DNA of 64,000 bases from contig JAFIEP010000100.1 in the NCBI GenBank assembly GCA_020832495.1, positions 1 to 64,000 of the forward strand, read 5' to 3'. Both the position numbers and the translations under genes were made by a program. Positions 1-64,000 of this stretch are shown here, piece by piece. The notes beneath the pieces were generated by a model, which saw only the letters and a list, made by a program, of their open reading frames with translations, did not search any database and was not told the DNA's origin. Each line of letters begins with the position of its first letter. Positions within the stretch are counted from its first letter, which is position 1. Source of the DNA: Acidimicrobiia bacterium. GTDB lineage: Bacteria > Actinomycetota > Acidimicrobiia > Acidimicrobiales > Acidimicrobilacustridaceae.

Positions 1-1
1 C

Positions 2-130
2 AACCCCAACCCCACCCACACCGCCAACGGCGACGTCAGCCACAGCGACAGCAAGCGCAAGAGCGGCCACAGCACCCCTACCGACAGCGAGGGCGGCAGC
101 GACCCCCGAGCCGGCCCCGACCCACCCTGA
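2..130 (+). CDS. C-terminal tail of an unknown protein (partial)
   Basis: An open frame enters from the left edge and stops with TGA at 128-130. The 42 visible residues are hydrophilic and rich in Ser, Pro, Asp and Lys (for example DVSHSDSKRKSGH), as in a disordered tail. No domain is visible, and the gene's identity lies outside the window. It would converge on the CobW gene. It could also be chance reading of GC-rich DNA, so confidence is low. Confidence 0.35.
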   Translation, partial: NPNPTHTANGDVSHSDSKRKSGHSTPTDSEGGSDPRAGPDPP

Positions 131-259
131 GTGCGGCCGTCGGTGGCGTCGCCCGAGTCGGGCTGGCGACTGACTCCTCGAGCAGACGAGCGTCACATGG
201 AATCAACCTCTACCGGACCATCCCGAGGGGGAGTTCCTCGAGGAGAATCCAGCGCGCCC

Positions 260-1465
260 TCATTCGAGCGGGCAGGCCAGATCCCACGCCGGTAGAGGGT
301 CGGGCAACAACGCCCACCCAGCGGGGCCACCAGCGCACTCCTCCTCGCTCAACAAGCAGGCTTCGAGCCTCGCCGTGAGGGCGGCTTCGTCGAGGTCGAT
401 CCCGATGAGCACGATCTCCTGGGCCCGGTCACCGAAGCGTTCGTCCCACCGGGAGAGCAGCTCGGAGATCTCCCCCGGATCGAGGTCCCATTCGCTCTCG
501 GGCATGGCGGCGAAGAAAGGTGCGACCGGCTCGAAGACGACGGTGGATCCCACCTGGTTCCACAGCGCTTGTACGTCCGGGCGACTGGCCAGCCAGAAGA
601 AGCCCTTCGAGCGAACGACTCCCTCGAGGCCGTCCTCGAGTGCAGCCGCCAACCGCTCGGGATGGAACGGCCGGCGAGCACGGAACACGAACGAGCCGAT
701 CCCGTAGATCTCGGTTTCGGGCATCGGCTCACCGTTGAGCTCCTGCACCCAGCCAGCGGCATTCGCCGCACGGTCGGGGTCGAAGCGGCGGGCGCCAACG
801 ATCTCGCCGAGGGGCACATCGCCGTGCGCCGCAACGAGCACCTGCGCAACCGGGTTGAGTCGCCGCACCAGGGCCAACACCGTGTCGAGATCGTCGCTCG
901 AGACCAGATCGGGCTTGCTCACCACCAGCACGTCGGCGAACTCGACCTGGTCGACGAGCAGTTCAGCCACCGAGCGATCGTCGTCCTCGTCGACGGCCAG
1001 CCCGAGGTCCGCCAACTCAGTGAGCTCGTGGAGGTGATCGAGGAAACGCGTCGGGTCGACCACGGTCACCATGGTGTCGAGCTCGGCAACGTCGCCGAGC
1101 GACTCCCCGTTCTCAGCCTCGAAGATGAAGGTGGCGGCGACCGGCATGGGTTCACTGATGCCCGTCGACTCGATGACGAGATGGTCGAAACGGTTCTCCC
1201 TGGCCAGCCGATCCACCTCACGCAACAGATCGCCGCGCAGGGTGCAGCAGATGCACCCGTTCGTCATCTCCACCAGTTCCTCGTCCACCCGGTCGAGGGC
1301 AGCGTTGCCGCTACGCACCAGCTCGGCGTCGATGTTGATCTCGCTCATGTCGTTCACGATGACCGCCACGCGCCGCCCGTCACGGTTGGTGAGGATGCGT
1401 TCGAGCAGGGTCGACTTCCCTGCACCCAGGAAGCCGGACAGGACGGTGACGGGCAGGCGTTGCAC
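260..1465 (-). CDS. CobW/COG0523-family GTPase (metal chaperone)
   Basis: This is a G3E-family P-loop GTPase of the CobW/ZigA/YeiR group, cytoplasmic proteins that use GTP to load metals such as zinc or cobalt onto target enzymes. Near the N-terminus it has the Walker A segment [11 protein letters not shown], then a family CxCC metal-binding motif ([12 protein letters not shown]), a Walker B-like ESTGISEP and the guanine-specificity motif SKPD. A CobW_C domain follows. I place the start at GTG 1465 because GAGGAG lies 6 nt upstream and family members normally begin directly before [14 protein letters not shown]; the frame is open up to GTG 1513. That gives 401 aa, normal for the family. The metal cannot be told from sequence. 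No riboswitch or Zur box was recognised upstream. Confidence 0.9.
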
Positions 1466-1578
1466 AGCTGGCTCCTCGATCGGGGGCCGGTGACCACGAA
1501 GCCACCGAACCACGAGCCTACGCCAGTTCGAGAATGATTCCTATTTCGGCACGTGCGCTCCGAGAATCGGACGCCTCG

Positions 1579-3255
1579 TCAGGGAACGGGGAAGACGGCG
1601 TCGACCCCGGCGACGTCGCCGCCGCCGGTGATCACGACCGGGGTGGTGCCAGCCCAGGTGCACCCCGGGTTGGCGTAGCACCGCGACCCCAGGACACCAG
1701 CGTTGAACCACAGGTAGTGGTTCCCGTCAGGACGGCCTTCGACGGCGTAGGCACCTTCGGCATCGGTGAAGGCCAGCGACACCGAACTGAAGCCGGCACC
1801 GAACACCCACACCTGCGCGCCCGCCACGGGTTCGAGATCCGACGTCGTCACCGTGCCCGAGATCGAACCGCCCGACGCCGGTTGCAACGCGGCGTCGACC
1901 CCGGTGGTGGTCTGATCCGAGACCACCGACACGAGGCCGTTGGTCGCCGGCGCGCACCCGAGCGACGCCGGATAGCACTCGCCGGCTCGACCAGGGGCGT
2001 TGAACGCAACCACGTAGTCGTCGGCGTCGAGCAGGCCGAGCTCGTAGGTACCGTCCGGCGCCGTGGTGGTGCTGGCGACGCCGACCACACCGCCGATGGT
2101 GGTGGCCAACACCTGCACACCGCCCAGTGGCGCACCACCCTCGTCGGTCACCGTGCCCGCAATCGCCCCCGGAGGCCCCGGGGGAACAATCCGACCCACC
2201 AGGTCCAGACCGGTGAACCAGATGTTGCCGTCGGGGCCGACCGTGATCGCTTCGAGCGCCGGCAACGGCGTCGCCGGCACGAAGCGCTCCGCCTTGCCGT
2301 GCACCGTCATACGCCCGATCGAGTAGGCCCCACCCGACTGCGGTTCCTGCTGCACGAACCACAGCGCACCGTCAGGCCCCGTGGTGATGTCCACCACACG
2401 GCCGATGGCCGGATCGCTGAAGCGACTGATCTCACCGTCGGTCGTGATCCGCCCGATGCCGTAACCCACCGTGTTGTTGCCTCGCGAGTACCACAACGCA
2501 CCGTCCGGCCCGGCAGTGACCCGGAAGTAGAGGGGCAGCGTGTCCTCGAACTCCGTCACCACCCCCGCGGTGGTGATCCGCGCCACTCCGCCTGCGGTGT
2601 GGGTCCACAACGCACCGTCCGAGCCGACGGCGAGATCACCCGTACCGAACGCACCCCAGCCGAGCCCGTCGGTGAAGCCGCTCACCTGGCCGTCGACGGT
2701 GATCCGTCCGAGCCCACCGTCGTGGGTGAACCACATGGCCCCGTCCGGCCCGGCCACGATGCGGCGGGGCTGGCGGATGTGGACCGGATCGGTGTACGTC
2801 GTCACCACGCCCTCCGGCGAGAGCCGGCCGATGTCGTTCGCCAGGACGGCGAAGCCGCGGATGCCGCGCGCCAACCACAGGTTTCCGTCAGGCCCGAGCG
2901 CAGCATCGGCCGTGTACGTGCCGACCCCCGTGGAGGGGGTGACCTCACCGTCGGTCGATACCGCCGCCATCGCCCAGACGGGCCGGCTGATCCAGAGGCG
3001 CCCGTCCGCTCCGGTGGTGATGCTCGACGGCCTCCCGATGGCTGCGGGGTACAGGGTGAACTCCCCAACCGATGCCGGGCCGTCCACCTCTTCGTTGGCT
3101 GCCGACGGCGCAGCAGCAACCACGCCCACCAGCAGCGCGAGGACCAGCGAGGCCGCCAGCGAACCGGACCGTCGTCCGCTGCGACGCACACCGCCTCCGA
3201 CGGCACCAGCGCGTCGGGCGCCGACCTGCTCAGCAGCAGCGAGATGGGCAGACAT
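1579..3255 (-). CDS. Secreted streptogramin-lyase-like beta-propeller with two CarboxypepD_reg-like domains
   Basis: The 558-aa protein starts with basic residues and a hydrophobic stretch ending near AAPSAANEE, consistent with a signal peptide. It then has seven repeats of the type GPDGALWF/GSDGALW/GPDGNIWF, the hallmark of the virginiamycin-B-lyase (Vgb) and NHL-like seven-bladed propellers. After the propeller come two beta-sandwich repeats beginning AIAGTVTDEGGAPLGG and SISGTVTTSDLEPVAG, typical of carboxypeptidase-regulatory-like domains. Antibiotic linearisation is known for Vgb, but most relatives with this layout are uncharacterised secreted proteins, so I do not claim resistance. The ATG at 3255 is chosen because the frame above it lacks a signal-like sequence and GGGGGA precedes it. 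Confidence 0.8.
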   Translation of the reverse strand: MSAHLAAAEQVGARRAGAVGGGVRRSGRRSGSLAASLVLALLVGVVAAAPSAANEEVDGPASVGEFTLYPAAIGRPSSITTGADGRLWISRPVWAMAAVSTDGEVTPSTGVGTYTADAALGPDGNLWLARGIRGFAVLANDIGRLSPEGVVTTYTDPVHIRQPRRIVAGPDGAMWFTHDGGLGRITVDGQVSGFTDGLGWGAFGTGDLAVGSDGALWTHTAGGVARITTAGVVTEFEDTLPLYFRVTAGPDGALWYSRGNNTVGYGIGRITTDGEISRFSDPAIGRVVDITTGPDGALWFVQQEPQSGGAYSIGRMTVHGKAERFVPATPLPALEAITVGPDGNIWFTGLDLVGRIVPPGPPGAIAGTVTDEGGAPLGGVQVLATTIGGVVGVASTTTAPDGTYELGLLDADDYVVAFNAPGRAGECYPASLGCAPATNGLVSVVSDQTTTGVDAALQPASGGSISGTVTTSDLEPVAGAQVWVFGAGFSSVSLAFTDAEGAYAVEGRPDGNHYLWFNAGVLGSRCYANPGCTWAGTTPVVITGGGDVAGVDAVFPVP

Positions 3256-3505
3256 GGCAGATCCCCCGGAGTTCGTGCGATCCAACCGTTGCCGCCCGTT
3301 CCACCGAGAGAAGCGGGAACCGGCCGCACTGATCGGCTCGCCATTGGCGGGCTAACGGTATCCGAAGGGCCGACGCCTCGCCCGACCAACCCGACCGAAC
3401 CACTCCACGTGGAGCACCTCGACCCCGGACAACCTCAGCCCCTCCCACCACGAGCACGCTGGCCTGCCTGTGGCGTCGCCGCAGCTCCGAAGTAGCGTAC
3501 CGGGC

Positions 3506-4396
3506 GTGCGCATCGTCTCCCTGTTGCCATCGGCCACCGAGATCGCCTTTGCCATCGGAGCTGGCGAGGACGTGGTCGGCGTCACCTTCGAGTGTGACGA
3601 GCCACCCGAGGCTCGCTCTCGCACCATCCTCACCTCGAGTGCGCTGCCCGAGGGGCTGTCACCCGCCGAGATCGACGCTGCCGTGGCGACACGCATGGCC
3701 GCCGGCGAGGATCTCTACCGCCTCCACGAAGGGGCCCTGGCAGACCTCGATCCGGACGTGGTGCTGACCCAGGACCTGTGCGCTGTCTGCGCCGTCAACC
3801 TCGACGACACCCGCGCCGCGCTCGACCACCTGGGATGCCGGGCGGAGGTGGTCACCCTCGACCCGCACGACATCGACGGCATCTTCGAGACCATCGTGCG
3901 CACGGGTGACGTCCTGGGGCGCTCGGCCGCTGCCGCCACCCTGGTGAAGGGGCTCGAGGAGCGACTCGCCGCGGTGTCCACCGCTGTCGCCGGAGCCGAC
4001 CAGCCGCGGGTGGCGGTACTCGAGTGGGTCGACCCGCTCTTCGCCCCGGGTCACTGGGTGCCCGAGATGGTCACCCGGGCCGGTGGCATCGCCGCCATCG
4101 GGACCGCCGGTGCTCCTTCGGTCCGCATCAGCGCCGAGGACCTCGCAGCGGCCGACGCCGACGTCATCGTCGTGGCTCCCTGTGGCTTCGGTCTCGATGG
4201 TGCCGCCGAACAGGCAGCCGCCGCCGCCGCAGCCGGCGTGCTTCCCGACGGTGTCCCGGTGTGGGCCATCGACGCCGACGGCATCGTGGTGCGGCCCGGG
4301 CCGCGGGTGGTGGACGGGGTCGAGGCCATGGCCCAGCTGCTGCACCCCGAACTGATGGGGACGCCGGACCCGGCCAGCGCTCGGCGACTGGACTGA
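3506..4396 (+). CDS. Cobalamin-binding BtuF-like protein
   Basis: The sequence opens RIVSLLPSATEIAFAIG, the start of the helical-backbone metal/cobalamin receptor fold (BtuF/FhuD class, Pfam Peripla_BP_2). The family landmarks DVVLTQDLCAVCAV, VAVLEWVDPLFAPGHWVPEM and a C-terminal VVRPGPRVVDG are present. It is 296 aa with no signal peptide or lipobox, so it probably acts in the cytoplasm, like the solo 'cobalamin-binding protein' group, and not as an ABC receptor. GTG 3506 is chosen because the fold begins exactly there and TAGCGT sits 7 nt upstream, fitting a leaderless start. No btuC/btuD genes lie nearby. The CobW-like gene 2 kb away is the only other possibly cobalt-linked gene here. Confidence 0.85.
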   Translation: MRIVSLLPSATEIAFAIGAGEDVVGVTFECDEPPEARSRTILTSSALPEGLSPAEIDAAVATRMAAGEDLYRLHEGALADLDPDVVLTQDLCAVCAVNLDDTRAALDHLGCRAEVVTLDPHDIDGIFETIVRTGDVLGRSAAAATLVKGLEERLAAVSTAVAGADQPRVAVLEWVDPLFAPGHWVPEMVTRAGGIAAIGTAGAPSVRISAEDLAAADADVIVVAPCGFGLDGAAEQAAAAAAAGVLPDGVPVWAIDADGIVVRPGPRVVDGVEAMAQLLHPELMGTPDPASARRLD

Positions 4397-4559
4397 CGCC
4401 ACGGCTCGGTGGTGCCGGCCGCGAGCCCACCGGCGCACCTACACGACCGTTGCCCGACCGATCTGCGACGACGCCGCTCGCATGGCAGAGTGAGCGCTGA
4501 TCATCGAGCTGACCATGAGTTGGTCATCGACCGTGCCCGAAGGCACCGAGGGGGACGAC

Positions 4560-7376
4560 GTGCGCGCCAAGTGGCTCCACATCCTGACCGGGCTGGCCGT
4601 GCTGGCCGCCACCGTGGCACTGGGTGCGACCCCCGCCAGCCACGCCGAACCGACCGCAGGAGCACCAGCCGACGAGGAGTCCGACGGCCTTGCACCGTGC
4701 ACCGAGGGTCCCTTCACCGACGTGGGGATCGACCATCCGTTCTGCCCCGAGATCACGTGGCTCGCCGACCGCGGCTTGGCCGAAGGGTTCGAGGACGGCA
4801 CCTTCCGTCCCACCGACGCCGTGTCCCGCCAGGCGATGGCTGCGTTCCTGTTCCGCTACGTGGCCCCAGCAGATGTCCTCGTGCCCGACGAGGCATCGTT
4901 CGCCGACGTACCACTCGATCACGAGTTCTCCACGGCCATCGAGTGGATGGTCAGCGTCGGGCTCACCACCGGCTACGACGACGGCACGTTCCGTCCCACC
5001 GACGCCGTGTCCCGCCAGGCCACCGCAGCATTCCTGTTCCGCCTGCAGGCGCCCGAGGACTTCATCGCCGAGCCCTTCGCCAGCTTCGGCGACGTGGCCC
5101 CCGGCCACCCCTTCTTCACCGAGATCGAGTGGCTCGCCGGCACCGGGATCACCACCGGCTATGAGGACGGCACGTTCCGCCCGACCAACGCCGTGTCCCG
5201 CCAGGCCACTGCGGCGTTCGTGCAACGCTACGACGCCGAGTTCAGCGAACTGGTGCCCCCGGTTCCCGACGGCTTCGTTGACCCGGAGTGGTTCGCCGGC
5301 CGCCAGATGGAGTACCTCGAGTTCGCCACCGAGGCCCGCAGCCGCAACTCGGCGCTGAACCTGCTGAACCACCTCGAGCGAGCCGACCGCGATCCCGACT
5401 TCACCCCGACCGAGATCGACGTGGTGGTGGACGACTTCCCCGGCTCGTGGAACAAGTTCGACAACTACCTCGACACCGCTGATTTCGATCTGCTGTACCT
5501 GATCAACCTCTGGCTGGCCTACGGCGACGACCTCACCGAGGACCTGCGCGACGGGATCGAGGAGGTCCTCGTCGACTTCAAGTACTGGTACACCGACCCG
5601 TCGCCCGACGGCGTGGTGGACGAGCGCTGGTACTGGTCGGAGAACCACCGGATCATCTTCCACACCCTCGAGTACCTCGCCGGCCAGGAGTTCCCCGACA
5701 CGGTGTTCACCATCACCGGCATGACCGGCGCCGAACACCGTGACCGGGCAGCCGTGTGGATCGACGAGTGGCTCGAGGAACGCGTCGAGTTCGGCTTCAG
5801 CGAATGGCACTCGAACGTCTACTACCAAAAAGATGTCACGCCGCTGTTGAGCCTGGTCGAGTGGGCCGACGACCCAGTGCTGGCCGAGCGAGCGGCCATG
5901 ATGCTCGACGTCGTGCTGCTGGACCTGGCGCTGCACACCTTGGACGGGAACAACGGTGCCACCGCCGGGCGGTCCTACATGAAGGACAAGAGCATCGCCC
6001 CCGACCAGGACGTCTTCGGCATCGTCAAGTTGCTCTTCGACCAGACCGACGAGCCGTACGTGAGTCGCGGCGAGCCCGGCGCCTCGCTGCTGTCGCGGGC
6101 CAAGAAGTATCGCCTACCGCAGGTGATCTACGACATCGCCCGAAGCGACGCCGAGATGGTCGACCGTGAGCGCATGGGTGTGTCGATCGACCTCGATGTC
6201 CCGCTCGTGCCGAGTGCCGAGGATCCCTACGGGTGGGAGCGCCCGGCACCGCCGTTCGGCATCGACTACGACGATCCCGCCAACGTGCCGTTCTGGTGGG
6301 AGCGCGGCGCGCTGACTGCCTGGCCGGTGGTGCCGATCACCCTCGACACCATCGAGCAGTACGACCTGTGGGACGTACCGTCGTTCCAGCAGTTCGACGC
6401 CATCCGCGGCATCATCACCAATCCCGACGGCACCTACAACTACAACCTGGCCATGCAGTTGGCGCACACCCTGCGCGACGTGCTGAACATCGGGCTGTTG
6501 GAGGAGATCAACAGCTACACCTACCGCACCGGCGACGTGATGCTCTCCAGCGCTCAGAACTACCGGCCAGGCGCTCACGGCAACCAGTACCACGCCTGGC
6601 AGGCCACGCTCGGCTCGCGTGCAGTGGTGTTCACCACTCACCCGGGCAACGAACCCCGCACGGGCAACCGCTGGGTGGACGGCGACCTCTACTGGACCGG
6701 GACAGGCTCCATGCCCTACACCGCCCAGGAAGGGCCGGCAGCCATCCACATCTACGCCCCCGCCTACGAGATCCCCACCGAGGGTCCCTTTGCGGACCTG
6801 CTCGCCTCGTTCCGCTTCCTCGACTACACCCACGCCTGGTTCCCCACCGAGGAGTTCGACGAGGTCGTCGAGGAAGGCAACTGGGTGTTCGGGCGCAAGG
6901 GCGACGGCTATGTGGCGCTGTGGTCCTGGCGAGACACCGAGTGGCGCACCCACGGTCCCGACGTCGTGAACCAGAACGGGCTGACCGAGGACTACGACCT
7001 GGTGGCACCCGGTGGTCCGGACAACGTGTGGATCACCGAGGTGGGCGACGCCACCCGCTGGGCCGGCGGTTTCGAGGCGTTCCGGGCGGCCATGGTCGCA
7101 GCCACCCCCGAGGTGACGAAGCTGGCATCCACCGATCCGCTCAGCGACCCCTTCGGCGGCTTCGAGGTGGAATGGACCTCCCCCAGCCAGGGCACGCTCG
7201 AGTTCGGCACGGCGCAGCCGTTCGTCGTGGACGGCACCGAGGTGGCACTCGACGGGTACCCGCGGATGGAGAACCCCTGGGTGAGCCTGCCCTTCGGTGG
7301 TCGTGACCTCGGCGTCGCCATCGGTGAGCGGCGTCTCGACCTCGACTTCGAGACCTGGAGCCGCGCCGCCAGCTGA
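4560..7376 (+). CDS. Secreted surface protein: three SLH domains plus polysaccharide-lyase-like body
   Basis: The GTG at 4560 follows GAGGGGGA by 4-5 nt and opens a signal peptide (basic start, LTGLAVLAATVALG, then SHAEP). Residues about 50-225 hold three S-layer homology repeats, each containing DGTFRPTDAVSRQA or a close variant; SLH domains anchor proteins to secondary wall polymers. The remaining 700 residues are rich in Trp, Tyr and Asp, with long helical stretches (YWSENHRIIFHTLEYLAGQ) followed by beta-rich sequence, a layout like the (alpha/alpha)6 toroid plus beta-sandwich of heparinase, alginate and chondroitin lyases. The lyase call is by look and order only, and no catalytic set was assigned. 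At 938 aa it is the largest protein in the window. Confidence 0.75.
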   Translation: MRAKWLHILTGLAVLAATVALGATPASHAEPTAGAPADEESDGLAPCTEGPFTDVGIDHPFCPEITWLADRGLAEGFEDGTFRPTDAVSRQAMAAFLFRYVAPADVLVPDEASFADVPLDHEFSTAIEWMVSVGLTTGYDDGTFRPTDAVSRQATAAFLFRLQAPEDFIAEPFASFGDVAPGHPFFTEIEWLAGTGITTGYEDGTFRPTNAVSRQATAAFVQRYDAEFSELVPPVPDGFVDPEWFAGRQMEYLEFATEARSRNSALNLLNHLERADRDPDFTPTEIDVVVDDFPGSWNKFDNYLDTADFDLLYLINLWLAYGDDLTEDLRDGIEEVLVDFKYWYTDPSPDGVVDERWYWSENHRIIFHTLEYLAGQEFPDTVFTITGMTGAEHRDRAAVWIDEWLEERVEFGFSEWHSNVYYQKDVTPLLSLVEWADDPVLAERAAMMLDVVLLDLALHTLDGNNGATAGRSYMKDKSIAPDQDVFGIVKLLFDQTDEPYVSRGEPGASLLSRAKKYRLPQVIYDIARSDAEMVDRERMGVSIDLDVPLVPSAEDPYGWERPAPPFGIDYDDPANVPFWWERGALTAWPVVPITLDTIEQYDLWDVPSFQQFDAIRGIITNPDGTYNYNLAMQLAHTLRDVLNIGLLEEINSYTYRTGDVMLSSAQNYRPGAHGNQYHAWQATLGSRAVVFTTHPGNEPRTGNRWVDGDLYWTGTGSMPYTAQEGPAAIHIYAPAYEIPTEGPFADLLASFRFLDYTHAWFPTEEFDEVVEEGNWVFGRKGDGYVALWSWRDTEWRTHGPDVVNQNGLTEDYDLVAPGGPDNVWITEVGDATRWAGGFEAFRAAMVAATPEVTKLASTDPLSDPFGGFEVEWTSPSQGTLEFGTAQPFVVDGTEVALDGYPRMENPWVSLPFGGRDLGVAIGERRLDLDFETWSRAAS

Positions 7377-7384
7377 CCCGCCCA

Positions 7385-7528
7385 GTCACCAGCCGACTGC
7401 GCGCAACCAGCCACCACAACGGTGGCCCACTGCGCGCAGTCCCCCACGGAAGTGGCGTCACCAGCCGACTGCGCGCAACCACCCACCACAACGGTGGCCC
7501 ACTGCGCGCAGTCCCCCACGGAAGTGGC
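7385..7528. repeat. Two tandem copies of a 72-bp unit with nested palindromes
   Basis: Copies lie at 7385-7456 and 7457-7528 and differ at a single base (caaccagcc versus caaccaccc). A third copy begins at 7529 (gtcacca) and breaks off. Each unit contains the perfect palindrome ACTGCGCGCAGT, a second TGCGCGCA and the hairpin CCACC-acaac-GGTGG. The block lies just after the SLH-protein stop and before the DUF4012 gene, so it may end transcription or bind a protein. Reading frames across it are repeats of the same residues and are not genes. Confidence 0.9.
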
Positions 7529-7596
7529 GTCACCACGGACACCGGCCGACCCCGTTGACGTCGCTGCCGGGCGGGCTGCCCCTACGATGCGCGCCG

Positions 7597-10065
7597 ATGG
7601 CGACCGACGATCGATCCGACATCAGCGCCGATCCGCCGGTCACGACGACGACCGACGCCGACCCGGCCATCAGCGCTGCCACCAGCGCTGCCACCAACCG
7701 CACCGCGACTGCCGGAACCGCCGCCATCGTCGTGGCGGCCGGGGCCGTTGCCGCAGCGGCCGACGCCGCGCCGACCGGCCGACCCACGCTCGATCTGGCC
7801 TATCGGGTGGCGCTCGCTCTCACCGTTGCCCTCTCCGGCTCCCGTGCCGGCCCGTGGTCGTTGTTCGTCGGGGCCGGGCTGGTGGCCATGACGGCGGTCA
7901 ACGGTGCGGCCCAAGGCGTCACTCCGTTGACGGCGGTCGTCGTCGCCATCGGGGCGGTCGCGCTCGCCGCCGTCCGAAGCCGTCTCTCACCCGACACGGC
8001 CGTCGCTGCACCCGTCGGTGCGGCCAGTGCCGCCGCGGCGCTGTCGGCCGCCTGGTGGCTGGGATCGGTCGGCCCGCACGGCAGCGGCGCACTGGTGGTG
8101 GCCATCGCCATGGCGCTGGTCCTGTTCAGCGGCTGGCGGCGGTCGCCACACCTCATCCGTCGAGCCACCGCGCTGGCGGCGATCGTGGCGGCCCTCGGCA
8201 TGCTCGCCCTCCTCGGAGGGTTCGCTCTGGCCGGCGCTGAGGCGTGGCACCGCAGCGGGCAGGCGGTCGACGCCACCGACGCCTGGATCGACGCGGCCGG
8301 TGACGGGGACCGGGAGACGGCGCTCGGCCATCTCGACGATGCGTCCATGCGGTTCGCCCAAGCCGGCGCCGCCCTCGACCGCTGGTACGCCCGGCCAGCT
8401 CGGGCACTGCCGTTGGTGGACGCCTACCACCGCGCCGGCACGGTGGCTTCCCACCAGGGGGAACAACTCACCGACGCCGTTCGAGAGGTGGCCGAGGTCG
8501 CCACCTACGACGAACTCCGCGTGGAGCAGGGTCGCATGAACCTTTCGCTGCTCGAGGAACTCCAACCCCGCGTGGAGCGGGCAGCGACCCGCCTCGGGTC
8601 GGCGACGGTGGCCCTGTCCGACGTCGAGAGTCCGTGGCTGCTTCCCTTCGTCGCCAAGCGGGTCGCCGACTTCGACCGGGCCGTCCGCGGCGCTCACGAG
8701 GAGGCGCAACTGGCGTCGTCGGCACTCGAAGTCGTGCCCTCCATGCTCGGCGGAGACGGCCCCCGTTCCTATCTCCTGCTGCTCACCGACCCCACGAACC
8801 CTCGACAGCTCGGCGGTGCGGTCACCCACTGGACGGTGCTCGACGCAACCGACGGACAACTCTCACTCGGCGCCATCGGCCGGGCCGACGGGTCGTTGGT
8901 GGATGTCACCGATGCGCCAGATCTGCCGACTGCGGCGGCCGAGGCGGTCACCGTCCACCGGAACGCAACCGGCCAGTCCGTCAACGGCGTGGTGGTCATG
9001 GACACCATTGCGCTCGGCGCCTTCGCCAACCTCACCCCCCGACCGGTGGAGGTCCCGGGCCTCGACGAGCTGGGCCCGGACGACATCGTTGAACTCCTCG
9101 TGCACGGTGCCGTGGACGGACAGGTTGCTGCCCTACCCGACGGCATCGAACCCACCGAGGTGGTGGCGGCGCAGTTGTTCAGCCGATTGTTGAACCGACG
9201 CCTCCCCGGACCGCGGGGCATCGGCCGCGTCCTCGGTCCCATGACCCACGAACGTCGGTTGGCCTTGTGGAGTGCCGAACCCGACGAGCAAGCGTTCCTG
9301 GCCGAGTTGGACCTTGCCGGTGAGATCCCCCACCACCCCGGGGAGGTCGTGACGGTGGCGGTGTCCGCCCACGGCGAGCCGGTGGACGTGGAACTGACGG
9401 CCTCCGTCTCGGTGTCGACCCAGGCGTCCGACGACCGCCCCGCCGAGGGCGGTGGTGACAGGGGGCGACTGGAGATCGAGGTCACCGTGGGGTTGGTGAC
9501 GGGCGACTCCACCGCCGCTGCCGAACCGCCTGCCCCCACCGACGGGAACGGAACGGACGCGGGAGTGGAGCTTTCGGTCATCGTCGGAGCTCGGATCGCC
9601 GGGACGGCGGGATCAGTCGAATCAGTGGAGGTCGACCGCGTCGCCGTCAGCCCCGACGTCGGATCCCCGATCGGGAACGGGACACTGACCGAGGTGCGGG
9701 TGCCGGTCACCGTGTCCGCCACGGGGTCCACCACCGTCGTGGTGGTGGTCAGCGAGTCGGCCGCGATCGACGCCGGCACCACAGACGACGACGGCGCGCT
9801 GCCCGAGGAGATCCTCGCCGTCGCACTCCAACCGCTGGTGCAACCGTGGACCGTCGACATCACGTCCTCCGCCACCAGCGATCTCGAGGTGACGGGGCGT
9901 GCCATTGCTCAGGGCCCCGACCTGTCGACGCTGATGACGACGCCGACCGCCACGGGGCTGACCAGTTCGCCGACACAGGCGTTCGGTGTGGTCCGCGCCA
10001 TGCCGGCCGAGGCTGCCGAACACGTCAGCGGCGACGGGCCGACGAACGACCCAGTTGACCAGTAG
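7597..10065 (+). CDS. DUF4012 membrane protein
   Basis: This 822-aa protein has a Thr/Asp/Ala-rich N-terminus, about four hydrophobic segments within the first 210 residues, a coiled middle region, and then a DUF4012-like extracellular domain beginning near GGDGPRSYLLLLTDP and NPRQLGGAVTHWTVL. The C-terminal third is Val/Thr-rich beta sequence. DUF4012 proteins occur widely in Actinobacteria, often near cell-envelope polysaccharide genes, but their function is not known. Here the family's usual GGF(I/V) core reads QLGGAVTHW, so it is a divergent copy. A paralogue lies at 47551-49965. ATG 7597 is the first sensible start, and the frame is open further upstream through the 72-bp repeats. Confidence 0.8.
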   Translation: MATDDRSDISADPPVTTTTDADPAISAATSAATNRTATAGTAAIVVAAGAVAAAADAAPTGRPTLDLAYRVALALTVALSGSRAGPWSLFVGAGLVAMTAVNGAAQGVTPLTAVVVAIGAVALAAVRSRLSPDTAVAAPVGAASAAAALSAAWWLGSVGPHGSGALVVAIAMALVLFSGWRRSPHLIRRATALAAIVAALGMLALLGGFALAGAEAWHRSGQAVDATDAWIDAAGDGDRETALGHLDDASMRFAQAGAALDRWYARPARALPLVDAYHRAGTVASHQGEQLTDAVREVAEVATYDELRVEQGRMNLSLLEELQPRVERAATRLGSATVALSDVESPWLLPFVAKRVADFDRAVRGAHEEAQLASSALEVVPSMLGGDGPRSYLLLLTDPTNPRQLGGAVTHWTVLDATDGQLSLGAIGRADGSLVDVTDAPDLPTAAAEAVTVHRNATGQSVNGVVVMDTIALGAFANLTPRPVEVPGLDELGPDDIVELLVHGAVDGQVAALPDGIEPTEVVAAQLFSRLLNRRLPGPRGIGRVLGPMTHERRLALWSAEPDEQAFLAELDLAGEIPHHPGEVVTVAVSAHGEPVDVELTASVSVSTQASDDRPAEGGGDRGRLEIEVTVGLVTGDSTAAAEPPAPTDGNGTDAGVELSVIVGARIAGTAGSVESVEVDRVAVSPDVGSPIGNGTLTEVRVPVTVSATGSTTVVVVVSESAAIDAGTTDDDGALPEEILAVALQPLVQPWTVDITSSATSDLEVTGRAIAQGPDLSTLMTTPTATGLTSSPTQAFGVVRAMPAEAAEHVSGDGPTNDPVDQ

Positions 10066-10185
10066 GTGAACGTCCGCTTCGCGGCGACGAGCCCGCTGGT
10101 TCGGCGATAGGTTGACGCCGCTCACTGACAGCACGAAGACCGTGAACTGCCCGGTGTGAGCCGACCAATCAACGAGGGAGACCAC

Positions 10186-10737
10186 ATGTCCGAGAAGCAA
10201 CCCCAGTCGATCGTCGTCTTCGACTTCGACAGCGAGGCCGGCGCCGCCGAGATGCTGACCACGCTGAACCGCATGTCCACCGAGGGCACCCTGCTCCTCC
10301 AGGACGCCGTCTTCGTCACACGCAACGACAAGGGCAAGATCAAGGTTCGTCAGACCACCGACCCGTCACCCGGCCAAGCCGCCTGGGGCGGCGCCTTCTG
10401 GGGTCTGCTGTTCGGCATCATCCTGTTCATCCCGGTGATCGGGCTGGCCATCGGCGCCGGTAGCGCCGCGCTGATGGCGAAGCTCATCGACACGGGCATC
10501 AGCGATGACTTCGTGAAGCAGCTGCGCGAGTCGATCCAGCCCGGCAACGTGTATCTGGCCGTGCTCGTCAGCCACGTCGACCGCGAAGCGGCCCTCGAAG
10601 AGGTGAAGCGCTACGCCGGTCTCACCTCGATCGTCACCACCAACCTCCCCCCGGAGGCCGTCGAGACCCTCGAAGAGGCACTCGCCGAGAACGTCACCAC
10701 CGGCGTCGAGGAGGAGCACTCGACCATCGCCGAGTGA
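10186..10737 (+). CDS. DUF1269 membrane protein
   Basis: The 183-aa protein begins SIVVFDFDSEAGA and carries the glycine-rich membrane hairpin GGAFWGLLFGIILFIPVIGLAIGAG (about residues 70-95). The ending ALLVSHVDREAALEEV-like segment is typical of DUF1269 (COG4803) proteins, small membrane-associated proteins seen with stress genes. ATG 10186 is preceded by GAGGGAG at a good distance; the frame also has a GTG 30 nt earlier with no ribosome site. It is a single-gene unit ending in the strong stem-loop at 10749-10790. Function is unknown. Confidence 0.85.
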   Translation: MSEKQPQSIVVFDFDSEAGAAEMLTTLNRMSTEGTLLLQDAVFVTRNDKGKIKVRQTTDPSPGQAAWGGAFWGLLFGIILFIPVIGLAIGAGSAALMAKLIDTGISDDFVKQLRESIQPGNVYLAVLVSHVDREAALEEVKRYAGLTSIVTTNLPPEAVETLEEALAENVTTGVEEEHSTIAE

Positions 10738-10748
10738 GCCGGGTCCGA

Positions 10749-10790
10749 CTCGAGCACCGATGCGTGACACGGCGCGCATCGGTGCTCGAG
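10749..10790 (+). terminator. Stem-loop terminator after the DUF1269 gene
   Basis: A perfect 16-bp inverted repeat (CTCGAGCACCGATGCG and its complement) with a 10-nt loop starts 11 nt after the DUF1269 stop codon. There is no T-tract, as is common for GC-rich actinobacterial terminators. Confidence 0.75.
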
Positions 10791-10888
10791 GTCACCACCG
10801 TTCCACGGTGCGCGGCATCGGTGCGGGAGCGCTGATCGAGTTCGCGACGTGAGTGAACAGAAGCTGAACAGTGCTTTACGCTACGGAG

Positions 10889-12352
10889 ATGCACCACGCT
10901 CCATCCCGTCGCCGATTCCTCCGGACTGCCGCCCTGTCCGGCGCCACGCTGGCCGTCGCCGGGGTGCTCCGCCCGGTGTCGCTTGCAGCCACCCCGCTAC
11001 AGCAGGTGGAGCTGACCGACGGGCCCTACGGTCCGCTCGCCGCCACACCCGACCCACACGGGCTGCTGCTGCCGGCGGGCTTCTCGGCGAGGGTCGTGGC
11101 CGTCACCGGCGATCAGGTGGCCGACAGCGACTACCAGTGGCACGAATGGCCGGACGGCGGTGCCTGCTTCCCCACCGATGACGAGGGCTGGATCTACGTG
11201 TCGAACTCCGAGGTCTTCCCCTTCACGGGCGGCGTCGGCGCCATCCGTTTCGACAGCGAGGGAACGGTCGTGGATGCCTACTCGATCCTCGAGGGCACCA
11301 ACATGAACTGCGCCGGTGGACCCACCCCGTGGGGTACCTGGCTGTCGTGCGAGGAATTCGATCTGCACGACTTCCCCGACCTCGCCGAAGTGGCCGGCGT
11401 CAACGGTGGGCGGGTCTGGGAGTGCGACCCGTTCGGTCCGGGCCAAGGCGAGGTGCGTCCTGCCATGGGGGTGTTCCAACACGAGGCGGCCGCCGTCGAT
11501 CCCCTCGGCGAGTGCGTCTACATGACCGAGGACCGCCCCGACGGCCTCCTCTACCGCTTCACCCCCACGTCCTACCCCGACCTGAGCGAGGGTCTCCTCG
11601 AGGCAGCACTGCTCGACGGCGACGAGCTCACCTGGGTGGAGGTGCCCGACCCCTCGGCACTCGAACAGCGGCCGAGCGACCAACTCGGCGACGCCGCCAC
11701 GCGCTTCGACGGCGGGGAGGGCATGTGGTACCAGGACGGCACGGTGGCCTTCACCACCAAGGGCGACGACAGGGTGCACGCCTTCGAGACGGCCACCGGG
11801 CGCTACGAGGTGCTCTACGATCCCGAGGTCGTCGGGCCGGATGCGCCGCTGCGGGGCGTCGACAACCTCACCTTCGAGGAGTACTCGGGGGACATCTACG
11901 TGGCCGAGGACGGCGGCGACATGGAGATCGTCCTCCTGACTGCCGAGCGAGAGATGACCCCGTTCCTCCGCCTCGAGGGACATGGCGGCTCCGAGCTGAC
12001 CGGCCCGGCCTTCAGCCCGGACGGCAGCCGGCTCTACTTCTCGAGCCAGCGAGGAGCAGACGGGCTCGGCGTCGGGGTGACCTACGAGGTCACCGGACCG
12101 TTCCGTGGGGTCGAGGCCCGGCGTGCTGCGGCAACCGCCACCAGCTCCACGACGACGACCACCACCGACACACTCCGCGCGGCCGGCACCTCGGGGAGCA
12201 ACGGCGGCGGATCCTCGACCGGGCTGCTGGTGGGCGGCGGCGTGGTCGCGGCCGGCGCTGCCGCTGCCGCGGTGCTCGCCGTGCGGAACAGGGGGCGACG
12301 CCAGCCCGTCACCGCGGACGGGACCACGGGCGACGACGCAGCGGCCAGCTGA
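10889..12352 (+). CDS. Tat-exported PhoX-family (DUF839) phosphatase
   Basis: The N-terminus SRRRFLRTAALSGATLAVAG is a twin-arginine signal. The body (LLLPAGFSARVVA, YQWHEWPDGGACF, TPWGTWLSCEEF, DNLTFEEYSGDIYVAEDG) matches the PhoX/DUF839 beta-propeller family, whose studied members are Ca2+/Fe3+ alkaline phosphatases that scavenge organic phosphate outside the membrane. After residue 410 come a Thr-rich linker and a C-terminal membrane helix followed by RNRGRRQP, so the enzyme is probably tethered to the outer face of the membrane. It is 487 aa. TACGCT ends 6 nt before ATG 10889, fitting a leaderless start. A GTG at 10871 is the alternative. No Pho box was recognised. Confidence 0.85.
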   Translation: MHHAPSRRRFLRTAALSGATLAVAGVLRPVSLAATPLQQVELTDGPYGPLAATPDPHGLLLPAGFSARVVAVTGDQVADSDYQWHEWPDGGACFPTDDEGWIYVSNSEVFPFTGGVGAIRFDSEGTVVDAYSILEGTNMNCAGGPTPWGTWLSCEEFDLHDFPDLAEVAGVNGGRVWECDPFGPGQGEVRPAMGVFQHEAAAVDPLGECVYMTEDRPDGLLYRFTPTSYPDLSEGLLEAALLDGDELTWVEVPDPSALEQRPSDQLGDAATRFDGGEGMWYQDGTVAFTTKGDDRVHAFETATGRYEVLYDPEVVGPDAPLRGVDNLTFEEYSGDIYVAEDGGDMEIVLLTAEREMTPFLRLEGHGGSELTGPAFSPDGSRLYFSSQRGADGLGVGVTYEVTGPFRGVEARRAAATATSSTTTTTTDTLRAAGTSGSNGGGSSTGLLVGGGVVAAGAAAAAVLAVRNRGRRQPVTADGTTGDDAAAS

Positions 12353-12419
12353 CTGCGCTGGGCGGTCTCCCGCCGCCCTACCATGACCAGACTGCCGGCG
12401 CGACCACCGCGCCGTCGGC

Positions 12420-12494
12420 GCGCCTCTAGCTCAACGGCAGAGTACCGGACTTTTAATCCGAGGGGTCTGGGTTCGAATCCCAGGGGGCGCACCA
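12420..12494 (+). tRNA. tRNA-Lys (TTT), integration site of the island
   Basis: The acceptor stem gcgcctc pairs with ggggcgc, followed by discriminator A and encoded CCA (12492-12494). The T-arm is ctggg-ttcgaat-cccag. The anticodon loop is cttttaa with TTT at 12452-12454. The first anticodon-stem pair (C-A) is mismatched. Its 3' half, from C12450, is duplicated perfectly at 24711-24756. Confidence 0.95.
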
Positions 12495-12495
12495 G
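12450..12495 (+). other. attL: 46-bp direct repeat within tRNA-Lys
   Basis: The segment from anticodon-loop nucleotide 32 to one base past CCA is repeated without mismatch at 24711-24756. Beyond it a further 20 or so bases are related (CTCAGCAGGGTTGC versus GTCAGCGGGGTTGC). The integrase gene starts 100 bp to the right, as expected for an element integrated into a tRNA 3' end. Confidence 0.93.
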
Positions 12496-12595
12496 CTCAG
12501 CAGGGTTGCTGCAACAAGCGACTTCCCTATAGGGCCAACTCGTAGGCCAACTCACGGCACTGCTTCCTGTCACACCCGACCAGGAGGATCGTGCT

Positions 12596-13759
12596 GTGAG
12601 AGGTTCCATGCGAGAGAAGAAGCCCGGCGTCTGGCAGCTACGCGTCTACTGCGGGCGGAACACCGCAGGCCGCCAAGTGATGCGTCATCGCACCGTCCGA
12701 GGCGGACGACGGACCGCCGAGTCGGCGCTGGCCACGTTCGTCGCCGAAGTCGAAGCCCAACACCGGGCCGTCCCCGAAGGCACCCTCGAGCACCTCCTCG
12801 AACGGTGGCTCGACCTGGTCGACCGCGACCGATCACCCACCACCGCCGCCGAGTACCGGCGGCTCGCCGACAAGCGCGTCATCCCAGCGCTCGGCGCCAA
12901 GCGCCTCCACCGCCTGGGCCCAGCCGACCTCGACGCCTTCTACACCGCCCTCACGGATGAGGGACTGTCGCCCAGCTCGGTGCGCCGCGTCCACGCACTC
13001 ATCTCGAGGGCTTGCGCCCAGGCCGTCAAGTGGGGCTGGATGGCCACCAACCCCGCAGCGAGGGCATCGCCGCCGGTCGTGCGGCCACCCGAACGCGACG
13101 CACCAGACCTCGACGCGGCGCTCACTGTGTTCGCCGCCGCCGACAAGCTGCATCCCGAGCTCGCAGGCCTGTGGCGACTCGCCGCAGCGTCCGGCCTCCG
13201 CCGAGGCGAACTTGCTGGGCTCCGCTGGTCCGACATCAACGGCCAGGAACTGCGGGTGCGACGGTCCATCGCCGTCGTCAAGGGCGAGATCATCGAGAAG
13301 GAACCGAAGACCAGGCAAGGCCGCCGGCTCCTACTGCCCGACGCTGCCGCCCAGCTCGTCGCCGCCCGCAAAACGTGGCAGAAGGAGGTCGCCGCCGAGC
13401 TCGACGTCGTGCTCCCAGACGACCCGTGGCTCTGGTCCCTCCGCGTCGAAGCCAACCGGCCACCCAACCCCAGCAGCCTCACCGAAGCATGGAACCGAGC
13501 CCGGGACGCCACCAAGGTCGAAGGCTTCCGCCTTCACGACCTCCGCCACCTCCAAGCCACCATCCTCATCGACGCCGGCATCCCCCTCCCCGTCGTCTCC
13601 CAACGACTCGGACACGCCAACCTCACCACCACCGCCAACATCTACACCCACGCCGTCGCCGCCCGCGACTCCGAAGCCGCCGACATCGCCGGCGGCGCGT
13701 TCTTCGACGAGGACAAAGGCGAGGACGGCAACGGGGACCAGGACGACGACGACCGGTAG
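12596..13759 (+). CDS. int: Tyrosine-type site-specific integrase
   Basis: This recombinase inserts and excises the island at tRNA-Lys by cutting through a covalent phosphotyrosine. It is 387 aa: an N-terminal arm-binding domain, a SAM-like core-binding domain (about residues 60-155) and a catalytic domain. The catalytic set is present: Arg in SGLRRGEL (202/203), Lys in the KTRQGRR loop, HDLR (His314, Arg317), GH (His340) and Tyr350 in IYTHA. GTG 12596 follows AGGAGG by 8 nt. The C-terminal tail is very acidic (DQDDDDR). It lies 101 bp inside the tRNA and reads into the island. It resembles phage and AICE integrases of Actinobacteria, and nothing suggests it is inactive. Confidence 0.95.
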   Translation: MRGSMREKKPGVWQLRVYCGRNTAGRQVMRHRTVRGGRRTAESALATFVAEVEAQHRAVPEGTLEHLLERWLDLVDRDRSPTTAAEYRRLADKRVIPALGAKRLHRLGPADLDAFYTALTDEGLSPSSVRRVHALISRACAQAVKWGWMATNPAARASPPVVRPPERDAPDLDAALTVFAAADKLHPELAGLWRLAAASGLRRGELAGLRWSDINGQELRVRRSIAVVKGEIIEKEPKTRQGRRLLLPDAAAQLVAARKTWQKEVAAELDVVLPDDPWLWSLRVEANRPPNPSSLTEAWNRARDATKVEGFRLHDLRHLQATILIDAGIPLPVVSQRLGHANLTTTANIYTHAVAARDSEAADIAGGAFFDEDKGEDGNGDQDDDDR

Positions 13760-13853
13760 GCACACACCTCCCACCCCCAGCCCAGGTCAGCGGCCGCGAG
13801 TGCACATCTCGGTTCACATGCCCGGCGGTGTCGAAGCAGTGACCACAGAGCGA

Positions 13854-14954
13854 CTACAGGTCGAGCTTGAGGTCACGGAGCGGAACCATCAGCTCAGGTC
13901 TTGGCACCCGCAGCGAATGGCCAGGACGACGCTCGACGTTGCCCTGCACGAGCAACGACTCACGATCAGCGAACCATTGCAGTGCCTCCTCAAGCCTCGC
14001 TGGAGGAATGTCGACCTCTACCTCGCACTCGCGCCCAGAGCGTACGGTCTGAAGCCGAAACGACGCCTGAGGCTCCCGCCTCATCTGGACGATGTAGCCA
14101 GTAAGGCGCTCCGCTTTCGAGCGTCGATGGGTGCGCAGTTTCTTCGCAGTTAGGTCCAGCAACTCCTCGGCTTCGGACGGGAACTGCATCTCGCTCGGGA
14201 GTCTGTTGCCACCTTCGAGCCCGGCAGCCCACTCGAACTGCACACCAAGTGAGACTTCGTGTTTCAGGAGATTCCGGATGGCGACGACTGTCTCGCGGGC
14301 CACGCCGGCCACCACCATGGCCGAAACGTCGCCGGCGGCGGGCTCCCGGGCAGGTCCAATCACTCGCTGCTGTATGGAATCGAGAGCTTGCGCCATCGTC
14401 CTCGTCGCACGACGCTCCTCGGGCTCGACGTAGGCAGCGGTGCCGTCCAGCGATTCTTGCCTGTCGTCCGGGTCCTCGTCGGCCGGCTCGACTGGCATCA
14501 GGATCGGGATCACGTAGGAGCCGGGCCTTGTGTGGCCCATGCGCGCCTTCCTAGTGATCCGATCGCCCACGGCGGAGTACTGGTAGCCAAGTTGGGCCCT
14601 AGGTGTGCGTGAGGTTGTGGCGCTCGTTCGCAAGATCGATCGTGCAGAAGTCACCAGAGTGATCCCCTGCTCCAAAGCGATGGAGCCAGAGGCACCGCCG
14701 ACAGCCCTCATCTCGGTCATGTCGACGAGCCAGTTCTCGAGCCTCTGCTGTAGCGTCGCTGGATCCACCCCATCGGCTACAGCGGCTCGTTCGATCAAGC
14801 CGCTCCATTCGAAGCTATTTCGGTCCACGCCGTAGGGAATCCGGAGGATGGCGTCGCCCTTCTTCCACACGGCCCCCCGGGATCCCATCCGATCGCGTTT
14901 CCACCCTACGTCCTTGATGAACCTGAGGAGCCTCTCGTGATCGGTGTGCTCCAC
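13854..14954 (-). CDS. Unknown protein with HicA-like N-terminal region, partner of the DUF4365 gene
   Basis: The protein is 366 aa. Its start is best placed at GTG 14954, which shares one base with the TAG stop of the upstream DUF4365 gene and has GAGGAG 5 nt before it, so the two are translationally coupled. Residues 8-60 (LLRFIKDVGWKRDRMGSRGA, ILRIPYG, WSGLIERAA) follow the pattern of HicA-type dsRBD-like folds: Gly-Trp, GS-x, a beta strand with IP, then a helix. The position of the HicA histidine is Arg here. The rest is helical and charged, with an Ala/Val-rich middle (AMVVAGVARETVVAIRNLL) and a C-terminal strand region, and was not recognised. By context it is cargo of the island and a possible RNA- or DNA-binding effector or regulator of a defence pair. 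Confidence 0.65.
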   Translation of the reverse strand: MEHTDHERLLRFIKDVGWKRDRMGSRGAVWKKGDAILRIPYGVDRNSFEWSGLIERAAVADGVDPATLQQRLENWLVDMTEMRAVGGASGSIALEQGITLVTSARSILRTSATTSRTPRAQLGYQYSAVGDRITRKARMGHTRPGSYVIPILMPVEPADEDPDDRQESLDGTAAYVEPEERRATRTMAQALDSIQQRVIGPAREPAAGDVSAMVVAGVARETVVAIRNLLKHEVSLGVQFEWAAGLEGGNRLPSEMQFPSEAEELLDLTAKKLRTHRRSKAERLTGYIVQMRREPQASFRLQTVRSGRECEVEVDIPPARLEEALQWFADRESLLVQGNVERRPGHSLRVPRPELMVPLRDLKLDL

Positions 14955-15460
14955 TAGTTCTCCTCGATGTCTGTGAGCCACTCCGCGAACGTTTCGATGG
15001 TGAAGGTACTGGAGCGCCTTACCTCAACCCGATCGGGAACTGCTGTTGGGTCGATGCGCGTCCAGTATGCGGTCGCTGTGTGACGCGTTGATTCCCGATG
15101 GTGGCGAACCCAGCCTTCACAGTCGTCGTCCCACAGCTTCACCACGACGAAGTAGACGGGGTAGTGCGATGCCGACCACGCCTGCCGCCAGTGGGGCGTG
15201 ACCGTCCATCCGAGCGTGCACTTCCTCACAGTGAACGCACTCGACGTGCATTTCACCTGCACGCGCACCTCGACACCCGGAAAGCCGACGTTGCAGTCGT
15301 ACGCGGCCTGGTCCTCATCTGCTGACACCTCGGTCAGCCGGTAGCCCGCTTGGGCGCATAGTGCCCGCACATACGCGACACCGAAACGCGCCTTCCGCTG
15401 GTTGGGTAGCAAGTCCCCGAACACGACGGGGGCAGGTGGTGTCCCGCCTTGGTCGCTCAT
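14954..15460 (-). CDS. DUF4365-like PD-(D/E)XK nuclease-fold protein
   Basis: The 168-aa protein has the plan of DUF4365: a helical start (RKARFGVAYVRALCAQAGYR), Asp55 in AAYDCNVGF, then a beta strand VRVQVKCTSS. Together these give D-x12-QxK (Gln68, Lys70), the reduced PD-(D/E)XK nuclease signature. DUF4365 proteins are often found in defence islands, alone or beside regulators or effectors. The C-terminal half (YPVYFVVVKLWDDDCEGW) is consistent with the remaining strands. It is the first gene of a two-gene leftward operon with the HicA-like protein. The ATG lies about 220 bp left of the next cargo gene. Nuclease activity is inferred only. Confidence 0.75.
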   Translation of the reverse strand: MSDQGGTPPAPVVFGDLLPNQRKARFGVAYVRALCAQAGYRLTEVSADEDQAAYDCNVGFPGVEVRVQVKCTSSAFTVRKCTLGWTVTPHWRQAWSASHYPVYFVVVKLWDDDCEGWVRHHRESTRHTATAYWTRIDPTAVPDRVEVRRSSTFTIETFAEWLTDIEEN

Positions 15461-15581
15461 GGGCGCTTCAGGCTAGCCGATCGGGTTCCCGGTCACCGAT
15501 GGTTCGGCGCCTGATCGATGGTCCGACAGGGCCAGCGCCCCGACGCAGCCAGTCGCCAGGCCGGCCTCCACCGCCGCCGTC

Positions 15582-15622
15582 GGTAGCCGGTGGAACCCGG
15601 AGTCGAACGACTCTCCCACCGG
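15582..15622. repeat. Hairpin element, copy 1, left of the 98-aa gene
   Basis: Starts GGTAGCCGGTGG. It folds as a nested hairpin: outer CCGGTGG (15587-15593) with CCACCGG (15616-15622), inner GAGTC-gaac-GACTC (15600-15613). A related copy starts at 15979. The two copies bracket the small gene at 15687-15983. Confidence 0.6.
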
Positions 15623-15686
15623 ACCCCCCTCTGAGAGCAGCGCAGGGACCCCACGGATTGCCAGGGCACTCGATACTATGGAATGC

Positions 15687-15983
15687 ATGGAAACACTGCC
15701 AGCAGTCGACAAGGGCTTCTTCTCGGGCCGCATCGTCGGTGAGTACCTCGATTGGCCCGCCGATTCCCCTCGGGTCCGGTATTGGCTCTACGAGGACGAT
15801 TCCACGACAGGCCTCGATCTTGGAGTACTCGACGCGGACGAGGTCTTCGATCCAGCGCCAGTTCTGGAGGCGTGGGCGGAAGCCAGCGACATGACTGCGT
15901 GGTGGCTCGGCCGTGACACCAGGTGGGAGTTCCTCATCCGGCCAACGTGGATCGAAGGCTGGCCTCCTGCCCGCACGGGGTAG
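15687..15983 (+). CDS. Small unknown acidic protein, 98 aa
   Basis: The translation is compact and protein-like (FFSGRIVGEYLDWPADS, RYWLYEDDSTTGLDLGVLD, MTAWWLGRDTRWEFLIRPTW), rich in Trp and Asp, with no membrane segment. I recognise no family. TACTAT at 15674-15679 stands 7 nt before ATG 15687, fitting a leaderless start; ATG 15678 is the other candidate. The stop codon falls inside the second copy of the flanking hairpin repeat, so the gene ends in the repeat. A longer frame on the opposite strand covers the same DNA but looks like a shadow. The gene is cargo of the island. Confidence 0.55.
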   Translation: METLPAVDKGFFSGRIVGEYLDWPADSPRVRYWLYEDDSTTGLDLGVLDADEVFDPAPVLEAWAEASDMTAWWLGRDTRWEFLIRPTWIEGWPPARTG

Positions 15984-16014
15984 CCGGTGGGCGCCGAAGT
16001 CGAACGGCTCCCCC
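15979..16014. repeat. Hairpin element, copy 2, right of the 98-aa gene
   Basis: Shares GGTAGCCGGTGG, AGTCGAACG and CTC in the same order and spacing as the element at 15582, 397 bp away. The hairpin is less perfect, because the right outer arm is not preserved. The TAG stop of the 98-aa gene is its third to fifth bases. Confidence 0.55.
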
Positions 16015-16036
16015 GTCTGCCCAGCATCTGACCCTG

Positions 16037-16273
16037 CTACGGCCAGGCGACCCCCACCTCCTCGTCGTGAACGACCCCACCGGGAGCGAGGTCGCCCCGC
16101 TCGAGGTGATCGGCTACCTCGGTGAGGGCCTCGACGTACCCAGCGGTCCACTCGGGCGGGCGGCGCGGGTACTGCTCGTTCTCTACCGCCCAGGAACGCA
16201 GCCACGCGGCGATGACGGCATGGTTGGATCGGATCTCATCGGGTGCCATGGCCATGGCCACCATCGTGGCCAC
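16037..16273 (-). CDS. Small unknown helical protein, up to 78 aa
   Basis: The translation after the Met-rich start (MAPDEIRSNHAVIAAWLRSW, PPEWTAGYVEALTEVADHLE) looks like a soluble two- or three-helix protein. I recognise no family. Several ATG codons lie within the first eight codons and no ribosome site decides between them; the start may be nearer MAPDEI. It is transcribed towards the 98-aa gene. Island cargo, function unknown. Confidence 0.5.
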   Translation of the reverse strand: MATMVAMAMAPDEIRSNHAVIAAWLRSWAVENEQYPRRPPEWTAGYVEALTEVADHLERGDLAPGGVVHDEEVGVAWP

Positions 16274-16376
16274 CGCCCGATCACCGTGGTGGCGCTGGCC
16301 ACCGTGAGTGATCCCACTCTGGGCACGCCAGCTCGACCGGCCGCGTCACCGCACAGCGGGTTGTGCTAGCACTCCT

Positions 16377-17357
16377 GTGGTGCCGCCATCGCTGTCCAAC
16401 TGGGTGTACGAGAAGACCCTCTACATCAGGTTCCGTCGACGCGTTCGTTCGGTTCTACACACAGGACCAACCGCTGAAGTGGGCCCGCACGCCACAGCCG
16501 AGCTCTGCCTGCGTCGTGCACTGACGCTCCAGCGTGAGGCACGACGCACCTCGCTACTGCGCCAGAGAGAGGCCCTCGCTTCGGTCTGTCGCTCCACCAT
16601 CGAGGCAACACTGATCGGCCTCTACTCGCTGGAAGCCGACCCCGACGACGTGTCGCTTCGCGTCGCTCGCGGTGCAGTCAAATCGGCATCCCGCCTATCG
16701 AAGCCGTGGCTCGGCGAGGTAGACGATCCGATCCTTGGTCTCTGGGAGTCGCTGGGCCTGCCTGACTCACGGGGAATGCCCAACCTGTCCCAGATCGCTG
16801 ACCGGGTCGACGCCGTCGGGGATCCACCGGTCGGACGTCTTCTCTACTGGGAGTTCTACGTTCCGCTGTGCGAGACGGCTGTACACACCACCGGGGCCTC
16901 TCTCGCCCGCTACCGATCAGTCGGGAGCAACGCCCTGCGCCGACGTCCGCTCGGCGCGATCCCGAGACAGGGTCTCGTTCGAGCCGCCGACGGCTGCACG
17001 GCACTCCTGGCCGGACATCTCGCCGAGGCGCGTGGCATCCCATCGGCCTGGTTCCTCGCCTACGGCCATCGGCAGCTCAAGCGGGCGAACCGGCCGTACC
17101 CGATCCTCCTACTCACCTTCACCCTGTCCAGCATCCCGTGGTTGCTCAGCAACCTCAGGCAGCTGCCAGCCTGGGCCCGGGCTGTCGTCCGGGTGCTTGC
17201 AAATCGGCGGATGCGGCCTCCGCAGGACGACGAGCGTGCAGTCTCCACCATCGACGACCTCGCGGCGATAGGCCTCAGCCGACCTTCAGCCGAGTTTCTC
17301 TACTCAGTGTGGACAGAAGCCCAGGCCTCGCTCCGGGACCGCAGCACACTGCCATGA
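16377..17357 (+). CDS. Unknown island protein, 326 aa
   Basis: A mostly helical protein with an Arg-rich first third (YIRFRRRVRSVLHTG), a helical segment LASVCRSTIEATLIGLYSLE, and a hydrophobic stretch YPILLLTFTLSSIPWLLSN near residue 255 that could be one membrane segment. The first helices recall DUF5677-type proteins, but not enough to name it. The start is uncertain: GTG 16377 and GTG 16380 sit about where the coding character begins, and an upstream ATG at 16308 is in frame. Hairpin repeat A follows its stop codon. No partner gene is evident. Confidence 0.6.
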   Translation: MVPPSLSNWVYEKTLYIRFRRRVRSVLHTGPTAEVGPHATAELCLRRALTLQREARRTSLLRQREALASVCRSTIEATLIGLYSLEADPDDVSLRVARGAVKSASRLSKPWLGEVDDPILGLWESLGLPDSRGMPNLSQIADRVDAVGDPPVGRLLYWEFYVPLCETAVHTTGASLARYRSVGSNALRRRPLGAIPRQGLVRAADGCTALLAGHLAEARGIPSAWFLAYGHRQLKRANRPYPILLLTFTLSSIPWLLSNLRQLPAWARAVVRVLANRRMRPPQDDERAVSTIDDLAAIGLSRPSAEFLYSVWTEAQASLRDRSTLP

Positions 17358-17382
17358 CAACGGCACTGGCCCCCTCGGTGAA

Positions 17383-17424
17383 GGTTGGGTGGTGGCGGGG
17401 CGGGATACCGCCGACCACCCAACC
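17383..17424. repeat. Island hairpin repeat, copy A
   Basis: Left arm GGTTGGGTGGTGGCGG, right arm its complement with one bulged base, loop about 9 nt (contains GGCGGGATA). It starts 26 bp after the stop of the 326-aa gene, so it could end that transcript. Copies B (17987) and C (18715) share the arms. Confidence 0.8.
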
Positions 17425-17510
17425 AGCCGCACGCTTGCCGGCTAAGGTGCTGCCCACAAGCGAGCCCAAGCAGCCACCCTCGGCTCTAGGCCAATCGATG
17501 GGAGATGACC

Positions 17511-17963
17511 ATGACCGATGACGAGTTCGCAGTGGAGCTGCACCCGGGAGACGAAGCCGAGGCCACAGCACTGCTGGAATGGGCCCAAGCCGAAGGGGTT
17601 CCGCTCGAACCGCACCGCGACGTCGCTGCGCTGCTTCCCCTCGTCCCTGTGATCGGCGGCATCCTCACCGCCGCTGCGGTCGCCACCCTGATGGATTGGC
17701 TTCTGGCGAAGGATGAGTGCCGTCAAGCCGTCGACTTCCGTGGAGACGAAATCAAGTTCGTCACGAACTGCGACATCAAGGACGGCAAGGTCTTCGTCAT
17801 CGCGAACGAGGGGCAACAGGTGACCATCCACGACGTTCCGCCCCTCCTCGACATCACCGCCGTCGCCAAACAGGCTGTCACCGAGGGCGCCGCCGCAGCG
17901 AAGGCAGCGATCGAAGCCGCAGGTGGCAAGGCTGACGTCGAGGCCCGCCCTGACGCCAAGTAG
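17511..17963 (+). CDS. Unknown island protein with one membrane segment, 150 aa
   Basis: Residues 40-65 (LLPLVPVIGGILTAAAVATL) form a likely transmembrane helix, followed by KDECRQAVDFRGDEIKFVTN and a beta-rich region, then an Ala/Lys-rich helix (EGAAAAKAAIEAAGG). ATG 17511 is chosen because GGGAG lies 6 nt upstream; ATG 17505 is in frame but overlaps it. No family recognised. The gene is bracketed by hairpin repeats A and B, 604 bp apart. Confidence 0.6.
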   Translation: MTDDEFAVELHPGDEAEATALLEWAQAEGVPLEPHRDVAALLPLVPVIGGILTAAAVATLMDWLLAKDECRQAVDFRGDEIKFVTNCDIKDGKVFVIANEGQQVTIHDVPPLLDITAVAKQAVTEGAAAAKAAIEAAGGKADVEARPDAK

Positions 17964-17986
17964 GTAGGCCAGGCCGCAACTCCTGA

Positions 17987-18027
17987 GGTTGGGTGGTGGC
18001 GGGGCGGGATGCCGCCACCACCCAACC
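17987..18027. repeat. Island hairpin repeat, copy B
   Basis: Perfect 16-bp arms (GGTTGGGTGGTGGCGG and complement) around a 9-nt loop. It lies between two converging genes (stop 17963, stop 18050), so a two-way terminator role is likely. Confidence 0.85.
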
Positions 18028-18049
18028 AGCCGAAAAGCGTAGCCAACGG

Positions 18050-18559
18050 CTACGTGCCCAACGTCAGCTCGACGAACCAGTCGTCGGCCTCGAGTTCGGT
18101 GCGGCTCATCACCATGGAGCCGCGGCTTCCGATCTCGATGTCGTAGAAGTCGACGTCCTGGACCTCGACAGCGAAGACGAGCGTGCACACCACGTTGGGA
18201 GCGATGTCATCGCCGTCTTGCAGGTCCGGGTGATCAAGCTCACCGACCGAGACGGTACGACCGGACCCAACGATGCTCCCATCGCCGTCCCGGACCGACA
18301 CCCGCACGCCCGGAGCGAAGTCCGAGTAGCCGCGCTCACCTCTGCACGTGTCGCCCGTACGCACGATCCCACCAGGAGAGAACAGCGTGTAGGTGCCTCG
18401 GATCTCCAACGGGTCGCCCGGCTGCACCGCCTGGTACACGCCGAAGCCGACCCCAGCGATCGCTAGGACCACCACAAATCCGATCAGGACGTACCCGGCC
18501 TGCCGGCCCTTCGACGGCTGCGCCGGACTCGGCGCCCCATCAGGGATCTCGTCACTCAT
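18050..18559 (-). CDS. Unknown membrane-anchored protein, 169 aa
   Basis: A cytoplasmic Pro-rich start is followed by a single membrane helix (AGYVLIGFVVVLAIAGVGFGVY, about residues 22-43) and a beta-rich outside domain with two cysteines (DTCRGERGYSDF and NVVCTLVFAVEV) that could pair. This layout is common for small actinobacterial surface proteins. No family is recognised. The start is ATG 18559, which follows GGGCGAG; a TTG one codon earlier is possible. It converges on the 150-aa gene across hairpin repeat B. Confidence 0.65.
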   Translation of the reverse strand: MSDEIPDGAPSPAQPSKGRQAGYVLIGFVVVLAIAGVGFGVYQAVQPGDPLEIRGTYTLFSPGGIVRTGDTCRGERGYSDFAPGVRVSVRDGDGSIVGSGRTVSVGELDHPDLQDGDDIAPNVVCTLVFAVEVQDVDFYDIEIGSRGSMVMSRTELEADDWFVELTLGT

Positions 18560-18714
18560 CAACTCGCCCTTTCATCCGCCCGAGTAGCCATCGACCATAG
18601 CCCCTCCAACAAGGGTGCGGCGGGGCCTGACCTCCGTCGGGACCTTCGATCACGCGTCAGCCCGTGGACGCGAAGCGGCCTCACCAGCGCGCCTGACTGG
18701 CCACCGCAGGTGTA

Positions 18715-18757
18715 GTTGGGTGGCGGCGGATGGCGGAGATCCGCCACCAACCCAACC
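18715..18757. repeat. Island hairpin repeat, copy C (diverged)
   Basis: Outer arms TTGGGT and ACCCAA with an inner perfect stem TGGCGGA-ga-TCCGCCA. Related to copies A and B by GTTGGGTGG and the closing CCACCAACCCAACCAG. It sits in the 18560-18887 gap, which otherwise shows no gene. Confidence 0.65.
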
Positions 18758-18887
18758 AGACGCACACCTACCCAGCGCTCGAGATCCCATGCAGTCGGCG
18801 AACTGGCCCACGGACGCGGGTGTGGCCCCCACCCGAAGGCAGGGGCCACGCGAGGGATCGGTTGGGCCGCGCGGTAGATCGCGCAGG

Positions 18888-19313
18888 TCAGGCGTTGACC
18901 AGGTCGCCGGTGAGTCGCCAGACGTTGGTGCCGGTGGACACAGCGCGAGCACGGCCGTTGGGCGGGATCTGGGCGACCTTGCCGGCCACCACATGCACTG
19001 CGGCGGCTGAACCACCGGCCACGATCGTGCACGGCGTGGAACTGGTGTTGATGATGTCGAGGTCGAGGATCGGCACTGGCAGGCCGGTGCGCCCGGCGAG
19101 AGTGAGTGTGCAGTTGTTGGCCTGCACGTCGATCAATCGGCCCTGGTGTCCGGTGTCGAGGTTCGTGTCAACGGTGAACGAGGTGGAGGTGACTGCGAGA
19201 CGGTGACGGGCCATGGCCAGCGCGGTCCCGGTCGCTGAGCCCCACCGGATGCGGTTCGGTCCAGTTGCCCACAGCCGGATGCCCGGATGGTCCGACCCGT
19301 CGCCGAGGAGCAC
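18888..19313 (-). pseudogene. Phage-structural-like fragment (C-terminal part)
   Basis: The frame reads as a beta-rich protein with phage-tail character (VLLGDGSDHPGIRLWATG, FTVDTNLDTGHQGRLIDVQ, LDLDIINTSSTPCTIVAGG, VAQIPPNGRARAV). Possible starts are GTG 19313 and an ATG near MARHRLAVTS. Upstream, the same frame loses protein character where the excisionase-like sequence ends, so this looks like the back part of a larger gene joined to other DNA. It could still be expressed as a 141-aa protein. I call it a remnant with modest confidence and cannot name the original virion protein. Confidence 0.45.
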
Positions 19314-19324
19314 CGACCCGCCGG

Positions 19325-19426
19325 CGCATTCAACGCCTGATACAGCGTCGACCGAGGAACGCCCATCATCTCGGCCGCCTCGTCCACTGACAGGGTGCCG
19401 GGCATGCCATCTGGCAGCGTGATCAC
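19325..19426 (-). pseudogene. Truncated excisionase-like helix-turn-helix gene
   Basis: Starting at GTG 19426, which overlaps the XRE stop codon (GTGA), the frame reads GTLSVDEAAEMMGVPRSTLYQALN, the classic MerR/excisionase-type HTH. Where the wing (Gly-x-x-Pro-x-x-x-Ile-Gly-Arg) should follow, it instead runs into Arg/Ser/Pro-rich nonsense (open to 19133), which is the other frame of the phage-like fragment. So only the first helices remain. Coupling to the XRE repressor gene suggests it was the island's directionality factor. Confidence 0.6.
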
Positions 19427-19644
19427 GACGCCTGCCCCTCAGGCTGGACAGCCACCAGCACCACAACCGGAACCGCCAGCGCCTCGGCGAGCTTCGTTGC
19501 GGTAGCTGGACGAACCTTCACATGGCCGGCCGCCTCGATCTCACTGATCCGGCCTTGCGACATGCCGGTGAGCTTCGAGAGGGCCGACTGCGAGAGTCCC
19601 GAGCGCTCCCGGAGCGCTGCCAGGGCGGAGCCGTTGATGAGCAT
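19423..19644 (-). CDS. XRE-family repressor, 73 aa
   Basis: A compact lambda-repressor-like HTH: SALAALRERSGLSQSALSKL then GMSQGRISEIEAAGHVKVRP, followed by AEALAVPVVVLVAV. Only the DNA-binding domain is present. ATG 19644 is chosen because a perfect promoter (TTGACA, 17 nt, TACAGT) ends 7 nt upstream, making the mRNA leaderless. The promoter contains ACCGAT/ATCGGT boxes, so the gene very likely represses itself and the divergent genes from 19810. It is followed by the truncated excisionase via a GTGA overlap. Confidence 0.8.
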   Translation of the reverse strand: MLINGSALAALRERSGLSQSALSKLTGMSQGRISEIEAAGHVKVRPATATKLAEALAVPVVVLVAVQPEGQAS

Positions 19645-19651
19645 GCGAAGC

Positions 19652-19680
19652 ACTGTACCGATGACTACCGATAGTGTCAA
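19652..19680 (-). promoter_or_regulatory. Sigma-70-type promoter of the island XRE repressor
   Basis: On the minus strand TTGACA (19680-19675), a 17-nt spacer and TACAGT (19657-19652) are followed after 7 nt by ATG 19644. The spacer contains CTATCGGTAGTCATCGGT, two overlapping candidate operator halves. Confidence 0.8.
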
Positions 19681-19786
19681 CGCTACTTTGCGATACCCAC
19701 CGATAGGGGGTCTGACCTGCGGAACTACATCGCTGTCAGGAAAATCACAGGTCTGTCGTATCGCTCATCATCGGTAGCTATCGCCA
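19656..19786. promoter_or_regulatory. Operator cluster between the divergent XRE genes
   Basis: The octamer-like box ACCGATAG/CTATCGGT recurs: TACCGATGACTACCGATAG at about 19656-19674, CCACCGATAGGG at about 19698, and CATCGGTAGCTATCGCC at about 19769-19785. The copies vary by one or two bases. Their place between two XRE genes makes them probable repressor sites. Confidence 0.6.
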
Positions 19787-19809
19787 AGTATCTGTGAGAA
19801 TCTCAAGGA

Positions 19810-20187
19810 GTGCTCTCCCCCAAGGAACTCGGCCAGATCGTCAAGACCCGACGCACCGAACTGGGCTTCACCCAGCGCAAGGTCGTAGACCGCGTTGCAG
19901 ACCAACTCGGCACCGAGGCCATCAGCGAACCCACCTACCGGGCCGTCGAAACAGGCCGCACTAATGCCTCGGCACTCACCCTCTCCGCCGTCAGCCGCGC
20001 CCTGGACTGGCCACCGGATGCCCTCGAGCGCATTCGGGACGGAGCTCCACCCCCGAATGCTGCAGATGCTGCCAGCGCTGGCGACGAGATCCAGATCGCC
20101 GCCCTCGCCGGCAACCTCACCCCAGAGAACCGGGCCAAACTCGAAGGGTACGCTCGAGCCCTCCTCGACGATCAGGAGCGACCATGA
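19810..20187 (+). CDS. XRE-family transcriptional regulator, 125 aa
   Basis: The N-terminal HTH is ELGQIVKTRRTELGFTQRKV ... EPTYRAVETGRTNASALTLS, followed by an Ala-rich linker and a helical tail (LTPENRAKLEGYARALLDD). That tail resembles the start of the next protein (QLTPENSAKVVKYSRHIL), suggesting partner or shared binding regions. GTG 19810 is the likely start, but AAGGA is too close to act as a ribosome site, so it may be leaderless. It stands first in a rightward operon with a membrane protein and, after a gap, an ImmA/IrrE protease; this ImmR/ImmA-like arrangement controls ICEBs1-type elements. Confidence 0.8.
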   Translation: MLSPKELGQIVKTRRTELGFTQRKVVDRVADQLGTEAISEPTYRAVETGRTNASALTLSAVSRALDWPPDALERIRDGAPPPNAADAASAGDEIQIAALAGNLTPENRAKLEGYARALLDDQERP

Positions 20188-20528
20188 CAGATGGCGAGGA
20201 CTGGGATGACTTGGCGGAGACCATGGGGCAGCTGACGCCTGAGAACAGCGCCAAGGTCGTGAAGTACAGTCGTCACATCCTCCGCAGTCAGAGCCGCCAC
20301 GGAATGCTGCAAAGACTTGCGGAGTGGTTCCAGGACACGGTGCACCTGAAATGGAGAGTGAGTGGGGGCTACTGGCTGGTCGCAGCGTTCTTCACGACTC
20401 TCGGTGCTTTCCTATCGTTTAGCTGGGACCAAAGCGAGGAGGGTTGGCAGTTTTCGCTTGCGCTCTTTGCCGCATGCCTATTGCTCATCCAGTTCATGAT
20501 CTGGATTGACGGCAAGTCACAGGCCTGA
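20184..20528 (+). CDS. Unknown protein with two membrane helices, 114 aa
   Basis: The ATG overlaps the stop of the XRE gene (ATGA), so translation is coupled. Residues 1-40 are acidic and helical with the LTPEN motif shared with the XRE tail. Two hydrophobic helices follow (GYWLVAAFFTTLGAFLSF and FSLALFAACLLLIQFMIW). The coding DNA is less GC-rich than its neighbours, fitting horizontal origin. Function is unknown. It may hold the regulator at the membrane or sense stress, which is speculation. Confidence 0.7.
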   Translation: MTDGEDWDDLAETMGQLTPENSAKVVKYSRHILRSQSRHGMLQRLAEWFQDTVHLKWRVSGGYWLVAAFFTTLGAFLSFSWDQSEEGWQFSLALFAACLLLIQFMIWIDGKSQA

Positions 20529-20561
20529 AACTCGTCACAGTCCCCGGGCATCGTTCCGGCC

Positions 20562-20990
20562 ATGGCTTGGAACCCGTGGCGAGCACTCCGCAACCGAGAC
20601 CACATCCACCTCCACCGGCACCCCTCAGCCCACCTCGCCGGCGGCGCCTACCACGCCACCAACGGCCCCAACACCATCATCGTCCTCTCACCCGACCTCG
20701 ACCGACGCCACCGCAACGCCGCCCTCGCCCACGAACTCATCCACGACGAACGAGGCGTCCACGACCCAGCCGATGCGCCACCTGCGTGGAGTGCCGTCGT
20801 CGCACGAGAGGAGCGCCACGTCGACCGGGAGGTTGCCCGCCGGCTCGTTCCTCCGAGCGAGTTGCAGGCCGCTGTGGCACGATGGACCTCCATGGGAGAG
20901 GCGGTGACGGCCCAGCTCGTGGCCGACGAGTTCGACGTACCTGAGGCGGTTGCCTCGGTTGCCCTCGCCGAACTCCGCCGCGTTGCCTAG
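20562..20990 (+). CDS. ImmA/IrrE-family metallopeptidase
   Basis: The motif AALAHELIHDERG contains HExxH (His-Glu-Leu-Ile-His), the zinc site of the ImmA/IrrE family. The second region (VAREERHVDREVARRLV) supplies the usual third-ligand helix. ImmA cleaves the XRE-type repressor ImmR to trigger ICEBs1 excision, and IrrE/DdrO is the Deinococcus version. At 142 aa it is short, a stand-alone protease domain followed by a small helical domain (EAVTAQLVADEFDVPEAVAS). It lies 33 bp after the membrane-protein gene, probably in the same operon. Its likely target is one of the two nearby XRE proteins. Confidence 0.85.
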   Translation: MAWNPWRALRNRDHIHLHRHPSAHLAGGAYHATNGPNTIIVLSPDLDRRHRNAALAHELIHDERGVHDPADAPPAWSAVVAREERHVDREVARRLVPPSELQAAVARWTSMGEAVTAQLVADEFDVPEAVASVALAELRRVA

Positions 20991-21078
20991 CCAATCTTGC
21001 GCGAGCCGTTGGTAGCGCTGAACCGGCCGAGGACTTCGCCTGCGACGGCCCAGCACGACGGGCAACCGAGATCAGGCC

Positions 21079-21429
21079 CTAGCTTCCGCCATCTGCTCTG
21101 TCTCGTGCACGATGGCGAACTGTCAGGTATGCGAGGGCTGCCGCCCCGACGGTGATCAATGCAGCGATGATGTTCGTCACATCGCTGATCGACGATCCAA
21201 CGTCGGTACGTAGGAGCAGGAGCAACGCAAGGATGAACGCAAAGGTCACGGATAGCATGCACACGACGCAGATGAACAGATCGACCCGCCTCGCGTGCAC
21301 GTCAAACGGGAGTTCCAGCGGTTCGGTCAGGCCAAGAGCCTCCTCGGACGACACCTGGTCGCCGTCGGTGGGTTCGACCTTGGATTCGTTCTCTCCTACG
21401 GTCTCGGTCGGCGCAAGAAACTCGGTCAT
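21079..21429 (-). CDS. Unknown protein with two membrane helices, 116 aa
   Basis: The N-terminal 45 residues are acidic and polar (TETVGENESKVEPTDGDQVS). Two membrane helices follow (LFICVVCMLSVTFAFILALL and VTNIIAALITVGAAALAYL), ending in a basic tail RHRARDRADGGS. The start ATG 21429 has AAAGAGGAG 4-5 nt upstream, the clearest ribosome site in this part of the island. It follows the RHH gene by 38 bp and is probably in the same leftward operon. No family recognised; the size and layout would suit an immunity or small effector protein, without proof. Confidence 0.65.
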   Translation of the reverse strand: MTEFLAPTETVGENESKVEPTDGDQVSSEEALGLTEPLELPFDVHARRVDLFICVVCMLSVTFAFILALLLLLRTDVGSSISDVTNIIAALITVGAAALAYLTVRHRARDRADGGS

Positions 21430-21467
21430 GGTCTCCTCTTTCTGGACGGAGAGGACCATCGAGCCGA

Positions 21468-21674
21468 CTAACGGAATACGACCTCGCGGTAGAGATTGGA
21501 GTCGGGTGTGAAGAGCAGAAGCTTGTCTCCATCTGCCCGCGCTTCCCGGAGATACTTCTCGGTCGAGATGGATCGGCGCACCATTTCGGTCACGGTGACT
21601 CCGTCCTCCTTGGCCATGGCTTCAAGCGCCGCTGCAACCTCATCGCCGAGGTTCAGGTTTAGGCGCTTGGGCAC
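21468..21674 (-). CDS. Ribbon-helix-helix (CopG/Arc-like) protein, 68 aa
   Basis: KRLNLNLGDEVAAALEAMAKEDGVTVTEMVRRSISTEK is a standard RHH fold: an N-terminal beta strand and two helices with the G-x-T/S-x-T-E turn. Such proteins bind operators as dimers and often act as antitoxins or plasmid/ICE copy regulators. The C-terminal extension (LLLFTPDSNLYREVVFR) could bind a partner. The start GTG 21674 overlaps the end of the upstream small gene. No recognisable toxin lies beside it; its operon partner is the membrane protein at 21079. Confidence 0.75.
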   Translation of the reverse strand: MPKRLNLNLGDEVAAALEAMAKEDGVTVTEMVRRSISTEKYLREARADGDKLLLFTPDSNLYREVVFR

Positions 21675-21934
21675 ACTCCACTCCTTGCGATCGCGTTCTC
21701 GGCTACTCGACTGCGCTGGTCCTCCTTGGTGTTGGTGGGCGGTGAATGGGAGCCTCCGTCAGTAGTTGCCGCCCCGGTCGGGGCAACGCCCCGCGTCGGG
21801 TCGGCAAGATCGACACGGCGGAAAGCAGCCATGTCGGGTCCGTCGTGTCCGGCGGGTACCGGCGTCGGCTCAGGCCCGGCCTGCTCGCCTGCGCTGACCA
21901 GCGCAGAAGCAGTCGTGTCCTGTACGAGGTTCAT
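21659..21934 (-). CDS. Small Pro/Ala-rich unknown protein, 91 aa
   Basis: ATG 21934 stands 9 nt after AAAGGAG (ATG 21940 stands 3 nt after it). The protein is low in hydrophobic residues and looks disordered (GPEPTPVPAGHDGPD, APTGAATTDGGSHSPP). Its first residues MNLVQDTTASALVSAGEQAG resemble short actinobacterial leader- or precursor-type peptides, but no class is assigned. It is the first gene of the leftward three-gene operon and overlaps the RHH gene by 16 bp. A good promoter lies upstream. Confidence 0.55.
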   Translation of the reverse strand: MNLVQDTTASALVSAGEQAGPEPTPVPAGHDGPDMAAFRRVDLADPTRGVAPTGAATTDGGSHSPPTNTKEDQRSRVAENAIARSGVCPSA

Positions 21935-21973
21935 GAGCATTCGCTCCTTTGGTGTTGGGTAGGGTCGATGTGT

Positions 21974-22002
21974 ACGATAGCTGTGCGATCGCTGGCCCAC
22001 AA
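21974..22002 (-). promoter_or_regulatory. Promoter of the leftward RHH operon
   Basis: Minus strand TTGTGG (22002-21997), 17-nt spacer, TATCGT (21979-21974), followed about 40 nt later by AAAGGAG and ATG 21934. Confidence 0.6.
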
Positions 22003-22122
22003 CGGGTCCTGGAGAATTTCTTCTCGCCCACAGCCCGATCTCAGGCTTCAGGACAACCGAGACGGCGCCATTCCGACCGTGTGTCACGCCGACAGCAGTC
22101 GGAGTAGGTAGGTTCAGGAGCT

Positions 22123-23784
22123 GTGGGAGCAGCGCAGGTCGACACCGCCGAGTTGAGGAAGGCCCGGGGGGCGTTCTTCACGCCGCCCGAGCTGTGTTCG
22201 TACGTCGCCCGCTGGGCCATCCGAACAGGAGTCGACCGGATCCTTGAGCCGTCGTGCGGTGACGCTGCGTTCCTGACCGCCGCCGGCGCTCAGGTTCGGG
22301 CGCTCGGTGCGCCGGCAACCACTTCGACAGCGCTGGTCAGCATCGACCAGGTGCACGGCGTGGAGCTCCACGAGGCGTCAGCGAAGGAAGCCGCCCTCAC
22401 ACTCGCCAAGGCCGGAGTGCAGGCCACGATCCTGACTGGCGACTTCTTCGACCTCGACCCCACACCGTCGTTCGACGCTGTAGTCGGCAATCCCCCCTAC
22501 ATCCGCTACCAAGACTTCACCGGCGAAGCCCGAGCCAAAGCCCAGAGGAGAGCCCTCGAAGCCGGACGCCCCATGAGTGGGCTGGCCAGCTCCTGGGCGC
22601 CGTTCCTCCTCCACGCCAGCCGCTTCCTAGCTCCCGGCGGGCGCCTCGGTCTCGTGTTGCCGGCCGAACTGCTCTCGGTGAACTACGCCGCGCCCATCAG
22701 GGCCCACCTGATGGAGAACTTCGATCACGTCGAGATCGTCCTGTTCGACGATCGAGTGTTCCCAGGCGTCACCGAAGAGATCGTGCTCCTCCTCGCCGAA
22801 GGCCCTGGAGGCCACACCGACCGGTTCACGATCCGCCAGTTCAACGACCTCGCTCAGCTCGATGAGCCACCACCGCCACAACACTCGTGGGCGCCACCCA
22901 ACGCTGCAGGAAAGTGGGTGCCGGCGCTGCTCGACGAGTCCGCCGGCCGCACCTACGCCGAACTGCTCGAGAGCAGCTTCTCACCCCTCTCCACCTGGGG
23001 CCACGCGTACCTAGGGATGGTCACCGGCAACAACAAGTACTTCACGCTCACCACCGACGAGGTCGCTGCCCGAGGGCTCAACGAACGAGACCTCACCAAA
23101 GTATCCCCACCCGGCTCTCGCCACCTGAGAGGAGCGACATTCACCGAACGGGCATGGAGGGAACTCAACGGCAACGACGCCCGAACATGGCTGTTCTACC
23201 CCCGCGGCGATGACCTCAGCGACGCAGCCGCCGAGTACATCCGCTACGGCGAAGAACACGACGTCCACACCGCCTACAAGTGTCGAGTGAGGTCACCGTG
23301 GTGGCGCGTCCCGATGCTGCCCGTCGCCGACCTCCTCCTCACCTACATGAACCACGACACGCCACGCCTGGTCCGCAACGCTGCCCGGGTAGTGCACCTC
23401 AACTCGATCCACGGCGTGCGCCTCCACCGTGGCCACCGCACCATCGGGCGAGAGCTACTCCCGATCGCAGCGCTCAACTCAATGACCATGCTCGGCGCTG
23501 AGATGGAAGGCAGAGCGTACGGCGGCGGCATCCTCAAGCTGGAACCGAAGGAAGCCGAGCTGCTCCCTCTCCCCAGCCCGGCACTGCTGTCACAGATCGA
23601 CGTGTCGCTGCGGGCGGTCGCTCCGCAGCTCGGAGCCGCGATGCGCGGCGGAGAGCTGGACGCAGCGGTCGACCTCGTCGACCGGGTGGTCCTCGTCGAA
23701 GGCGCCGGCCTGAAACGGACGGCAGTCCGACAGCTGCGGGCCGCCCGCGTCGCGATGTTCAACCGCCGCTCAGCGAGGCACTGA
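22123..23784 (+). CDS. N6-adenine DNA methyltransferase (type II R-M modification enzyme)
   Basis: This 553-aa gamma-class N6-adenine methyltransferase has motif X ARGAFFTPPELC (residues 14-25), the SAM-binding motif I EPSCGDAAF (42-50), motif IV NPPYIRYQ (123-130) and the family's LGLVLPAELLSVNYA segment. The C-terminal 300 residues form the target-recognition part, ending in a helical region. Such enzymes protect host DNA by methylating adenine in the sequence cut by a partner nuclease. The stop codon and the next ATG are one base apart (TGAGATG), coupling it to the REase-like gene. GTG 22123 is the start, with AGGAG very close. The recognition sequence cannot be read from the protein. Confidence 0.9.
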   Translation: MGAAQVDTAELRKARGAFFTPPELCSYVARWAIRTGVDRILEPSCGDAAFLTAAGAQVRALGAPATTSTALVSIDQVHGVELHEASAKEAALTLAKAGVQATILTGDFFDLDPTPSFDAVVGNPPYIRYQDFTGEARAKAQRRALEAGRPMSGLASSWAPFLLHASRFLAPGGRLGLVLPAELLSVNYAAPIRAHLMENFDHVEIVLFDDRVFPGVTEEIVLLLAEGPGGHTDRFTIRQFNDLAQLDEPPPPQHSWAPPNAAGKWVPALLDESAGRTYAELLESSFSPLSTWGHAYLGMVTGNNKYFTLTTDEVAARGLNERDLTKVSPPGSRHLRGATFTERAWRELNGNDARTWLFYPRGDDLSDAAAEYIRYGEEHDVHTAYKCRVRSPWWRVPMLPVADLLLTYMNHDTPRLVRNAARVVHLNSIHGVRLHRGHRTIGRELLPIAALNSMTMLGAEMEGRAYGGGILKLEPKEAELLPLPSPALLSQIDVSLRAVAPQLGAAMRGGELDAAVDLVDRVVLVEGAGLKRTAVRQLRAARVAMFNRRSARH

Positions 23785-23785
23785 G

Positions 23786-24520
23786 ATGGCTCACATCGAC
23801 GACCTGCTCGACGCAGCGCTGCGAGCCCTCCCCCCGAAGCCCGCAGACACCGTCCCCGCCCCGCAGAAGAAGCGGTACTCGGAGCAGGTGTCCAACGCCG
23901 TCGCCCCGGCCTTCGCACAGGAGCTACGCGACCGCGGCCTGGACGGATCCAGGCCGGCCCCGCCCGGCGTGATCGGGCAGTCCGGCGCCGAACGCCGGAT
24001 GGCCGGAGCCATCGGAGCGAAGAAGGTCGACGTCACCTGGGCCACCGAGGAGTCCGGACTCCTGTTAGCGGTCTCGGTGAAGACGATCAACTTTCGGGAC
24101 AAGCGCAGCGGCAACTTCCAGAAGAACCTCACGAACCGGCGCAGCGATCTCCTCTACGAGGCCGTGACCCTGCACCGCCGATTCCCCTACAGCGTGCTCG
24201 CCGGATTCCTATTCCTCGACAAAGGAGCAGCGGCCGACGGGACACCCCAGCGACGATCGACGTTCCTGAATGCGCATCACCGGCTCAAGCTCTTCGACGG
24301 CCGGAACGACCCAGCCGGGCGAGATGAACAGTACGAGCGCCTCTACATTGTCCTCCTCGATGCCAACCCCTTCACCCCGAACTGGGAGACCTACCGCGTA
24401 GGTGACCCAGACACGCCCATCGAGATGAGCACCGCCTTCGATGAGTTCATCGCCCTGATCGCCGAGCGGAACCCCGACTTCTACGACTGTGTAGACGGCA
24501 AACTCAGGAAGGTCACCTGA
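23786..24520 (+). CDS. Probable type II restriction endonuclease
   Basis: This 244-aa gene immediately follows the methyltransferase, the usual R-M layout. Its core fits a PD-(D/E)XK nuclease: Asp82 in KKVDVTW, then the strand LLLAVSVKTINF with Ser97 and Lys99, and a helix NLTNRRSDLLYEAV carrying Glu125. Ser in place of the middle acid, with the acid supplied later, is known from Cfr10I, NgoMIV and Bse634I, so the site could be active. I do not recognise a named restriction family. The protein is basic around the presumed site. Function rests on context plus this motif. Confidence 0.72.
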   Translation: MAHIDDLLDAALRALPPKPADTVPAPQKKRYSEQVSNAVAPAFAQELRDRGLDGSRPAPPGVIGQSGAERRMAGAIGAKKVDVTWATEESGLLLAVSVKTINFRDKRSGNFQKNLTNRRSDLLYEAVTLHRRFPYSVLAGFLFLDKGAAADGTPQRRSTFLNAHHRLKLFDGRNDPAGRDEQYERLYIVLLDANPFTPNWETYRVGDPDTPIEMSTAFDEFIALIAERNPDFYDCVDGKLRKVT

Positions 24521-24710
24521 CCGCGGTGCCCAAGCGGGAACCGCGCTTCCGGCGAGGCATCCAAGCGCCGCTGAGTCCATCCGGCGGGCCAACATTTGGG
24601 CCAACAACCACACTGACCGGCCCGGAACGTACGAGACTGGCCGGACCGGAACCCTTGCTACTGTAGGGTTTTCCGGACAGGCAGACAGCGTCGGGACCCC
24701 CTCCAGTGTT

Positions 24711-24756
24711 CTTTTAATCCGAGGGGTCTGGGTTCGAATCCCAGGGGGCGCACCAG
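24711..24756 (+). other. attR: partial tRNA-Lys copy at the right end of the island
   Basis: A perfect 46-bp copy of the 3' half of tRNA-Lys (12450-12495). The 5' half is absent; the preceding bases (ctccagtgtt) are unrelated to a tRNA. The rest of 24521-24906 shows no supported gene. Confidence 0.93.
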
Positions 24757-24906
24757 GTCAGCGGGGTTGCGACAACCTGCGCGCCGCGGAGTGCCTGTGG
24801 CACGATGCATCGCCATGGCAGCGGCGGCGACGGCCCCATCCCTGGCGGCCCAATCTCCGCCTGAGCATCCGGCCCCTGCCGACGCCTGCGCACCCGGGTG
24901 GGTCCC

Positions 24907-25668
24907 GTGAGTCCGGCCCGCTGGCGGAACCGCGACGCGTACGACGCCTTCGAGGCGCGCGCCGAGGCGCCGATGCTGGTCGCCTCGATTCTGTTCGCCG
25001 GCGTCTTCCTGGCCACCGTGTTCATGGACTTCACGGACGCTGCCCGCCAAGCGGTCTCAGGCCTTCTGTGGCTGATCTGGGCCATCTTCGCTGCCGAGTT
25101 CCTGGCACTTCTCTACTTGGCACCATCGAAGAAGCGGATGCTCAGGGCGCGGTGGCTCGATGCGGTCATCGTCGTCGTGCCATTCCTGCGCCCCCTTCGG
25201 CTGCTCCGACTAGTGGCAATCGGATCCTCTGCCGGACGGTCCGCGCAGGCGCTGAGTCGGATGACGCGCCGAACCGGTATCCGCTGGTACTTCGGGGTGG
25301 TACTGATCACCATCGTCGCCGGCGCCTTTCTCACGTGGGCTGCCGAGCACGACCATCCCGATGCGGAGATCCACAGCCTGGCCGACGCACTGTGGTGGGC
25401 GCTGGTGACAACGACAACCGTCGGCTACGGCGACATGGTGCCCGTCGGTGATCTCGGCCGAGCAATCGCGGCGATCCTGATGCTGGTCGGCATCAGTCTC
25501 CTGGCCGTCGTGACCGCCACCATCGCCAGCTTCCTCGTCACGACGGACGAGGACGTCAACACCGCCGAACTCTGCGACCGCATCGACCAGCTCGAGGCCA
25601 CCATCGCCGAACTTCGCGACGAACACAGGCGCGAGCGAGAGGCCGGGTACCAGCGAGATCGGGTGTGA
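24907..25668 (+). CDS. Voltage-gated-type potassium channel
   Basis: The selectivity filter TTTTVGYGD lies between two hydrophobic segments (pore helix after LADALWWALV; inner helix AIAAILMLVGISLLAVVTAT). Upstream are the helices of a voltage-sensor-like domain, including the basic segment LRPLRLLRLVAIG of an S4 helix. It ends in a cytoplasmic coiled coil (LEATIAELRDEHRRERE). It is 253 aa and would form tetramers in the membrane conducting K+. The start is uncertain between GTG 24907 and GTG 24898. It is the first chromosomal gene to the right of the island. Confidence 0.88.
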   Translation: MSPARWRNRDAYDAFEARAEAPMLVASILFAGVFLATVFMDFTDAARQAVSGLLWLIWAIFAAEFLALLYLAPSKKRMLRARWLDAVIVVVPFLRPLRLLRLVAIGSSAGRSAQALSRMTRRTGIRWYFGVVLITIVAGAFLTWAAEHDHPDAEIHSLADALWWALVTTTTVGYGDMVPVGDLGRAIAAILMLVGISLLAVVTATIASFLVTTDEDVNTAELCDRIDQLEATIAELRDEHRREREAGYQRDRV

Positions 25669-25689
25669 TGCCAGCCCCCCAGCAGCCGT

Positions 25690-27390
25690 TCAGCGGTCGG
25701 TGCTGCGCAACAGCCGGCCGGCGAACGTCCCGGTGTGCTCGCCACCGGCGAGGACGTGTCGGCCATTGACGAACGTGTGCTCGTAGCCGACCGCCCCCTG
25801 CACGAACCGGGGCGCACCGCCGGGGAAGTCGTGGCGGATCTCCGGTAGGGGCAACGACAACGCCTCGAGGTCCACCACGTTCACATCGGCGAACGCGCCC
25901 GGGGTGAGCGTGCCCCGATCCTTGTAGCCGACGAAGTTTGCCGTGTCGCTGGTCAGACGACGCACGCCTTCCTCCAGCGTGAGGGCACCCTCGTCGCGCA
26001 CCCAGTGGGCCAGGTACCAGGTCGGTTGCGAGGCATCCATGATCTGGGTGGCGTGCGCCCCGGCATCGGCCAGGCCCATGATGGTCACCGGCGACTGCAC
26101 CAGTTCGCGCACGGCCTCGTGGTCCTCGTTCATCACCGGCCAGTTCACGAGCGCCCGCCCATCGGACTGATCCATGGCGTCGAGGTAGGCCTCCACCGGC
26201 GACACCCCCGCAGCCCGGGCGATCGTAGCCACCGAGTCCTCCGGCCCGTACACGTAGGTGGCCGGCTGGTCGGCCGGCATCAGGTACATCCGCTCGAACG
26301 GCTCGACCGCCTTGTCCGCCCCCTCGGCCACCAGTCGGGCACGGACCTCGGGGTCTCGCAGCGCCGCCAACCGACCGGCCAGGTCCAGTGCCTTCAACGG
26401 CTGGAACGACGGCAGGTCGTCGACCAGGGTGTTCGCCGCCAACGAGAACAGCACGCCCACGCTGCGAGGGGTGATCTGCGGTCGCAGCTGCGCACCGGAG
26501 GCGTTGGCCTCCGCCGCCAGCGACATCACCTGACGGTAGTGGTCGTCCAGCGAGGCGATCTGTTGCAGGTTGAACGAGAACGGACGACCCAGCGTGCGGC
26601 TGAGGTCACTCATCCAGGCCAGTTCCTCGGCCACCCGCGACACGTTGCCCTTCACTTCGTTGTACCGGGGCGCTGACTCGAGAACCCCTCGTTGGCGACG
26701 ACCGAGGGGCGCCGCGATGGCGAAGAACTCCTCGGGTGGCGCCCATGTGCCCGGCACGTTGCGACCGTCGGGTACCCGATGGAAGAGGCTGCGCGAGATC
26801 GAGTAGCCGATGGCCCCGGCATCGAGGGCCTCGTCGACCAGCCCGGCCATCTCGGCCAGTTGTTCGGGCGATGCCACGAAATCCGGCTCACAGGCAGCAT
26901 CGCCGGCCACGTAGAGCCGCACGGCCACATCACCCACGTAGCAGCCGGCGTTCAACCCCAGCGGCCGGGCCTCCACTGCATCCAGGTAGCCGCCGAAGCC
27001 CTCCCAGTCCCATGGCAGCCCCTCGAGGATGCACGAGGCCGGGATGTCCTCCACCGTCTCCATGGCGTTGGCCAACACGTGCGCCTGACCCGGCCGCACC
27101 GGGGCGAACGTCATACCGCAGTTGCCCATGACCACCGAGGTCACCCCGTGCCAGCACGACGACGACATGGTCGGGTCCCAGCCGACCTGGGCGTCGAGGT
27201 GCGAGTGCAGGTCGACGAAACCAGGTGCGACCACCAACCCGTCGGCGTCCACCACCAGGCCGGCACCAGCAGCAGAGACCTTGCCCACCTCGACGATGCG
27301 ATCGTCGTCGATGGCCACGTCCGCCGTCCGCGCCGGCGCGCCGGTGCCGTCGACCACGGTCCCACCGGTGATCACCACGTCGTGTGCCAT
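25690..27390 (-). CDS. D-aminoacylase/N-acyl-D-amino-acid deacylase family amidohydrolase
   Basis: The 566-aa metallo-amidohydrolase starts DVVITGGTVVDGTGAPARTADV, with the metal site motif VAPGFVDLHSHLDAQ and later GLADAGAHATQIMD, RRLTSDTANFVGYKDRG and a C-terminal FVNGRHVLAGGEHTG strand. These match the D-aminoacylase/dihydroorotase-like branch (COG3653), which hydrolyses N-acyl-D-amino acids or related amides using one or two zinc ions. ATG 27390 follows AGGGGG. The substrate is unknown. An LLM-class oxidoreductase lies 80 bp upstream in the same direction, possibly in one transcript. Confidence 0.88.
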   Translation of the reverse strand: MAHDVVITGGTVVDGTGAPARTADVAIDDDRIVEVGKVSAAGAGLVVDADGLVVAPGFVDLHSHLDAQVGWDPTMSSSCWHGVTSVVMGNCGMTFAPVRPGQAHVLANAMETVEDIPASCILEGLPWDWEGFGGYLDAVEARPLGLNAGCYVGDVAVRLYVAGDAACEPDFVASPEQLAEMAGLVDEALDAGAIGYSISRSLFHRVPDGRNVPGTWAPPEEFFAIAAPLGRRQRGVLESAPRYNEVKGNVSRVAEELAWMSDLSRTLGRPFSFNLQQIASLDDHYRQVMSLAAEANASGAQLRPQITPRSVGVLFSLAANTLVDDLPSFQPLKALDLAGRLAALRDPEVRARLVAEGADKAVEPFERMYLMPADQPATYVYGPEDSVATIARAAGVSPVEAYLDAMDQSDGRALVNWPVMNEDHEAVRELVQSPVTIMGLADAGAHATQIMDASQPTWYLAHWVRDEGALTLEEGVRRLTSDTANFVGYKDRGTLTPGAFADVNVVDLEALSLPLPEIRHDFPGGAPRFVQGAVGYEHTFVNGRHVLAGGEHTGTFAGRLLRSTDR

Positions 27391-27469
27391 GCGGCCCCCT
27401 TGATCCTGGCTCGTCGAATGGAGCGTAGGCCGCGTGGCCAGCGTCCGTCGCCTCGTCGAGGCAGCCGGC

Positions 27470-28420
27470 TCAGGCCGCCAGCGCCGGGAGCACTCGCTCG
27501 GCCAGGTACGCAACCTGCTCGTCGCCGGGGTCGAACAGCGACACGTACGAGATGCCGGTGCGCTCACGCCATCGGTGGAGGTGCTCGACCACCTCGTCCG
27601 CCGTCCCGACGAGGTGGAACGACGAGTCCCGCAGCGCGGCGGCGTCGACGCCGACCTCCGCAGCCGCTGCCGCGATCGCCGGACCGGGGTGGTCACCCAC
27701 CGCGGTGCAGTAGGCCATGGTGTGCAGCACGAGCTGTTCGGGATCCCGGTCCGCAGCTGCCGCTGCCTGGCGGACCCACGTCGCCTTCGTCTCCATGGAG
27801 GCCAGCGTCCCGTCGCCCAGCGACCTCGCCGGGTCCCAGGTGCCCGTGTCCTGGCGAGGGATCATCGACACCACATCGGCGTGGCGGCCTGCCACGCTCA
27901 GGACCTTGGGTCCACCCCCACCCACCAGCAGACGTGGACGCACGGCCTCGCTGGCCGCCATCGGTGCGTCGTGCACGCGCACGTGCTCGCCCTCGAACGT
28001 GGTCGACTCCTGCGACCACAACTGCCGCAGCAGTTCGCAGGTCTCCTCCAGCAGGCCGAGCCGGTCCGATGCCGGCGAGAAGGAGACCCCGACGGCATCG
28101 AAGTCGGCAGCCACATAACCGGCGCCCAGACCCAAGTCGAGACGCCCACCTGAGGCGCGGTCGACAGTGGCAGCGGCTCGGGCCAGCTCGACGGGGTTAC
28201 GCAACGCCGCGTTCAGCACCAGCGTGCCCACGCGGATGCGTTCGGTGACCGCCGCCACCGTCGCTACGGCCGCCACGGGGTCCCACTGCGGGGCGAATCC
28301 CGGATGATCGGTGAAGGTGATCGATGCGAAACCCAGTTCCTCGTAGCGGCGCACCCGGTCGGCCCACCCGTCCGCGGGTAGCTCACAGAAGTGCAGACCG
28401 ATCTCAATGGCTCCGGACAT
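27470..28420 (-). CDS. LLM-class F420-dependent oxidoreductase
   Basis: This 316-aa protein has the bacterial-luciferase-like TIM barrel: EIGLHFCELPADGWADRVRR, ELGFASITFTDHPGF, TERIRVGTLVLNAALRNPVEL, DRASGGRLDLGLGAGY and RPRLLVGGGGPKVL. Relatives of this length in Actinobacteria use coenzyme F420 (TIGR03621-like group), though FMN is possible. The reaction is a hydride transfer to an unknown substrate. TACGGT ends 6 nt before ATG 28420, fitting a leaderless start. It lies upstream of the deacylase gene, same direction. Confidence 0.85.
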   Translation of the reverse strand: MSGAIEIGLHFCELPADGWADRVRRYEELGFASITFTDHPGFAPQWDPVAAVATVAAVTERIRVGTLVLNAALRNPVELARAAATVDRASGGRLDLGLGAGYVAADFDAVGVSFSPASDRLGLLEETCELLRQLWSQESTTFEGEHVRVHDAPMAASEAVRPRLLVGGGGPKVLSVAGRHADVVSMIPRQDTGTWDPARSLGDGTLASMETKATWVRQAAAAADRDPEQLVLHTMAYCTAVGDHPGPAIAAAAAEVGVDAAALRDSSFHLVGTADEVVEHLHRWRERTGISYVSLFDPGDEQVAYLAERVLPALAA

Positions 28421-28462
28421 GGCGTCACCGTACCCAGCGGTCCGCCCGAGTGCAGGGTCTCC

Positions 28463-28894
28463 TCAGTCCTCGTGGGTGGCGCGCACGATCACGACCGGAC
28501 AGGGCGCATGCTGGGCCAGTTGCTGGCTCACCGAACCCAGCAGCAGGCCCGAGAAGCCACCACGGCCTCGGGATCCGACCACGATGACGTCGTCAGGGCC
28601 GGCTTCGCCGAGCAGCGCCGGCACCGGTGCCTCTTCCACGATCTTGCGCTCGACGGACACATCGGCGAAGTCGTCGCCGAGGACGTCGGCCACCGTCTCC
28701 TCGAGATGGGTGGTCACCGTGGACCGCAAGTCGTCGATCTGCACCGGCACGTCGGCGGCGAAGACGAGCGGTGAGAACTCCCATGCCTCGATGGCCACGA
28801 GCGGCACGCCGTGCGCCTGCGCTTCGCGCGCCGCCCATCGCACCGCCGCACGCGACGCCAGCGAACCATCGACACCCACGATCACCTTGTCCAT
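28463..28894 (-). CDS. Universal stress protein (UspA family)
   Basis: A single 143-aa Usp domain: MDKVIVGVDGSLASRAAVRW at the start and the nucleotide-binding motif VGSRGRGGFSGLLLGSVSQQ near residue 110 (G-2x-G-9x-G-S/T type), then HAPCPVVIVR. Usp proteins of this type bind ATP and help survival in stress and stationary phase. TAGCAT lies 7 nt before the ATG, consistent with leaderless transcription. The gene stands alone, divergent from the asparagine-synthetase-like gene. Confidence 0.9.
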   Translation of the reverse strand: MDKVIVGVDGSLASRAAVRWAAREAQAHGVPLVAIEAWEFSPLVFAADVPVQIDDLRSTVTTHLEETVADVLGDDFADVSVERKIVEEAPVPALLGEAGPDDVIVVGSRGRGGFSGLLLGSVSQQLAQHAPCPVVIVRATHED

Positions 28895-29019
28895 GGCCGG
28901 GATGCTACCCGAGTGCTCACCCCACGGCCTGCGCCTGAGCAGTTGGACCAGCCCGGGTAGTGTCGATCCCCAATGTTGCGCCACGCCGGCGGCCGCCGCG
29001 CCGCTGCGAGTACCGACCA

Positions 29020-31086
29020 ATGATCCACTTCGTCCTGGTTGCCGGGCGACCGTCGAGCGTGCACCCGCGTGTGCCGGTCCTGGCCGAGAGTATCGAGCGC
29101 ACCCGATTCATGGACGGCGTCGTGCGCAGCGAGCGGTCGCCCACCGGACGATGGGCGCTGTGCACCATCGAGATGCCCGATCCCCTGAGCGACGCCCGCT
29201 GCCGCACCCATGGCGACACCTTCGCGCTGTTCAACGGACCGGCTCTGGGCACCTCGGGTAGGCAAGGGCACCTGGCGTCCCAGGCGCTCGATGCCGTTCG
29301 GCGCGGCGGAGTTGACGCCGTTGCCGACACGATGGTCGGCACCCACAACGTCGTCGCCCACGACCCCCAGAGCGGCCTCTTCGCGTTCACCGACTTCTCC
29401 GGCATGTACCCCCTCTATTGGACCGCCGTCGAGGGGGGCGTCGTGGTGGGTAACCGACCGTCGACCGTTGCGGCGGTGGCCGGGCGATCCGGCTGGGACC
29501 TCCTGGCCTTCTCGTGGATCATCGGCCACGGCAATCTCTTCGGCGACCACCTCCCTCACGACGGGGTGCGGCTGCTCCGCCCGGACCTGGCGCTGCGCCT
29601 CGATCCGGCCGACGACACCCCGCGCCTCGAACGATCGCCGACCAACATCTGGCCGGGACCTGGCGACCCGGCCGGCGGCGACGACCTGGCCCCTGCCGAG
29701 TGGGACCGAGTCGCCGAGCGGATGGTCGACGATGCCGCTGCCATCGGCGACCTCGGTGCACCGGTCACCCTCATGCTCAGCGGCGGGAAGGACTCGCGGC
29801 TCTGTCTGGCCCTCCTCCTCGCCGCCGGCGTGGCCGACTCGGTCCGACTCCTCACCACCGGGGGTCCGGACAGTCCCGAGGTCCGAGCTGCCACCGAGGT
29901 GGCCCGCGCCGCCGCACTCCCCCACTTCCACCTGCCACCGGGCAAGTTCCGGCCCCAACCCATCTGGCAGCCGCCGCCGCGCCCGGCTGGCGCGCCCGAA
30001 CCGTGGTGGGAGGTGCAGGAACGCCAGATCCGCTGGGTGCGACCGGGCGCCACCTCCCTGACGCCCCAGCCCCGGACTCCCTGGCAGGAGGACATGGCCG
30101 AGGTGTGGCAGCGCCTCCGCTGGTCCGTCTACCGCTACGACGCCATGGCCTGTCTGTGGGACGGGCTCGCCGTCGACCGGCTGGCGCCGGGTACCGGTCT
30201 CACCGTCAAGGGGTTCGGAGGGGAGTTCTACCGCACCCATCAGTACGTCGGCGGCGTGCTCGTCGACCGCGCCGCCATGGCCGACCGGTTCGTGCGCTTC
30301 CAGCAGCGACCGGATCCGCTCGGCATCTTGACCGACGACGTGGCCGCTGCCCAAGAGCAGTGGCTCCGGCGATGGGTCGACATCGCCAGCTGCGGGGTGC
30401 GATTCGACCTGCTGCCCGACCACTTCCGCATTGCCACCCGCAACACCCATTGGAACGGGCCGATGCTGCAGTTCAAGCCGGCCTCGGTGCAGTTGAACCC
30501 ACTCCTGTCCCTCACCGGCGCCCGCGCGTCGATGCTGCTCGACCCGCGGGAGCGAGCCACCGAACGGTTCCACTACGAGGTCATGCGTCGCGCTGCGCCA
30601 CAGCTCGTCGATGTCCCCTTCCTCGACGACCAGTGGAGCCACGCCCTCACCACCCGATGCTCGGCCTCAGCCGCCGAGTCGAACGTCGCCACCCACCCGA
30701 CGCCGGCCAAGGTCTCCGACTTCCTCCGCCAGCACGGCTTGGACAGCACGCGACCGGCCTCGCCCCGCCGACCACCTCCCCTGCCCAGCGGACCATCACC
30801 GCTCGAGCAGCCCACGAGGACCATCCATGCGCTGAAGACGTGGCAGTGGCGGTTCCTGGGCACCCAGCAGGAGGAGCTGGTGTCGTTGTTCCGCCGAGCC
30901 GCCACCGACACCGCCATGGCTGACATCTGCGACATGGACCGTCTGGTGGCCGTGGCCGAACGGGCAGGGTCGATCAGCGAGGCCACCCACGGGAAGTCTG
31001 TGATCAGTGCTGTCGGTATCGCCTTGGCCCTACTCGACGAAGGCGAACCCACCTGCGACGGACCGATCGATGCCGACGGTCCCTGA
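29020..31086 (+). CDS. Asparagine-synthetase-like protein without the glutaminase cysteine
   Basis: The C-terminal half contains the ATP-pyrophosphatase motif LMLSGGKDSRLCLALLL and other Asn_synthase features. The N-terminal half has the fold-marking segment FTDFSGMYPLYW of class II glutamine amidotransferase domains, but it begins MIHFVLVAG without the N-terminal Cys that attacks glutamine. It therefore probably uses ammonia or an amine/other acceptor, as beta-lactam synthetase and lasso-peptide cyclases do. It is 688 aa, longer than AsnB. ATG 29020 is my choice; GTG 28960 is in frame. No biosynthetic neighbours are present, so the product is unknown. Confidence 0.75.
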   Translation: MIHFVLVAGRPSSVHPRVPVLAESIERTRFMDGVVRSERSPTGRWALCTIEMPDPLSDARCRTHGDTFALFNGPALGTSGRQGHLASQALDAVRRGGVDAVADTMVGTHNVVAHDPQSGLFAFTDFSGMYPLYWTAVEGGVVVGNRPSTVAAVAGRSGWDLLAFSWIIGHGNLFGDHLPHDGVRLLRPDLALRLDPADDTPRLERSPTNIWPGPGDPAGGDDLAPAEWDRVAERMVDDAAAIGDLGAPVTLMLSGGKDSRLCLALLLAAGVADSVRLLTTGGPDSPEVRAATEVARAAALPHFHLPPGKFRPQPIWQPPPRPAGAPEPWWEVQERQIRWVRPGATSLTPQPRTPWQEDMAEVWQRLRWSVYRYDAMACLWDGLAVDRLAPGTGLTVKGFGGEFYRTHQYVGGVLVDRAAMADRFVRFQQRPDPLGILTDDVAAAQEQWLRRWVDIASCGVRFDLLPDHFRIATRNTHWNGPMLQFKPASVQLNPLLSLTGARASMLLDPRERATERFHYEVMRRAAPQLVDVPFLDDQWSHALTTRCSASAAESNVATHPTPAKVSDFLRQHGLDSTRPASPRRPPPLPSGPSPLEQPTRTIHALKTWQWRFLGTQQEELVSLFRRAATDTAMADICDMDRLVAVAERAGSISEATHGKSVISAVGIALALLDEGEPTCDGPIDADGP

Positions 31087-31118
31087 CCAGCCCGTGGCTC
31101 CGCCGGGTCGTTGATAAG

Positions 31119-31166
31119 CCAGCCCGAGAGTCAGCCAGCCCGGGAGTCAGCCAGCCCGAGAGTCAG
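31119..31166. repeat. Three tandem copies of a 16-bp unit
   Basis: CCAGCCCGAGAGTCAG occurs three times with one substitution (CCCGGGAG in the middle copy), followed by a decayed fourth. It separates the converging asparagine-synthetase-like and thioredoxin genes and touches the latter's stop codon. Confidence 0.85.
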
Positions 31167-31828
31167 CGAGCCTGGTCGAGCAGCATGGTCAACTGCGCCT
31201 CACCGATCACGCCCGAGTGTCGAGCCACCACGGTGCCGTCCGCGTCGGTGACCACCATGAAGGGGAAACCGCTGAGGCCGAAGGCAGCAGCCACCTCGCT
31301 GTCCTCGCTGTCCACCAGCACCGACGGCGTCCAACCCTCGCTCTCGAGCCATGCATCGGGCGGGAAGTTGTCGCGACCGGGATCGTTGGCGGTCGCCACC
31401 GCCACCACGCGCACGTCATCGGGAATGGTGCCGTCATCGATCCAGGCCTGCAGTTCGGGCACCTCTGACTGGCACACCGGGCACCAGTGCGCCAGGAAGA
31501 CCGTGAGCGTCGCCGATCCGCCATCCAACGCCACCGGCGCGCCGTCGAAGTCGGCACCCGCCACGACCGGCGCCGCTTGTCCGACCGCCGGGTCCGGCGC
31601 CCCGGCCACGTGCTGGCCGAGCGGAGTCCCCTCCACTTCGGGCGAGCCGTGGGCGAAGGTCGTGGCCCCGTCGCCGTCACCGCCGGAGAGGGTGATGGCC
31701 AGCACCAGGGCGAGCACCACGACCGCAGCGCCACCGACGAGGAGAGCAACGGGTGGACCCGACCGCTGCTCGGCGGCCTGCTGCAGGCGAGCCGACGAAG
31801 AGGGCTTACGGGACGGACGGTTGCTCAT
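31163..31828 (-). CDS. Membrane-anchored TlpA/ResA-like thioredoxin
   Basis: A basic N-terminus and one membrane helix (VALLVGGAAVVVLALVLAITL, residues 28-48) anchor an outside thioredoxin domain with the redox motif WCPVC (Cys116, Cys119) and cis-Pro segment GFPFMVVTDADG. TlpA/ResA/CcmG-type proteins reduce or shuffle disulfides outside the membrane, often for cytochrome or Cu-centre assembly. The ATG overlaps the DsbB stop by 4 bp (ATGA), so the two are coupled. At 221 aa it has a normal length. Confidence 0.88.
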   Translation of the reverse strand: MSNRPSRKPSSSARLQQAAEQRSGPPVALLVGGAAVVVLALVLAITLSGGDGDGATTFAHGSPEVEGTPLGQHVAGAPDPAVGQAAPVVAGADFDGAPVALDGGSATLTVFLAHWCPVCQSEVPELQAWIDDGTIPDDVRVVAVATANDPGRDNFPPDAWLESEGWTPSVLVDSEDSEVAAAFGLSGFPFMVVTDADGTVVARHSGVIGEAQLTMLLDQAR

Positions 31829-32436
31829 CGGTGCTCCTGGTGATCGGGATGCGGTTCATTGTGGCGGTCCCCAGCGCCCATGTCGGCGCGGCCGCCCGAC
31901 CCGGCCGGTTCGGCCACCGCCAACATGGCGAGCACGAACCCGAATCCGGCGAGTGCCATGACGGGAAGGGAGACGAACCCGAACTCCCAGACGTGACGCA
32001 CCCCACAGGGGTTGTCGAGCGTGCACAGCGGCGAGGACGAGTCGGGATTGGCCTGTACCCAGGTGTGGTAGGAGGCAACGGCAGCGCCGACGGCGGCCAG
32101 CGGGCCGGCGTACCACCGAACGCCCACATCGCCACGTACGGCGGCCACCCACAGCAGGAGTGCCAGGGGATACATGGCGATGCGTTGGTACCAACACAGT
32201 GGGCACGGCACGAAGCCCACCACCTCGGAGTAGTAGAGGCTGCCGGCCGTCGCCACCGAGGCGACCGCCGCGGCCAGCCACAGTGCTCCTGCACCGACCT
32301 GATGCCGCGACGCCACCAGCCAGGCCGGTCGCTCCGCCCCACGCCACAGGACCGCGCCGATCACCACGCCGATGACGGCGGCGATGCAGACCAGCGCCAG
32401 GATGGCGAAGAACGTGCTGACGGTGGCGGTGTCCAT
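31825..32436 (-). CDS. Disulfide bond formation protein DsbB/BdbC-like
   Basis: A four- to five-helix membrane protein with both redox cysteine pairs of DsbB: CPLCWYQR (Cys78, Cys81) and CTLDNPC (Cys138, Cys144). DsbB-type proteins oxidise thiol-disulfide partners outside the membrane and pass electrons to quinone. An extra N-terminal helix and a His/Asp-rich C-terminal tail (DRHNEPHPDHQEHR) are present; the tail might bind metal. Coupled to the TlpA-like gene and 31 bp downstream of ctaG. Confidence 0.9.
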   Translation of the reverse strand: MDTATVSTFFAILALVCIAAVIGVVIGAVLWRGAERPAWLVASRHQVGAGALWLAAAVASVATAGSLYYSEVVGFVPCPLCWYQRIAMYPLALLLWVAAVRGDVGVRWYAGPLAAVGAAVASYHTWVQANPDSSSPLCTLDNPCGVRHVWEFGFVSLPVMALAGFGFVLAMLAVAEPAGSGGRADMGAGDRHNEPHPDHQEHR

Positions 32437-32467
32437 CAGCGCAACACGGCCACCGAGTGCCGGTCGG

Positions 32468-33316
32468 TCATTCCGTCACCGGGATGGGGACCTCGGGCGC
32501 CGGGCGCGGTGGTGTGCTCTCCTCGTCCTTCATGGCCCAACGGAAGAACAGCACGCCGAGCACCGGCCACAGGATGGGGATGTTGCCCACCTTCATGATG
32601 AGGCCGGCGATCTGCTGGTCGACCGCCGGGTCGAGTCCTCCGACCGGCGGCGACAGCTCGAAGGTGGCGTACATGGGGAAGTCGGCGAACACCAGGAACG
32701 CTCCGGGCAGCATGGGGAACACACCCGAGGCCAGGAACAGGTAGAGCGCCTGCACGGCCAGCGACGGGTGCCGCAGCTCGTGCGCCGGGTTCAGCAGCGG
32801 CAGCCACAGGATCATGCCGGCCGCCAGCCACACGACGTCCATGGCAAACGAGCCGAGCTGATTGGCCCGGGCCAGGTCCACCACGAACGGGGAGTGCGTG
32901 CTCAGCAACACCACGTTGAAGGTGATGCCCGCCACCACGGGCTTCGACAGGGTGGCGAACGACGGCCACCACCTCTTGGCGCGGGCGCCGTCGAGGAACC
33001 ACGAGGGGATGCCGATCATCACCAACGGCGCAGCGATGAGCGTGTACACCATGAACTGCAACATGTGCATGCTGGCCAGGTAGCCGGCGCCGAGCGCACC
33101 GATGGGCCAGTCGGTGACCAGCCACAGCAGTCCGACACCAGAGGCGAACCACCACGGCATCCTGCGCTCAGCGGCGGTCAGAGGACGACCTGGACGGTGG
33201 CGTCGCCAGGTTCGTACGTAGAGCCCGGCCACCACGGCGACGGAGAGCCAGATGCCCGGATACGGCGTCCACGCCCAGCTCCACGGCTCGGAGGAGGCCG
33301 TGCACCACCACTGCAT
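32468..33316 (-). CDS. CtaG/caa3-type cytochrome oxidase assembly membrane protein
   Basis: The 282-aa protein has about seven membrane helices and the family segments WTPYPGIWLSV, SMHMLQFMVYTLIAAPLVMIG and PAHELRHPSLAVQALYLF, typical of the caa3_CtaG (DUF1404-like) family, which helps place copper in cytochrome c oxidase of Gram-positive bacteria. Histidines and methionines in the loops (SMHMLQ, HELRH) could bind copper. Its ATG shares one base with the stop of the PCuAC gene (TGATG), so it is coupled to that gene. Confidence 0.88.
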   Translation of the reverse strand: MQWWCTASSEPWSWAWTPYPGIWLSVAVVAGLYVRTWRRHRPGRPLTAAERRMPWWFASGVGLLWLVTDWPIGALGAGYLASMHMLQFMVYTLIAAPLVMIGIPSWFLDGARAKRWWPSFATLSKPVVAGITFNVVLLSTHSPFVVDLARANQLGSFAMDVVWLAAGMILWLPLLNPAHELRHPSLAVQALYLFLASGVFPMLPGAFLVFADFPMYATFELSPPVGGLDPAVDQQIAGLIMKVGNIPILWPVLGVLFFRWAMKDEESTPPRPAPEVPIPVTE

Positions 33317-33984
33317 CAGTCGGCCTCACCGGTGAACGAGTCCCCCGCGAAGGGGTCGATCGGATCGGCCAGCGCCGGGTTGCTCACCGACGGGTCGATG
33401 ACTCGCGTGTACGGCAGCACCGGTGCGGTGGTGGTCACGGCACCGGCACGTTCGAACACCAAGGTGAGCTCCACCGTGCCGGCCGGCTCGAGCGGCTCGT
33501 GCAGGTCCTCGAGCATGAGGTGCAGCGAGCCGGGCACGAGGAGCAGCTCAGCATCGTCAGGTACCGCCACCTCGTCCACCACCGCCATGGTGCCGTCCGA
33601 GTTCATCTGATGCAGGACGACGTCGGCGGCGGCTGGGCTGGCGGCCCCCACGAGGGTGTCCCCACCCGGACCGGCCACGATCGAGAGGTAGCCGGCAGCA
33701 ACGACCACACCCTCGGACACCCGCACCTGGTCGAGGTGCACCTCACCGGCAGCCACTTCGGGCAGCGGCCCTGTCTCGGTCCCGTCGAGGACGATGTCGA
33801 GGCTGCCCTCGTCCCCATCGAGCACCCCGGCCACGAGCACCCCCACGGCGACCACGGCGGCCAGGCCCACCAGGGCCAACACCACCATCGAGGAACGACT
33901 TGCCCGTGGGCGGGGCGCCTGATCAGCGTCCCGATCCTCGCCACGAACGTCGTACCCGGAGGGTCCCAGCGTCGGCTGACGCAT
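33316..33984 (-). CDS. Membrane-anchored copper chaperone PCuAC
   Basis: After a short cytoplasmic start comes one membrane helix (VVLALVGLAAVVAVGVLVAG) and an outside domain with the DUF461/PCu(A)C copper motif: His125-x-Met127, Met133, then 21 residues and His155-x-Met157 (VLHQMNSDGTM ... GSLHLMLED). PCuAC gives Cu(I) to Sco1 or directly to the CuA site of oxidase. It is 222 aa and ends in a Pro/Asp-rich tail. The start ATG 33984 overlaps the sco1 stop by one base. Confidence 0.9.
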   Translation of the reverse strand: MRQPTLGPSGYDVRGEDRDADQAPRPRASRSSMVVLALVGLAAVVAVGVLVAGVLDGDEGSLDIVLDGTETGPLPEVAAGEVHLDQVRVSEGVVVAAGYLSIVAGPGGDTLVGAASPAAADVVLHQMNSDGTMAVVDEVAVPDDAELLLVPGSLHLMLEDLHEPLEPAGTVELTLVFERAGAVTTTAPVLPYTRVIDPSVSNPALADPIDPFAGDSFTGEAD

Positions 33985-34688
33985 CAGCGTGACCACCACT
34001 CGTCGACGCCTCGGAGGCGGCGCAGGTCGTCGGCCCACTCGTCCTGGCGGACGCCGAAGGCATAGGACAGATGGGCTCGGTCGTCGGGGGTGATGACCAG
34101 GACCCGCGAGGAGTGGCCGACGTCGTAGGCGCCCGTTTCATCTGGTTCCTCGAGTTGCGCCGCGCTGGTGCCCGACGCGCTCTGGGCCGCGTCGAGCTCG
34201 GCAGGGGTGCCGGTGAGTCCGACGAAGGAGCGGTCGAAGCGGTCGAGGTAGGCCCGCAGGTCGTCGGGACGGTCCCGTTCGGGATCGACACTGACGAACA
34301 CAACGGTGGCGGCCAGCCCGGGGGCAGCGTCCAGAGCGCTGCGCAGCGTGGCCAGGGTGATGGGACAGATGTCGGGACAGTTGGCGTAGCCGAAGAAGAG
34401 GAAGGTGAGCTTGCCCTCGGTCTCGGCACGGAAGTCGAACGGCTCGCCCTCGGTGGTGGTGAGGGTGAAGTCGGGCCGGTCGAGAGGCTCGGGGAGGTAG
34501 GTCCCATACCAACCGTCCTCGAGCGCACTACCCACCCCGATGCGGGCGACCGCACCGACGCCGAGCACGGCGAAGAACACCACGAAGAGCGTGATGAGCG
34601 CCGAGTTCGAGCGGCGGGGACGACGGTCCGGGTCGGAACCCGACCCGGCACCGCCAGCGCCCTCAGCGGGGGGTGCGACGACAGCCAC
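33984..34688 (-). CDS. Sco1/SenC copper chaperone
   Basis: One membrane helix (SALITLFVVFFAVLGVGAVA) precedes a thioredoxin-fold domain with the Cu-binding motif ANCPDICPI (Cys104, Cys108) and the partner His in DVGHSSRVLVITPDD. Sco proteins load the CuA centre of cytochrome c oxidase. It is the first gene of the leftward run sco1-PCuAC-ctaG-dsbB-tlpA, with one-base or four-base overlaps at most junctions. GTG 34688 is the start; TAGGAT lies 9 nt upstream. Confidence 0.93.
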   Translation of the reverse strand: MAVVAPPAEGAGGAGSGSDPDRRPRRSNSALITLFVVFFAVLGVGAVARIGVGSALEDGWYGTYLPEPLDRPDFTLTTTEGEPFDFRAETEGKLTFLFFGYANCPDICPITLATLRSALDAAPGLAATVVFVSVDPERDRPDDLRAYLDRFDRSFVGLTGTPAELDAAQSASGTSAAQLEEPDETGAYDVGHSSRVLVITPDDRAHLSYAFGVRQDEWADDLRRLRGVDEWWSR

Positions 34689-34777
34689 AGTGCGCCAATC
34701 CTACCGGCACCCCTCCGGTGGACCCCCATCGGCCGAGCGCCACACCGAGCCCTCGGCGCCGCACTCGCCCTGGGATG

Positions 34778-35395
34778 TCAGACCGTCGCGGGCTGCTCGA
34801 GGAAGACGTCGACACCGATGCTCTGGTCGTCCACCGCACGCAGCGCCGCCGCCACACGGACACCGACGGCGTGCGCCTGGCGGGGGGTGAGCACGGAGAC
34901 CGGACGCAGTTGGGCCTGCAGACCACCGTCGCGGCGTCGCACCACGACCTCGCCGCCCGCCTGCTCGACGCCCAGTCGCTCCATGGCCACCCGCAGCTCA
35001 CGACTGGCTGCCTCGCTGTGACGACGCAGCGGCGCCATCTCGGCCTCCTCGACGGCCGCCGCCAGTCGCTCGGTGTCCGGCTCCACGACCGTGGCCATGC
35101 CGGCCCACGGGGCCTGCCCCGCCGTGCCGGCGACCACCAGCGGCACATGGTTGCGCAGCGCACACCGCACACCGTCCTCGGCCACGGTGGGGGGTTCGCT
35201 CAATTGACGGACGTTCAGGGCCACGTCCACGCGGCCTCCGTCGATCGGACAACCGCTTCCGCCCGGCATGCCCGCGCACGGGAACGCCGGTGCGTCGGCA
35301 TCGTGACAGCGCACGATCTCGTGTCCGGCACCCTCGAGTTGCTGGGCGACCCCCCGGTCTGCGTGCAGTTCATCGCTCACCACGAGCACTCGCAT
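34778..35395 (-). CDS. Unknown protein, divergent from the multicopper oxidase, 205 aa
   Basis: It begins RVLVVSDELHADRGVAQQLE, a Rossmann-like strand-turn-helix as in receiver or Usp-like folds, but lacks the receiver Asp set. A cysteine-containing segment (CHDADAPAFPCAGM ... GCPIDGG) and the segment VDVALNVRQLSE follow; the last 60 residues look like a ferredoxin-like alpha/beta domain. I do not know the family. Its place between the copper chaperone operon and the multicopper oxidase suggests a redox or metal-linked role, which is inference only. Confidence 0.6.
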   Translation of the reverse strand: MRVLVVSDELHADRGVAQQLEGAGHEIVRCHDADAPAFPCAGMPGGSGCPIDGGRVDVALNVRQLSEPPTVAEDGVRCALRNHVPLVVAGTAGQAPWAGMATVVEPDTERLAAAVEEAEMAPLRRHSEAASRELRVAMERLGVEQAGGEVVVRRRDGGLQAQLRPVSVLTPRQAHAVGVRVAAALRAVDDQSIGVDVFLEQPATV

Positions 35396-35662
35396 GTCGA
35401 CACCCCTTCTCTGGATCTCTGGTCTGGATCTGTTGACGACGCCGCCATCGTGTGCCCGGGGCCCGCCTGGTCGTCAGTGCTGTGAGGCCCACCGTCGCCG
35501 GGTCGAAAGTCCCATGGCGCTGCGACTCCCTGCCCTGTGGGTTCCCTCTCTGAGCGGCCACGCTGGTCATCGACGCCGCCTGTGGCGCGTCCTTTCATCC
35601 CGTCGCACCGGACCACCCCACAGGGCACCCTGCGACACCGAACCGAACAACGAGGAGCTTCG

Positions 35663-37120
35663 ATGCCCAGCCCAGCCCGCGAGGATCGCCATACCTTGAG
35701 CATCTTCGCCGCACTCGCCGCCGTGGCGGCCTTCACCGTCGCCGTGCTCGGCGTGATCGTGGCGGCAACCTCGTCCGACGGGAGCGGAAGCGCCGCCTCC
35801 GGCCCCGTGGCGGTGAGCCTCGACGAGTTCACCATCACCCCGGCCATGATCCACGCCACCGCCGGCGAGGTCACCTTGGCCGTGACCAACAACGGCATGC
35901 AGGTCCACGACCTCGAGGTAGTGGAGTTGGGCATCGGGACGCCGGACCTGGCACCGGGTGAGTCGACCATGCTGGACCTCGGCGAGGTCGCCCCCGGTAC
36001 CTACACCGTCATCTGCACCATTGCGGGCCACGAAGAGCTCGGCATGGTGGGAACGCTCATGGTGGGTGACGATCTGGGTGACGCCGAGTTGGCCGGGCAC
36101 GGCGGTAGCCACAGCTATGACTGGGAAGCCACCGAGGCGGCCCACGCAGCCAACCTGGACGCCTTCCTGGAGGCAGCCGTGGAGTTCGGCACCGGTATCC
36201 CCACCGAGGGCACCGGCAACCAGCCGCTCGAGCACACCGTCGACGGTGAGTTCAAGGTGTTCGAACTCGAGGCGTCCATCATCGAATGGGAGGTCGAGCC
36301 CGGCAAGTTCGTGGAAGGTTGGGCCTACAACGAGCAGATCCCCGGACCGTGGATTCACGTCGAACCAGGCGATCTGGTGCGCGTCAACTTCACCAACAAC
36401 CTGCCGTTCGGTACCGACATCCACTTCCACGGCATCACCACGCCGTTCATGGCGGACGGCGTCGCCCCGCTGACCCAGCCGGTGATCCTTCCCGACGAGG
36501 ACTTCGTGTACGAGTTCCGGGTGCCGAACCGCCCCGAGGTGGGTATGTACCACGCCCACATGCACGGCAACCACGCCGTTCCCAACGGCTTGTTCGGGGT
36601 CTTCACCGTGGGCCAGGTCGACTTGCCCCGCGGTCAGACGATCAGCGGCATCACCATCCCCGAGGACCTCGAGATCACCCAGGAACTGCCCATGGTCCTC
36701 AACGACGCCGGCACCATCGGCTTGACCCTGAACGGCAAGTCCTACCCGGCCACCGATCCGATCTTCACCACCGTCGGCGACGCCGTGCTCCTCCACTACT
36801 ACAACGAGGGGCTCATGGAGCACCCGATGCACCTCCACCACATCCCGCAGATCGTGGTGGCCAAGGACGGGTGGCCGCTCGAGCAGCCGTTCGTGACCGA
36901 CACGTTGAACGTGGCACCGGGCGAGCGCTGGTCAGTGCTGGTGCTGCCGACCTTCAACGACCTGAACCTCGACATCGACGGCAACCTCAACGTCGACGCA
37001 CCACTGGGCGGGGCCGGGATCTGGGCCTTCCACTGCCACATCCTCACCCACGCCGAAGGCCCTGACGGCCTGGCCTGGATGACCACGGCCTGGGTGGTCC
37101 TGCCCGAGGGCGCCGGCTGA
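35663..37120 (+). CDS. Cupredoxin-multicopper oxidase fusion (membrane-anchored)
   Basis: After a membrane helix (LSIFAALAAVAAFTVAVLGV) comes a cupredoxin domain with a complete type-1 copper site: His82, Cys118, His123, Met128 (HDLEV ... ICTIAGHEELGM). It is followed by a multicopper oxidase with copper motifs IHFHG (254-256), HAHMHGNH (297-304), HPMHLHHI (387-394) and HCHILTHAEGPDGLAWM (457-473). The oxidase passes electrons from its type-1 site to a trinuclear centre that reduces O2 (or nitrite in related enzymes). It is 485 aa. ATG 35663 follows GAGGAG by 6 nt. The Sco1/PCuAC operon nearby could supply copper. Confidence 0.9.
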   Translation: MPSPAREDRHTLSIFAALAAVAAFTVAVLGVIVAATSSDGSGSAASGPVAVSLDEFTITPAMIHATAGEVTLAVTNNGMQVHDLEVVELGIGTPDLAPGESTMLDLGEVAPGTYTVICTIAGHEELGMVGTLMVGDDLGDAELAGHGGSHSYDWEATEAAHAANLDAFLEAAVEFGTGIPTEGTGNQPLEHTVDGEFKVFELEASIIEWEVEPGKFVEGWAYNEQIPGPWIHVEPGDLVRVNFTNNLPFGTDIHFHGITTPFMADGVAPLTQPVILPDEDFVYEFRVPNRPEVGMYHAHMHGNHAVPNGLFGVFTVGQVDLPRGQTISGITIPEDLEITQELPMVLNDAGTIGLTLNGKSYPATDPIFTTVGDAVLLHYYNEGLMEHPMHLHHIPQIVVAKDGWPLEQPFVTDTLNVAPGERWSVLVLPTFNDLNLDIDGNLNVDAPLGGAGIWAFHCHILTHAEGPDGLAWMTTAWVVLPEGAG

Positions 37121-37164
37121 TCCCCCTCGATCGGCAGCGCTGGTCAGCGCATCACGACCGACGT

Positions 37165-37197
37165 CCGGTGCCCGACACCCCCGGTGGCGGGCACCGG
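37165..37197 (+). terminator. Stem-loop terminator after the multicopper oxidase
   Basis: Perfect 10-bp inverted repeat CCGGTGCCCG / CGGGCACCGG with a 13-nt loop, 45 bp after the stop codon. Confidence 0.7.
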
Positions 37198-37788
37198 CGC
37201 GTCTGCCACCCGACCAGAGCCATCGAGTCGGACGGTTTTGCGCTCCAGCAGTCGGGCTCGGCGCGTCGGCTGGCCAGCGAACCGTGGGATGCCATGGGAA
37301 ACTGGCTGTTGTCCGCCGGGGCTGGATTCCGAGCACGGCTGGCCCATCAGCGCCGATCGGGGGTCCACGGTTGCCGACAGCAACCCCGCGTGCGTCCCAG
37401 CGAACTGCGACGGACGGCGTCGTCCACGAACCGAGGCGACACCGGGGGAACCATCGTCGCCTCCGCAGCGTCGAAGCCCCAACCAGCATGGCCCTCACTT
37501 CTGCGGCATCAACCTCGTCGGGTAGATCCACCGATGCCCGCCAGCCACCGACGTCCACCTCGTCGTCGACCCCGAAGCGTCACCGCACCGTCGTCGCCGT
37601 TCTGACACAACTTGTTGCACTCATGCGCACCACAACTTGTGTCAGAAGCGGAGCGACCCAGATCCCAGGTCAGTGACGACCTCCTCGACGATGCCAGTTC
37701 ACCTGTGCTGAGAGACGCCCGGCTCGGGAACTGGCGCACCCGACCGCACGCCGTTCGGCGCATCCTGCGAGGGGATAGCGTTGGGCCG
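37198..37788. other. 591-bp stretch with no supported gene
   Basis: Reading frames on both strands here are Arg/Pro/Ser-rich and show no domain or ribosome site. Apart from the paired ACAACTTGT boxes and the promoter-like TAGCGT of the next gene, I see nothing in it. Confidence 0.5.
37600..37647. promoter_or_regulatory. Paired ACAACTTGT boxes inside a 16-bp inverted repeat
   Basis: The arms TTCTGACACAACTTGT (37600-37615) and ACAACTTGTGTCAGAA (37632-37647) are complementary at 15 of 16 positions, with a 16-nt loop. Each contains the 9-mer palindrome ACAAcTTGT, spaced 25 bp. The site is AT-richer than its surroundings and lies 140 bp upstream of the UspA/ATPase operon, so it may be an operator. 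Confidence 0.55.
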
Positions 37789-38253
37789 ATGATCCTCGTC
37801 TGCGTGGACTTCTCCGATCTCACCGAGTCCGTCATCGACGTGGCCTCGTCGCTCGCTCGACGCACCGACGACGAACTCCTGCTCGTCCACGTGGCCGCCG
37901 AGGAACCCGAGTTGGTGGGCTACGACCGTGATCCCATCGGTGCCTTCACCCCCGACGACCGGGCCAAGGTGCTCGCCGCCGAGCACCGTCAACTCAGCGA
38001 GATGGCCGAGCGTCTGCGAGCCAGCGGGTTGCGTGCCGAACCGCTCCTGGTGATGGGCCCCACCGTCGACACCGTCGTGGCCCAGGCCGACCGGACCGAC
38101 GCACAGTGGATCGTGGTCGGACGCCACGGCAAGGGCGCCCTGGCGTCCCTGCTGCTGGGCAGCACCAGCGAGGGCCTGCTGCGGGCCGCCTCCTGTCCGG
38201 TGGTGGTCGTGCCGCCACACGCCGGGGATCACGGGTCCGACGGGTCGCCATGA
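37789..38253 (+). CDS. Universal stress protein (UspA family)
   Basis: The 154-aa Usp domain has MILVCVDFSDLTESVIDVAS at the start and the ATP-binding segment VGRHGKGALASLLLGSTSEG, then ASCPVVVVPP. TAGCGT ends 7 nt before ATG 37789 (leaderless pattern). Its stop overlaps the start of the P-type ATPase (ATGA), so the two are co-translated and may work together, for instance Usp sensing ATP for a transporter. This link is inference. Confidence 0.9.
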   Translation: MILVCVDFSDLTESVIDVASSLARRTDDELLLVHVAAEEPELVGYDRDPIGAFTPDDRAKVLAAEHRQLSEMAERLRASGLRAEPLLVMGPTVDTVVAQADRTDAQWIVVGRHGKGALASLLLGSTSEGLLRAASCPVVVVPPHAGDHGSDGSP

Positions 38254-40748
38254 CGGCGGAGAGCCAACCTGCCGGGTCGCCGGCGGTCGGGTCGGCACCG
38301 TCGCACGATGAGCCGCCCCGCGGAGCACCTGACGAGCCGGTCGACATCGACCCCGAGATCGGGCTGACCAGCGCGGAAGTCGACGAGCGCGTCGCACAGG
38401 GACGCACCAACGACGTCCCCAACCCCACCAGCCGGACCTACTGGCAGATCATCCAGGCCAACGTCTTCACCCGCTTCAACGCCATCCTGGGCACCCTTTT
38501 GGTGGCCATCCTGGCCGTGGGGCAGTACCGCGACGCGCTGTTCGGCATCGTGCTGGTACTGAACTCGCTCATCGGCATCGTGCAGGAGACCCGCTCCAAG
38601 TGGACGCTCGACCGGCTGACGCTGTTGAACGCTCCGAAGGTGCGCGTCCGGCGCGACGGCGAGACCGTCGAGATCCCCAACGGCGAGGTGGTGGCTGACG
38701 AGATCATCGAGCTGAGTCCCGGTGATCAGGTCACCGTGGACGGGGTGGTGTGCGAGGAAGTGGGCCTCGAGATCGATGAGTCGCTGTTGACCGGTGAGTC
38801 CGACCCGGTCCACAAGGAGCCCGGCGACGAGGTCCAGTCGGGGAGCTTCGTGGCCGTCGGGTCCGGCGTCATTCGGGCCACCGCCGTGGGAGAGGAGTCC
38901 TACGCCTTCCGCCTGGGCGCCGACGCCCGACGCTTCACGCTCGTGCACTCCGAGCTCCGCGACGGCGTGAACGCCATCCTGCGCATCGTCCAATGGATGA
39001 TGATCCCCACAGCGGTTCTGCTGATCGCCAGCCAGATCCGCTCCGAGGACAACAACTTCGTCTCGATCGTGCAGGGGTCGGTGGCCGGACTCGGCGCCAT
39101 CATCCCCGAAGGGCTGGTGCTGCTGACCAGCACGGCCCTCATCGTCGGGGTGTTGCGCCTGGGTCGGAAGAAGGTCCTGACCCAGGAACTGGCGGCCATC
39201 GAAGGGCTGGCCCGCATCGACGTCATCTGCCTGGACAAGACGGGCACGATCACCGAAGGCGAGCTGAGCCTGGCCACCATCGTCCCGCTGGCCGCCTCGA
39301 TGGGCCCCAGCGACAACCACGGCGGTGCCGACCTCGCTGCGGTGGTGCTCGGCTCGATGGCCACCGCCGATCCCAGCCCCAACCCCACCCTGGCGGCCAT
39401 CGCCACCGGCGTGCGCAAGGGAAGCGGTGGCGTCCCCCCGACCTCCACCACCTGGTCGGCCACCGAGGTGGTCCCGTTCTCGTCAGCCCGTAAGTGGAGC
39501 GCCGCCACCTTCGACGGGCACGGGTCGTTCGTCCTCGGCGCGCCGGACATCCTCCTCGACGCCGTTCCCGGCGACACCTCAGGGGTGACCGCCGACGTGA
39601 ACCGACGTGGTGCGGCCGGCCAACGGGTCATCCTGCTGGCTCGCTCCACTGACGGTCTCCGCGACGATACGCTGCCCGACGAACTCGAACCGGTGGCCCT
39701 GTGCGTGCTCGAGGAGACCATCCGTCCCGAGGCACGCGAGATCATCGAGTGGTTCGGTGCCCAAGAGGTGACCGTCAAGGTGATCTCGGGTGACTCCCCG
39801 GTCACCGTGGGGGCGGTGGCAGCGCGCGCCGGGGTGCCCGGCGCCGAGAACGCCATCGACGCCCGCACGCTGCCCGAGGACCTCGACGAGCTGGCCGAGG
39901 TGCTCGAGACCCACTCGGTGTTCGGCCGCGTGACTCCTCAACAGAAGCGGGCGATGGTGCACGCCCTGCAGTCCCGGGGCCATGAGGTGGCCATGACCGG
40001 CGACGGGGTGAACGACACGCTGGCCCTCAAGGACGCCGAGATCGGCGTGGCCATGGGTTCGGGCAGCCCCGCAGCTCGGGCGGTGGCCCGCTTCGTGCTG
40101 CTCGACAACAACTTCGCCGTGTTCCCCTCGGTGGTTGCCGAGGGGCGCAAGGTGCTGGCCAACGTGGAACGGGTGGCCAACCTCTTCCTCACCAAGAGCT
40201 TCTACGCCCTGTGCCTGGCCATCGCCACCGGCATCGCCACCTGGCCGTATCCGTTCGTGCCCCGCCACTTCACCATCATCTCGGCACTGACCATCGGCAT
40301 CCCCGGCTTCTTCCTGGCCCTGTCACCGAACCAGACCCGCTTCCGACCGGGGTTCTTGGGTCGTGTGCTGCGCTTCGCCATCCCCGCAGGTGTCGTGGCG
40401 GCCGCCGCCACGTTCGCCGGCTATGCACTTGCCCGGTTCGAGGGGGCTGACATCACCATGGCCCGCACCTCGGCGGTGATCGTGCTCTTCATCGTGGCCT
40501 TCTGGGTGCTGTCGCTGTTGGCCAAGCCCTACAACCACTTCCGGGTCGGCCTGGTGGCGTCCATGGCCGCCATCTTCATCGTGGCCCTCGGACTCCCTCA
40601 GAGCCGCGAGTTCTTCGCGCTGCAGATCCCACCGCTCGGACTGCTCGCCGAGCTGATCGTCCTGGGGATGGCCGCCGGTCTCCTGCTCGATGCCGGCTTG
40701 CGACTCGTCGCCTGGAAGCGACCCGACCTGGTGGCCCACGGCACCTGA
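38250..40748 (+). CDS. P-type cation-transporting ATPase, CtpE-like
   Basis: The 832-aa pump contains the actuator motif LLTGESDPV, the phosphorylation motif CLDKTGTITEG (Asp329), the hinge motif GDGVNDTLALKDAEIGVAMG and about eight to ten membrane helices. The segments NVFTRFNAILGTLL and VAMGSGSPAARAVARFVLLDNNF resemble mycobacterial CtpE, a Ca2+ importer needed for cell-wall integrity. There are no N-terminal CXXC or His-rich metal domains, which argues against a Cu/Zn pump. The ion is not proven. Translationally coupled to the upstream uspA gene. Confidence 0.87.
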   Translation: MTAESQPAGSPAVGSAPSHDEPPRGAPDEPVDIDPEIGLTSAEVDERVAQGRTNDVPNPTSRTYWQIIQANVFTRFNAILGTLLVAILAVGQYRDALFGIVLVLNSLIGIVQETRSKWTLDRLTLLNAPKVRVRRDGETVEIPNGEVVADEIIELSPGDQVTVDGVVCEEVGLEIDESLLTGESDPVHKEPGDEVQSGSFVAVGSGVIRATAVGEESYAFRLGADARRFTLVHSELRDGVNAILRIVQWMMIPTAVLLIASQIRSEDNNFVSIVQGSVAGLGAIIPEGLVLLTSTALIVGVLRLGRKKVLTQELAAIEGLARIDVICLDKTGTITEGELSLATIVPLAASMGPSDNHGGADLAAVVLGSMATADPSPNPTLAAIATGVRKGSGGVPPTSTTWSATEVVPFSSARKWSAATFDGHGSFVLGAPDILLDAVPGDTSGVTADVNRRGAAGQRVILLARSTDGLRDDTLPDELEPVALCVLEETIRPEAREIIEWFGAQEVTVKVISGDSPVTVGAVAARAGVPGAENAIDARTLPEDLDELAEVLETHSVFGRVTPQQKRAMVHALQSRGHEVAMTGDGVNDTLALKDAEIGVAMGSGSPAARAVARFVLLDNNFAVFPSVVAEGRKVLANVERVANLFLTKSFYALCLAIATGIATWPYPFVPRHFTIISALTIGIPGFFLALSPNQTRFRPGFLGRVLRFAIPAGVVAAAATFAGYALARFEGADITMARTSAVIVLFIVAFWVLSLLAKPYNHFRVGLVASMAAIFIVALGLPQSREFFALQIPPLGLLAELIVLGMAAGLLLDAGLRLVAWKRPDLVAHGT

Positions 40749-40824
40749 GGCGCTCCTGGGACTCGCCACCCCACGGCCCTCGACGACCGGAGCATCCGGC
40801 GGGGACATCTCCTAGGGTCAGACC

Positions 40825-42225
40825 ATGGACCTGCTCGACGAAGCTCCCACCGCTATCGGTGCTGCCGTCCGCCACGGCGAGACACGAGCCACCGAGGTGG
40901 TGGCCGCTGCCCTGGACCGCATCAGCGAGCGCGACACGCCCATCGGTGCCTTCGTGGTGGTCGATGCCGAGCAAGCCCTCGCTGCGGCAGACCGGGTCGA
41001 TCGGGCACTCGCCGCCGGCGACGACCCCGGACCCCTCGCCGGTGTCCCCTTGGCGGTCAAGGACCTCGAGGACGCCGCCGGGTTCGTCACCACCTACGGC
41101 AGCGCCCTGCACCGCGACGACCCGCCGGCCACCGACGACTCGACACTGGTCCGACGGCTCACCGCCGCCGGGGCGGTCGTGGTGGGCAAGACCGCCACTC
41201 CCGAGTTCGGCCACATGGGCGACACGGTCAGCCCCGTCAGCGGCACCACCTCGAACCCGTGGGCACTGGATCGGTCGCCCGGTGGATCCTCGGGCGGATC
41301 CGCAGCCGCCCTGGCCACCGGCATGGTGCCCCTGGCCACCGGCAGCGACGGCGGCGGCTCCATCCGCATCCCCGCCGCCGCCTGCGGCCTGGCCGGCTTC
41401 AAGCCGACCCACGGCCGGATCCCGTTGGGGCCTGCCGCACCGAACGCCGGCCCGCTCAGCACCAGCGGCCCCATGACGCGACGCACCAACGACCTGGTGG
41501 ACGTGCTCGCACTCTGTGTCGGACCCGACCCCGCCGATCCGTTCTCGCTGCCCCCACCGCAGACGCCCTGGAACGACCTGCTCGACGGACTGGCACCGCC
41601 GGCCCGAGTGCTGTGGGCACCGGATTGGGGCTACGCAGTGGACGCCGCTGTCCGCCAGGTCACCGGTGCCGCCGTCGAGCGACTGGCCGACGCCGGCACC
41701 GAGGTGATCCCCGTCGACGCGGTGGTCGACGAGGACCCGGTGGTGCCGTGGTACCTGCTGTGGACCACGCTCATGTATCGGCGCCTACGGGCCGTCATGG
41801 ACACCCCGGCGTGGGACCAGGTGACCCCCGGTCTGCGGATCCTCTGCGAACAGGGGGCGCAGGTCTCCGCTGCGGAGGTGCTCGAAGCGCAGGACGCCGT
41901 GTGGCGCCTCAACGCACAGCTCGCCGCACTCTTCGACACCGCACCGCTGCTGCTGTGTCCCACCTTGGCTGGTCGACTACCGCGCAGCGGCAAGGACGGC
42001 ACGATCGACGGCGAGTTCACCCCGATGTGGGTGCGCTTCACCTACCCGTTCAACCTGACGCGTCACCCTGCCGGCTCGGTGTACGCCGGATCGGACCCCG
42101 AAGGCATGCCGGTCGGACTCCAGGTGATCGGGCCGCACCTCGCTGATGCCGCAGTCCTGCGCACCATGGCCGTGCTCGATGGCCTCGTCGGTCCACCGCC
42201 CTGGGAGCAGACGGCCGTTCGCTGA
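40825..42225 (+). CDS. Amidase-signature family amidase
   Basis: The catalytic triad is visible: Lys79 in VPLAVKDLED, the cis-Ser in SPGGSSGGSAAALA (Ser155/156) and the nucleophile Ser179 in ATGSDGGGSIRIPAA. At 466 aa it is the size of stand-alone amidases. It hydrolyses amides to acid and ammonia, substrate unknown. No gatB or gatC homologue lies nearby, so GatA is unlikely. TAGGGT ends 6 nt before ATG 40825. It converges on the response regulator gene. Confidence 0.92.
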   Translation: MDLLDEAPTAIGAAVRHGETRATEVVAAALDRISERDTPIGAFVVVDAEQALAAADRVDRALAAGDDPGPLAGVPLAVKDLEDAAGFVTTYGSALHRDDPPATDDSTLVRRLTAAGAVVVGKTATPEFGHMGDTVSPVSGTTSNPWALDRSPGGSSGGSAAALATGMVPLATGSDGGGSIRIPAAACGLAGFKPTHGRIPLGPAAPNAGPLSTSGPMTRRTNDLVDVLALCVGPDPADPFSLPPPQTPWNDLLDGLAPPARVLWAPDWGYAVDAAVRQVTGAAVERLADAGTEVIPVDAVVDEDPVVPWYLLWTTLMYRRLRAVMDTPAWDQVTPGLRILCEQGAQVSAAEVLEAQDAVWRLNAQLAALFDTAPLLLCPTLAGRLPRSGKDGTIDGEFTPMWVRFTYPFNLTRHPAGSVYAGSDPEGMPVGLQVIGPHLADAAVLRTMAVLDGLVGPPPWEQTAVR

Positions 42226-42254
42226 GCGGCCGCCACGCTGACACCGACGCCGGC

Positions 42255-42896
42255 TCAGCGTTGGCGTCGCTCCGAGAGGCGAGCGGCGTAGACCGCTGCC
42301 TCGGTGCGTCGCTGCATCCCCATCTTCGACAACAGGTTGGAGACGTAGTTCTTCACGGTCTTCTCGGCCAGGTACATGCGCTCGGCGATCTGGCGATTGG
42401 TCATCCCCTCGGCCAGGAGCTCGAGGATCCGGCGCTCCTGCTCGGAGAGCTGCGCCAACTTCTCGTCGGTGGGCGCACCGTCACGCAGCCGTTCGAGCAC
42501 CCGGGCGGTGGCTGTCGGGTCGAGCAGGCTCTTGCCGGCGGCCACCTGCCGAACCGCATCCACCAGGTCGGCGCCGCGCAACTGCTTGAGCACGTAGCCC
42601 GAGGCGCCGGCCATGATGGCGTCGAACAGGGCTTCATCGTCGGCGAACGAGGTCAACATCAGACACGGCAGATCCGGACAGCGGCTGCGCAGCTCGCGAC
42701 AGACAGTCACGCCATCGCCATCGGGCAACCGCACGTCGAGTACCGCCACGTCCGGTTGCACGGCCGGCACCCTGGCCAGGGCCTCGGCTGCGGTGCCGGC
42801 TTCACCGGCCACTTCGAAGCCTTCCGCTTCGAGGAGCTCCTTCAACCCGCGCCGCACGATCTCGTGGTCATCGAGCAGGAACACGCGTACAGCCAT
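42255..42896 (-). CDS. NarL/LuxR-family response regulator, DevR-like
   Basis: The receiver domain has acidic pair Asp9/Asp10, phospho-acceptor Asp54 ([12 protein letters not shown]), a switch Thr (LMLTSFADD) and Lys (GYVLKQL). It is followed by a LuxR-type [43 protein letters not shown]. Segment order and sequence resemble DevR/DosR, the hypoxia/dormancy regulator of mycobacteria. 213 aa. It is divergent from a GAF histidine kinase, its obvious partner. TACAGT stands 7 nt before the ATG. Confidence 0.92.
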
Positions 42897-42976
42897 GGAC
42901 GATACTGTAGAGCCAGCCTCGTGTCGGCAATGCGTCGAGGACGAGCACACCGACGGGACCACGTAGCATCCGCACC
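42897..42976. promoter_or_regulatory. Divergent promoter region of the two-component pair
   Basis: Only 80 bp separate the two start codons. TACAGT (42909-42904, minus) and TAGCAT (42964-42969, plus) each lie 7 nt from their ATG, so both transcripts would be leaderless. No clear -35 box was seen for either. Confidence 0.6.
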
Positions 42977-44143
42977 ATGGTCGACGACGGACCGCCACCG
43001 GCGGACCACCCCTCTTCACTGCAACGGCTGCTCGATGCGGTCATCAGCGTCGGCAGCGAGCTCAGCCTCCCGGTCGTGCTCGAGCGCATCGTCGAGGCGG
43101 CCACGCAGCTCGTGGACGCCCGCTACGGGGCGTTGGGCGTGCTCGACGAGGACCGCCGCACGCTCGCCGAGTTCATCACCGTCGGGTTGTCACCGGACGT
43201 GGAAGCATCGATCGGTGAGCTGCCCAAGGGACGGGGCATCCTCGGGCTGCTCATCGTGGACCCGGCGCCGATCCGCCTCACGAACCTGGCCGATCACCCC
43301 GACAGCTACGGCATGCCACCGGGCCACCCACCGATGACGTCGTTCCTGGGCGTACCCATCCGGATACGCGGTGAGGTCTTCGGCAACCTGTACCTGACCG
43401 ACAAGCGCACCGCCGCTGAGTTCAGCGAGGCCGACGAGGAGCTGGCGGTCGCCCTGGCCTCGGTGGCGGCGATGGCGGTCGAGAACGCCCGGCTGCACGC
43501 CCGATTGGCCGACATGGCCCTGGTCGAGGACCGCGAACGGATCGCCCGTGACCTCCATGACACGGTCATCCAGCGCCTGTTCGCCACCGGCCTGGTCCTG
43601 CAGGGCCTCAGCGGCCGAGTACACGATGCGACCGTGGCCGAACGCCTGCAACAGTCGGTGGACGAGCTCGACGACACCGTGCGCCACATCCGCTCCACCA
43701 TCTTCGAGCTGCAACGACCCGACCCGGGCGACAACTCGGTGCGCCGGGCGATCCTCGACCTCGTTGACGAGGCCACCGAGACGTTGGGTTTCCGCGCCAC
43801 CACCCGGTTCTCTGGTCCGGTGGACACCCTCGTGGATGCCGCCACCTCGGACCAGCTTCTCGCCGTGGTGCGTGAGGCCCTGTCCAACGTGGCCCGCCAC
43901 GCCCGTGCATCACGAGCCGAGATCGACCTCACCACCGGGGACGGCCTGCTCACCCTCGTCATCCTCGATGACGGTCGCGGCATTGCCGGCCCACGGGCCA
44001 CCGATGGCCACGGCCTGGCCAACATGGAACAGCGGGCCGCCGCGCTGGGCGGCACCTTCACCCTCACCTCGGGACTCGACGACGGCTGCCGTCTCCAGTG
44101 GCAGATCCCACTCAGCCCGGCGTCCGGCCGCTCCGCTCGTTGA
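42977..44143 (+). CDS. GAF-domain sensor histidine kinase, DevS-like
   Basis: Residues 13-175 form a GAF domain ([59 protein letters not shown]). They are followed by a HisKA_3 dimerisation helix with the phospho-His194 ([20 protein letters not shown]) and a HATPase domain ([37 protein letters not shown]). DevS/DosS of mycobacteria has two GAF domains with haem in the first; here there is only one, so the sensed signal may differ. 388 aa. Its 3' end overlaps the convergent PNPOx-like gene by 32 bp. Confidence 0.92.
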
Positions 44144-44585
44144 GGTGATCGCTCCCGTTGGTGGCCACCGATCCGCCGGGTTGATCCAAGCGGCGGCCTT
44201 CCACCAACTCGAGGGCGATCGAGATGTAGCGCACCGGTCGAGGCCGGCCCCACGGTCGCAGCGGCAGTCGTTCCGCCGCCGCCACTTCTGCCGGATCCTC
44301 GATCGCTGAGGCCGTGCCACGCACCAGCACACTCCACCCGGTGTGACGCAACGGATCCCAGCTGTCGGCCTGGAAGGCCACCACCAACTGCCGCGACGCT
44401 GCCGTGAGCTTGACCCCATCTGCGGTGCCGATCACCACCCGATCGCCGTCCACCACGAAATTCACCGGGAAGATGACCGGGAGCGCGTCCTCGGAGAGAC
44501 CGATCCGACCGACGGACGCCGTGTCGAGCAACGCCAGGCACTCGTCCCTCGAGAGCATCTCCAAGCCGTGCCGGTCGACTGCCAT
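44112..44585 (-). CDS. Pyridoxamine-5'-phosphate-oxidase-fold protein
   Basis: The 157-aa protein has the split-barrel features MLSRDECLALLDTASVGRIG, LPVIFPVNFVVDGDRVVIGT, AFQADSWDPLRHTGWSVLVRG. These match the PNPOx-like/nitroreductase-like group (COG3467), flavin-, F420- or haem-binding proteins of unknown substrate. Such genes often sit beside DevR/DevS-type systems and Usp genes in Actinobacteria, and here the gene ends inside the kinase gene. The start ATG 44585 is the most family-like; the frame is open further up without protein character. Confidence 0.8.
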   Translation of the reverse strand: MAVDRHGLEMLSRDECLALLDTASVGRIGLSEDALPVIFPVNFVVDGDRVVIGTADGVKLTAASRQLVVAFQADSWDPLRHTGWSVLVRGTASAIEDPAEVAAAERLPLRPWGRPRPVRYISIALELVEGRRLDQPGGSVATNGSDHLNERSGRTPG

Positions 44586-44679
44586 CCCGACATGGTGAAT
44601 GCGGACGACGGGTCGCCGACAGGGCCGAACGTCCCGATCGGTGCGCGCGCCGCCCGTCGGTCCGTCACCTGTCGGTGTG

Positions 44680-45603
44680 TCACCCGGCGGCGTGGCGTCC
44701 CTCGGCGGCCGCGTCGCCGAAGAGCAGTCGGGCCGCCGGCTCGAAGTTGGGACCACGGCGCAAGTGATGACCACCATCGACGCTGAGGTGGACCCCCGTC
44801 ACCCACGACGATTCGGGGCCGCACAGGAAGCGCACGGCGGCGGCGACGTCATCGGGCTGGCCGAGGCGATCGACGGGCATCTGCGCCCGATAGTCGCCGA
44901 CGATCCCTTCGTCGGCCAGGATGGCACCGACCAACTCGGTCTCCACCAGACCGGGACGAACCGAGTTCACTCGGACGCCCGCTTGGCCCAGTTCGTCGGC
45001 CGTCACCGACACCAACATGTCGAGGCCGGCCTTGGAGACGCAGTACGGCCCCATGTAGCGATGGCTGGAGACCCCGGCGATCGATGAGATCGCCACCATC
45101 GCACCCCCACCCGAGGCCACCAACGCGTTCGCTCCGTGCTTGAAGGTGAGGAAGCAGCCCGTCAGGTTGACATCCATGATCCCCTGCCACTCGTCGAGCG
45201 ACGTCGCACCGATCGGGCCGAGTCCACCGGTCCCGGCTGCGGCTACCACCAGGTGCAGACCACCACCGTGGTCGACGGCCCGCCCGACGGCCTCGACCAC
45301 ATCGCCCTCGGTGCTCACGTCACCGGCCACCACGGCGATCCGCCGGGGCCGATCAGCGGGGTCCAACAGGTCGCCGAGCGTGGCGGCGGCCTCGGCCAGT
45401 CGCGCCTCGGTTCGCCCCATCAGGGTGACCGAGGCCCCGTCGACCAACAGTGCGCGAGCACAGGCCAGCCCGATGCCACTCCCACCGCCGGTGATCAGCG
45501 CTGACTGCCCGGCGAGGGGTGGGCTGGCACCTCCCTCCGGCGGGGACGTCGACGCCGACGGTGACTCGGCGACCATGGCTTCCGATGTGTGTTCGCTCGA
45601 CAT
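44680..45603 (-). CDS. Short-chain dehydrogenase/reductase
   Basis: A classical SDR: cofactor motif ALITGGGSGIGLACA (TGxxxGIG), NAAG-equivalent VVAAAGTGG, catalytic Ser in MVAISSIAGVSS and YCVSK (Tyr-x-x-x-Lys), ending with DGGHHLRRGPN. The 33-residue N-terminal extension is Ser/Glu/Pro-rich and unusual for the family; the true start could be later. 307 aa as called. Arg in MGRTEARL after the second strand suggests NADP(H). Substrate unknown. Confidence 0.9.
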   Translation of the reverse strand: MSSEHTSEAMVAESPSASTSPPEGGASPPLAGQSALITGGGSGIGLACARALLVDGASVTLMGRTEARLAEAAATLGDLLDPADRPRRIAVVAGDVSTEGDVVEAVGRAVDHGGGLHLVVAAAGTGGLGPIGATSLDEWQGIMDVNLTGCFLTFKHGANALVASGGGAMVAISSIAGVSSHRYMGPYCVSKAGLDMLVSVTADELGQAGVRVNSVRPGLVETELVGAILADEGIVGDYRAQMPVDRLGQPDDVAAAVRFLCGPESSWVTGVHLSVDGGHHLRRGPNFEPAARLLFGDAAAEGRHAAG

Positions 45604-45717
45604 GACGCGAGCATGGCACGCCGCCGGCGATCCGGCTGCCGAGCACAGCGACCGCGCCGCTGACGGCCTCCGAAGGCCAAGCGACTCGGCCCCTTCGACA
45701 ATGTGCGAGCATGGGAC

Positions 45718-46179
45718 ATGACCGAGGGGGAACGCCCGCCGAGCGACGTGATCCGGCTCACGCTCCCGGGCGATCCGGCGTACGGCTCCATCGCCCGTAC
45801 TGCGGCGATGACCCTCGGGCTGCGTGCTGGCTTCGACTGGCCGACGCTGGAACGGTTGGCGCTGGCCGTCGACGAGGCAATGGTGCTGCTGCTGACGGGA
45901 CACCCCTCGGAGACGCAACTGGACCTCACCTTCCACAGCAGGCCCGGGGAGCTGCAGCTCGATGCACGCGCCGCTGGCACCGATGCATGGGACGACCCGG
46001 TCGACCCCGATGAGAGCGGCCCGGGCGACGTCGACGACAGCGACGTGGACGTGTCGCCGCCAGCGGTCGAACGCTTCGCCGGCATCGTCACCGGTGTCGT
46101 CGACCACTGGTCCGTCGACACCGACGAGCGGACCCTGCGCCTGCGCGTCGGCGGCGAGAGCAGCGACCCACCGCAGTAG
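45718..46179 (+). CDS. Anti-sigma-factor-like ATPase-fold protein (RsbW-type)
   Basis: The start VIRLTLPGDPAYGSIARTAA and segment LERLALAVDEAMVLLLTGH match the N-box part of RsbW/SpoIIAB-type HATPase_c_2 proteins (substrate anti-anti-sigma factors). The later G-box region is hardly present: residues 95-115 are an acidic insert (DDPVDPDESGPGDVDDSDVD). It may therefore bind nucleotide poorly or act as a scaffold. 153 aa. A STAS protein at 58294 is a possible partner but is 12 kb away. Next to dut, same strand, 9-bp gap. Confidence 0.7.
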   Translation: MTEGERPPSDVIRLTLPGDPAYGSIARTAAMTLGLRAGFDWPTLERLALAVDEAMVLLLTGHPSETQLDLTFHSRPGELQLDARAAGTDAWDDPVDPDESGPGDVDDSDVDVSPPAVERFAGIVTGVVDHWSVDTDERTLRLRVGGESSDPPQ

Positions 46180-46188
46180 CATCCGGCC

Positions 46189-46626
46189 GTGCTCCGCATC
46201 CCGTTGCTCCGACTCGATGACGAACTCCCCGTGCCGTCCTACGCCACCCCCGGCGACGCCGGAGCCGACCTACGAGCGCGCGCTGACACCGTCATCGAAC
46301 CGCGAGGGGGCCGGGCCCTGGTCCCCACGGGCATGGCCGTTGCACTCCCGATGGGTTGGGCCGGGTTCATCCAACCCCGCAGTGGTCTGGCACTTCGCCA
46401 CGGCGTCACGTGTCTGAACACGCCAGGGCTCATCGACAGCGGCTACCGGGGCGAACTCCAGGTGCTCCTCGTGAACACCGATCCGGCGGAGCCGTTCACC
46501 GTGCAGCGAGGGGACCGGATCGCCCAGTTGGTGGTGCAACGGGTCGAGCACTGCACGTTCGATCCCGTCGACGAACTCCCCGAGACTCCACGAGGTGATG
46601 GCGGCTGGGGTCACACCGGCCGCTGA
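46189..46626 (+). CDS. dut: dUTP diphosphatase
   Basis: All five dUTPase motifs are visible: YATPGDAGADLRA (1), QPRSGLALRHGVTC (2 and start of 3), GLIDSGYRGELQVLLVN (3), RGDRIAQLVVQ (4) and the C-terminal RGDGGWGHTGR (5, with Gly-Gly-Trp in place of the usual Phe). The trimeric enzyme hydrolyses dUTP to dUMP and pyrophosphate, keeping uracil out of DNA. 145 aa, standard length. GTG 46189 stands 6 nt after TAGCAT, whose TAG is the stop codon of the upstream gene. Confidence 0.95.
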   Translation: MLRIPLLRLDDELPVPSYATPGDAGADLRARADTVIEPRGGRALVPTGMAVALPMGWAGFIQPRSGLALRHGVTCLNTPGLIDSGYRGELQVLLVNTDPAEPFTVQRGDRIAQLVVQRVEHCTFDPVDELPETPRGDGGWGHTGR

Positions 46627-46651
46627 GGAGCTGTCGTCGGGGTCACATGAC

Positions 46652-46681
46652 GGATCCCCACCTCGAGTGAGGCGGGGATCC
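46652..46681. terminator. Stem-loop between dut and the LPXTG-like gene
   Basis: GGATCCCC-a-CCTC / gagt / GAGG-c-GGGGATCC: 8-bp and 4-bp stems separated by one mismatch, with a 4-nt loop. It lies between convergent genes and could serve both. Confidence 0.75.
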
Positions 46682-46744
46682 GGTGGTGGAAGATGATGCT
46701 GTGTCGAACCCGACCCCGAGGGGTCAGGGTTCAGCGCTCAGTGA

Positions 46745-47323
46745 TCAGGCTTCGTTGCGACGGCGGACTGCCAGCACGGTGAGCCCACCGAGCACCACCA
46801 GCGCCACGCCAGCAGCCAGGAAGGCTGAGCTGTCGCCGCCAGTGATGGGCAGCGGACCAGTCGCTGCCGGACGCAGCGGCTGCGCCGGGGTGACGGCTGC
46901 AGTTGTCGTGGTGGGGGCCGCGGTGGTCGTGGTCACCGGCGCACCCTCGACCTGCAAGGTGATGGTGCGCACGAAGTCCCCGGCCTGCACACCGACGGTG
47001 ACGGTGCCGCTGATGGTCGAGCCGAGCGTGACGCCGGTGGAGAAGCTTCCGGTGCCATCGGTGACCACGGTGCCGACCACGCCGCCGTCGACGATGATCT
47101 CGAGCGTGCAGTTGGGCGGGAAGCCCGACCCCTCGAGGGTGATGGTCTCACCCGGCGTCACGGTGGTGCCGCCGACCACGCCGATGACAGCCGTGCCCTC
47201 ATAGGTCGGCGTGATGACGCAGATCGGCTGGGCCGAGGCCGGTGAGGCAAAGACCCCCACAAGCGCCATCAACATTACACACAAGAGCGCTAGCGCTCCG
47301 CCGGTCTTGCGATTGTTGTTCAT
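46745..47323 (-). CDS. Secreted cell-surface protein with LPXTG-like sorting signal
   Basis: A signal peptide (RKTGGALALLCVMLMALVGVFASPASAQ) precedes a beta-sandwich of IPT/TIG-like or Ig-like type (TVTPGETITLEGSGFPPNC). Then come a Thr/Ala/Pro linker and the C-terminal wall-sorting pattern LPITGG, a hydrophobic helix and RRRNEA, consistent with sortase anchoring. Two cysteines in the folded part (PICVITP, PPNCTLE) could pair. 192 aa. ATG 47323 follows a GGAGAGGGAAG ribosome site. No sortase gene lies in the window. A promoter-like pair is visible upstream. Confidence 0.85.
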   Translation of the reverse strand: MNNNRKTGGALALLCVMLMALVGVFASPASAQPICVITPTYEGTAVIGVVGGTTVTPGETITLEGSGFPPNCTLEIIVDGGVVGTVVTDGTGSFSTGVTLGSTISGTVTVGVQAGDFVRTITLQVEGAPVTTTTAAPTTTTAAVTPAQPLRPAATGPLPITGGDSSAFLAAGVALVVLGGLTVLAVRRRNEA

Positions 47324-47370
47324 TTGGCTTCCCTCTCCCGCGTTCCACCACGGTGACGTGTGTCTTGCAG

Positions 47371-47398
47371 AGCATAGCAACTAGATCGACCCTGTCCA
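47371..47398 (-). promoter_or_regulatory. Promoter of the LPXTG-like gene
   Basis: Minus strand TGGACA (47398-47393), 16-nt spacer, TATGCT (47376-47371). The start codon lies about 48 nt downstream of the -10 box. Confidence 0.6.
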
Positions 47399-47550
47399 TA
47401 GGGGGTCCGTGTATTCGGCGTCAAGTCTTTCTGACGTCTTCCCTCACTGGAGGTGCCGGACAGGAGTCCTCCCCAGATCACGGAGCGTAGCATTCCCGTG
47501 GGCGAGACGTCACGACGTTCCTTCCGCCTGTGCGGGCAGCGACCGCCTAC

Positions 47551-49965
47551 TCACTCCGGATCGGGGCCGAGCAGGAAGCGCATCGGCCGCTCGATCGGAC
47601 CCTCCCACAGCACGGCACCGCTCTGGGCTCGGCCGACGTCCACCACCGCCCGGGGTTCCCCGGGGGAGCGGGTCTCGACGACGTAGGGCACCAACAAGCT
47701 TGCATCGGTGGTGCGCACCGCCAGGTTGAGCATCTCGGGATCGCCCAGCGGTTGACCGACCACATCGAGTGTGTAGAGGTCCCGCTCGACGGATCCGTCG
47801 AGGTGATAGACGATCTCGACTGTCTGCCCACGAGGCACCTCGACCGGGATCGAGTAGGTCCGATGTCCGAACTCGGGCATGATCTCGACGGCCACCATCC
47901 TCCCCCCGACGAGCGCGCGATCCAGGTCGAGACCGCTGTAGAGGCTGGTGAACGCCATGATCGTGCCGTCCGGCGGTGCCCCGTCCTCCTCGGCACGCAA
48001 GGCCCGGTTCGATGAGGCGTACGACGGGAGCCCGGTCGGCGCAGCGTTGTGCAGTCGGACGGTGAGCGTGGCGTCGACCCGGCCGGTGCGCGGCTCGTAG
48101 GCGACGTCGTAGTCAAGGGTGCGGGACAGGTAGGTGTCGAGCTTGTTGGGCGCGCTGTTCGCCACTCGGAAGGACAGGAAGTCACCAGTCCCGCCTCTGG
48201 GGAGTGCCCCGAGGAGGCCCGTCGCCACAAGGGCTGCATCGATGTCCTCGTTCCCCGTCCACAGGAGCACCCGTCCTTGCTCGACCATGGGACCCAGCAC
48301 CTCCGCCACCCGGCCCGGCCCGGGCAGGTCACGCTCGGTGAGCGCCTCGAAGGTAGCCTCGGCGGCGTCGGCCAGGAGGTCGCTGCGATCGTCCCTCACG
48401 TCGAATCGCTCGTACTGGCCCCGAAGCAGCAGCTCTGCGGCGTTGTCAGCCGTGAGTTCCTCGTCGAGACCGTCGACATCCACCGGCCCGGTGAGCTCGA
48501 GCATGGCAGCGATGGCCACCGGGTCGACGTAGATCACCCCGTCGATGTCACCCAGCCCGAACTGCGGGGCGAGTCGGCGAGCGAGCTCGGCGTTCGTCGG
48601 AAAGTCCGGAGTCACCGTGGTGTTCTGCAGGAACCGCTCTGGCGCCCAGCGCTGGTACCGATTGGCCAGGTCCGGATCGAATCCCGTGTCGGTCAGCACG
48701 CTGGAAGGTGCACCGAGCTCGCTGATGCGACCTGACTCGATCAGGTCGATCTGCCCGTCCACGGCCTCGAGCACGCCGTAGCCGCCGACGAAACCACCTT
48801 GGAAGCGAGACTCCGAGGGGGTGGCGAACAACGCCAGGTAGTACCTCGGGCCGTCGCCCCCGAGCATGGCGGGCAGCACCATCAGCAGGTCGTCGGCCAG
48901 CTCGACCTCGGGACGGCTGTCGGCCAGCTGCTGGGTCGCCGACCGCAGCGGATCGCCCACACCGGGCAGCAACCACGGCGAATCGACGCCCTCGAGTGCC
49001 AGTTGGGCATCGGCCATCGCGTCGCCCAACTCGCGCACGACCGGTTGCATGGCCTCCACCTGGGCCAGATCGATGGAACCTGCCGACGGACGCAGCTCCG
49101 AATAGCGGGCACCCAGCACGGCGGAGGCCGCCATCTCCGAGAGTTCGCCGCCCGCCGCCGCCACGGTGCTCGCCGCCGTGACCTGCTGGCCGACCACCGG
49201 CACGATCCGGGCTGCCTGTACCCAGGGCCGCCCGAGTACGCCGTCGGCTGCGTCGAAGCCCACCGCCGCCCGCTCGAAGGCCTCGGCAGCTTCATCCTGT
49301 TCACCGGCTCGCAGCGCATCGAAAGCCACCTCACTGGCACTGCGCGCCTCACGCAGGTCGCCGAGCGCCCCGAACGCCGAGAACCCTGCCACTGCGCCCA
49401 GCAGGACGAACAGGGTGCCGACGGCGGCGAGACCCTGGAGCAACACTCGGCGAGTAGGGGCCCGCATCACCCTGAACCCGGAGATGACCGGAGCCGCCAG
49501 GGCAACGACAGCCCACGCCACGTTCATGCCGTGGAGCAAGAGGTCGTCCTGACGGAAGGCAGCCTGCACGACCAGGAGGCCGATCAGTCCACCCACGATG
49601 CGCATCCTCGTCCCCGGCGCCACGACCGCAGCGAAGGCGAGCACCACGGCACCCACGGCGCACACCAGCGGTAGCGCCTCGTTCACCGCCAAGGCCAACA
49701 AGCCGGCGCTGAGGAGCCACGACCACCGCCGAGCCTGCGCGAAGAAGGGGACCACGGCGGCCCCGACAGCGAACGAGATGAGCACGTCGGCCACCTGCGA
49801 CCCGACGGGGGACGCGCCGGCGAGGACGGCCAGCCCGCCGCTGAGCACCGCCTGCACCGCCACGATCCGCGTCCACCAATGGCGTTCGATGTCGTCCACC
49901 GTCGACCGTCGGGGCGCGTCCACCCGCCGGTGCTCGCTTCGATGGCGGCGTGTCGTCGAGGTCAT
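47551..49965 (-). CDS. DUF4012 membrane protein (paralogue)
   Basis: An 804-aa protein with several membrane helices in the first 200 residues, a helical middle region, then the DUF4012 core GGDGPRYYLALFATPSESRFQGGFVGGYGVLEAVDG, which keeps the family's R-x-x-GGF signature better than the paralogue at 7597. The rest is beta-rich, ending in an outside domain (YDVAYEPRTGRVDATLTVRL). Likely an envelope protein; function unknown. ATG 49965 is preferred over the 50004 start because GGAG precedes it. It stands alone, with no glycosyltransferases beside it. Confidence 0.85.
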   Translation of the reverse strand: MTSTTRRHRSEHRRVDAPRRSTVDDIERHWWTRIVAVQAVLSGGLAVLAGASPVGSQVADVLISFAVGAAVVPFFAQARRWSWLLSAGLLALAVNEALPLVCAVGAVVLAFAAVVAPGTRMRIVGGLIGLLVVQAAFRQDDLLLHGMNVAWAVVALAAPVISGFRVMRAPTRRVLLQGLAAVGTLFVLLGAVAGFSAFGALGDLREARSASEVAFDALRAGEQDEAAEAFERAAVGFDAADGVLGRPWVQAARIVPVVGQQVTAASTVAAAGGELSEMAASAVLGARYSELRPSAGSIDLAQVEAMQPVVRELGDAMADAQLALEGVDSPWLLPGVGDPLRSATQQLADSRPEVELADDLLMVLPAMLGGDGPRYYLALFATPSESRFQGGFVGGYGVLEAVDGQIDLIESGRISELGAPSSVLTDTGFDPDLANRYQRWAPERFLQNTTVTPDFPTNAELARRLAPQFGLGDIDGVIYVDPVAIAAMLELTGPVDVDGLDEELTADNAAELLLRGQYERFDVRDDRSDLLADAAEATFEALTERDLPGPGRVAEVLGPMVEQGRVLLWTGNEDIDAALVATGLLGALPRGGTGDFLSFRVANSAPNKLDTYLSRTLDYDVAYEPRTGRVDATLTVRLHNAAPTGLPSYASSNRALRAEEDGAPPDGTIMAFTSLYSGLDLDRALVGGRMVAVEIMPEFGHRTYSIPVEVPRGQTVEIVYHLDGSVERDLYTLDVVGQPLGDPEMLNLAVRTTDASLLVPYVVETRSPGEPRAVVDVGRAQSGAVLWEGPIERPMRFLLGPDPE

Positions 49966-50212
49966 TCCCGCTCCACAGGCAGGCAGAAGTGCGAAAAGGG
50001 GCAAGGCCGATGACGGGCGGAGCGAGGTCCGAACCGAGGCAGAGGTCCCGCCGGTGCTCGTGCATCGCCGCCGGCCGGTGTCCGGACCGGCGCGTTCTCC
50101 ACGCTACTTCACCGCCTCGGTGGGGTCCGTTCACCGAGGGGTTCAGTGGTTCGGCTCGGTGCCGGCCACCGCATGGCGGGCCTGTCGGTGCCGCTCGCCT
50201 ACGCTCGGGGTC

Positions 50213-50752
50213 GTGCTGGCCTGGATGGACCTCGAGATGACCGGCCTCGATCCGGGGCGTGACCACATCGTGGAGATCGCCACCCTCATCACCGACGACG
50301 ACCTGGAGATCGTGGCCGAGGGGCCCGACCTGGTCGTCCACCAACCACCGGCCGTGCTCGCCGGCATGGGTGACGTCGTGCGGACCATGCACACCCGCTC
50401 GGGCCTGCTCGCAGAGATCGAAGGCTCGACCGTCACGCTCGAGGACGCCGGTCGCGCCACCCTCGAGTTCCTCCGTCAGCACATCGACCAGCCGCGGTCG
50501 GTGCCCTTGTGCGGCAACTCGATCGGTACCGACCGCCGCTTCCTGGCCGCCTACCTCCCCGAGATCGAGGAGTTCCTCCACTACCGCAGCGTCGACGTGT
50601 CCACGGTCAAGGAACTCCTCAAGCGGTGGAACCCGGCGCTGCTCGCCGGGGCTCCCCCCAAGGCGGAAGGACACCGGGCGCTCGACGACATCCGTGAGAG
50701 CGTCGCCGAACTCCGGTACTACCGCCAGGTGTTCTTCGTCAACGCCCCCTGA
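50213..50752 (+). CDS. orn: Oligoribonuclease
   Basis: DEDD-family 3'-5' exonuclease: Exo I WMDLEMTGLD, Exo II in NSIGTDRRFLAAYLPE, and Exo III HRALDDIRESVAELRYY with the DEDDh His. Orn degrades 2-5 nt RNAs and, in many bacteria, pGpG from c-di-GMP breakdown, a possible link to the GGDEF protein at 61315. 179 aa, normal. GTG 50213 is 7 nt after TACGCT (leaderless pattern). Confidence 0.95.
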   Translation: MLAWMDLEMTGLDPGRDHIVEIATLITDDDLEIVAEGPDLVVHQPPAVLAGMGDVVRTMHTRSGLLAEIEGSTVTLEDAGRATLEFLRQHIDQPRSVPLCGNSIGTDRRFLAAYLPEIEEFLHYRSVDVSTVKELLKRWNPALLAGAPPKAEGHRALDDIRESVAELRYYRQVFFVNAP

Positions 50753-50765
50753 GTGCCCGGGGCGG

Positions 50766-50798
50766 TGGCCCGGCGCCGATGTGCTCGACGCCGGGCCA
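50766..50798. terminator. Stem-loop between orn and the aldehyde dehydrogenase gene
   Basis: Perfect 10-bp stem TGGCCCGGCG / CGCCGGGCCA with a 13-nt loop between convergent genes. Confidence 0.75.
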
Positions 50799-50822
50799 GG
50801 ACCGCACCCGATCAGATCGGGA

Positions 50823-52340
50823 TCAGATGTTCCCGCTCAACATGGCGTAGTGGAAGTGGTTGTCCCGGCCCGAGGTCTCGGGGTTGACGTGGATGTGCTT
50901 GACCTGGCGGTACGCATCGAAACCCTGGGTGCCCAGCTCGCGTCCGATGCCCGACTCCTTGTAGCCACCGAAGGGCCGCTTGGGGTCGATGAGGTGGTAG
51001 TCGTTGATCCACACGGTGCCGGTGCGCATCCGCGCCGCCACGTCCTGTGCCCGTTCCAGGTTGCCGGACTGCACGCCTCCGGCCAGGCCGTAGATCGAGT
51101 CGTTGGCGATGGCCACCGCCTGGTCGTCGTCGTCGAAGGGGATGACACACAGGACCGGGCCGAAGATCTCCTCCTGGGCGATCTTGGCCGAGTTGTCCAC
51201 GTCGGCGAAGATCGTCGGGCGGTAGAAAGCCTGCGCATCGAGGCCGTCGGCCAGCGCATCGGGACGAGAACCACCGACGATCGGTTCGCCCACTTCTTCG
51301 CGACCCAGTGCCACGTAGCGCTCCACCGTCTCGACCTGGCTCCGGTCGACCAGCGGCCCGAGATCGGTCTCCATGTCGAGCTGGTCGCCGAGGCTGATCT
51401 TGCCAGCCCGGTCGGCGAGCAGGTTCACGAAGTCGTCGTAGATGCTGCGCTGTACCAGCGCCCGGGTCCCGGACTCACAGACCTGGCCGCCGTGCATGAA
51501 CGTCCCCCACAGCACCGCTGCGGCTGCCTGATCGAGGTCCGCATCGTCGAGCACGATGTTGGCCGACTTCCCACCCAGCTCCAGTGTGACCGCCTTGATG
51601 GTGCCCGACGCCAGCTGCATGATCCGCCGACCCACCTCGGTCGAGCCGGTGAAGGCCGTCTTGTCCACCATCGGGTTGGCCGCCAACTCCTCGCCGACCG
51701 TCCCACCCGGGCCGGAGAGCACGTTCAACACGCCGGGGGGAAGAATGTCCGCCTCGGTGACCAGCTGGGCCAGGCGCAGGGCGGTGAGGGAGGTGTACGA
51801 CGCCGGCTTCAGCACCGAGGTGTTGCCCGCAGCGAGGGCCGGAGCGATCTTCCAGCAGGCCATGATGAACGGGAAGTTCCAGGGGATGACACCGGTGCAC
51901 ACGCCGTAGGGCTCGAAGAGCACGTAGTTCTCCGACACCGGGAAGGGAGAACCCTCGAGGTCGATCCGATCCGGCTGTGTCTCGGCGAGCTGGGCGAACC
52001 ACTCGAAGGCGTTGCGCCCCCCGGCCACGTCGGCCAGCTGCGCCTTGCGGATGGTGCCACCACCGTCGCGGGCCTCGAGCTCGGCCAGTTCGGCGGCGTT
52101 GTCGTCGATCACCTGCACGATGGCCCGGAGCGTCGCCCCCCGCTCGGCGCCCGACATCGAGCGCCACGGGCCGTCGTCGAACGCCCGACGAGCCGCCTCG
52201 ATGGCCCGCACGGCGTCGTCCTTGCCCGCCTTGGGAACATCGGCGATCTTCTCGCCGGTGGCAGGATTGGTCGATGGGAAAGTCTCACCCGAGGCAGCGT
52301 CGGTCAGCTCCCCGTCGATGAGCAGCTTGTAGTCGGACAT
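50823..52340 (-). CDS. NAD(P)-dependent aldehyde dehydrogenase
   Basis: A full-length 505-aa ALDH: cofactor region GVIPWNFPFIMACWKIAPAL and TGSTEVGRRIM, catalytic Glu in TLELGGKSANIV, catalytic Cys in HGGQVCESGTRAL, and the C-terminal RPFGGYKESGIGRELG. It oxidises an aldehyde to a carboxylate; the sequence is nearest to betaine/gamma-aminobutyraldehyde-type enzymes, but the substrate is not assignable. ATG 52340, with a purine-rich stretch upstream (CAGGGGGACCGACC). Confidence 0.95.
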   Translation of the reverse strand: MSDYKLLIDGELTDAASGETFPSTNPATGEKIADVPKAGKDDAVRAIEAARRAFDDGPWRSMSGAERGATLRAIVQVIDDNAAELAELEARDGGGTIRKAQLADVAGGRNAFEWFAQLAETQPDRIDLEGSPFPVSENYVLFEPYGVCTGVIPWNFPFIMACWKIAPALAAGNTSVLKPASYTSLTALRLAQLVTEADILPPGVLNVLSGPGGTVGEELAANPMVDKTAFTGSTEVGRRIMQLASGTIKAVTLELGGKSANIVLDDADLDQAAAAVLWGTFMHGGQVCESGTRALVQRSIYDDFVNLLADRAGKISLGDQLDMETDLGPLVDRSQVETVERYVALGREEVGEPIVGGSRPDALADGLDAQAFYRPTIFADVDNSAKIAQEEIFGPVLCVIPFDDDDQAVAIANDSIYGLAGGVQSGNLERAQDVAARMRTGTVWINDYHLIDPKRPFGGYKESGIGRELGTQGFDAYRQVKHIHVNPETSGRDNHFHYAMLSGNI

Positions 52341-52460
52341 GGTCGGTCCCCCTGATCGGGTGCACGACGGTCGTGCACGGGTCGGCCGTCCAAGCGTAGA
52401 CGACGCCCTGCGGGCGAACCCACGTGGACACCGCCCACAGGCTCGTCGCCCCGAACGCGT

Positions 52461-53318
52461 TCAGGACGTGACGGTCCAGCGTCCGCGCAGCCCGGTGCCA
52501 ACGACCCGTCCGTCGCCGGCCAACTTCCGCAGATGTGCGTGGAGCGAGTAGCGGGCCACCGGGTGGAGCGCCTCGGGCACGTCGCCGTAGACCACGGGCA
52601 ACAACGTGGCGATGGTGGCCGAACCATGAGCGGCGAGCGCGTCGTAGACCTTCTGCTCCCGCTCGAGGCGGTGGGCGATGTACCAGTCAACGACAGCATT
52701 CGGTTCCTCGATGAGCGGCCCGTGACCGGGTGCGATGGCCCGCAGTGGCATCGCACGAACCTTGCGGAGCGAGTCGAGGTACGCCGCCATGTCGCCGTCG
52801 GGCGGCTTGATCACCACGGTGGACCCGGCCATGACGTGGTCGCCGGAGAGCAGCAGCCGCTCCTCTTCGAGGAAGTAGCACAGGTGGTTCCCTGCATGAC
52901 CGGGGGTGTGCACCGCCCGGAGTCGGAACTCAGTGGCATCGATGACGGCGCCGTCGGCCAGACGACGATCGGGTCGGATCCCGTCACGGGCACTGAAGGC
53001 GCACAGCTCGGCGCCCGTGCGTTCCCGGAGGCTGGCGGCCGCCGGTGCGTGATCGGGATGGGTGTGGGTCAGGGCGATCCAACGGATCCGCTCGCCGCCA
53101 CAGGCCTCGATGGCATCGAGGTGAGAGCTGTCGTCGGGGCCGGGATCGACCACCACGACCTCGTCCACCCCGACGAGGTAGGTGTTGGTGCCCGGCCCGG
53201 TCATCGGGCCGGGGTTGGGCGCCACGATCCGTCGGAGCAGTGGGCTGAGCGCGCACGGCACGCCGGGCTCGAGGGTGTCGACGACCGAGGCGGTCTCGGT
53301 CCTGCCGTCGCCACTCAT
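52461..53318 (-). CDS. MBL-fold metallo-hydrolase (LACTB2/glyoxalase II-like)
   Basis: The metal motif ALTHTHPDHAPAAASL (HxHxDH), the later HTPGHAGNHLCYF and LLLSGDHVMAG give a two-zinc site. The start LLRRIVAPNPGPMTGPGTNTYLVG and C-terminal winged-helix-like part (EREQKVYDALAAHGSATIATLLPVV) are typical of the LACTB2 subgroup, which includes RNA-processing and thioester-hydrolysing members. 285 aa. Its ATG overlaps the FxsA stop by 4 bp, so the two are coupled. Confidence 0.9.
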   Translation of the reverse strand: MSGDGRTETASVVDTLEPGVPCALSPLLRRIVAPNPGPMTGPGTNTYLVGVDEVVVVDPGPDDSSHLDAIEACGGERIRWIALTHTHPDHAPAAASLRERTGAELCAFSARDGIRPDRRLADGAVIDATEFRLRAVHTPGHAGNHLCYFLEEERLLLSGDHVMAGSTVVIKPPDGDMAAYLDSLRKVRAMPLRAIAPGHGPLIEEPNAVVDWYIAHRLEREQKVYDALAAHGSATIATLLPVVYGDVPEALHPVARYSLHAHLRKLAGDGRVVGTGLRGRWTVTS

Positions 53319-53872
53319 CGTTCGTCCTCGTCCGAGTCGGACCGATGGCGCTGGCCACCGCTCGACCCCTCGGTCGGCAGGCTGCGTTCGGCCATGGTGG
53401 TGTCCACCACCGAAGCGGTGCCAACGTCGGTCGGACTGCGCCGACGGGTGGTGGTGGCCCAGACCCATGTCCCGCCGCGGGCGCCCATCTGCGCCGCACC
53501 CACCACGGTCGATGCTCGTCGCTGCACCCGCGACACCACCAGGCGCCGGAGACCCGCTCGCGTCGGCGGGAGCAACAGCAGGAAGCCGACGCCGTCGGTC
53601 ACGAACCCCGGGGTGAGCAGCAAGGCCCCGGCACCGAGAACCAGCACGCCCTCAACGATCTCATCGGTCGGGACGCGCCCCTGGCCCACCTCTGCTTGGA
53701 AGCGACGGAACAGACCGACGCCCTCCCGCTTCACGAGCAGGGAGCCAGCGACACTGATCAGCAGCAACAGGGCCAGCGTGGGGAGCACGCCGAGCCCGTG
53801 GCTCACCTGCACGATGACGTACAACTCGAGGAGCGGCACGACCACGAAGGCGACCAGGAGCAGCACTGCCAT
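53315..53872 (-). CDS. FxsA-family membrane protein
   Basis: The first 100 residues (AVLLLVAFVVVPLLELYVIVQV, LALLLLISVAGSLLVKREGV, LVLGAGALLLTPGFVTDGVG) are those of FxsA, a cytoplasmic-membrane protein first known for easing F-plasmid exclusion of phage T7. The last 70 residues form a Thr/Ser/Arg/Asp-rich cytoplasmic tail. TAGGCT ends 6 nt before ATG 53872. 185 aa. Confidence 0.9.
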   Translation of the reverse strand: MAVLLLVAFVVVPLLELYVIVQVSHGLGVLPTLALLLLISVAGSLLVKREGVGLFRRFQAEVGQGRVPTDEIVEGVLVLGAGALLLTPGFVTDGVGFLLLLPPTRAGLRRLVVSRVQRRASTVVGAAQMGARGGTWVWATTTRRRSPTDVGTASVVDTTMAERSLPTEGSSGGQRHRSDSDEDER

Positions 53873-53961
53873 GCGTCGAGCCTATCGGCGGTTGCCCCGG
53901 ACGAGCCGGGCCGCCGTCACCGCCGGTCAGGGGCGTCTCGGCCACCACCGGTGGCCGGACG

Positions 53962-54000
53962 CGAGACGGCGGCCCAGGCGATGCCCGGGCCGCCGTCTCG
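53962..54000. terminator. Strong stem-loop downstream of whiB
   Basis: Perfect 14-bp inverted repeat CGAGACGGCGGCCC / GGGCCGCCGTCTCG with an 11-nt loop, beyond the whiB stop on its transcribed side and before the FxsA promoter. Confidence 0.75.
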
Positions 54001-54133
54001 ATCCCCCGAGCACGGCCGTCCCCCCGAACGGCGGCGCTCCCAGGTGAGACCTGTGAGGTATCTCATGGGTGGGTGTGTGATCGATCTGGTGCTTCGTTGG
54101 TCGGTGAGGATCGGAGCGGAGCGACAGCGACGA

Positions 54134-54397
54134 TCACAGCCCTCGCTGCGCCATCACCTGCTTCCTCTCGTTCTCGTTCAGGCCGCCCCAGATACCGTGC
54201 GGCTCACGAATGGCGATGGCGTACTCGAGACAATCGGTGCGGACCGCACACGTGGTGCAGATCCCCTTGGCTCGCGTCTCGCGCTCGAACTTCTCGTCCT
54301 TGCGCTCGAAGTGGGGCGGCGGGAAGAACACAGCTGCCTGCGGTCCCCGGCATGCCGCCTTCAACTGCCACTCCTGCTCAACTGGCTGGGCGCTCAC
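54134..54397 (-). CDS. WhiB-family transcription factor
   Basis: An 87-aa WhiB protein with four cluster-binding cysteines (AACRG, then GICTTCAVRTDC), the turn motif GIWGGLNENER and a basic end. WhiB proteins carry a redox-sensitive [4Fe-4S] cluster and act with sigma factors. The distance between the first and second Cys is long and rich in Lys/Glu (FERKDEKFERETRAKG). GTG 54397 stands 10 nt after AAAGGGGG. The 240-bp upstream gap carries no gene. Its place near two ArsA-like ATPases recalls whiB4-Rv3679-Rv3680, though the sequence itself is not clearly WhiB4. Confidence 0.92.
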   Translation of the reverse strand: MSAQPVEQEWQLKAACRGPQAAVFFPPPHFERKDEKFERETRAKGICTTCAVRTDCLEYAIAIREPHGIWGGLNENERKQVMAQRGL

Positions 54398-54636
54398 GTG
54401 TCATGTCCCCCTTTCGCGGACCCGACAGTAGTACCGGTCCAAAGGTGGGACAAGGGTCACTTTTGTTGCAATTGCGCGAACTCGCGCGAGCATCTGCGCT
54501 GCTCAGAGCAGGTGCGCGGGCTCTATCGCTGTAATCGATACAGAACTCAGGCCGACCAGGCGCGTCACCGACGCCGTGCGCCTGAGCTTATGTGAAGCTC
54601 AGATTCCTGGCTCTCCAGCATCAAATGACATGGGCG

Positions 54637-56043
54637 TCATTCGCTGCTGGTGCCGCCCCGGTCGCGGTAGTCGCGGGCCCCGCCGACCTCAGGCTCCACC
54701 TCGAGCACCAGTCCGTCGATACCCACCACGCGGATGCGTTCGAGTTGCTCGATTGGTGTCGCCCGGTTCGTCGTCGCCCGCCACTTCGCCTCGCGGATCT
54801 GCACCACCCCGTCCGGGTCGACGTCGGTGATGGCACGGCCCAGTTCGCCCACCATCCACTCGCGGCCGATGGTGGGCGTGGCGAACCGGGTGCGCACCAT
54901 CGACGGCATCCCCGAGGTGAAGGTGAGGGCCACGCCGGCGAAGGCCACCGCCAGCGTGATCCACGACATGGAGACGCCGTCGTACAGGAAGAGCGAACCG
55001 ACCACGTAGGCCCCCATACCGATCGCCGTCCAGGCGCGCGGCACTCCCGTCTGCACGTCGACGGCGAAGGCAACCATGGCGAGACCGATCAGCAGTAGCG
55101 CCCAGAAACGCAACGGGAGCGCACCGAGCCCGTACGAGCCGAGCAGGAGCGAACCGGCGCCCACCACGCCGGCGACCCCGACCCCGGCGGTGTACAGCTC
55201 GAACACCAACAGCACCAGACCGACGGTGAGCAGGAGGTAGGCCACCGCCGGGCTGGCCGCTGTGTGCAGCAGTTGGCCGAGGAGCGGCAGTTGAGCGAAG
55301 CGGACCTGGGTGATCGGCTGCAGGGTCGGACGACCCTCGAGATCCGCCACCTCCTCACTCACCACCTCGGGCAGGTTCACGATGAAGATGCCGAGGGTGG
55401 GTGCATCCACCGTCGTGAGCCCTTGATCCTCCGCTTCTTCGGCACTCATGCGGCGGACGGGGACCTCACGCAGGGTGTCCTCGAGCAGTTGCGAGGGCAC
55501 GGCGGCGTCGAGCAGACCCCACGAGGTGCGACCCGCCATGCCGAATGCCGCCGCATGGCCACCGAGGACCGCTGCCGCCCCGGTTGCGCCGCCGCTCGGT
55601 CCGACCCACACCGACACGGGGATGGGGGCGTCGCGCATGGCCGCCACCAGCCGGGCCAGGGTCACGTCGTCGACCACGGCGCCGGGGCTGTCGACCTGCA
55701 ACACGATCCCCACCGACCCGGCGGCGACCGCATCGTCGATCGATCCGATCACGAAATCGACGAGGATCGGGTCGAGTAGTCCCTCGACCTTGACCACCTC
55801 GAGCACACCGGCGTCGGAGGCCGTTCCCTCAGCGGGATCTGCCGCCGGAACCGGTGCCTCGGCCGGGGGGTCGGTGTCGTCGGTCGCTTCCCCGATCTGG
55901 GTGTGGGCAGCCTGCTCGCCGTCCCGAGGCGCGGCGGAAGCACTGGCCACCACAGGGGCGACCGAGGCAAGGACCGAGGCGACGAGGGCCAGCAGTCCCG
56001 CTGCGGTGACCAGAATCGCTCCCGAGGTCGGTAGTCTGCGCAA
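54637..56043 (-). CDS. NfeD/ClpP-class membrane protein, probably without protease activity
   Basis: A signal peptide (AILVTAAGLLALVASVLASV) and an acidic linker precede an outside ClpP/crotonase-type domain (VVKVEGLLDPILVDFVIGSI, IVLQVDSPGAVVDD). It continues with three to four membrane helices and a cytoplasmic NfeD OB-fold domain (WMVGELGRAITDVDPDGVVQ). In active relatives the catalytic Ser follows PxGAxAAS; here residues 149-160 read PSGGATGAAAVL on the aligned stretch, with no Ser at that place. It may therefore be a scaffold. 468 aa. It diverges from the ArsA-like pair. Confidence 0.85.
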   Translation of the reverse strand: MRRLPTSGAILVTAAGLLALVASVLASVAPVVASASAAPRDGEQAAHTQIGEATDDTDPPAEAPVPAADPAEGTASDAGVLEVVKVEGLLDPILVDFVIGSIDDAVAAGSVGIVLQVDSPGAVVDDVTLARLVAAMRDAPIPVSVWVGPSGGATGAAAVLGGHAAAFGMAGRTSWGLLDAAVPSQLLEDTLREVPVRRMSAEEAEDQGLTTVDAPTLGIFIVNLPEVVSEEVADLEGRPTLQPITQVRFAQLPLLGQLLHTAASPAVAYLLLTVGLVLLVFELYTAGVGVAGVVGAGSLLLGSYGLGALPLRFWALLLIGLAMVAFAVDVQTGVPRAWTAIGMGAYVVGSLFLYDGVSMSWITLAVAFAGVALTFTSGMPSMVRTRFATPTIGREWMVGELGRAITDVDPDGVVQIREAKWRATTNRATPIEQLERIRVVGIDGLVLEVEPEVGGARDYRDRGGTSSE

Positions 56044-56067
56044 CGAGTGCCTCCGAGAGGGTTCAGT

Positions 56068-57066
56068 GTGGATCCTGCGCAGTTCTTCGCAGCATCACGA
56101 GTGATCATCGTTGCCGGGAAGGGCGGCGTGGGCAAAACCACGGTCACCGCCGCCCTTGCTCGCGCCGCGGCGCGCACCGGGCTCCGCACCCTCGTGGTCG
56201 AGGTCGAGGGCAAGAGTGGTCTGCCGTCGCTCTTCGGCCAACCCGCCCTCGAGTACGACGAGATCGTCCTGGCCCCCGGCGGTGGACCTCACGGTGCCGC
56301 CGACGTCGTGGCCCGCACCCTGACCCCCGACGACGCGCTCGTGGAGTACCTCGAGGACCACGGGATGACGCGGATCTCTCGACGGCTGGTGTCCTCGGGC
56401 GCGCTCGACATGGTGTCCACCGCCGCGCCGGGGATCCGCGACATCCTGATCCTCGGCAAGGTCAAGCAGTTGGAGTTGGGCAGCGATCACGACCTCATCG
56501 TGTTGGACGCCCCGGCCGCCGGTCACGCCATCAGCTTCCTCCGCTCGGCCCGCGGCCTCATCGACGCCGTGCGGGTCGGACCCATCAATGCGCAGGCCCG
56601 AGAAGTCCTCGACATGCTCACCGACCCCGCACGCGCCCAGGTGATACTCGTCACCCTGCCCGAGGAGACACCGGTGAACGAGTTGGTCGACACCGCCTAC
56701 TCCCTCGAGGACGAGGTGGGCGTGTCGCTGGGTCCGGTGGTCGTCAACGGCATCTACCCCGAGATCCCCGGCCTCGATGTCGACCCCACCGAGGCCGCCC
56801 GCGCCGCCGGCGCAACCCTGCGCAGCGGTGAGGCCGAGGCACTGGCTGCCGCCGCCCGCTTCCGAGCCGACCGCACCGCGCTGCAAGCCCAACAGGTGGC
56901 CCGTCTGGCCGAGCGCCTCCCCCTACCCCAGATCGTGCTGCCCTACTGCTTCACCACCGATCTCGGCCCTGACGAAGTCGAACACCTGGCCCACGCTGCG
57001 CTCGGGGGCATCGAGGCCCTCGGCGCCGACGCCGACACCCGAACCGATCGGGGAGCAGGAACCTGA
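56068..57066 (+). CDS. ArsA/GET3-like ATPase (first of two)
   Basis: The deviant Walker A VAGKGGVGKTT (signature Lys) lies near residue 20 and the Walker B-like LIVLDAPAAGH follows. The fold belongs to the ArsA/Get3/MinD group. No metalloid-binding Cys triad is visible, so arsenite transport is unlikely. In mycobacteria the homologous pair Rv3679/Rv3680 (BagA/BagB) affects envelope and stress resistance. GTG 56068 follows GAGAGGG by 6 nt. 332 aa. It shares one base with the next gene (TGATG). Confidence 0.85.
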   Translation: MDPAQFFAASRVIIVAGKGGVGKTTVTAALARAAARTGLRTLVVEVEGKSGLPSLFGQPALEYDEIVLAPGGGPHGAADVVARTLTPDDALVEYLEDHGMTRISRRLVSSGALDMVSTAAPGIRDILILGKVKQLELGSDHDLIVLDAPAAGHAISFLRSARGLIDAVRVGPINAQAREVLDMLTDPARAQVILVTLPEETPVNELVDTAYSLEDEVGVSLGPVVVNGIYPEIPGLDVDPTEAARAAGATLRSGEAEALAAAARFRADRTALQAQQVARLAERLPLPQIVLPYCFTTDLGPDEVEHLAHAALGGIEALGADADTRTDRGAGT

Positions 57067-58202
57067 TGGCCGCCGAGCATCAGGGGGTCAGCGAGCCAGC
57101 GTCGAACGACCCACGTCGACGCCTGCGGTCGGTGGTGGCCGACCACTCGATCATCGTGTGTACCGGATCAGGCGGCGTGGGCAAGACGACGACTGCCGCC
57201 GTGATGGCGCTCGAAGGGGCGCGCGCCGGCCGCAAGGCGGTGGTGGTGACCATCGACCCGGCCAAACGCCTGGCCGACGCCCTCGGGCTCGAGGGCCTCA
57301 CCAACGCACCGAGCGAGATCGACGGCGACTGGCCGGGGTCGCTCTCGGCGCTCATGCTCGACACCAAGTCCACCTTCGACGACTTGGTCCGCAAGCACGC
57401 CGAGTCGCCCGACCAGGCGGAGCGGATCCTCGAGAACCGCTTCTACCGCAACATCTCCGGTGCGCTGTCGGGCACCCAGGAGTACATGGCAATGGAGAAG
57501 CTCTACGAACTCCACGAGGACTACGACTTCGACCTCATCGTGGTGGACACGCCGCCCACCCGCAACGCCCTCGACTTCCTGGACGCGCCACGCCGCCTGA
57601 CCCGGTTCTTGGACCACCGCTTGTACCGCATCCTCATGGCCCCCACCCGGGGCTTCGTCCGAGCGGTCAACGTGGCGGCCCAGGCCTTCCTACGAACGGT
57701 GTCGAAGGTGGTCGGCGGAGAGGTCGTAGAGGACGCCGTTACCTTCTTCAGTGCCTTCGACGGCATGGAGCAGGGTTTCAAGGACCGAGCCGACCGGGTA
57801 CTCGAGCTGCTCGGCCACGACGAGACGGCCTTCCTCCTCGTCACCGCTCCGCGCCGCGACCTCATCGAGGAGGGCACGTTCTTCGCCGAGCGCCTCGGGG
57901 AGGCCGACATCGAGGTGCGGGCGCTCATCGTCAACCGGGTGCACCCCCGGTTCAGCTCGGCCGCTCCCGCCGCGCTCAGGGAGCGGTCGGCCACGCTGGC
58001 GGGCACCGACCTGGGCGCGCTCTACGGCAACCTGGCCGACTTCGCCGCCATTGCCGAGACCGAGGAACGTCACCTCGCCACCCTGGCCGAGCACGTCGGA
58101 TCGGCTCCGGTGGTCCGGGTGCCGTTCCTCTCGACCGACATCCACGACCTCGGTGGGCTCGAGCTCATCGGCTCGCACCTCTTCGACCCCGACAGCCGCT
58201 GA
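57066..58202 (+). CDS. ArsA/GET3-like ATPase (second of two)
   Basis: This partner of the preceding ATPase has P-loop CTGSGGVGKTT (residues 32-42), switch motif DPAKRLADALGL and VVDTPPTRNALDFLDAPRR (Get3-like 'DTPPTGH' region). The signature Lys of the deviant Walker A (KGGVGKT) is Ser here, unlike its neighbour, so the two probably form an asymmetric heterodimer in which one site acts differently. 378 aa. Coupled translation by the TGATG overlap supports a 1:1 complex. Confidence 0.87.
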   Translation: MAAEHQGVSEPASNDPRRRLRSVVADHSIIVCTGSGGVGKTTTAAVMALEGARAGRKAVVVTIDPAKRLADALGLEGLTNAPSEIDGDWPGSLSALMLDTKSTFDDLVRKHAESPDQAERILENRFYRNISGALSGTQEYMAMEKLYELHEDYDFDLIVVDTPPTRNALDFLDAPRRLTRFLDHRLYRILMAPTRGFVRAVNVAAQAFLRTVSKVVGGEVVEDAVTFFSAFDGMEQGFKDRADRVLELLGHDETAFLLVTAPRRDLIEEGTFFAERLGEADIEVRALIVNRVHPRFSSAAPAALRERSATLAGTDLGALYGNLADFAAIAETEERHLATLAEHVGSAPVVRVPFLSTDIHDLGGLELIGSHLFDPDSR

Positions 58203-58293
58203 TCGGCCCGCCCCTCGATTTCCTGCGGACGTTCGCGAGGCCCTGGCCTGCGTCTCGCACACAAGATCCCCGGGGGCGGGGGAGGCGGTTCGG

Positions 58294-58647
58294 TCAGGTG
58301 TCGTCGGGGGTCGGGGACAGGAGCACCTCGACCGCCTCGTCGAAGGTCTCCTTCACCGGGACGATCCGATCGAAGCCCGTGGTGTGCAGCAGCCGGGTGA
58401 GCGTCGGACGACTGCAAGCAACGCTGACCTCGCCCTCGCTCTCGCGGGTCCGCCGGATGCCTCCGATCAACGCACCGAGGCCAGCCGAGTCCATGAAGGG
58501 CACCTCGGACAGGTCAATGAGCAGCCGCGGCGTGCTCGACAAATTGGCGAGCGCCTCTCGGAAGTGCGGCACGGTGTAGGCATCCAGTTCACCCACCGGG
58601 CGGCACACCACGTAGTCCCCACGGTCGTCGATAGCGATGTCGAGCAC
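58294..58647 (-). CDS. STAS-domain anti-anti-sigma factor
   Basis: The 117-aa STAS fold (RPVGELDAYTVPHFREALAN, RLLIDLSEVPFMDSAGLGAL) contains the phospho-acceptor Ser in MDSAGLG. Anti-anti-sigma factors of the SpoIIAA/RsbV class release sigma by binding an RsbW-type kinase when unphosphorylated. GTG 58647 is chosen because AGGAG is 5 nt upstream. No sigma factor or RsbW gene is next to it; the RsbW-like gene at 45718 is the nearest candidate partner. Confidence 0.9.
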   Translation of the reverse strand: MLDIAIDDRGDYVVCRPVGELDAYTVPHFREALANLSSTPRLLIDLSEVPFMDSAGLGALIGGIRRTRESEGEVSVACSRPTLTRLLHTTGFDRIVPVKETFDEAVEVLLSPTPDDT

Positions 58648-58773
58648 GCGCACTCCTGGTCGTCGGCCGTCGTGGTCGATGGTAGTGCGTCCCCGGCCGA
58701 TGACCGCCCACGCTCGTGTCGATCGCGACTCGACGGCTTTGGTCGTCGGCAGCCGGAGCACTAGCGTGCCAAC

Positions 58774-59235
58774 GTGACCCGGGTACTGCTCGCCACCGAC
58801 GCCGACTGGATCAGCGATGAGGTCACGGCCGCCTTGGCCGATGCGAACACCGAGCTGTACCGGGTCCGAAAGGGATCAGAGGTGGTGGCCGCCTGCCAGG
58901 AACTCGCACCCCACCTCGCCGTGATCGACATGCAGATCGGCAACATGGGCGGCATGGCCACGTGTCTGGCCATCCGCCACGAGGAGGAGATGGACCGACT
59001 CGACCCCATGGCCATCCTCCTGCTCGCCGATCGTGCCCAGGACGCCTTCCTCGCCCGACGAGCCGAGGCTGACGGGGTGCTGGTGAAGCCGGTCGACGCC
59101 TTTCGGCTCCGGCGGGCAGCCAGCACCGTCCTCGACGGCAACGCCTACACCGACGGTCTCGACTGGTTCACCGACCACGAGGAGAGCGACGGTGACACCG
59201 CCGACGATGCCGGCCCGGTGGCGGCCGACGCCTGA
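58774..59235 (+). CDS. Response-regulator receiver protein, divergent
   Basis: A lone receiver-like domain (RVLLATDADWISDEVTAALA, LAVIDMQIGNMGGMATCLAI with the Asp, ILLLADRAQDAF, GVLVKPVDAFRLRR with the Lys) and an acidic tail. The early acidic pair is Asp-Ala-Asp. The Asp-Met and Lys-Pro signatures are kept. No output domain exists, so it acts by protein contact. GTG 58774 stands 6 nt after TAGCGT. Divergent from the STAS gene. 153 aa. Confidence 0.8.
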   Translation: MTRVLLATDADWISDEVTAALADANTELYRVRKGSEVVAACQELAPHLAVIDMQIGNMGGMATCLAIRHEEEMDRLDPMAILLLADRAQDAFLARRAEADGVLVKPVDAFRLRRAASTVLDGNAYTDGLDWFTDHEESDGDTADDAGPVAADA

Positions 59236-59373
59236 CCGACGAATTCGCGATGCGGTGACCCACGGAACCGGAGCCGGGACACGTGCGCCACGCAGCGGTG
59301 CACAGCGATCCCCGTGGTGCAGGTGTGTCTCCCGCGGGTGGGCACGCCATCCGCTCTGCGGTGAGAACTGACC

Positions 59374-61236
<1,863 letters not shown>

Positions 61237-61239
61237 TGT

Positions 61240-61272
61240 GGTCCCCGCTCTCGTGGCGCGAGAGCGGGGACC
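61240..61272 (+). terminator. Terminator after tRNA-Pro
   Basis: Perfect 14-bp stem GGTCCCCGCTCTCG / CGAGAGCGGGGACC with a 5-nt loop (tggcg), 3 nt after CCA. Confidence 0.85.
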
Positions 61273-61314
61273 GACAGCACACCGTTCCGGTCACGCTCCG
61301 GCGGGGGAGGACAC

Positions 61315-62277
61315 ATGGCTGCAGGCGCCCGTGACCCAGAGCGCGCCCGCACGTCCAAGGTCGGCGACGCCCTCGTCGTGCGGATCAGAGCGGCGCTCAA
61401 CGGTACCGACAGCCGGTTGGTCCTCCTCGGTGCCGTGCTGTTGGCCATGGGTATCGGTGTGGCCGACTGGTTGACCCGACCCGAACTCTCGTTGGTGGTC
61501 TTCTACCTGCTGCCGCTACTGATGGTCGCTGGCCGTTGTGCGCCGCGCACCGCCGTGGCGTTCGCCCTGGCCCTGTCGCTACAAGGCATCGTGATCGGCA
61601 TCAGCGCCCCCACCGCGCTGAGCCGCAGCGTCATCGTGTGGAACACCGGTGTCCGGACCGCCTTCTACCTACTGGTTGCCGGACTGGTCATCAGCCTCCG
61701 GCGTGTGCTCGAGGACCTGGCCTGGCAGGCCGAGCGAGATCCGCTCACCCACGCACCGAACCGACGAGCGTTCGCTGAGGCCGCCGAACGGGCATTCAAC
61801 TCGAGCCGCCGGACCTCCCGGCCGGTCACCGTGTTGTACCTCGACGTGGACTACCTCAAGCCGGTGAACGACAGCATCGGTCACGAGGCCGGCGACCGCC
61901 TGCTCTGTCGCGTGGCCGACGTGCTCGGTGACGACCTGCGATCGATCGACCTGTTCGCCCGCGCCGGTGGCGACGAGTTCGTGATCCTGCTTCCCGACAG
62001 CGACGGGGACGAAGCCCGACAGGCGGTCGCTCGTCTTCGCCAGGCGTTGGCCGTTCCCTTCGAACTGGCGCCGGGCGTGCTGGCCGATACCGGGGTGAGC
62101 GCCAGCTTCGGTGGCTGGGTGGGCGTGCCCGGACCGCACACCACCGTCGACGACGTGCTCCAGCTCGCCGACCAGGGGATGTACGAAGCCAAGCGCCGCC
62201 GCGATGGCAGTGTGCCGCTGGCCGGTGAGCCCAGCCGGGCGCAGGGCCCCGACAGCGCCCTCCCACCGGCGCCGTAG
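61315..62277 (+). CDS. Membrane-bound GGDEF diguanylate cyclase
   Basis: Three or four membrane helices (residues about 35-125) are followed by a GGDEF domain: DPLTHAPNRRAF, VLYLDVDYLKPVND (metal Asp), FARAGGDEFVILLP (GGDEF 218-222). The inhibitory site RxxD (Arg209, Asp212) lies five residues before GGDEF, so product feedback is expected. It makes c-di-GMP from GTP. No EAL domain or sensory domain other than the membrane part. 320 aa. ATG 61315 follows GGGGGAGGA by 4-5 nt. Confidence 0.93.
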   Translation: MAAGARDPERARTSKVGDALVVRIRAALNGTDSRLVLLGAVLLAMGIGVADWLTRPELSLVVFYLLPLLMVAGRCAPRTAVAFALALSLQGIVIGISAPTALSRSVIVWNTGVRTAFYLLVAGLVISLRRVLEDLAWQAERDPLTHAPNRRAFAEAAERAFNSSRRTSRPVTVLYLDVDYLKPVNDSIGHEAGDRLLCRVADVLGDDLRSIDLFARAGGDEFVILLPDSDGDEARQAVARLRQALAVPFELAPGVLADTGVSASFGGWVGVPGPHTTVDDVLQLADQGMYEAKRRRDGSVPLAGEPSRAQGPDSALPPAP

Positions 62278-62286
62278 GCTCCGACC

Positions 62287-62541
62287 ATGCGTCTCGACGA
62301 ACTCCAGTCGCTCATGGACGACCTCTACGGCGAGGCGGACCGGGCGCGGGGCATTCCGCCCACGGTGGCCTGGCTCTGCGAGGAACTCGGCGAACTGGCC
62401 CAAGCGGTGCGCAAGGGCACCAGGGAGGAACAGCTCCACGAGTTGGGTGACGTACTGGCCTGGCTGGCCTCGCTGGCCAATCAGCTGGACCTCTCGCTCG
62501 ACGAGGCGATGGCGCGCTACGTGGACGCGCCACCGCGCTGA
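62287..62541 (+). CDS. MazG-like nucleotide pyrophosphohydrolase
   Basis: An 84-aa all-helical protein with the metal motif EELGELAQAVRKGTREEQLH and ELGDVLAWLASLANQ (ExxE-x12-ExxD), which binds Mg2+ in the MazG/iMazG group. These proteins hydrolyse non-canonical or excess NTPs. TAGGCT ends 6 nt before ATG; its TAG is the stop codon of the GGDEF gene. Short form without the second MazG domain. Confidence 0.88.
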   Translation: MRLDELQSLMDDLYGEADRARGIPPTVAWLCEELGELAQAVRKGTREEQLHELGDVLAWLASLANQLDLSLDEAMARYVDAPPR

Positions 62542-62554
62542 GCGAGCGGTTCGC

Positions 62555-63625
<1,071 letters not shown>

Positions 63626-63722
63626 TCACCCAATCGACCACCCCGAGTGGCCTCCTCGGGACCGAGCGAGCACGGGGAAGATCCACTCCCGATGGCACGC
63701 CGGGCCGCCGGACAGTGCTGGC

Positions 63723-64000
63723 TCAATCCACGTAGGCCGGTCCCTCGTCGAGGCGGAAGGCAGCGTGCAGGCACTGCACGGCGTGCTCGATCTGCGCCTC
63801 GCGCACCACACACGAGATGCGGATGGCCGAGGTGGAGATCATCTCGATGTTGATCTCGTTGGCAGCCAACGTCTCGAACACCGTGGCCGCCACGCCGGGA
63901 TGGGTCTTCATGCCGGCACCGATGACGCTCACGCGGGCGATGCCGTCGTCGACCACCGCCCCGGAAGCTCCCATCTCGTCGGTGAGCCCCGACGTCACCT
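63723..64000 (-). CDS. lysC: Aspartate kinase, C-terminal ACT region (partial)
   Basis: The visible 90 residues form the second ACT domain: ARVSVIGAGMKTHPGVAATV, LAANEINIEMISTSAIRISC, AVQCLHAAFRLDEG. This is the regulatory end of aspartate kinase, which phosphorylates aspartate and is inhibited by lysine/threonine. The gene continues beyond the right edge. It lies 142 bp upstream of asd. Confidence 0.93.
   Translation of the reverse strand, partial: VTSGLTDEMGASGAVVDDGIARVSVIGAGMKTHPGVAATVFETLAANEINIEMISTSAIRISCVVREAQIEHAVQCLHAAFRLDEGPAYVD

What the first reader, a model, noticed from the sequence alone, without database searches (positions are those of the whole stretch)
22123..24520. Restriction-modification pair with a Cfr10I-style SVK catalytic motif
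The endonuclease-like partner has Asp82, Ser97-Val-Lys99 and a following helix with Glu125. Ser for Glu in the D/ExK motif is known from Cfr10I and NgoMIV, where a later Glu takes over. The surrounding sequence does not recall a named family, so specificity may be new.
Basis: partly seen in the sequence, partly recalled or inferred. Interest (0 to 1): 0.6.

Follow-up and report, generated by a model that had tools for sequence, protein, structure and literature searches.

The report
Restriction enzyme with relocated catalytic glutamate
A bacterial gene pair on a mobile island most likely protects the cell by methylating its own DNA at adenines and cutting unmethylated foreign DNA; the cutting enzyme belongs to an uncatalogued family in which one catalytic glutamate sits in two alternative places in different members.

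Summary
In detail: MTase gene 22123-23784 and, one base later, a 244-aa ORF (23786-24520) with D82, S97-V-K99 and E125. The MTase is a gamma-class N6-adenine enzyme (M.Eco57I/M.BseCI/CamA-like). The partner has no Pfam, NCBIfam or direct PADLOC hit, but 38 homologues (57-77% identity, several phyla) all lie beside this MTase, with E69, D82, S97, K99 and E125 invariant. AlphaFold (pLDDT 88) plus structural alignment puts it with PD-(D/E)XK restriction enzymes (NucC, BbvCI, PspGI, BsaWI, NgoMIV, EcoRI), so the SVK/Glu-migration reading is supported. Strongest evidence: distant homologues beside N6/N4-type MTases carry canonical E-x-K at position 97 and Phe at 125. Across 64 readable distinct cores, S97 always goes with E/D125 (60) and E97 with F125 (4), a natural relocation of the carboxylate inside one family (seen as one clade). 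It works like Cfr10I/NgoMIV but is not shown to be a CCGG-family member: K-to-E spacing is 25, not 12-13, and R-(D/E)-R is not conserved. Specificity stays unknown; palindrome avoidance gave nothing consistent. The pair sits at the end of a 12.3-kb tRNA-Lys integrative island. Activity is inferred, not shown.

The parts
22123..23784 (+). N6-adenine DNA methyltransferase (gamma class, NPPY at residues 123-126), 553 aa, GTG start
   Evidence: Pfam M_Eco57I_C 6e-19, N6_Mtase 8e-15, Eco57I 1.5e-12; PADLOC MTase_II PDLC03301 542 bits over almost its full length; AF2 pLDDT 89.9, Foldseek M.BseCI 5e-20 and CamA 5e-20 over the whole chain
23786..24520 (+). Restriction endonuclease (inferred), 244 aa, PD-(D/E)XK fold with permuted site E69/D82/S97-x-K99/E125
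   Evidence: 38 homologues, all beside the MTase; invariant catalytic set; AF2 pLDDT 87.9, VIA-align matches to restriction enzymes
24029..24031 (+). D82 codon, metal-binding Asp (inferred)
   Evidence: invariant in every homologue in which it is covered
24074..24082 (+). S97-V98-K99 codons, half-motif lacking the acid
   Evidence: S and K invariant in 39/39; E-x-K in one distant clade
24125..24160 (+). N114-L-T-N-R118-R-S-D121-L-L-Y-E125: start of the helix after strand S-V-K; relocated catalytic Glu at 125, likely base-reading end (inferred)
   Evidence: N114-R119, D121 and E125 invariant; helix 112-132 in the model
12420..12494 (+). intact tRNA-Lys(ttt), integration site of the island
   Evidence: ARAGORN
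12450..12495 (+). att-like 46-bp direct repeat, copy 1 (inside the tRNA 3' half)
   Evidence: identical to 24711-24756
12596..13759 (+). tyrosine integrase of the island
   Evidence: Pfam Phage_integrase 3e-22
24711..24756 (+). att-like 46-bp direct repeat, copy 2, about 190 bp after the nuclease gene
   Evidence: exact repeat

Best explanation
A two-gene Type II restriction-modification system carried on a tRNA-Lys integrative island. The MTase methylates N6 of an adenine in a short, still unknown target and so protects the host. The 244-aa partner, probably a homodimer, cuts unmethylated DNA at the same target. Its PD-(D/E)XK active site is permuted: E69 and D82 bind metal, K99 on the next strand acts on the attacking water, and the carboxylate normally two residues before the Lys (here S97) is supplied by E125 from the following helix, as in Cfr10I/NgoMIV. 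The N-terminal end of that helix (N114-R119) probably reads bases. Shown: sequence, linkage, conservation, covariation, predicted fold. Inferred: activity, metal roles, oligomer, specificity.
For: MTase profiles and structure. Strict linkage in 38/38 loci, plus plasmid and viral-contig copies. Invariant E69/D82/S97/K99/E125. AF2 fold with restriction enzymes dominating structural matches (NucC Z 9.3, BbvCI 8.9, PspGI 8.2, BsaWI 8.0, NgoMIV 7.5, EcoRI 7.0). Covariation S97 with E/D125 (60 distinct cores) against E97 with F125 (4), no exception; the two classes are homologous (hhalign E 3.6e-12; the E-x-K protein finds this window at E 4e-7). Distant relatives also sit next to MTases: N6_N4 type, or C5 type with Vsr. 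Island: integrase plus 46-bp repeat.
Against: No Foldseek PDB match below E 0.001; VIA Z values of 7-9 are only moderately above the tool's stated background. Only one E-x-K clade is known, so the covariation may be a single event. Position 121 is acidic in both classes and could be a metal ligand instead of 125. No recognition-site avoidance signal. No biochemical data.
Confidence: 0.83

Rival explanations
1. The R-M system is real but the second metal-binding acid is D121 (one helical turn earlier), and E125 is structural; the Cfr10I analogy is then only approximate.
For: Position 121 is D or E in all readable cores of both classes; in BsaWI the acid used lies about one turn earlier than E201 of NgoMIV (PMC4652773).
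Against: An acid at 121 is kept in the canonical E-x-K clade too, so it cannot be what compensates for S97; only 125 switches with 97.
Confidence: 0.17
2. Partner is a PD-(D/E)XK nuclease that is not sequence-specific by itself, for example an effector nuclease like NucC held in check in another way, or a modification-dependent nuclease.
For: NucC is the top structural match (Z 9.3).
Against: NucC works with cyclic-nucleotide synthases (established knowledge), whereas this gene is paired 1:1 with an MTase in 38/38 loci; relatives pair with other MTase classes.
Confidence: 0.07
3. The partner is an inactive or non-nuclease protein (for example an MTase accessory protein) that kept the fold.
For: No acid two residues before the Lys in the half-motif.
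Against: All catalytic residues invariant across phyla; the E97/F125 alternative preserves the set of active-site groups.
Confidence: 0.04

Closest known systems
CCGG-family restriction enzymes (Cfr10I, Bse634I, NgoMIV, SgrAI, BsaWI, PspGI, AgeI, Kpn2I)
   Different: K-to-acid spacing 25 instead of 12-13, D-to-K spacing 16 instead of 21-53 residues; no conserved R-(D/E)R; no sequence match; cognate MTase is N6-adenine type
BbvCI subunits
   Same: Z 8.9 structural match; related to NgoMIV but keeps canonical E-V-K/E-C-K (PMC6326814), a cross-family parallel of the E97/S97 switch seen here
   Different: heteromeric, asymmetric target, no sequence similarity found
M.Eco57I / M.BseCI / CamA N6-adenine MTases
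   Same: Same domain layout over the full length
   Different: About 14% identity in structural alignment, so the target cannot be transferred
PADLOC REase_II family PDLC03558
   Same: Weak profile match in 11 of 39 homologues (best 2e-4) and in the 300-aa partner group
   Different: Below a confident level; the window protein itself does not match

Membership tests
Type II restriction-modification system | DNA methyltransferase gene | tested here: met
Type II restriction-modification system | separate endonuclease gene, adjacent and linked | tested here: met
   38/38 homologues adjacent to the MTase; nuclease nature by predicted fold and conservation
Type II restriction-modification system | cleavage at a target protected by the cognate methylation | not testable with these tools
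   needs purified protein and methylome
PD-(D/E)XK nuclease superfamily | core fold | tested here: met
   predicted model with element order helix-strand-strand-helix-strand; structural matches dominated by PD-(D/E)XK enzymes, although Foldseek itself gave none at E below 0.001
PD-(D/E)XK nuclease superfamily | Asp, second acid, Lys | tested here: met
   D82, E125 (relocated), K99 invariant; canonical E-x-K in one clade
CCGG-family restriction enzymes | permuted PD...K...(D/E) order | tested here: met
   D82...K99...E125
CCGG-family restriction enzymes | spacing PD-x21-53-K-x12-13-E (PMC4652773) | tested here: not met
   x16 and x25 here (residue numbers)
CCGG-family restriction enzymes | R-(D/E)R motif between K and E that reads CCGG | tested here: not met
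   invariant residues there are D105, N110-R119 and D121; R104 varies. Known members vary too (AgeI, PfoI)
CCGG-family restriction enzymes | target contains CCGG or CCNGG | not testable with these tools
   specificity unknown
NucC effector nucleases | operon with a cyclic-nucleotide synthase | tested here: not met
   the adjacent upstream gene is an MTase in all 38 loci
Gamma-class N6-adenine MTase | N-terminal catalytic domain with NPPY/F, C-terminal recognition domain | tested here: met
   NPPY/NPPF in 54/54 MTases aligned; whole-chain match to M.BseCI and CamA

The most novel reading that the evidence does not exclude
One sequence-recognisable restriction endonuclease family contains both the canonical D...E-x-K site and the permuted D...S-x-K...E site, giving a natural, traceable case of carboxylate relocation, while its members partner with N6-adenine, N6/N4-type and C5-cytosine MTases, so the nuclease scaffold has been re-used for different targets.
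Probability: 0.6. Interest if true: 0.6.

Novelty: new member of a known kind. Interest (0 to 1): 0.47.

Why it matters
Restriction enzyme genes are hard to find because they rarely resemble each other. This one defines a family missing from the public profile libraries checked, spread by islands and plasmids over several phyla. It contains both arrangements of a catalytic carboxylate, which so far have been compared mainly between different families (NgoMIV against BbvCI). That makes a textbook question, how an active-site residue can move in sequence while staying in place in space, testable by swapping two positions between homologues.

Tried and rejected
Literature search for a methylome of a carrier: none usable. 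Sequence search of solved structures with protein and profile: nothing for the nuclease. Viral structure library: no convincing match. Phage genomes: no nuclease homologue. R-(D/E)R reading of R104-D105-K106-R107 rejected because R104 is not conserved. Viral-contig scans with the E-x-K and C5-linked homologues found nothing.

Full report
OBSERVATION. Two ORFs lie at 22123-23784 (553 aa, GTG) and 23786-24520 (244 aa, ATG), one base apart on the + strand. The bare pattern is weak: D-x10-30-[ST][VIL]K-x10-30-E turns up in about 10% of shuffles of the same protein, so evidence must come from conservation and structure.

METHYLTRANSFERASE. Pfam M_Eco57I_C (6e-19), N6_Mtase (8e-15), Eco57I (1.5e-12); PADLOC MTase_II PDLC03301 at 542 bits over the whole chain. 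AF2 from 32 sequences gives pLDDT 89.9, and Foldseek matches M.BseCI and CamA over the full length (E about 5e-20, TM 0.67-0.74) and M.TaqI over the catalytic part. NPPY or NPPF occurs in 54/54 aligned MTases. That is a gamma-class N6-adenine MTase with its own recognition domain.

PARTNER, DISTRIBUTION. No Pfam, NCBIfam or PADLOC match for the protein itself. A scan of 84,980 species genomes gave 38 homologues at 57-77% identity from Actinomycetota, Alphaproteobacteria, Gammaproteobacteria, Planctomycetes, Bryobacterales and Polyangia; every one has the MTase directly upstream. Plasmid copies (Cryobacterium, Pseudonocardia, Bradyrhizobium, Mycobacterium; pair inspected) and four viral-contig copies exist; no phage record has one. 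The nuclease is generally more conserved than the MTase, extreme in L025 (61% against 37%). None of the sampled genomes of the window's own family has a copy, which with the island below points to recent gain.

ACTIVE SITE. In 39/39 sequences E69, D82, S97, K99, D121 and E125 are invariant, together with N110-R119 between K99 and E125. In the model (pLDDT 87.9, pTM 0.87) D82 precedes strand 83-87, S97-x-K99 lies in strand 91-101 and E125 in the following helix 112-132, the textbook layout of the permuted site. VIA-align rows are mostly PD-(D/E)XK enzymes: NucC 9.3, BbvCI 8.9, PspGI 8.2, BsaWI 8.0, NgoMIV 7.5, EcoRI 7.0, PfoI 7.0, AgeI 6.9, Bse634I 6.3, SgrAI 6.3. Foldseek alone gave nothing below E 0.001, so the fold claim rests on the family of matches and the motif layout, not on one hit; the tool warns that Z under 8 can be background. 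Model coordinates could not be measured, so side-chain distances are untested.

THE SWITCH. Profile searches brought in distant relatives. Most keep S-x-K and an acid at 125. Four (L200, L201, L202, L206) have canonical E-I/V-K at 97-99 and Phe at 125; the alignment there is anchored without gaps between N117-R118/D121 and H130/P134. Over 65 distinct cores: S97 with E125 54, S97 with D125 6, E97 with F125 4, one core not covered at 97, no exceptions; position 121 stays acidic in both classes. The classes are clearly homologous (hhalign E 3.6e-12, 28% identity over 156 columns; reverse HMM hits to S-x-K members 1e-11 to 1e-15). The three full-length E-x-K members form one clade, so one event is seen and its direction is open. 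This is what relocation of a catalytic carboxylate predicts, and it argues for E125 rather than D121 as the replacement of the missing acid. A parallel across families is published: NgoMIV-type enzymes with a small residue and an alternative Glu against the related BbvCI with E-V-K (PMC6326814); the engineered counterpart in Cfr10I is Skirgaila et al. 1998, cited in PMC6344858 and PMC1189080 but not readable here.

PARTNER CLASSES. The E-x-K members L200 and L201 sit right behind N6_N4_Mtase genes with SPPY; the more distant S-x-K members L203, L204 and L208 sit next to or close to, and L205 near, C5-cytosine MTases, two of them checked also with Vsr. Further, MTases 48-51% identical to the window's are paired on Rhizobium, Gordonia, Corynebacterium, Kocuria, Cnuibacter and Paraburkholderia plasmids with a 296-357-aa protein that has the same S-T-K...N-x-x-N-R...D pattern; their MTases fall among those of the 244-aa type, with weak support. 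One nuclease scaffold has thus been combined with several MTase classes.

MEMBERSHIP. For the CCGG family the literature gives PD-x21-53-K-x12-13-E plus R-(D/E)R (PMC4652773, PMC6344858). Order of residues: met. Spacing (16 and 25): not met. R-(D/E)R: not met. Target: untestable. So it works like Cfr10I/NgoMIV at the active site but is not filed there.

SPECIFICITY. Unknown. Hexamer-palindrome avoidance in nine carriers showed no consistent candidate, no carrier methylome was found in the literature, and REBASE was not available.

ISLAND. tRNA-Lys 12420-12494; an exact 46-bp repeat 12450-12495 = 24711-24756; a tyrosine integrase directly after the tRNA. The pair ends about 190 bp before the second repeat, so it is cargo of a 12.3-kb integrative island. 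In some other genomes various tRNA genes lie near the pair, in keeping with independent integration.

VERDICT. Function remains a prediction.

Noticed in passing
window 12420-24756: 12.3-kb integrative island at tRNA-Lys: tyrosine integrase at 12596-13759, 46-bp direct repeat at both ends, R-M pair as distal cargo.
   Followed up: partly
window 14954-15460 (-): DUF4365 domain protein (4.5e-10) overlapping an unmatched 375-aa ORF (13854-14981, -) in the same island; could be a second cargo module.
   Followed up: no
window 17382-17412 and 17986-18016: 31-nt direct repeat, 97% identical, G-rich, in the island, spacing 604; nature unknown.
   Followed up: no
L191 5128-6156, L192 5168-6055, L193 5137-6207, L194 4927-5835, L197 5132-6034, L198 5128-6147: Second, longer S-T-K nuclease-like partner (296-357 aa) of the same MTase family on plasmids, annotated as hypothetical protein.
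   Followed up: partly
L025: Nuclease 61% identical to the window's but MTase only 37%, suggesting MTase replacement.
   Followed up: no
L206 7352-7810 with flank: E-x-K homologue interrupted by a TGA stop, apparently a decaying R-M system with a partial N6_N4 MTase upstream.
   Followed up: no
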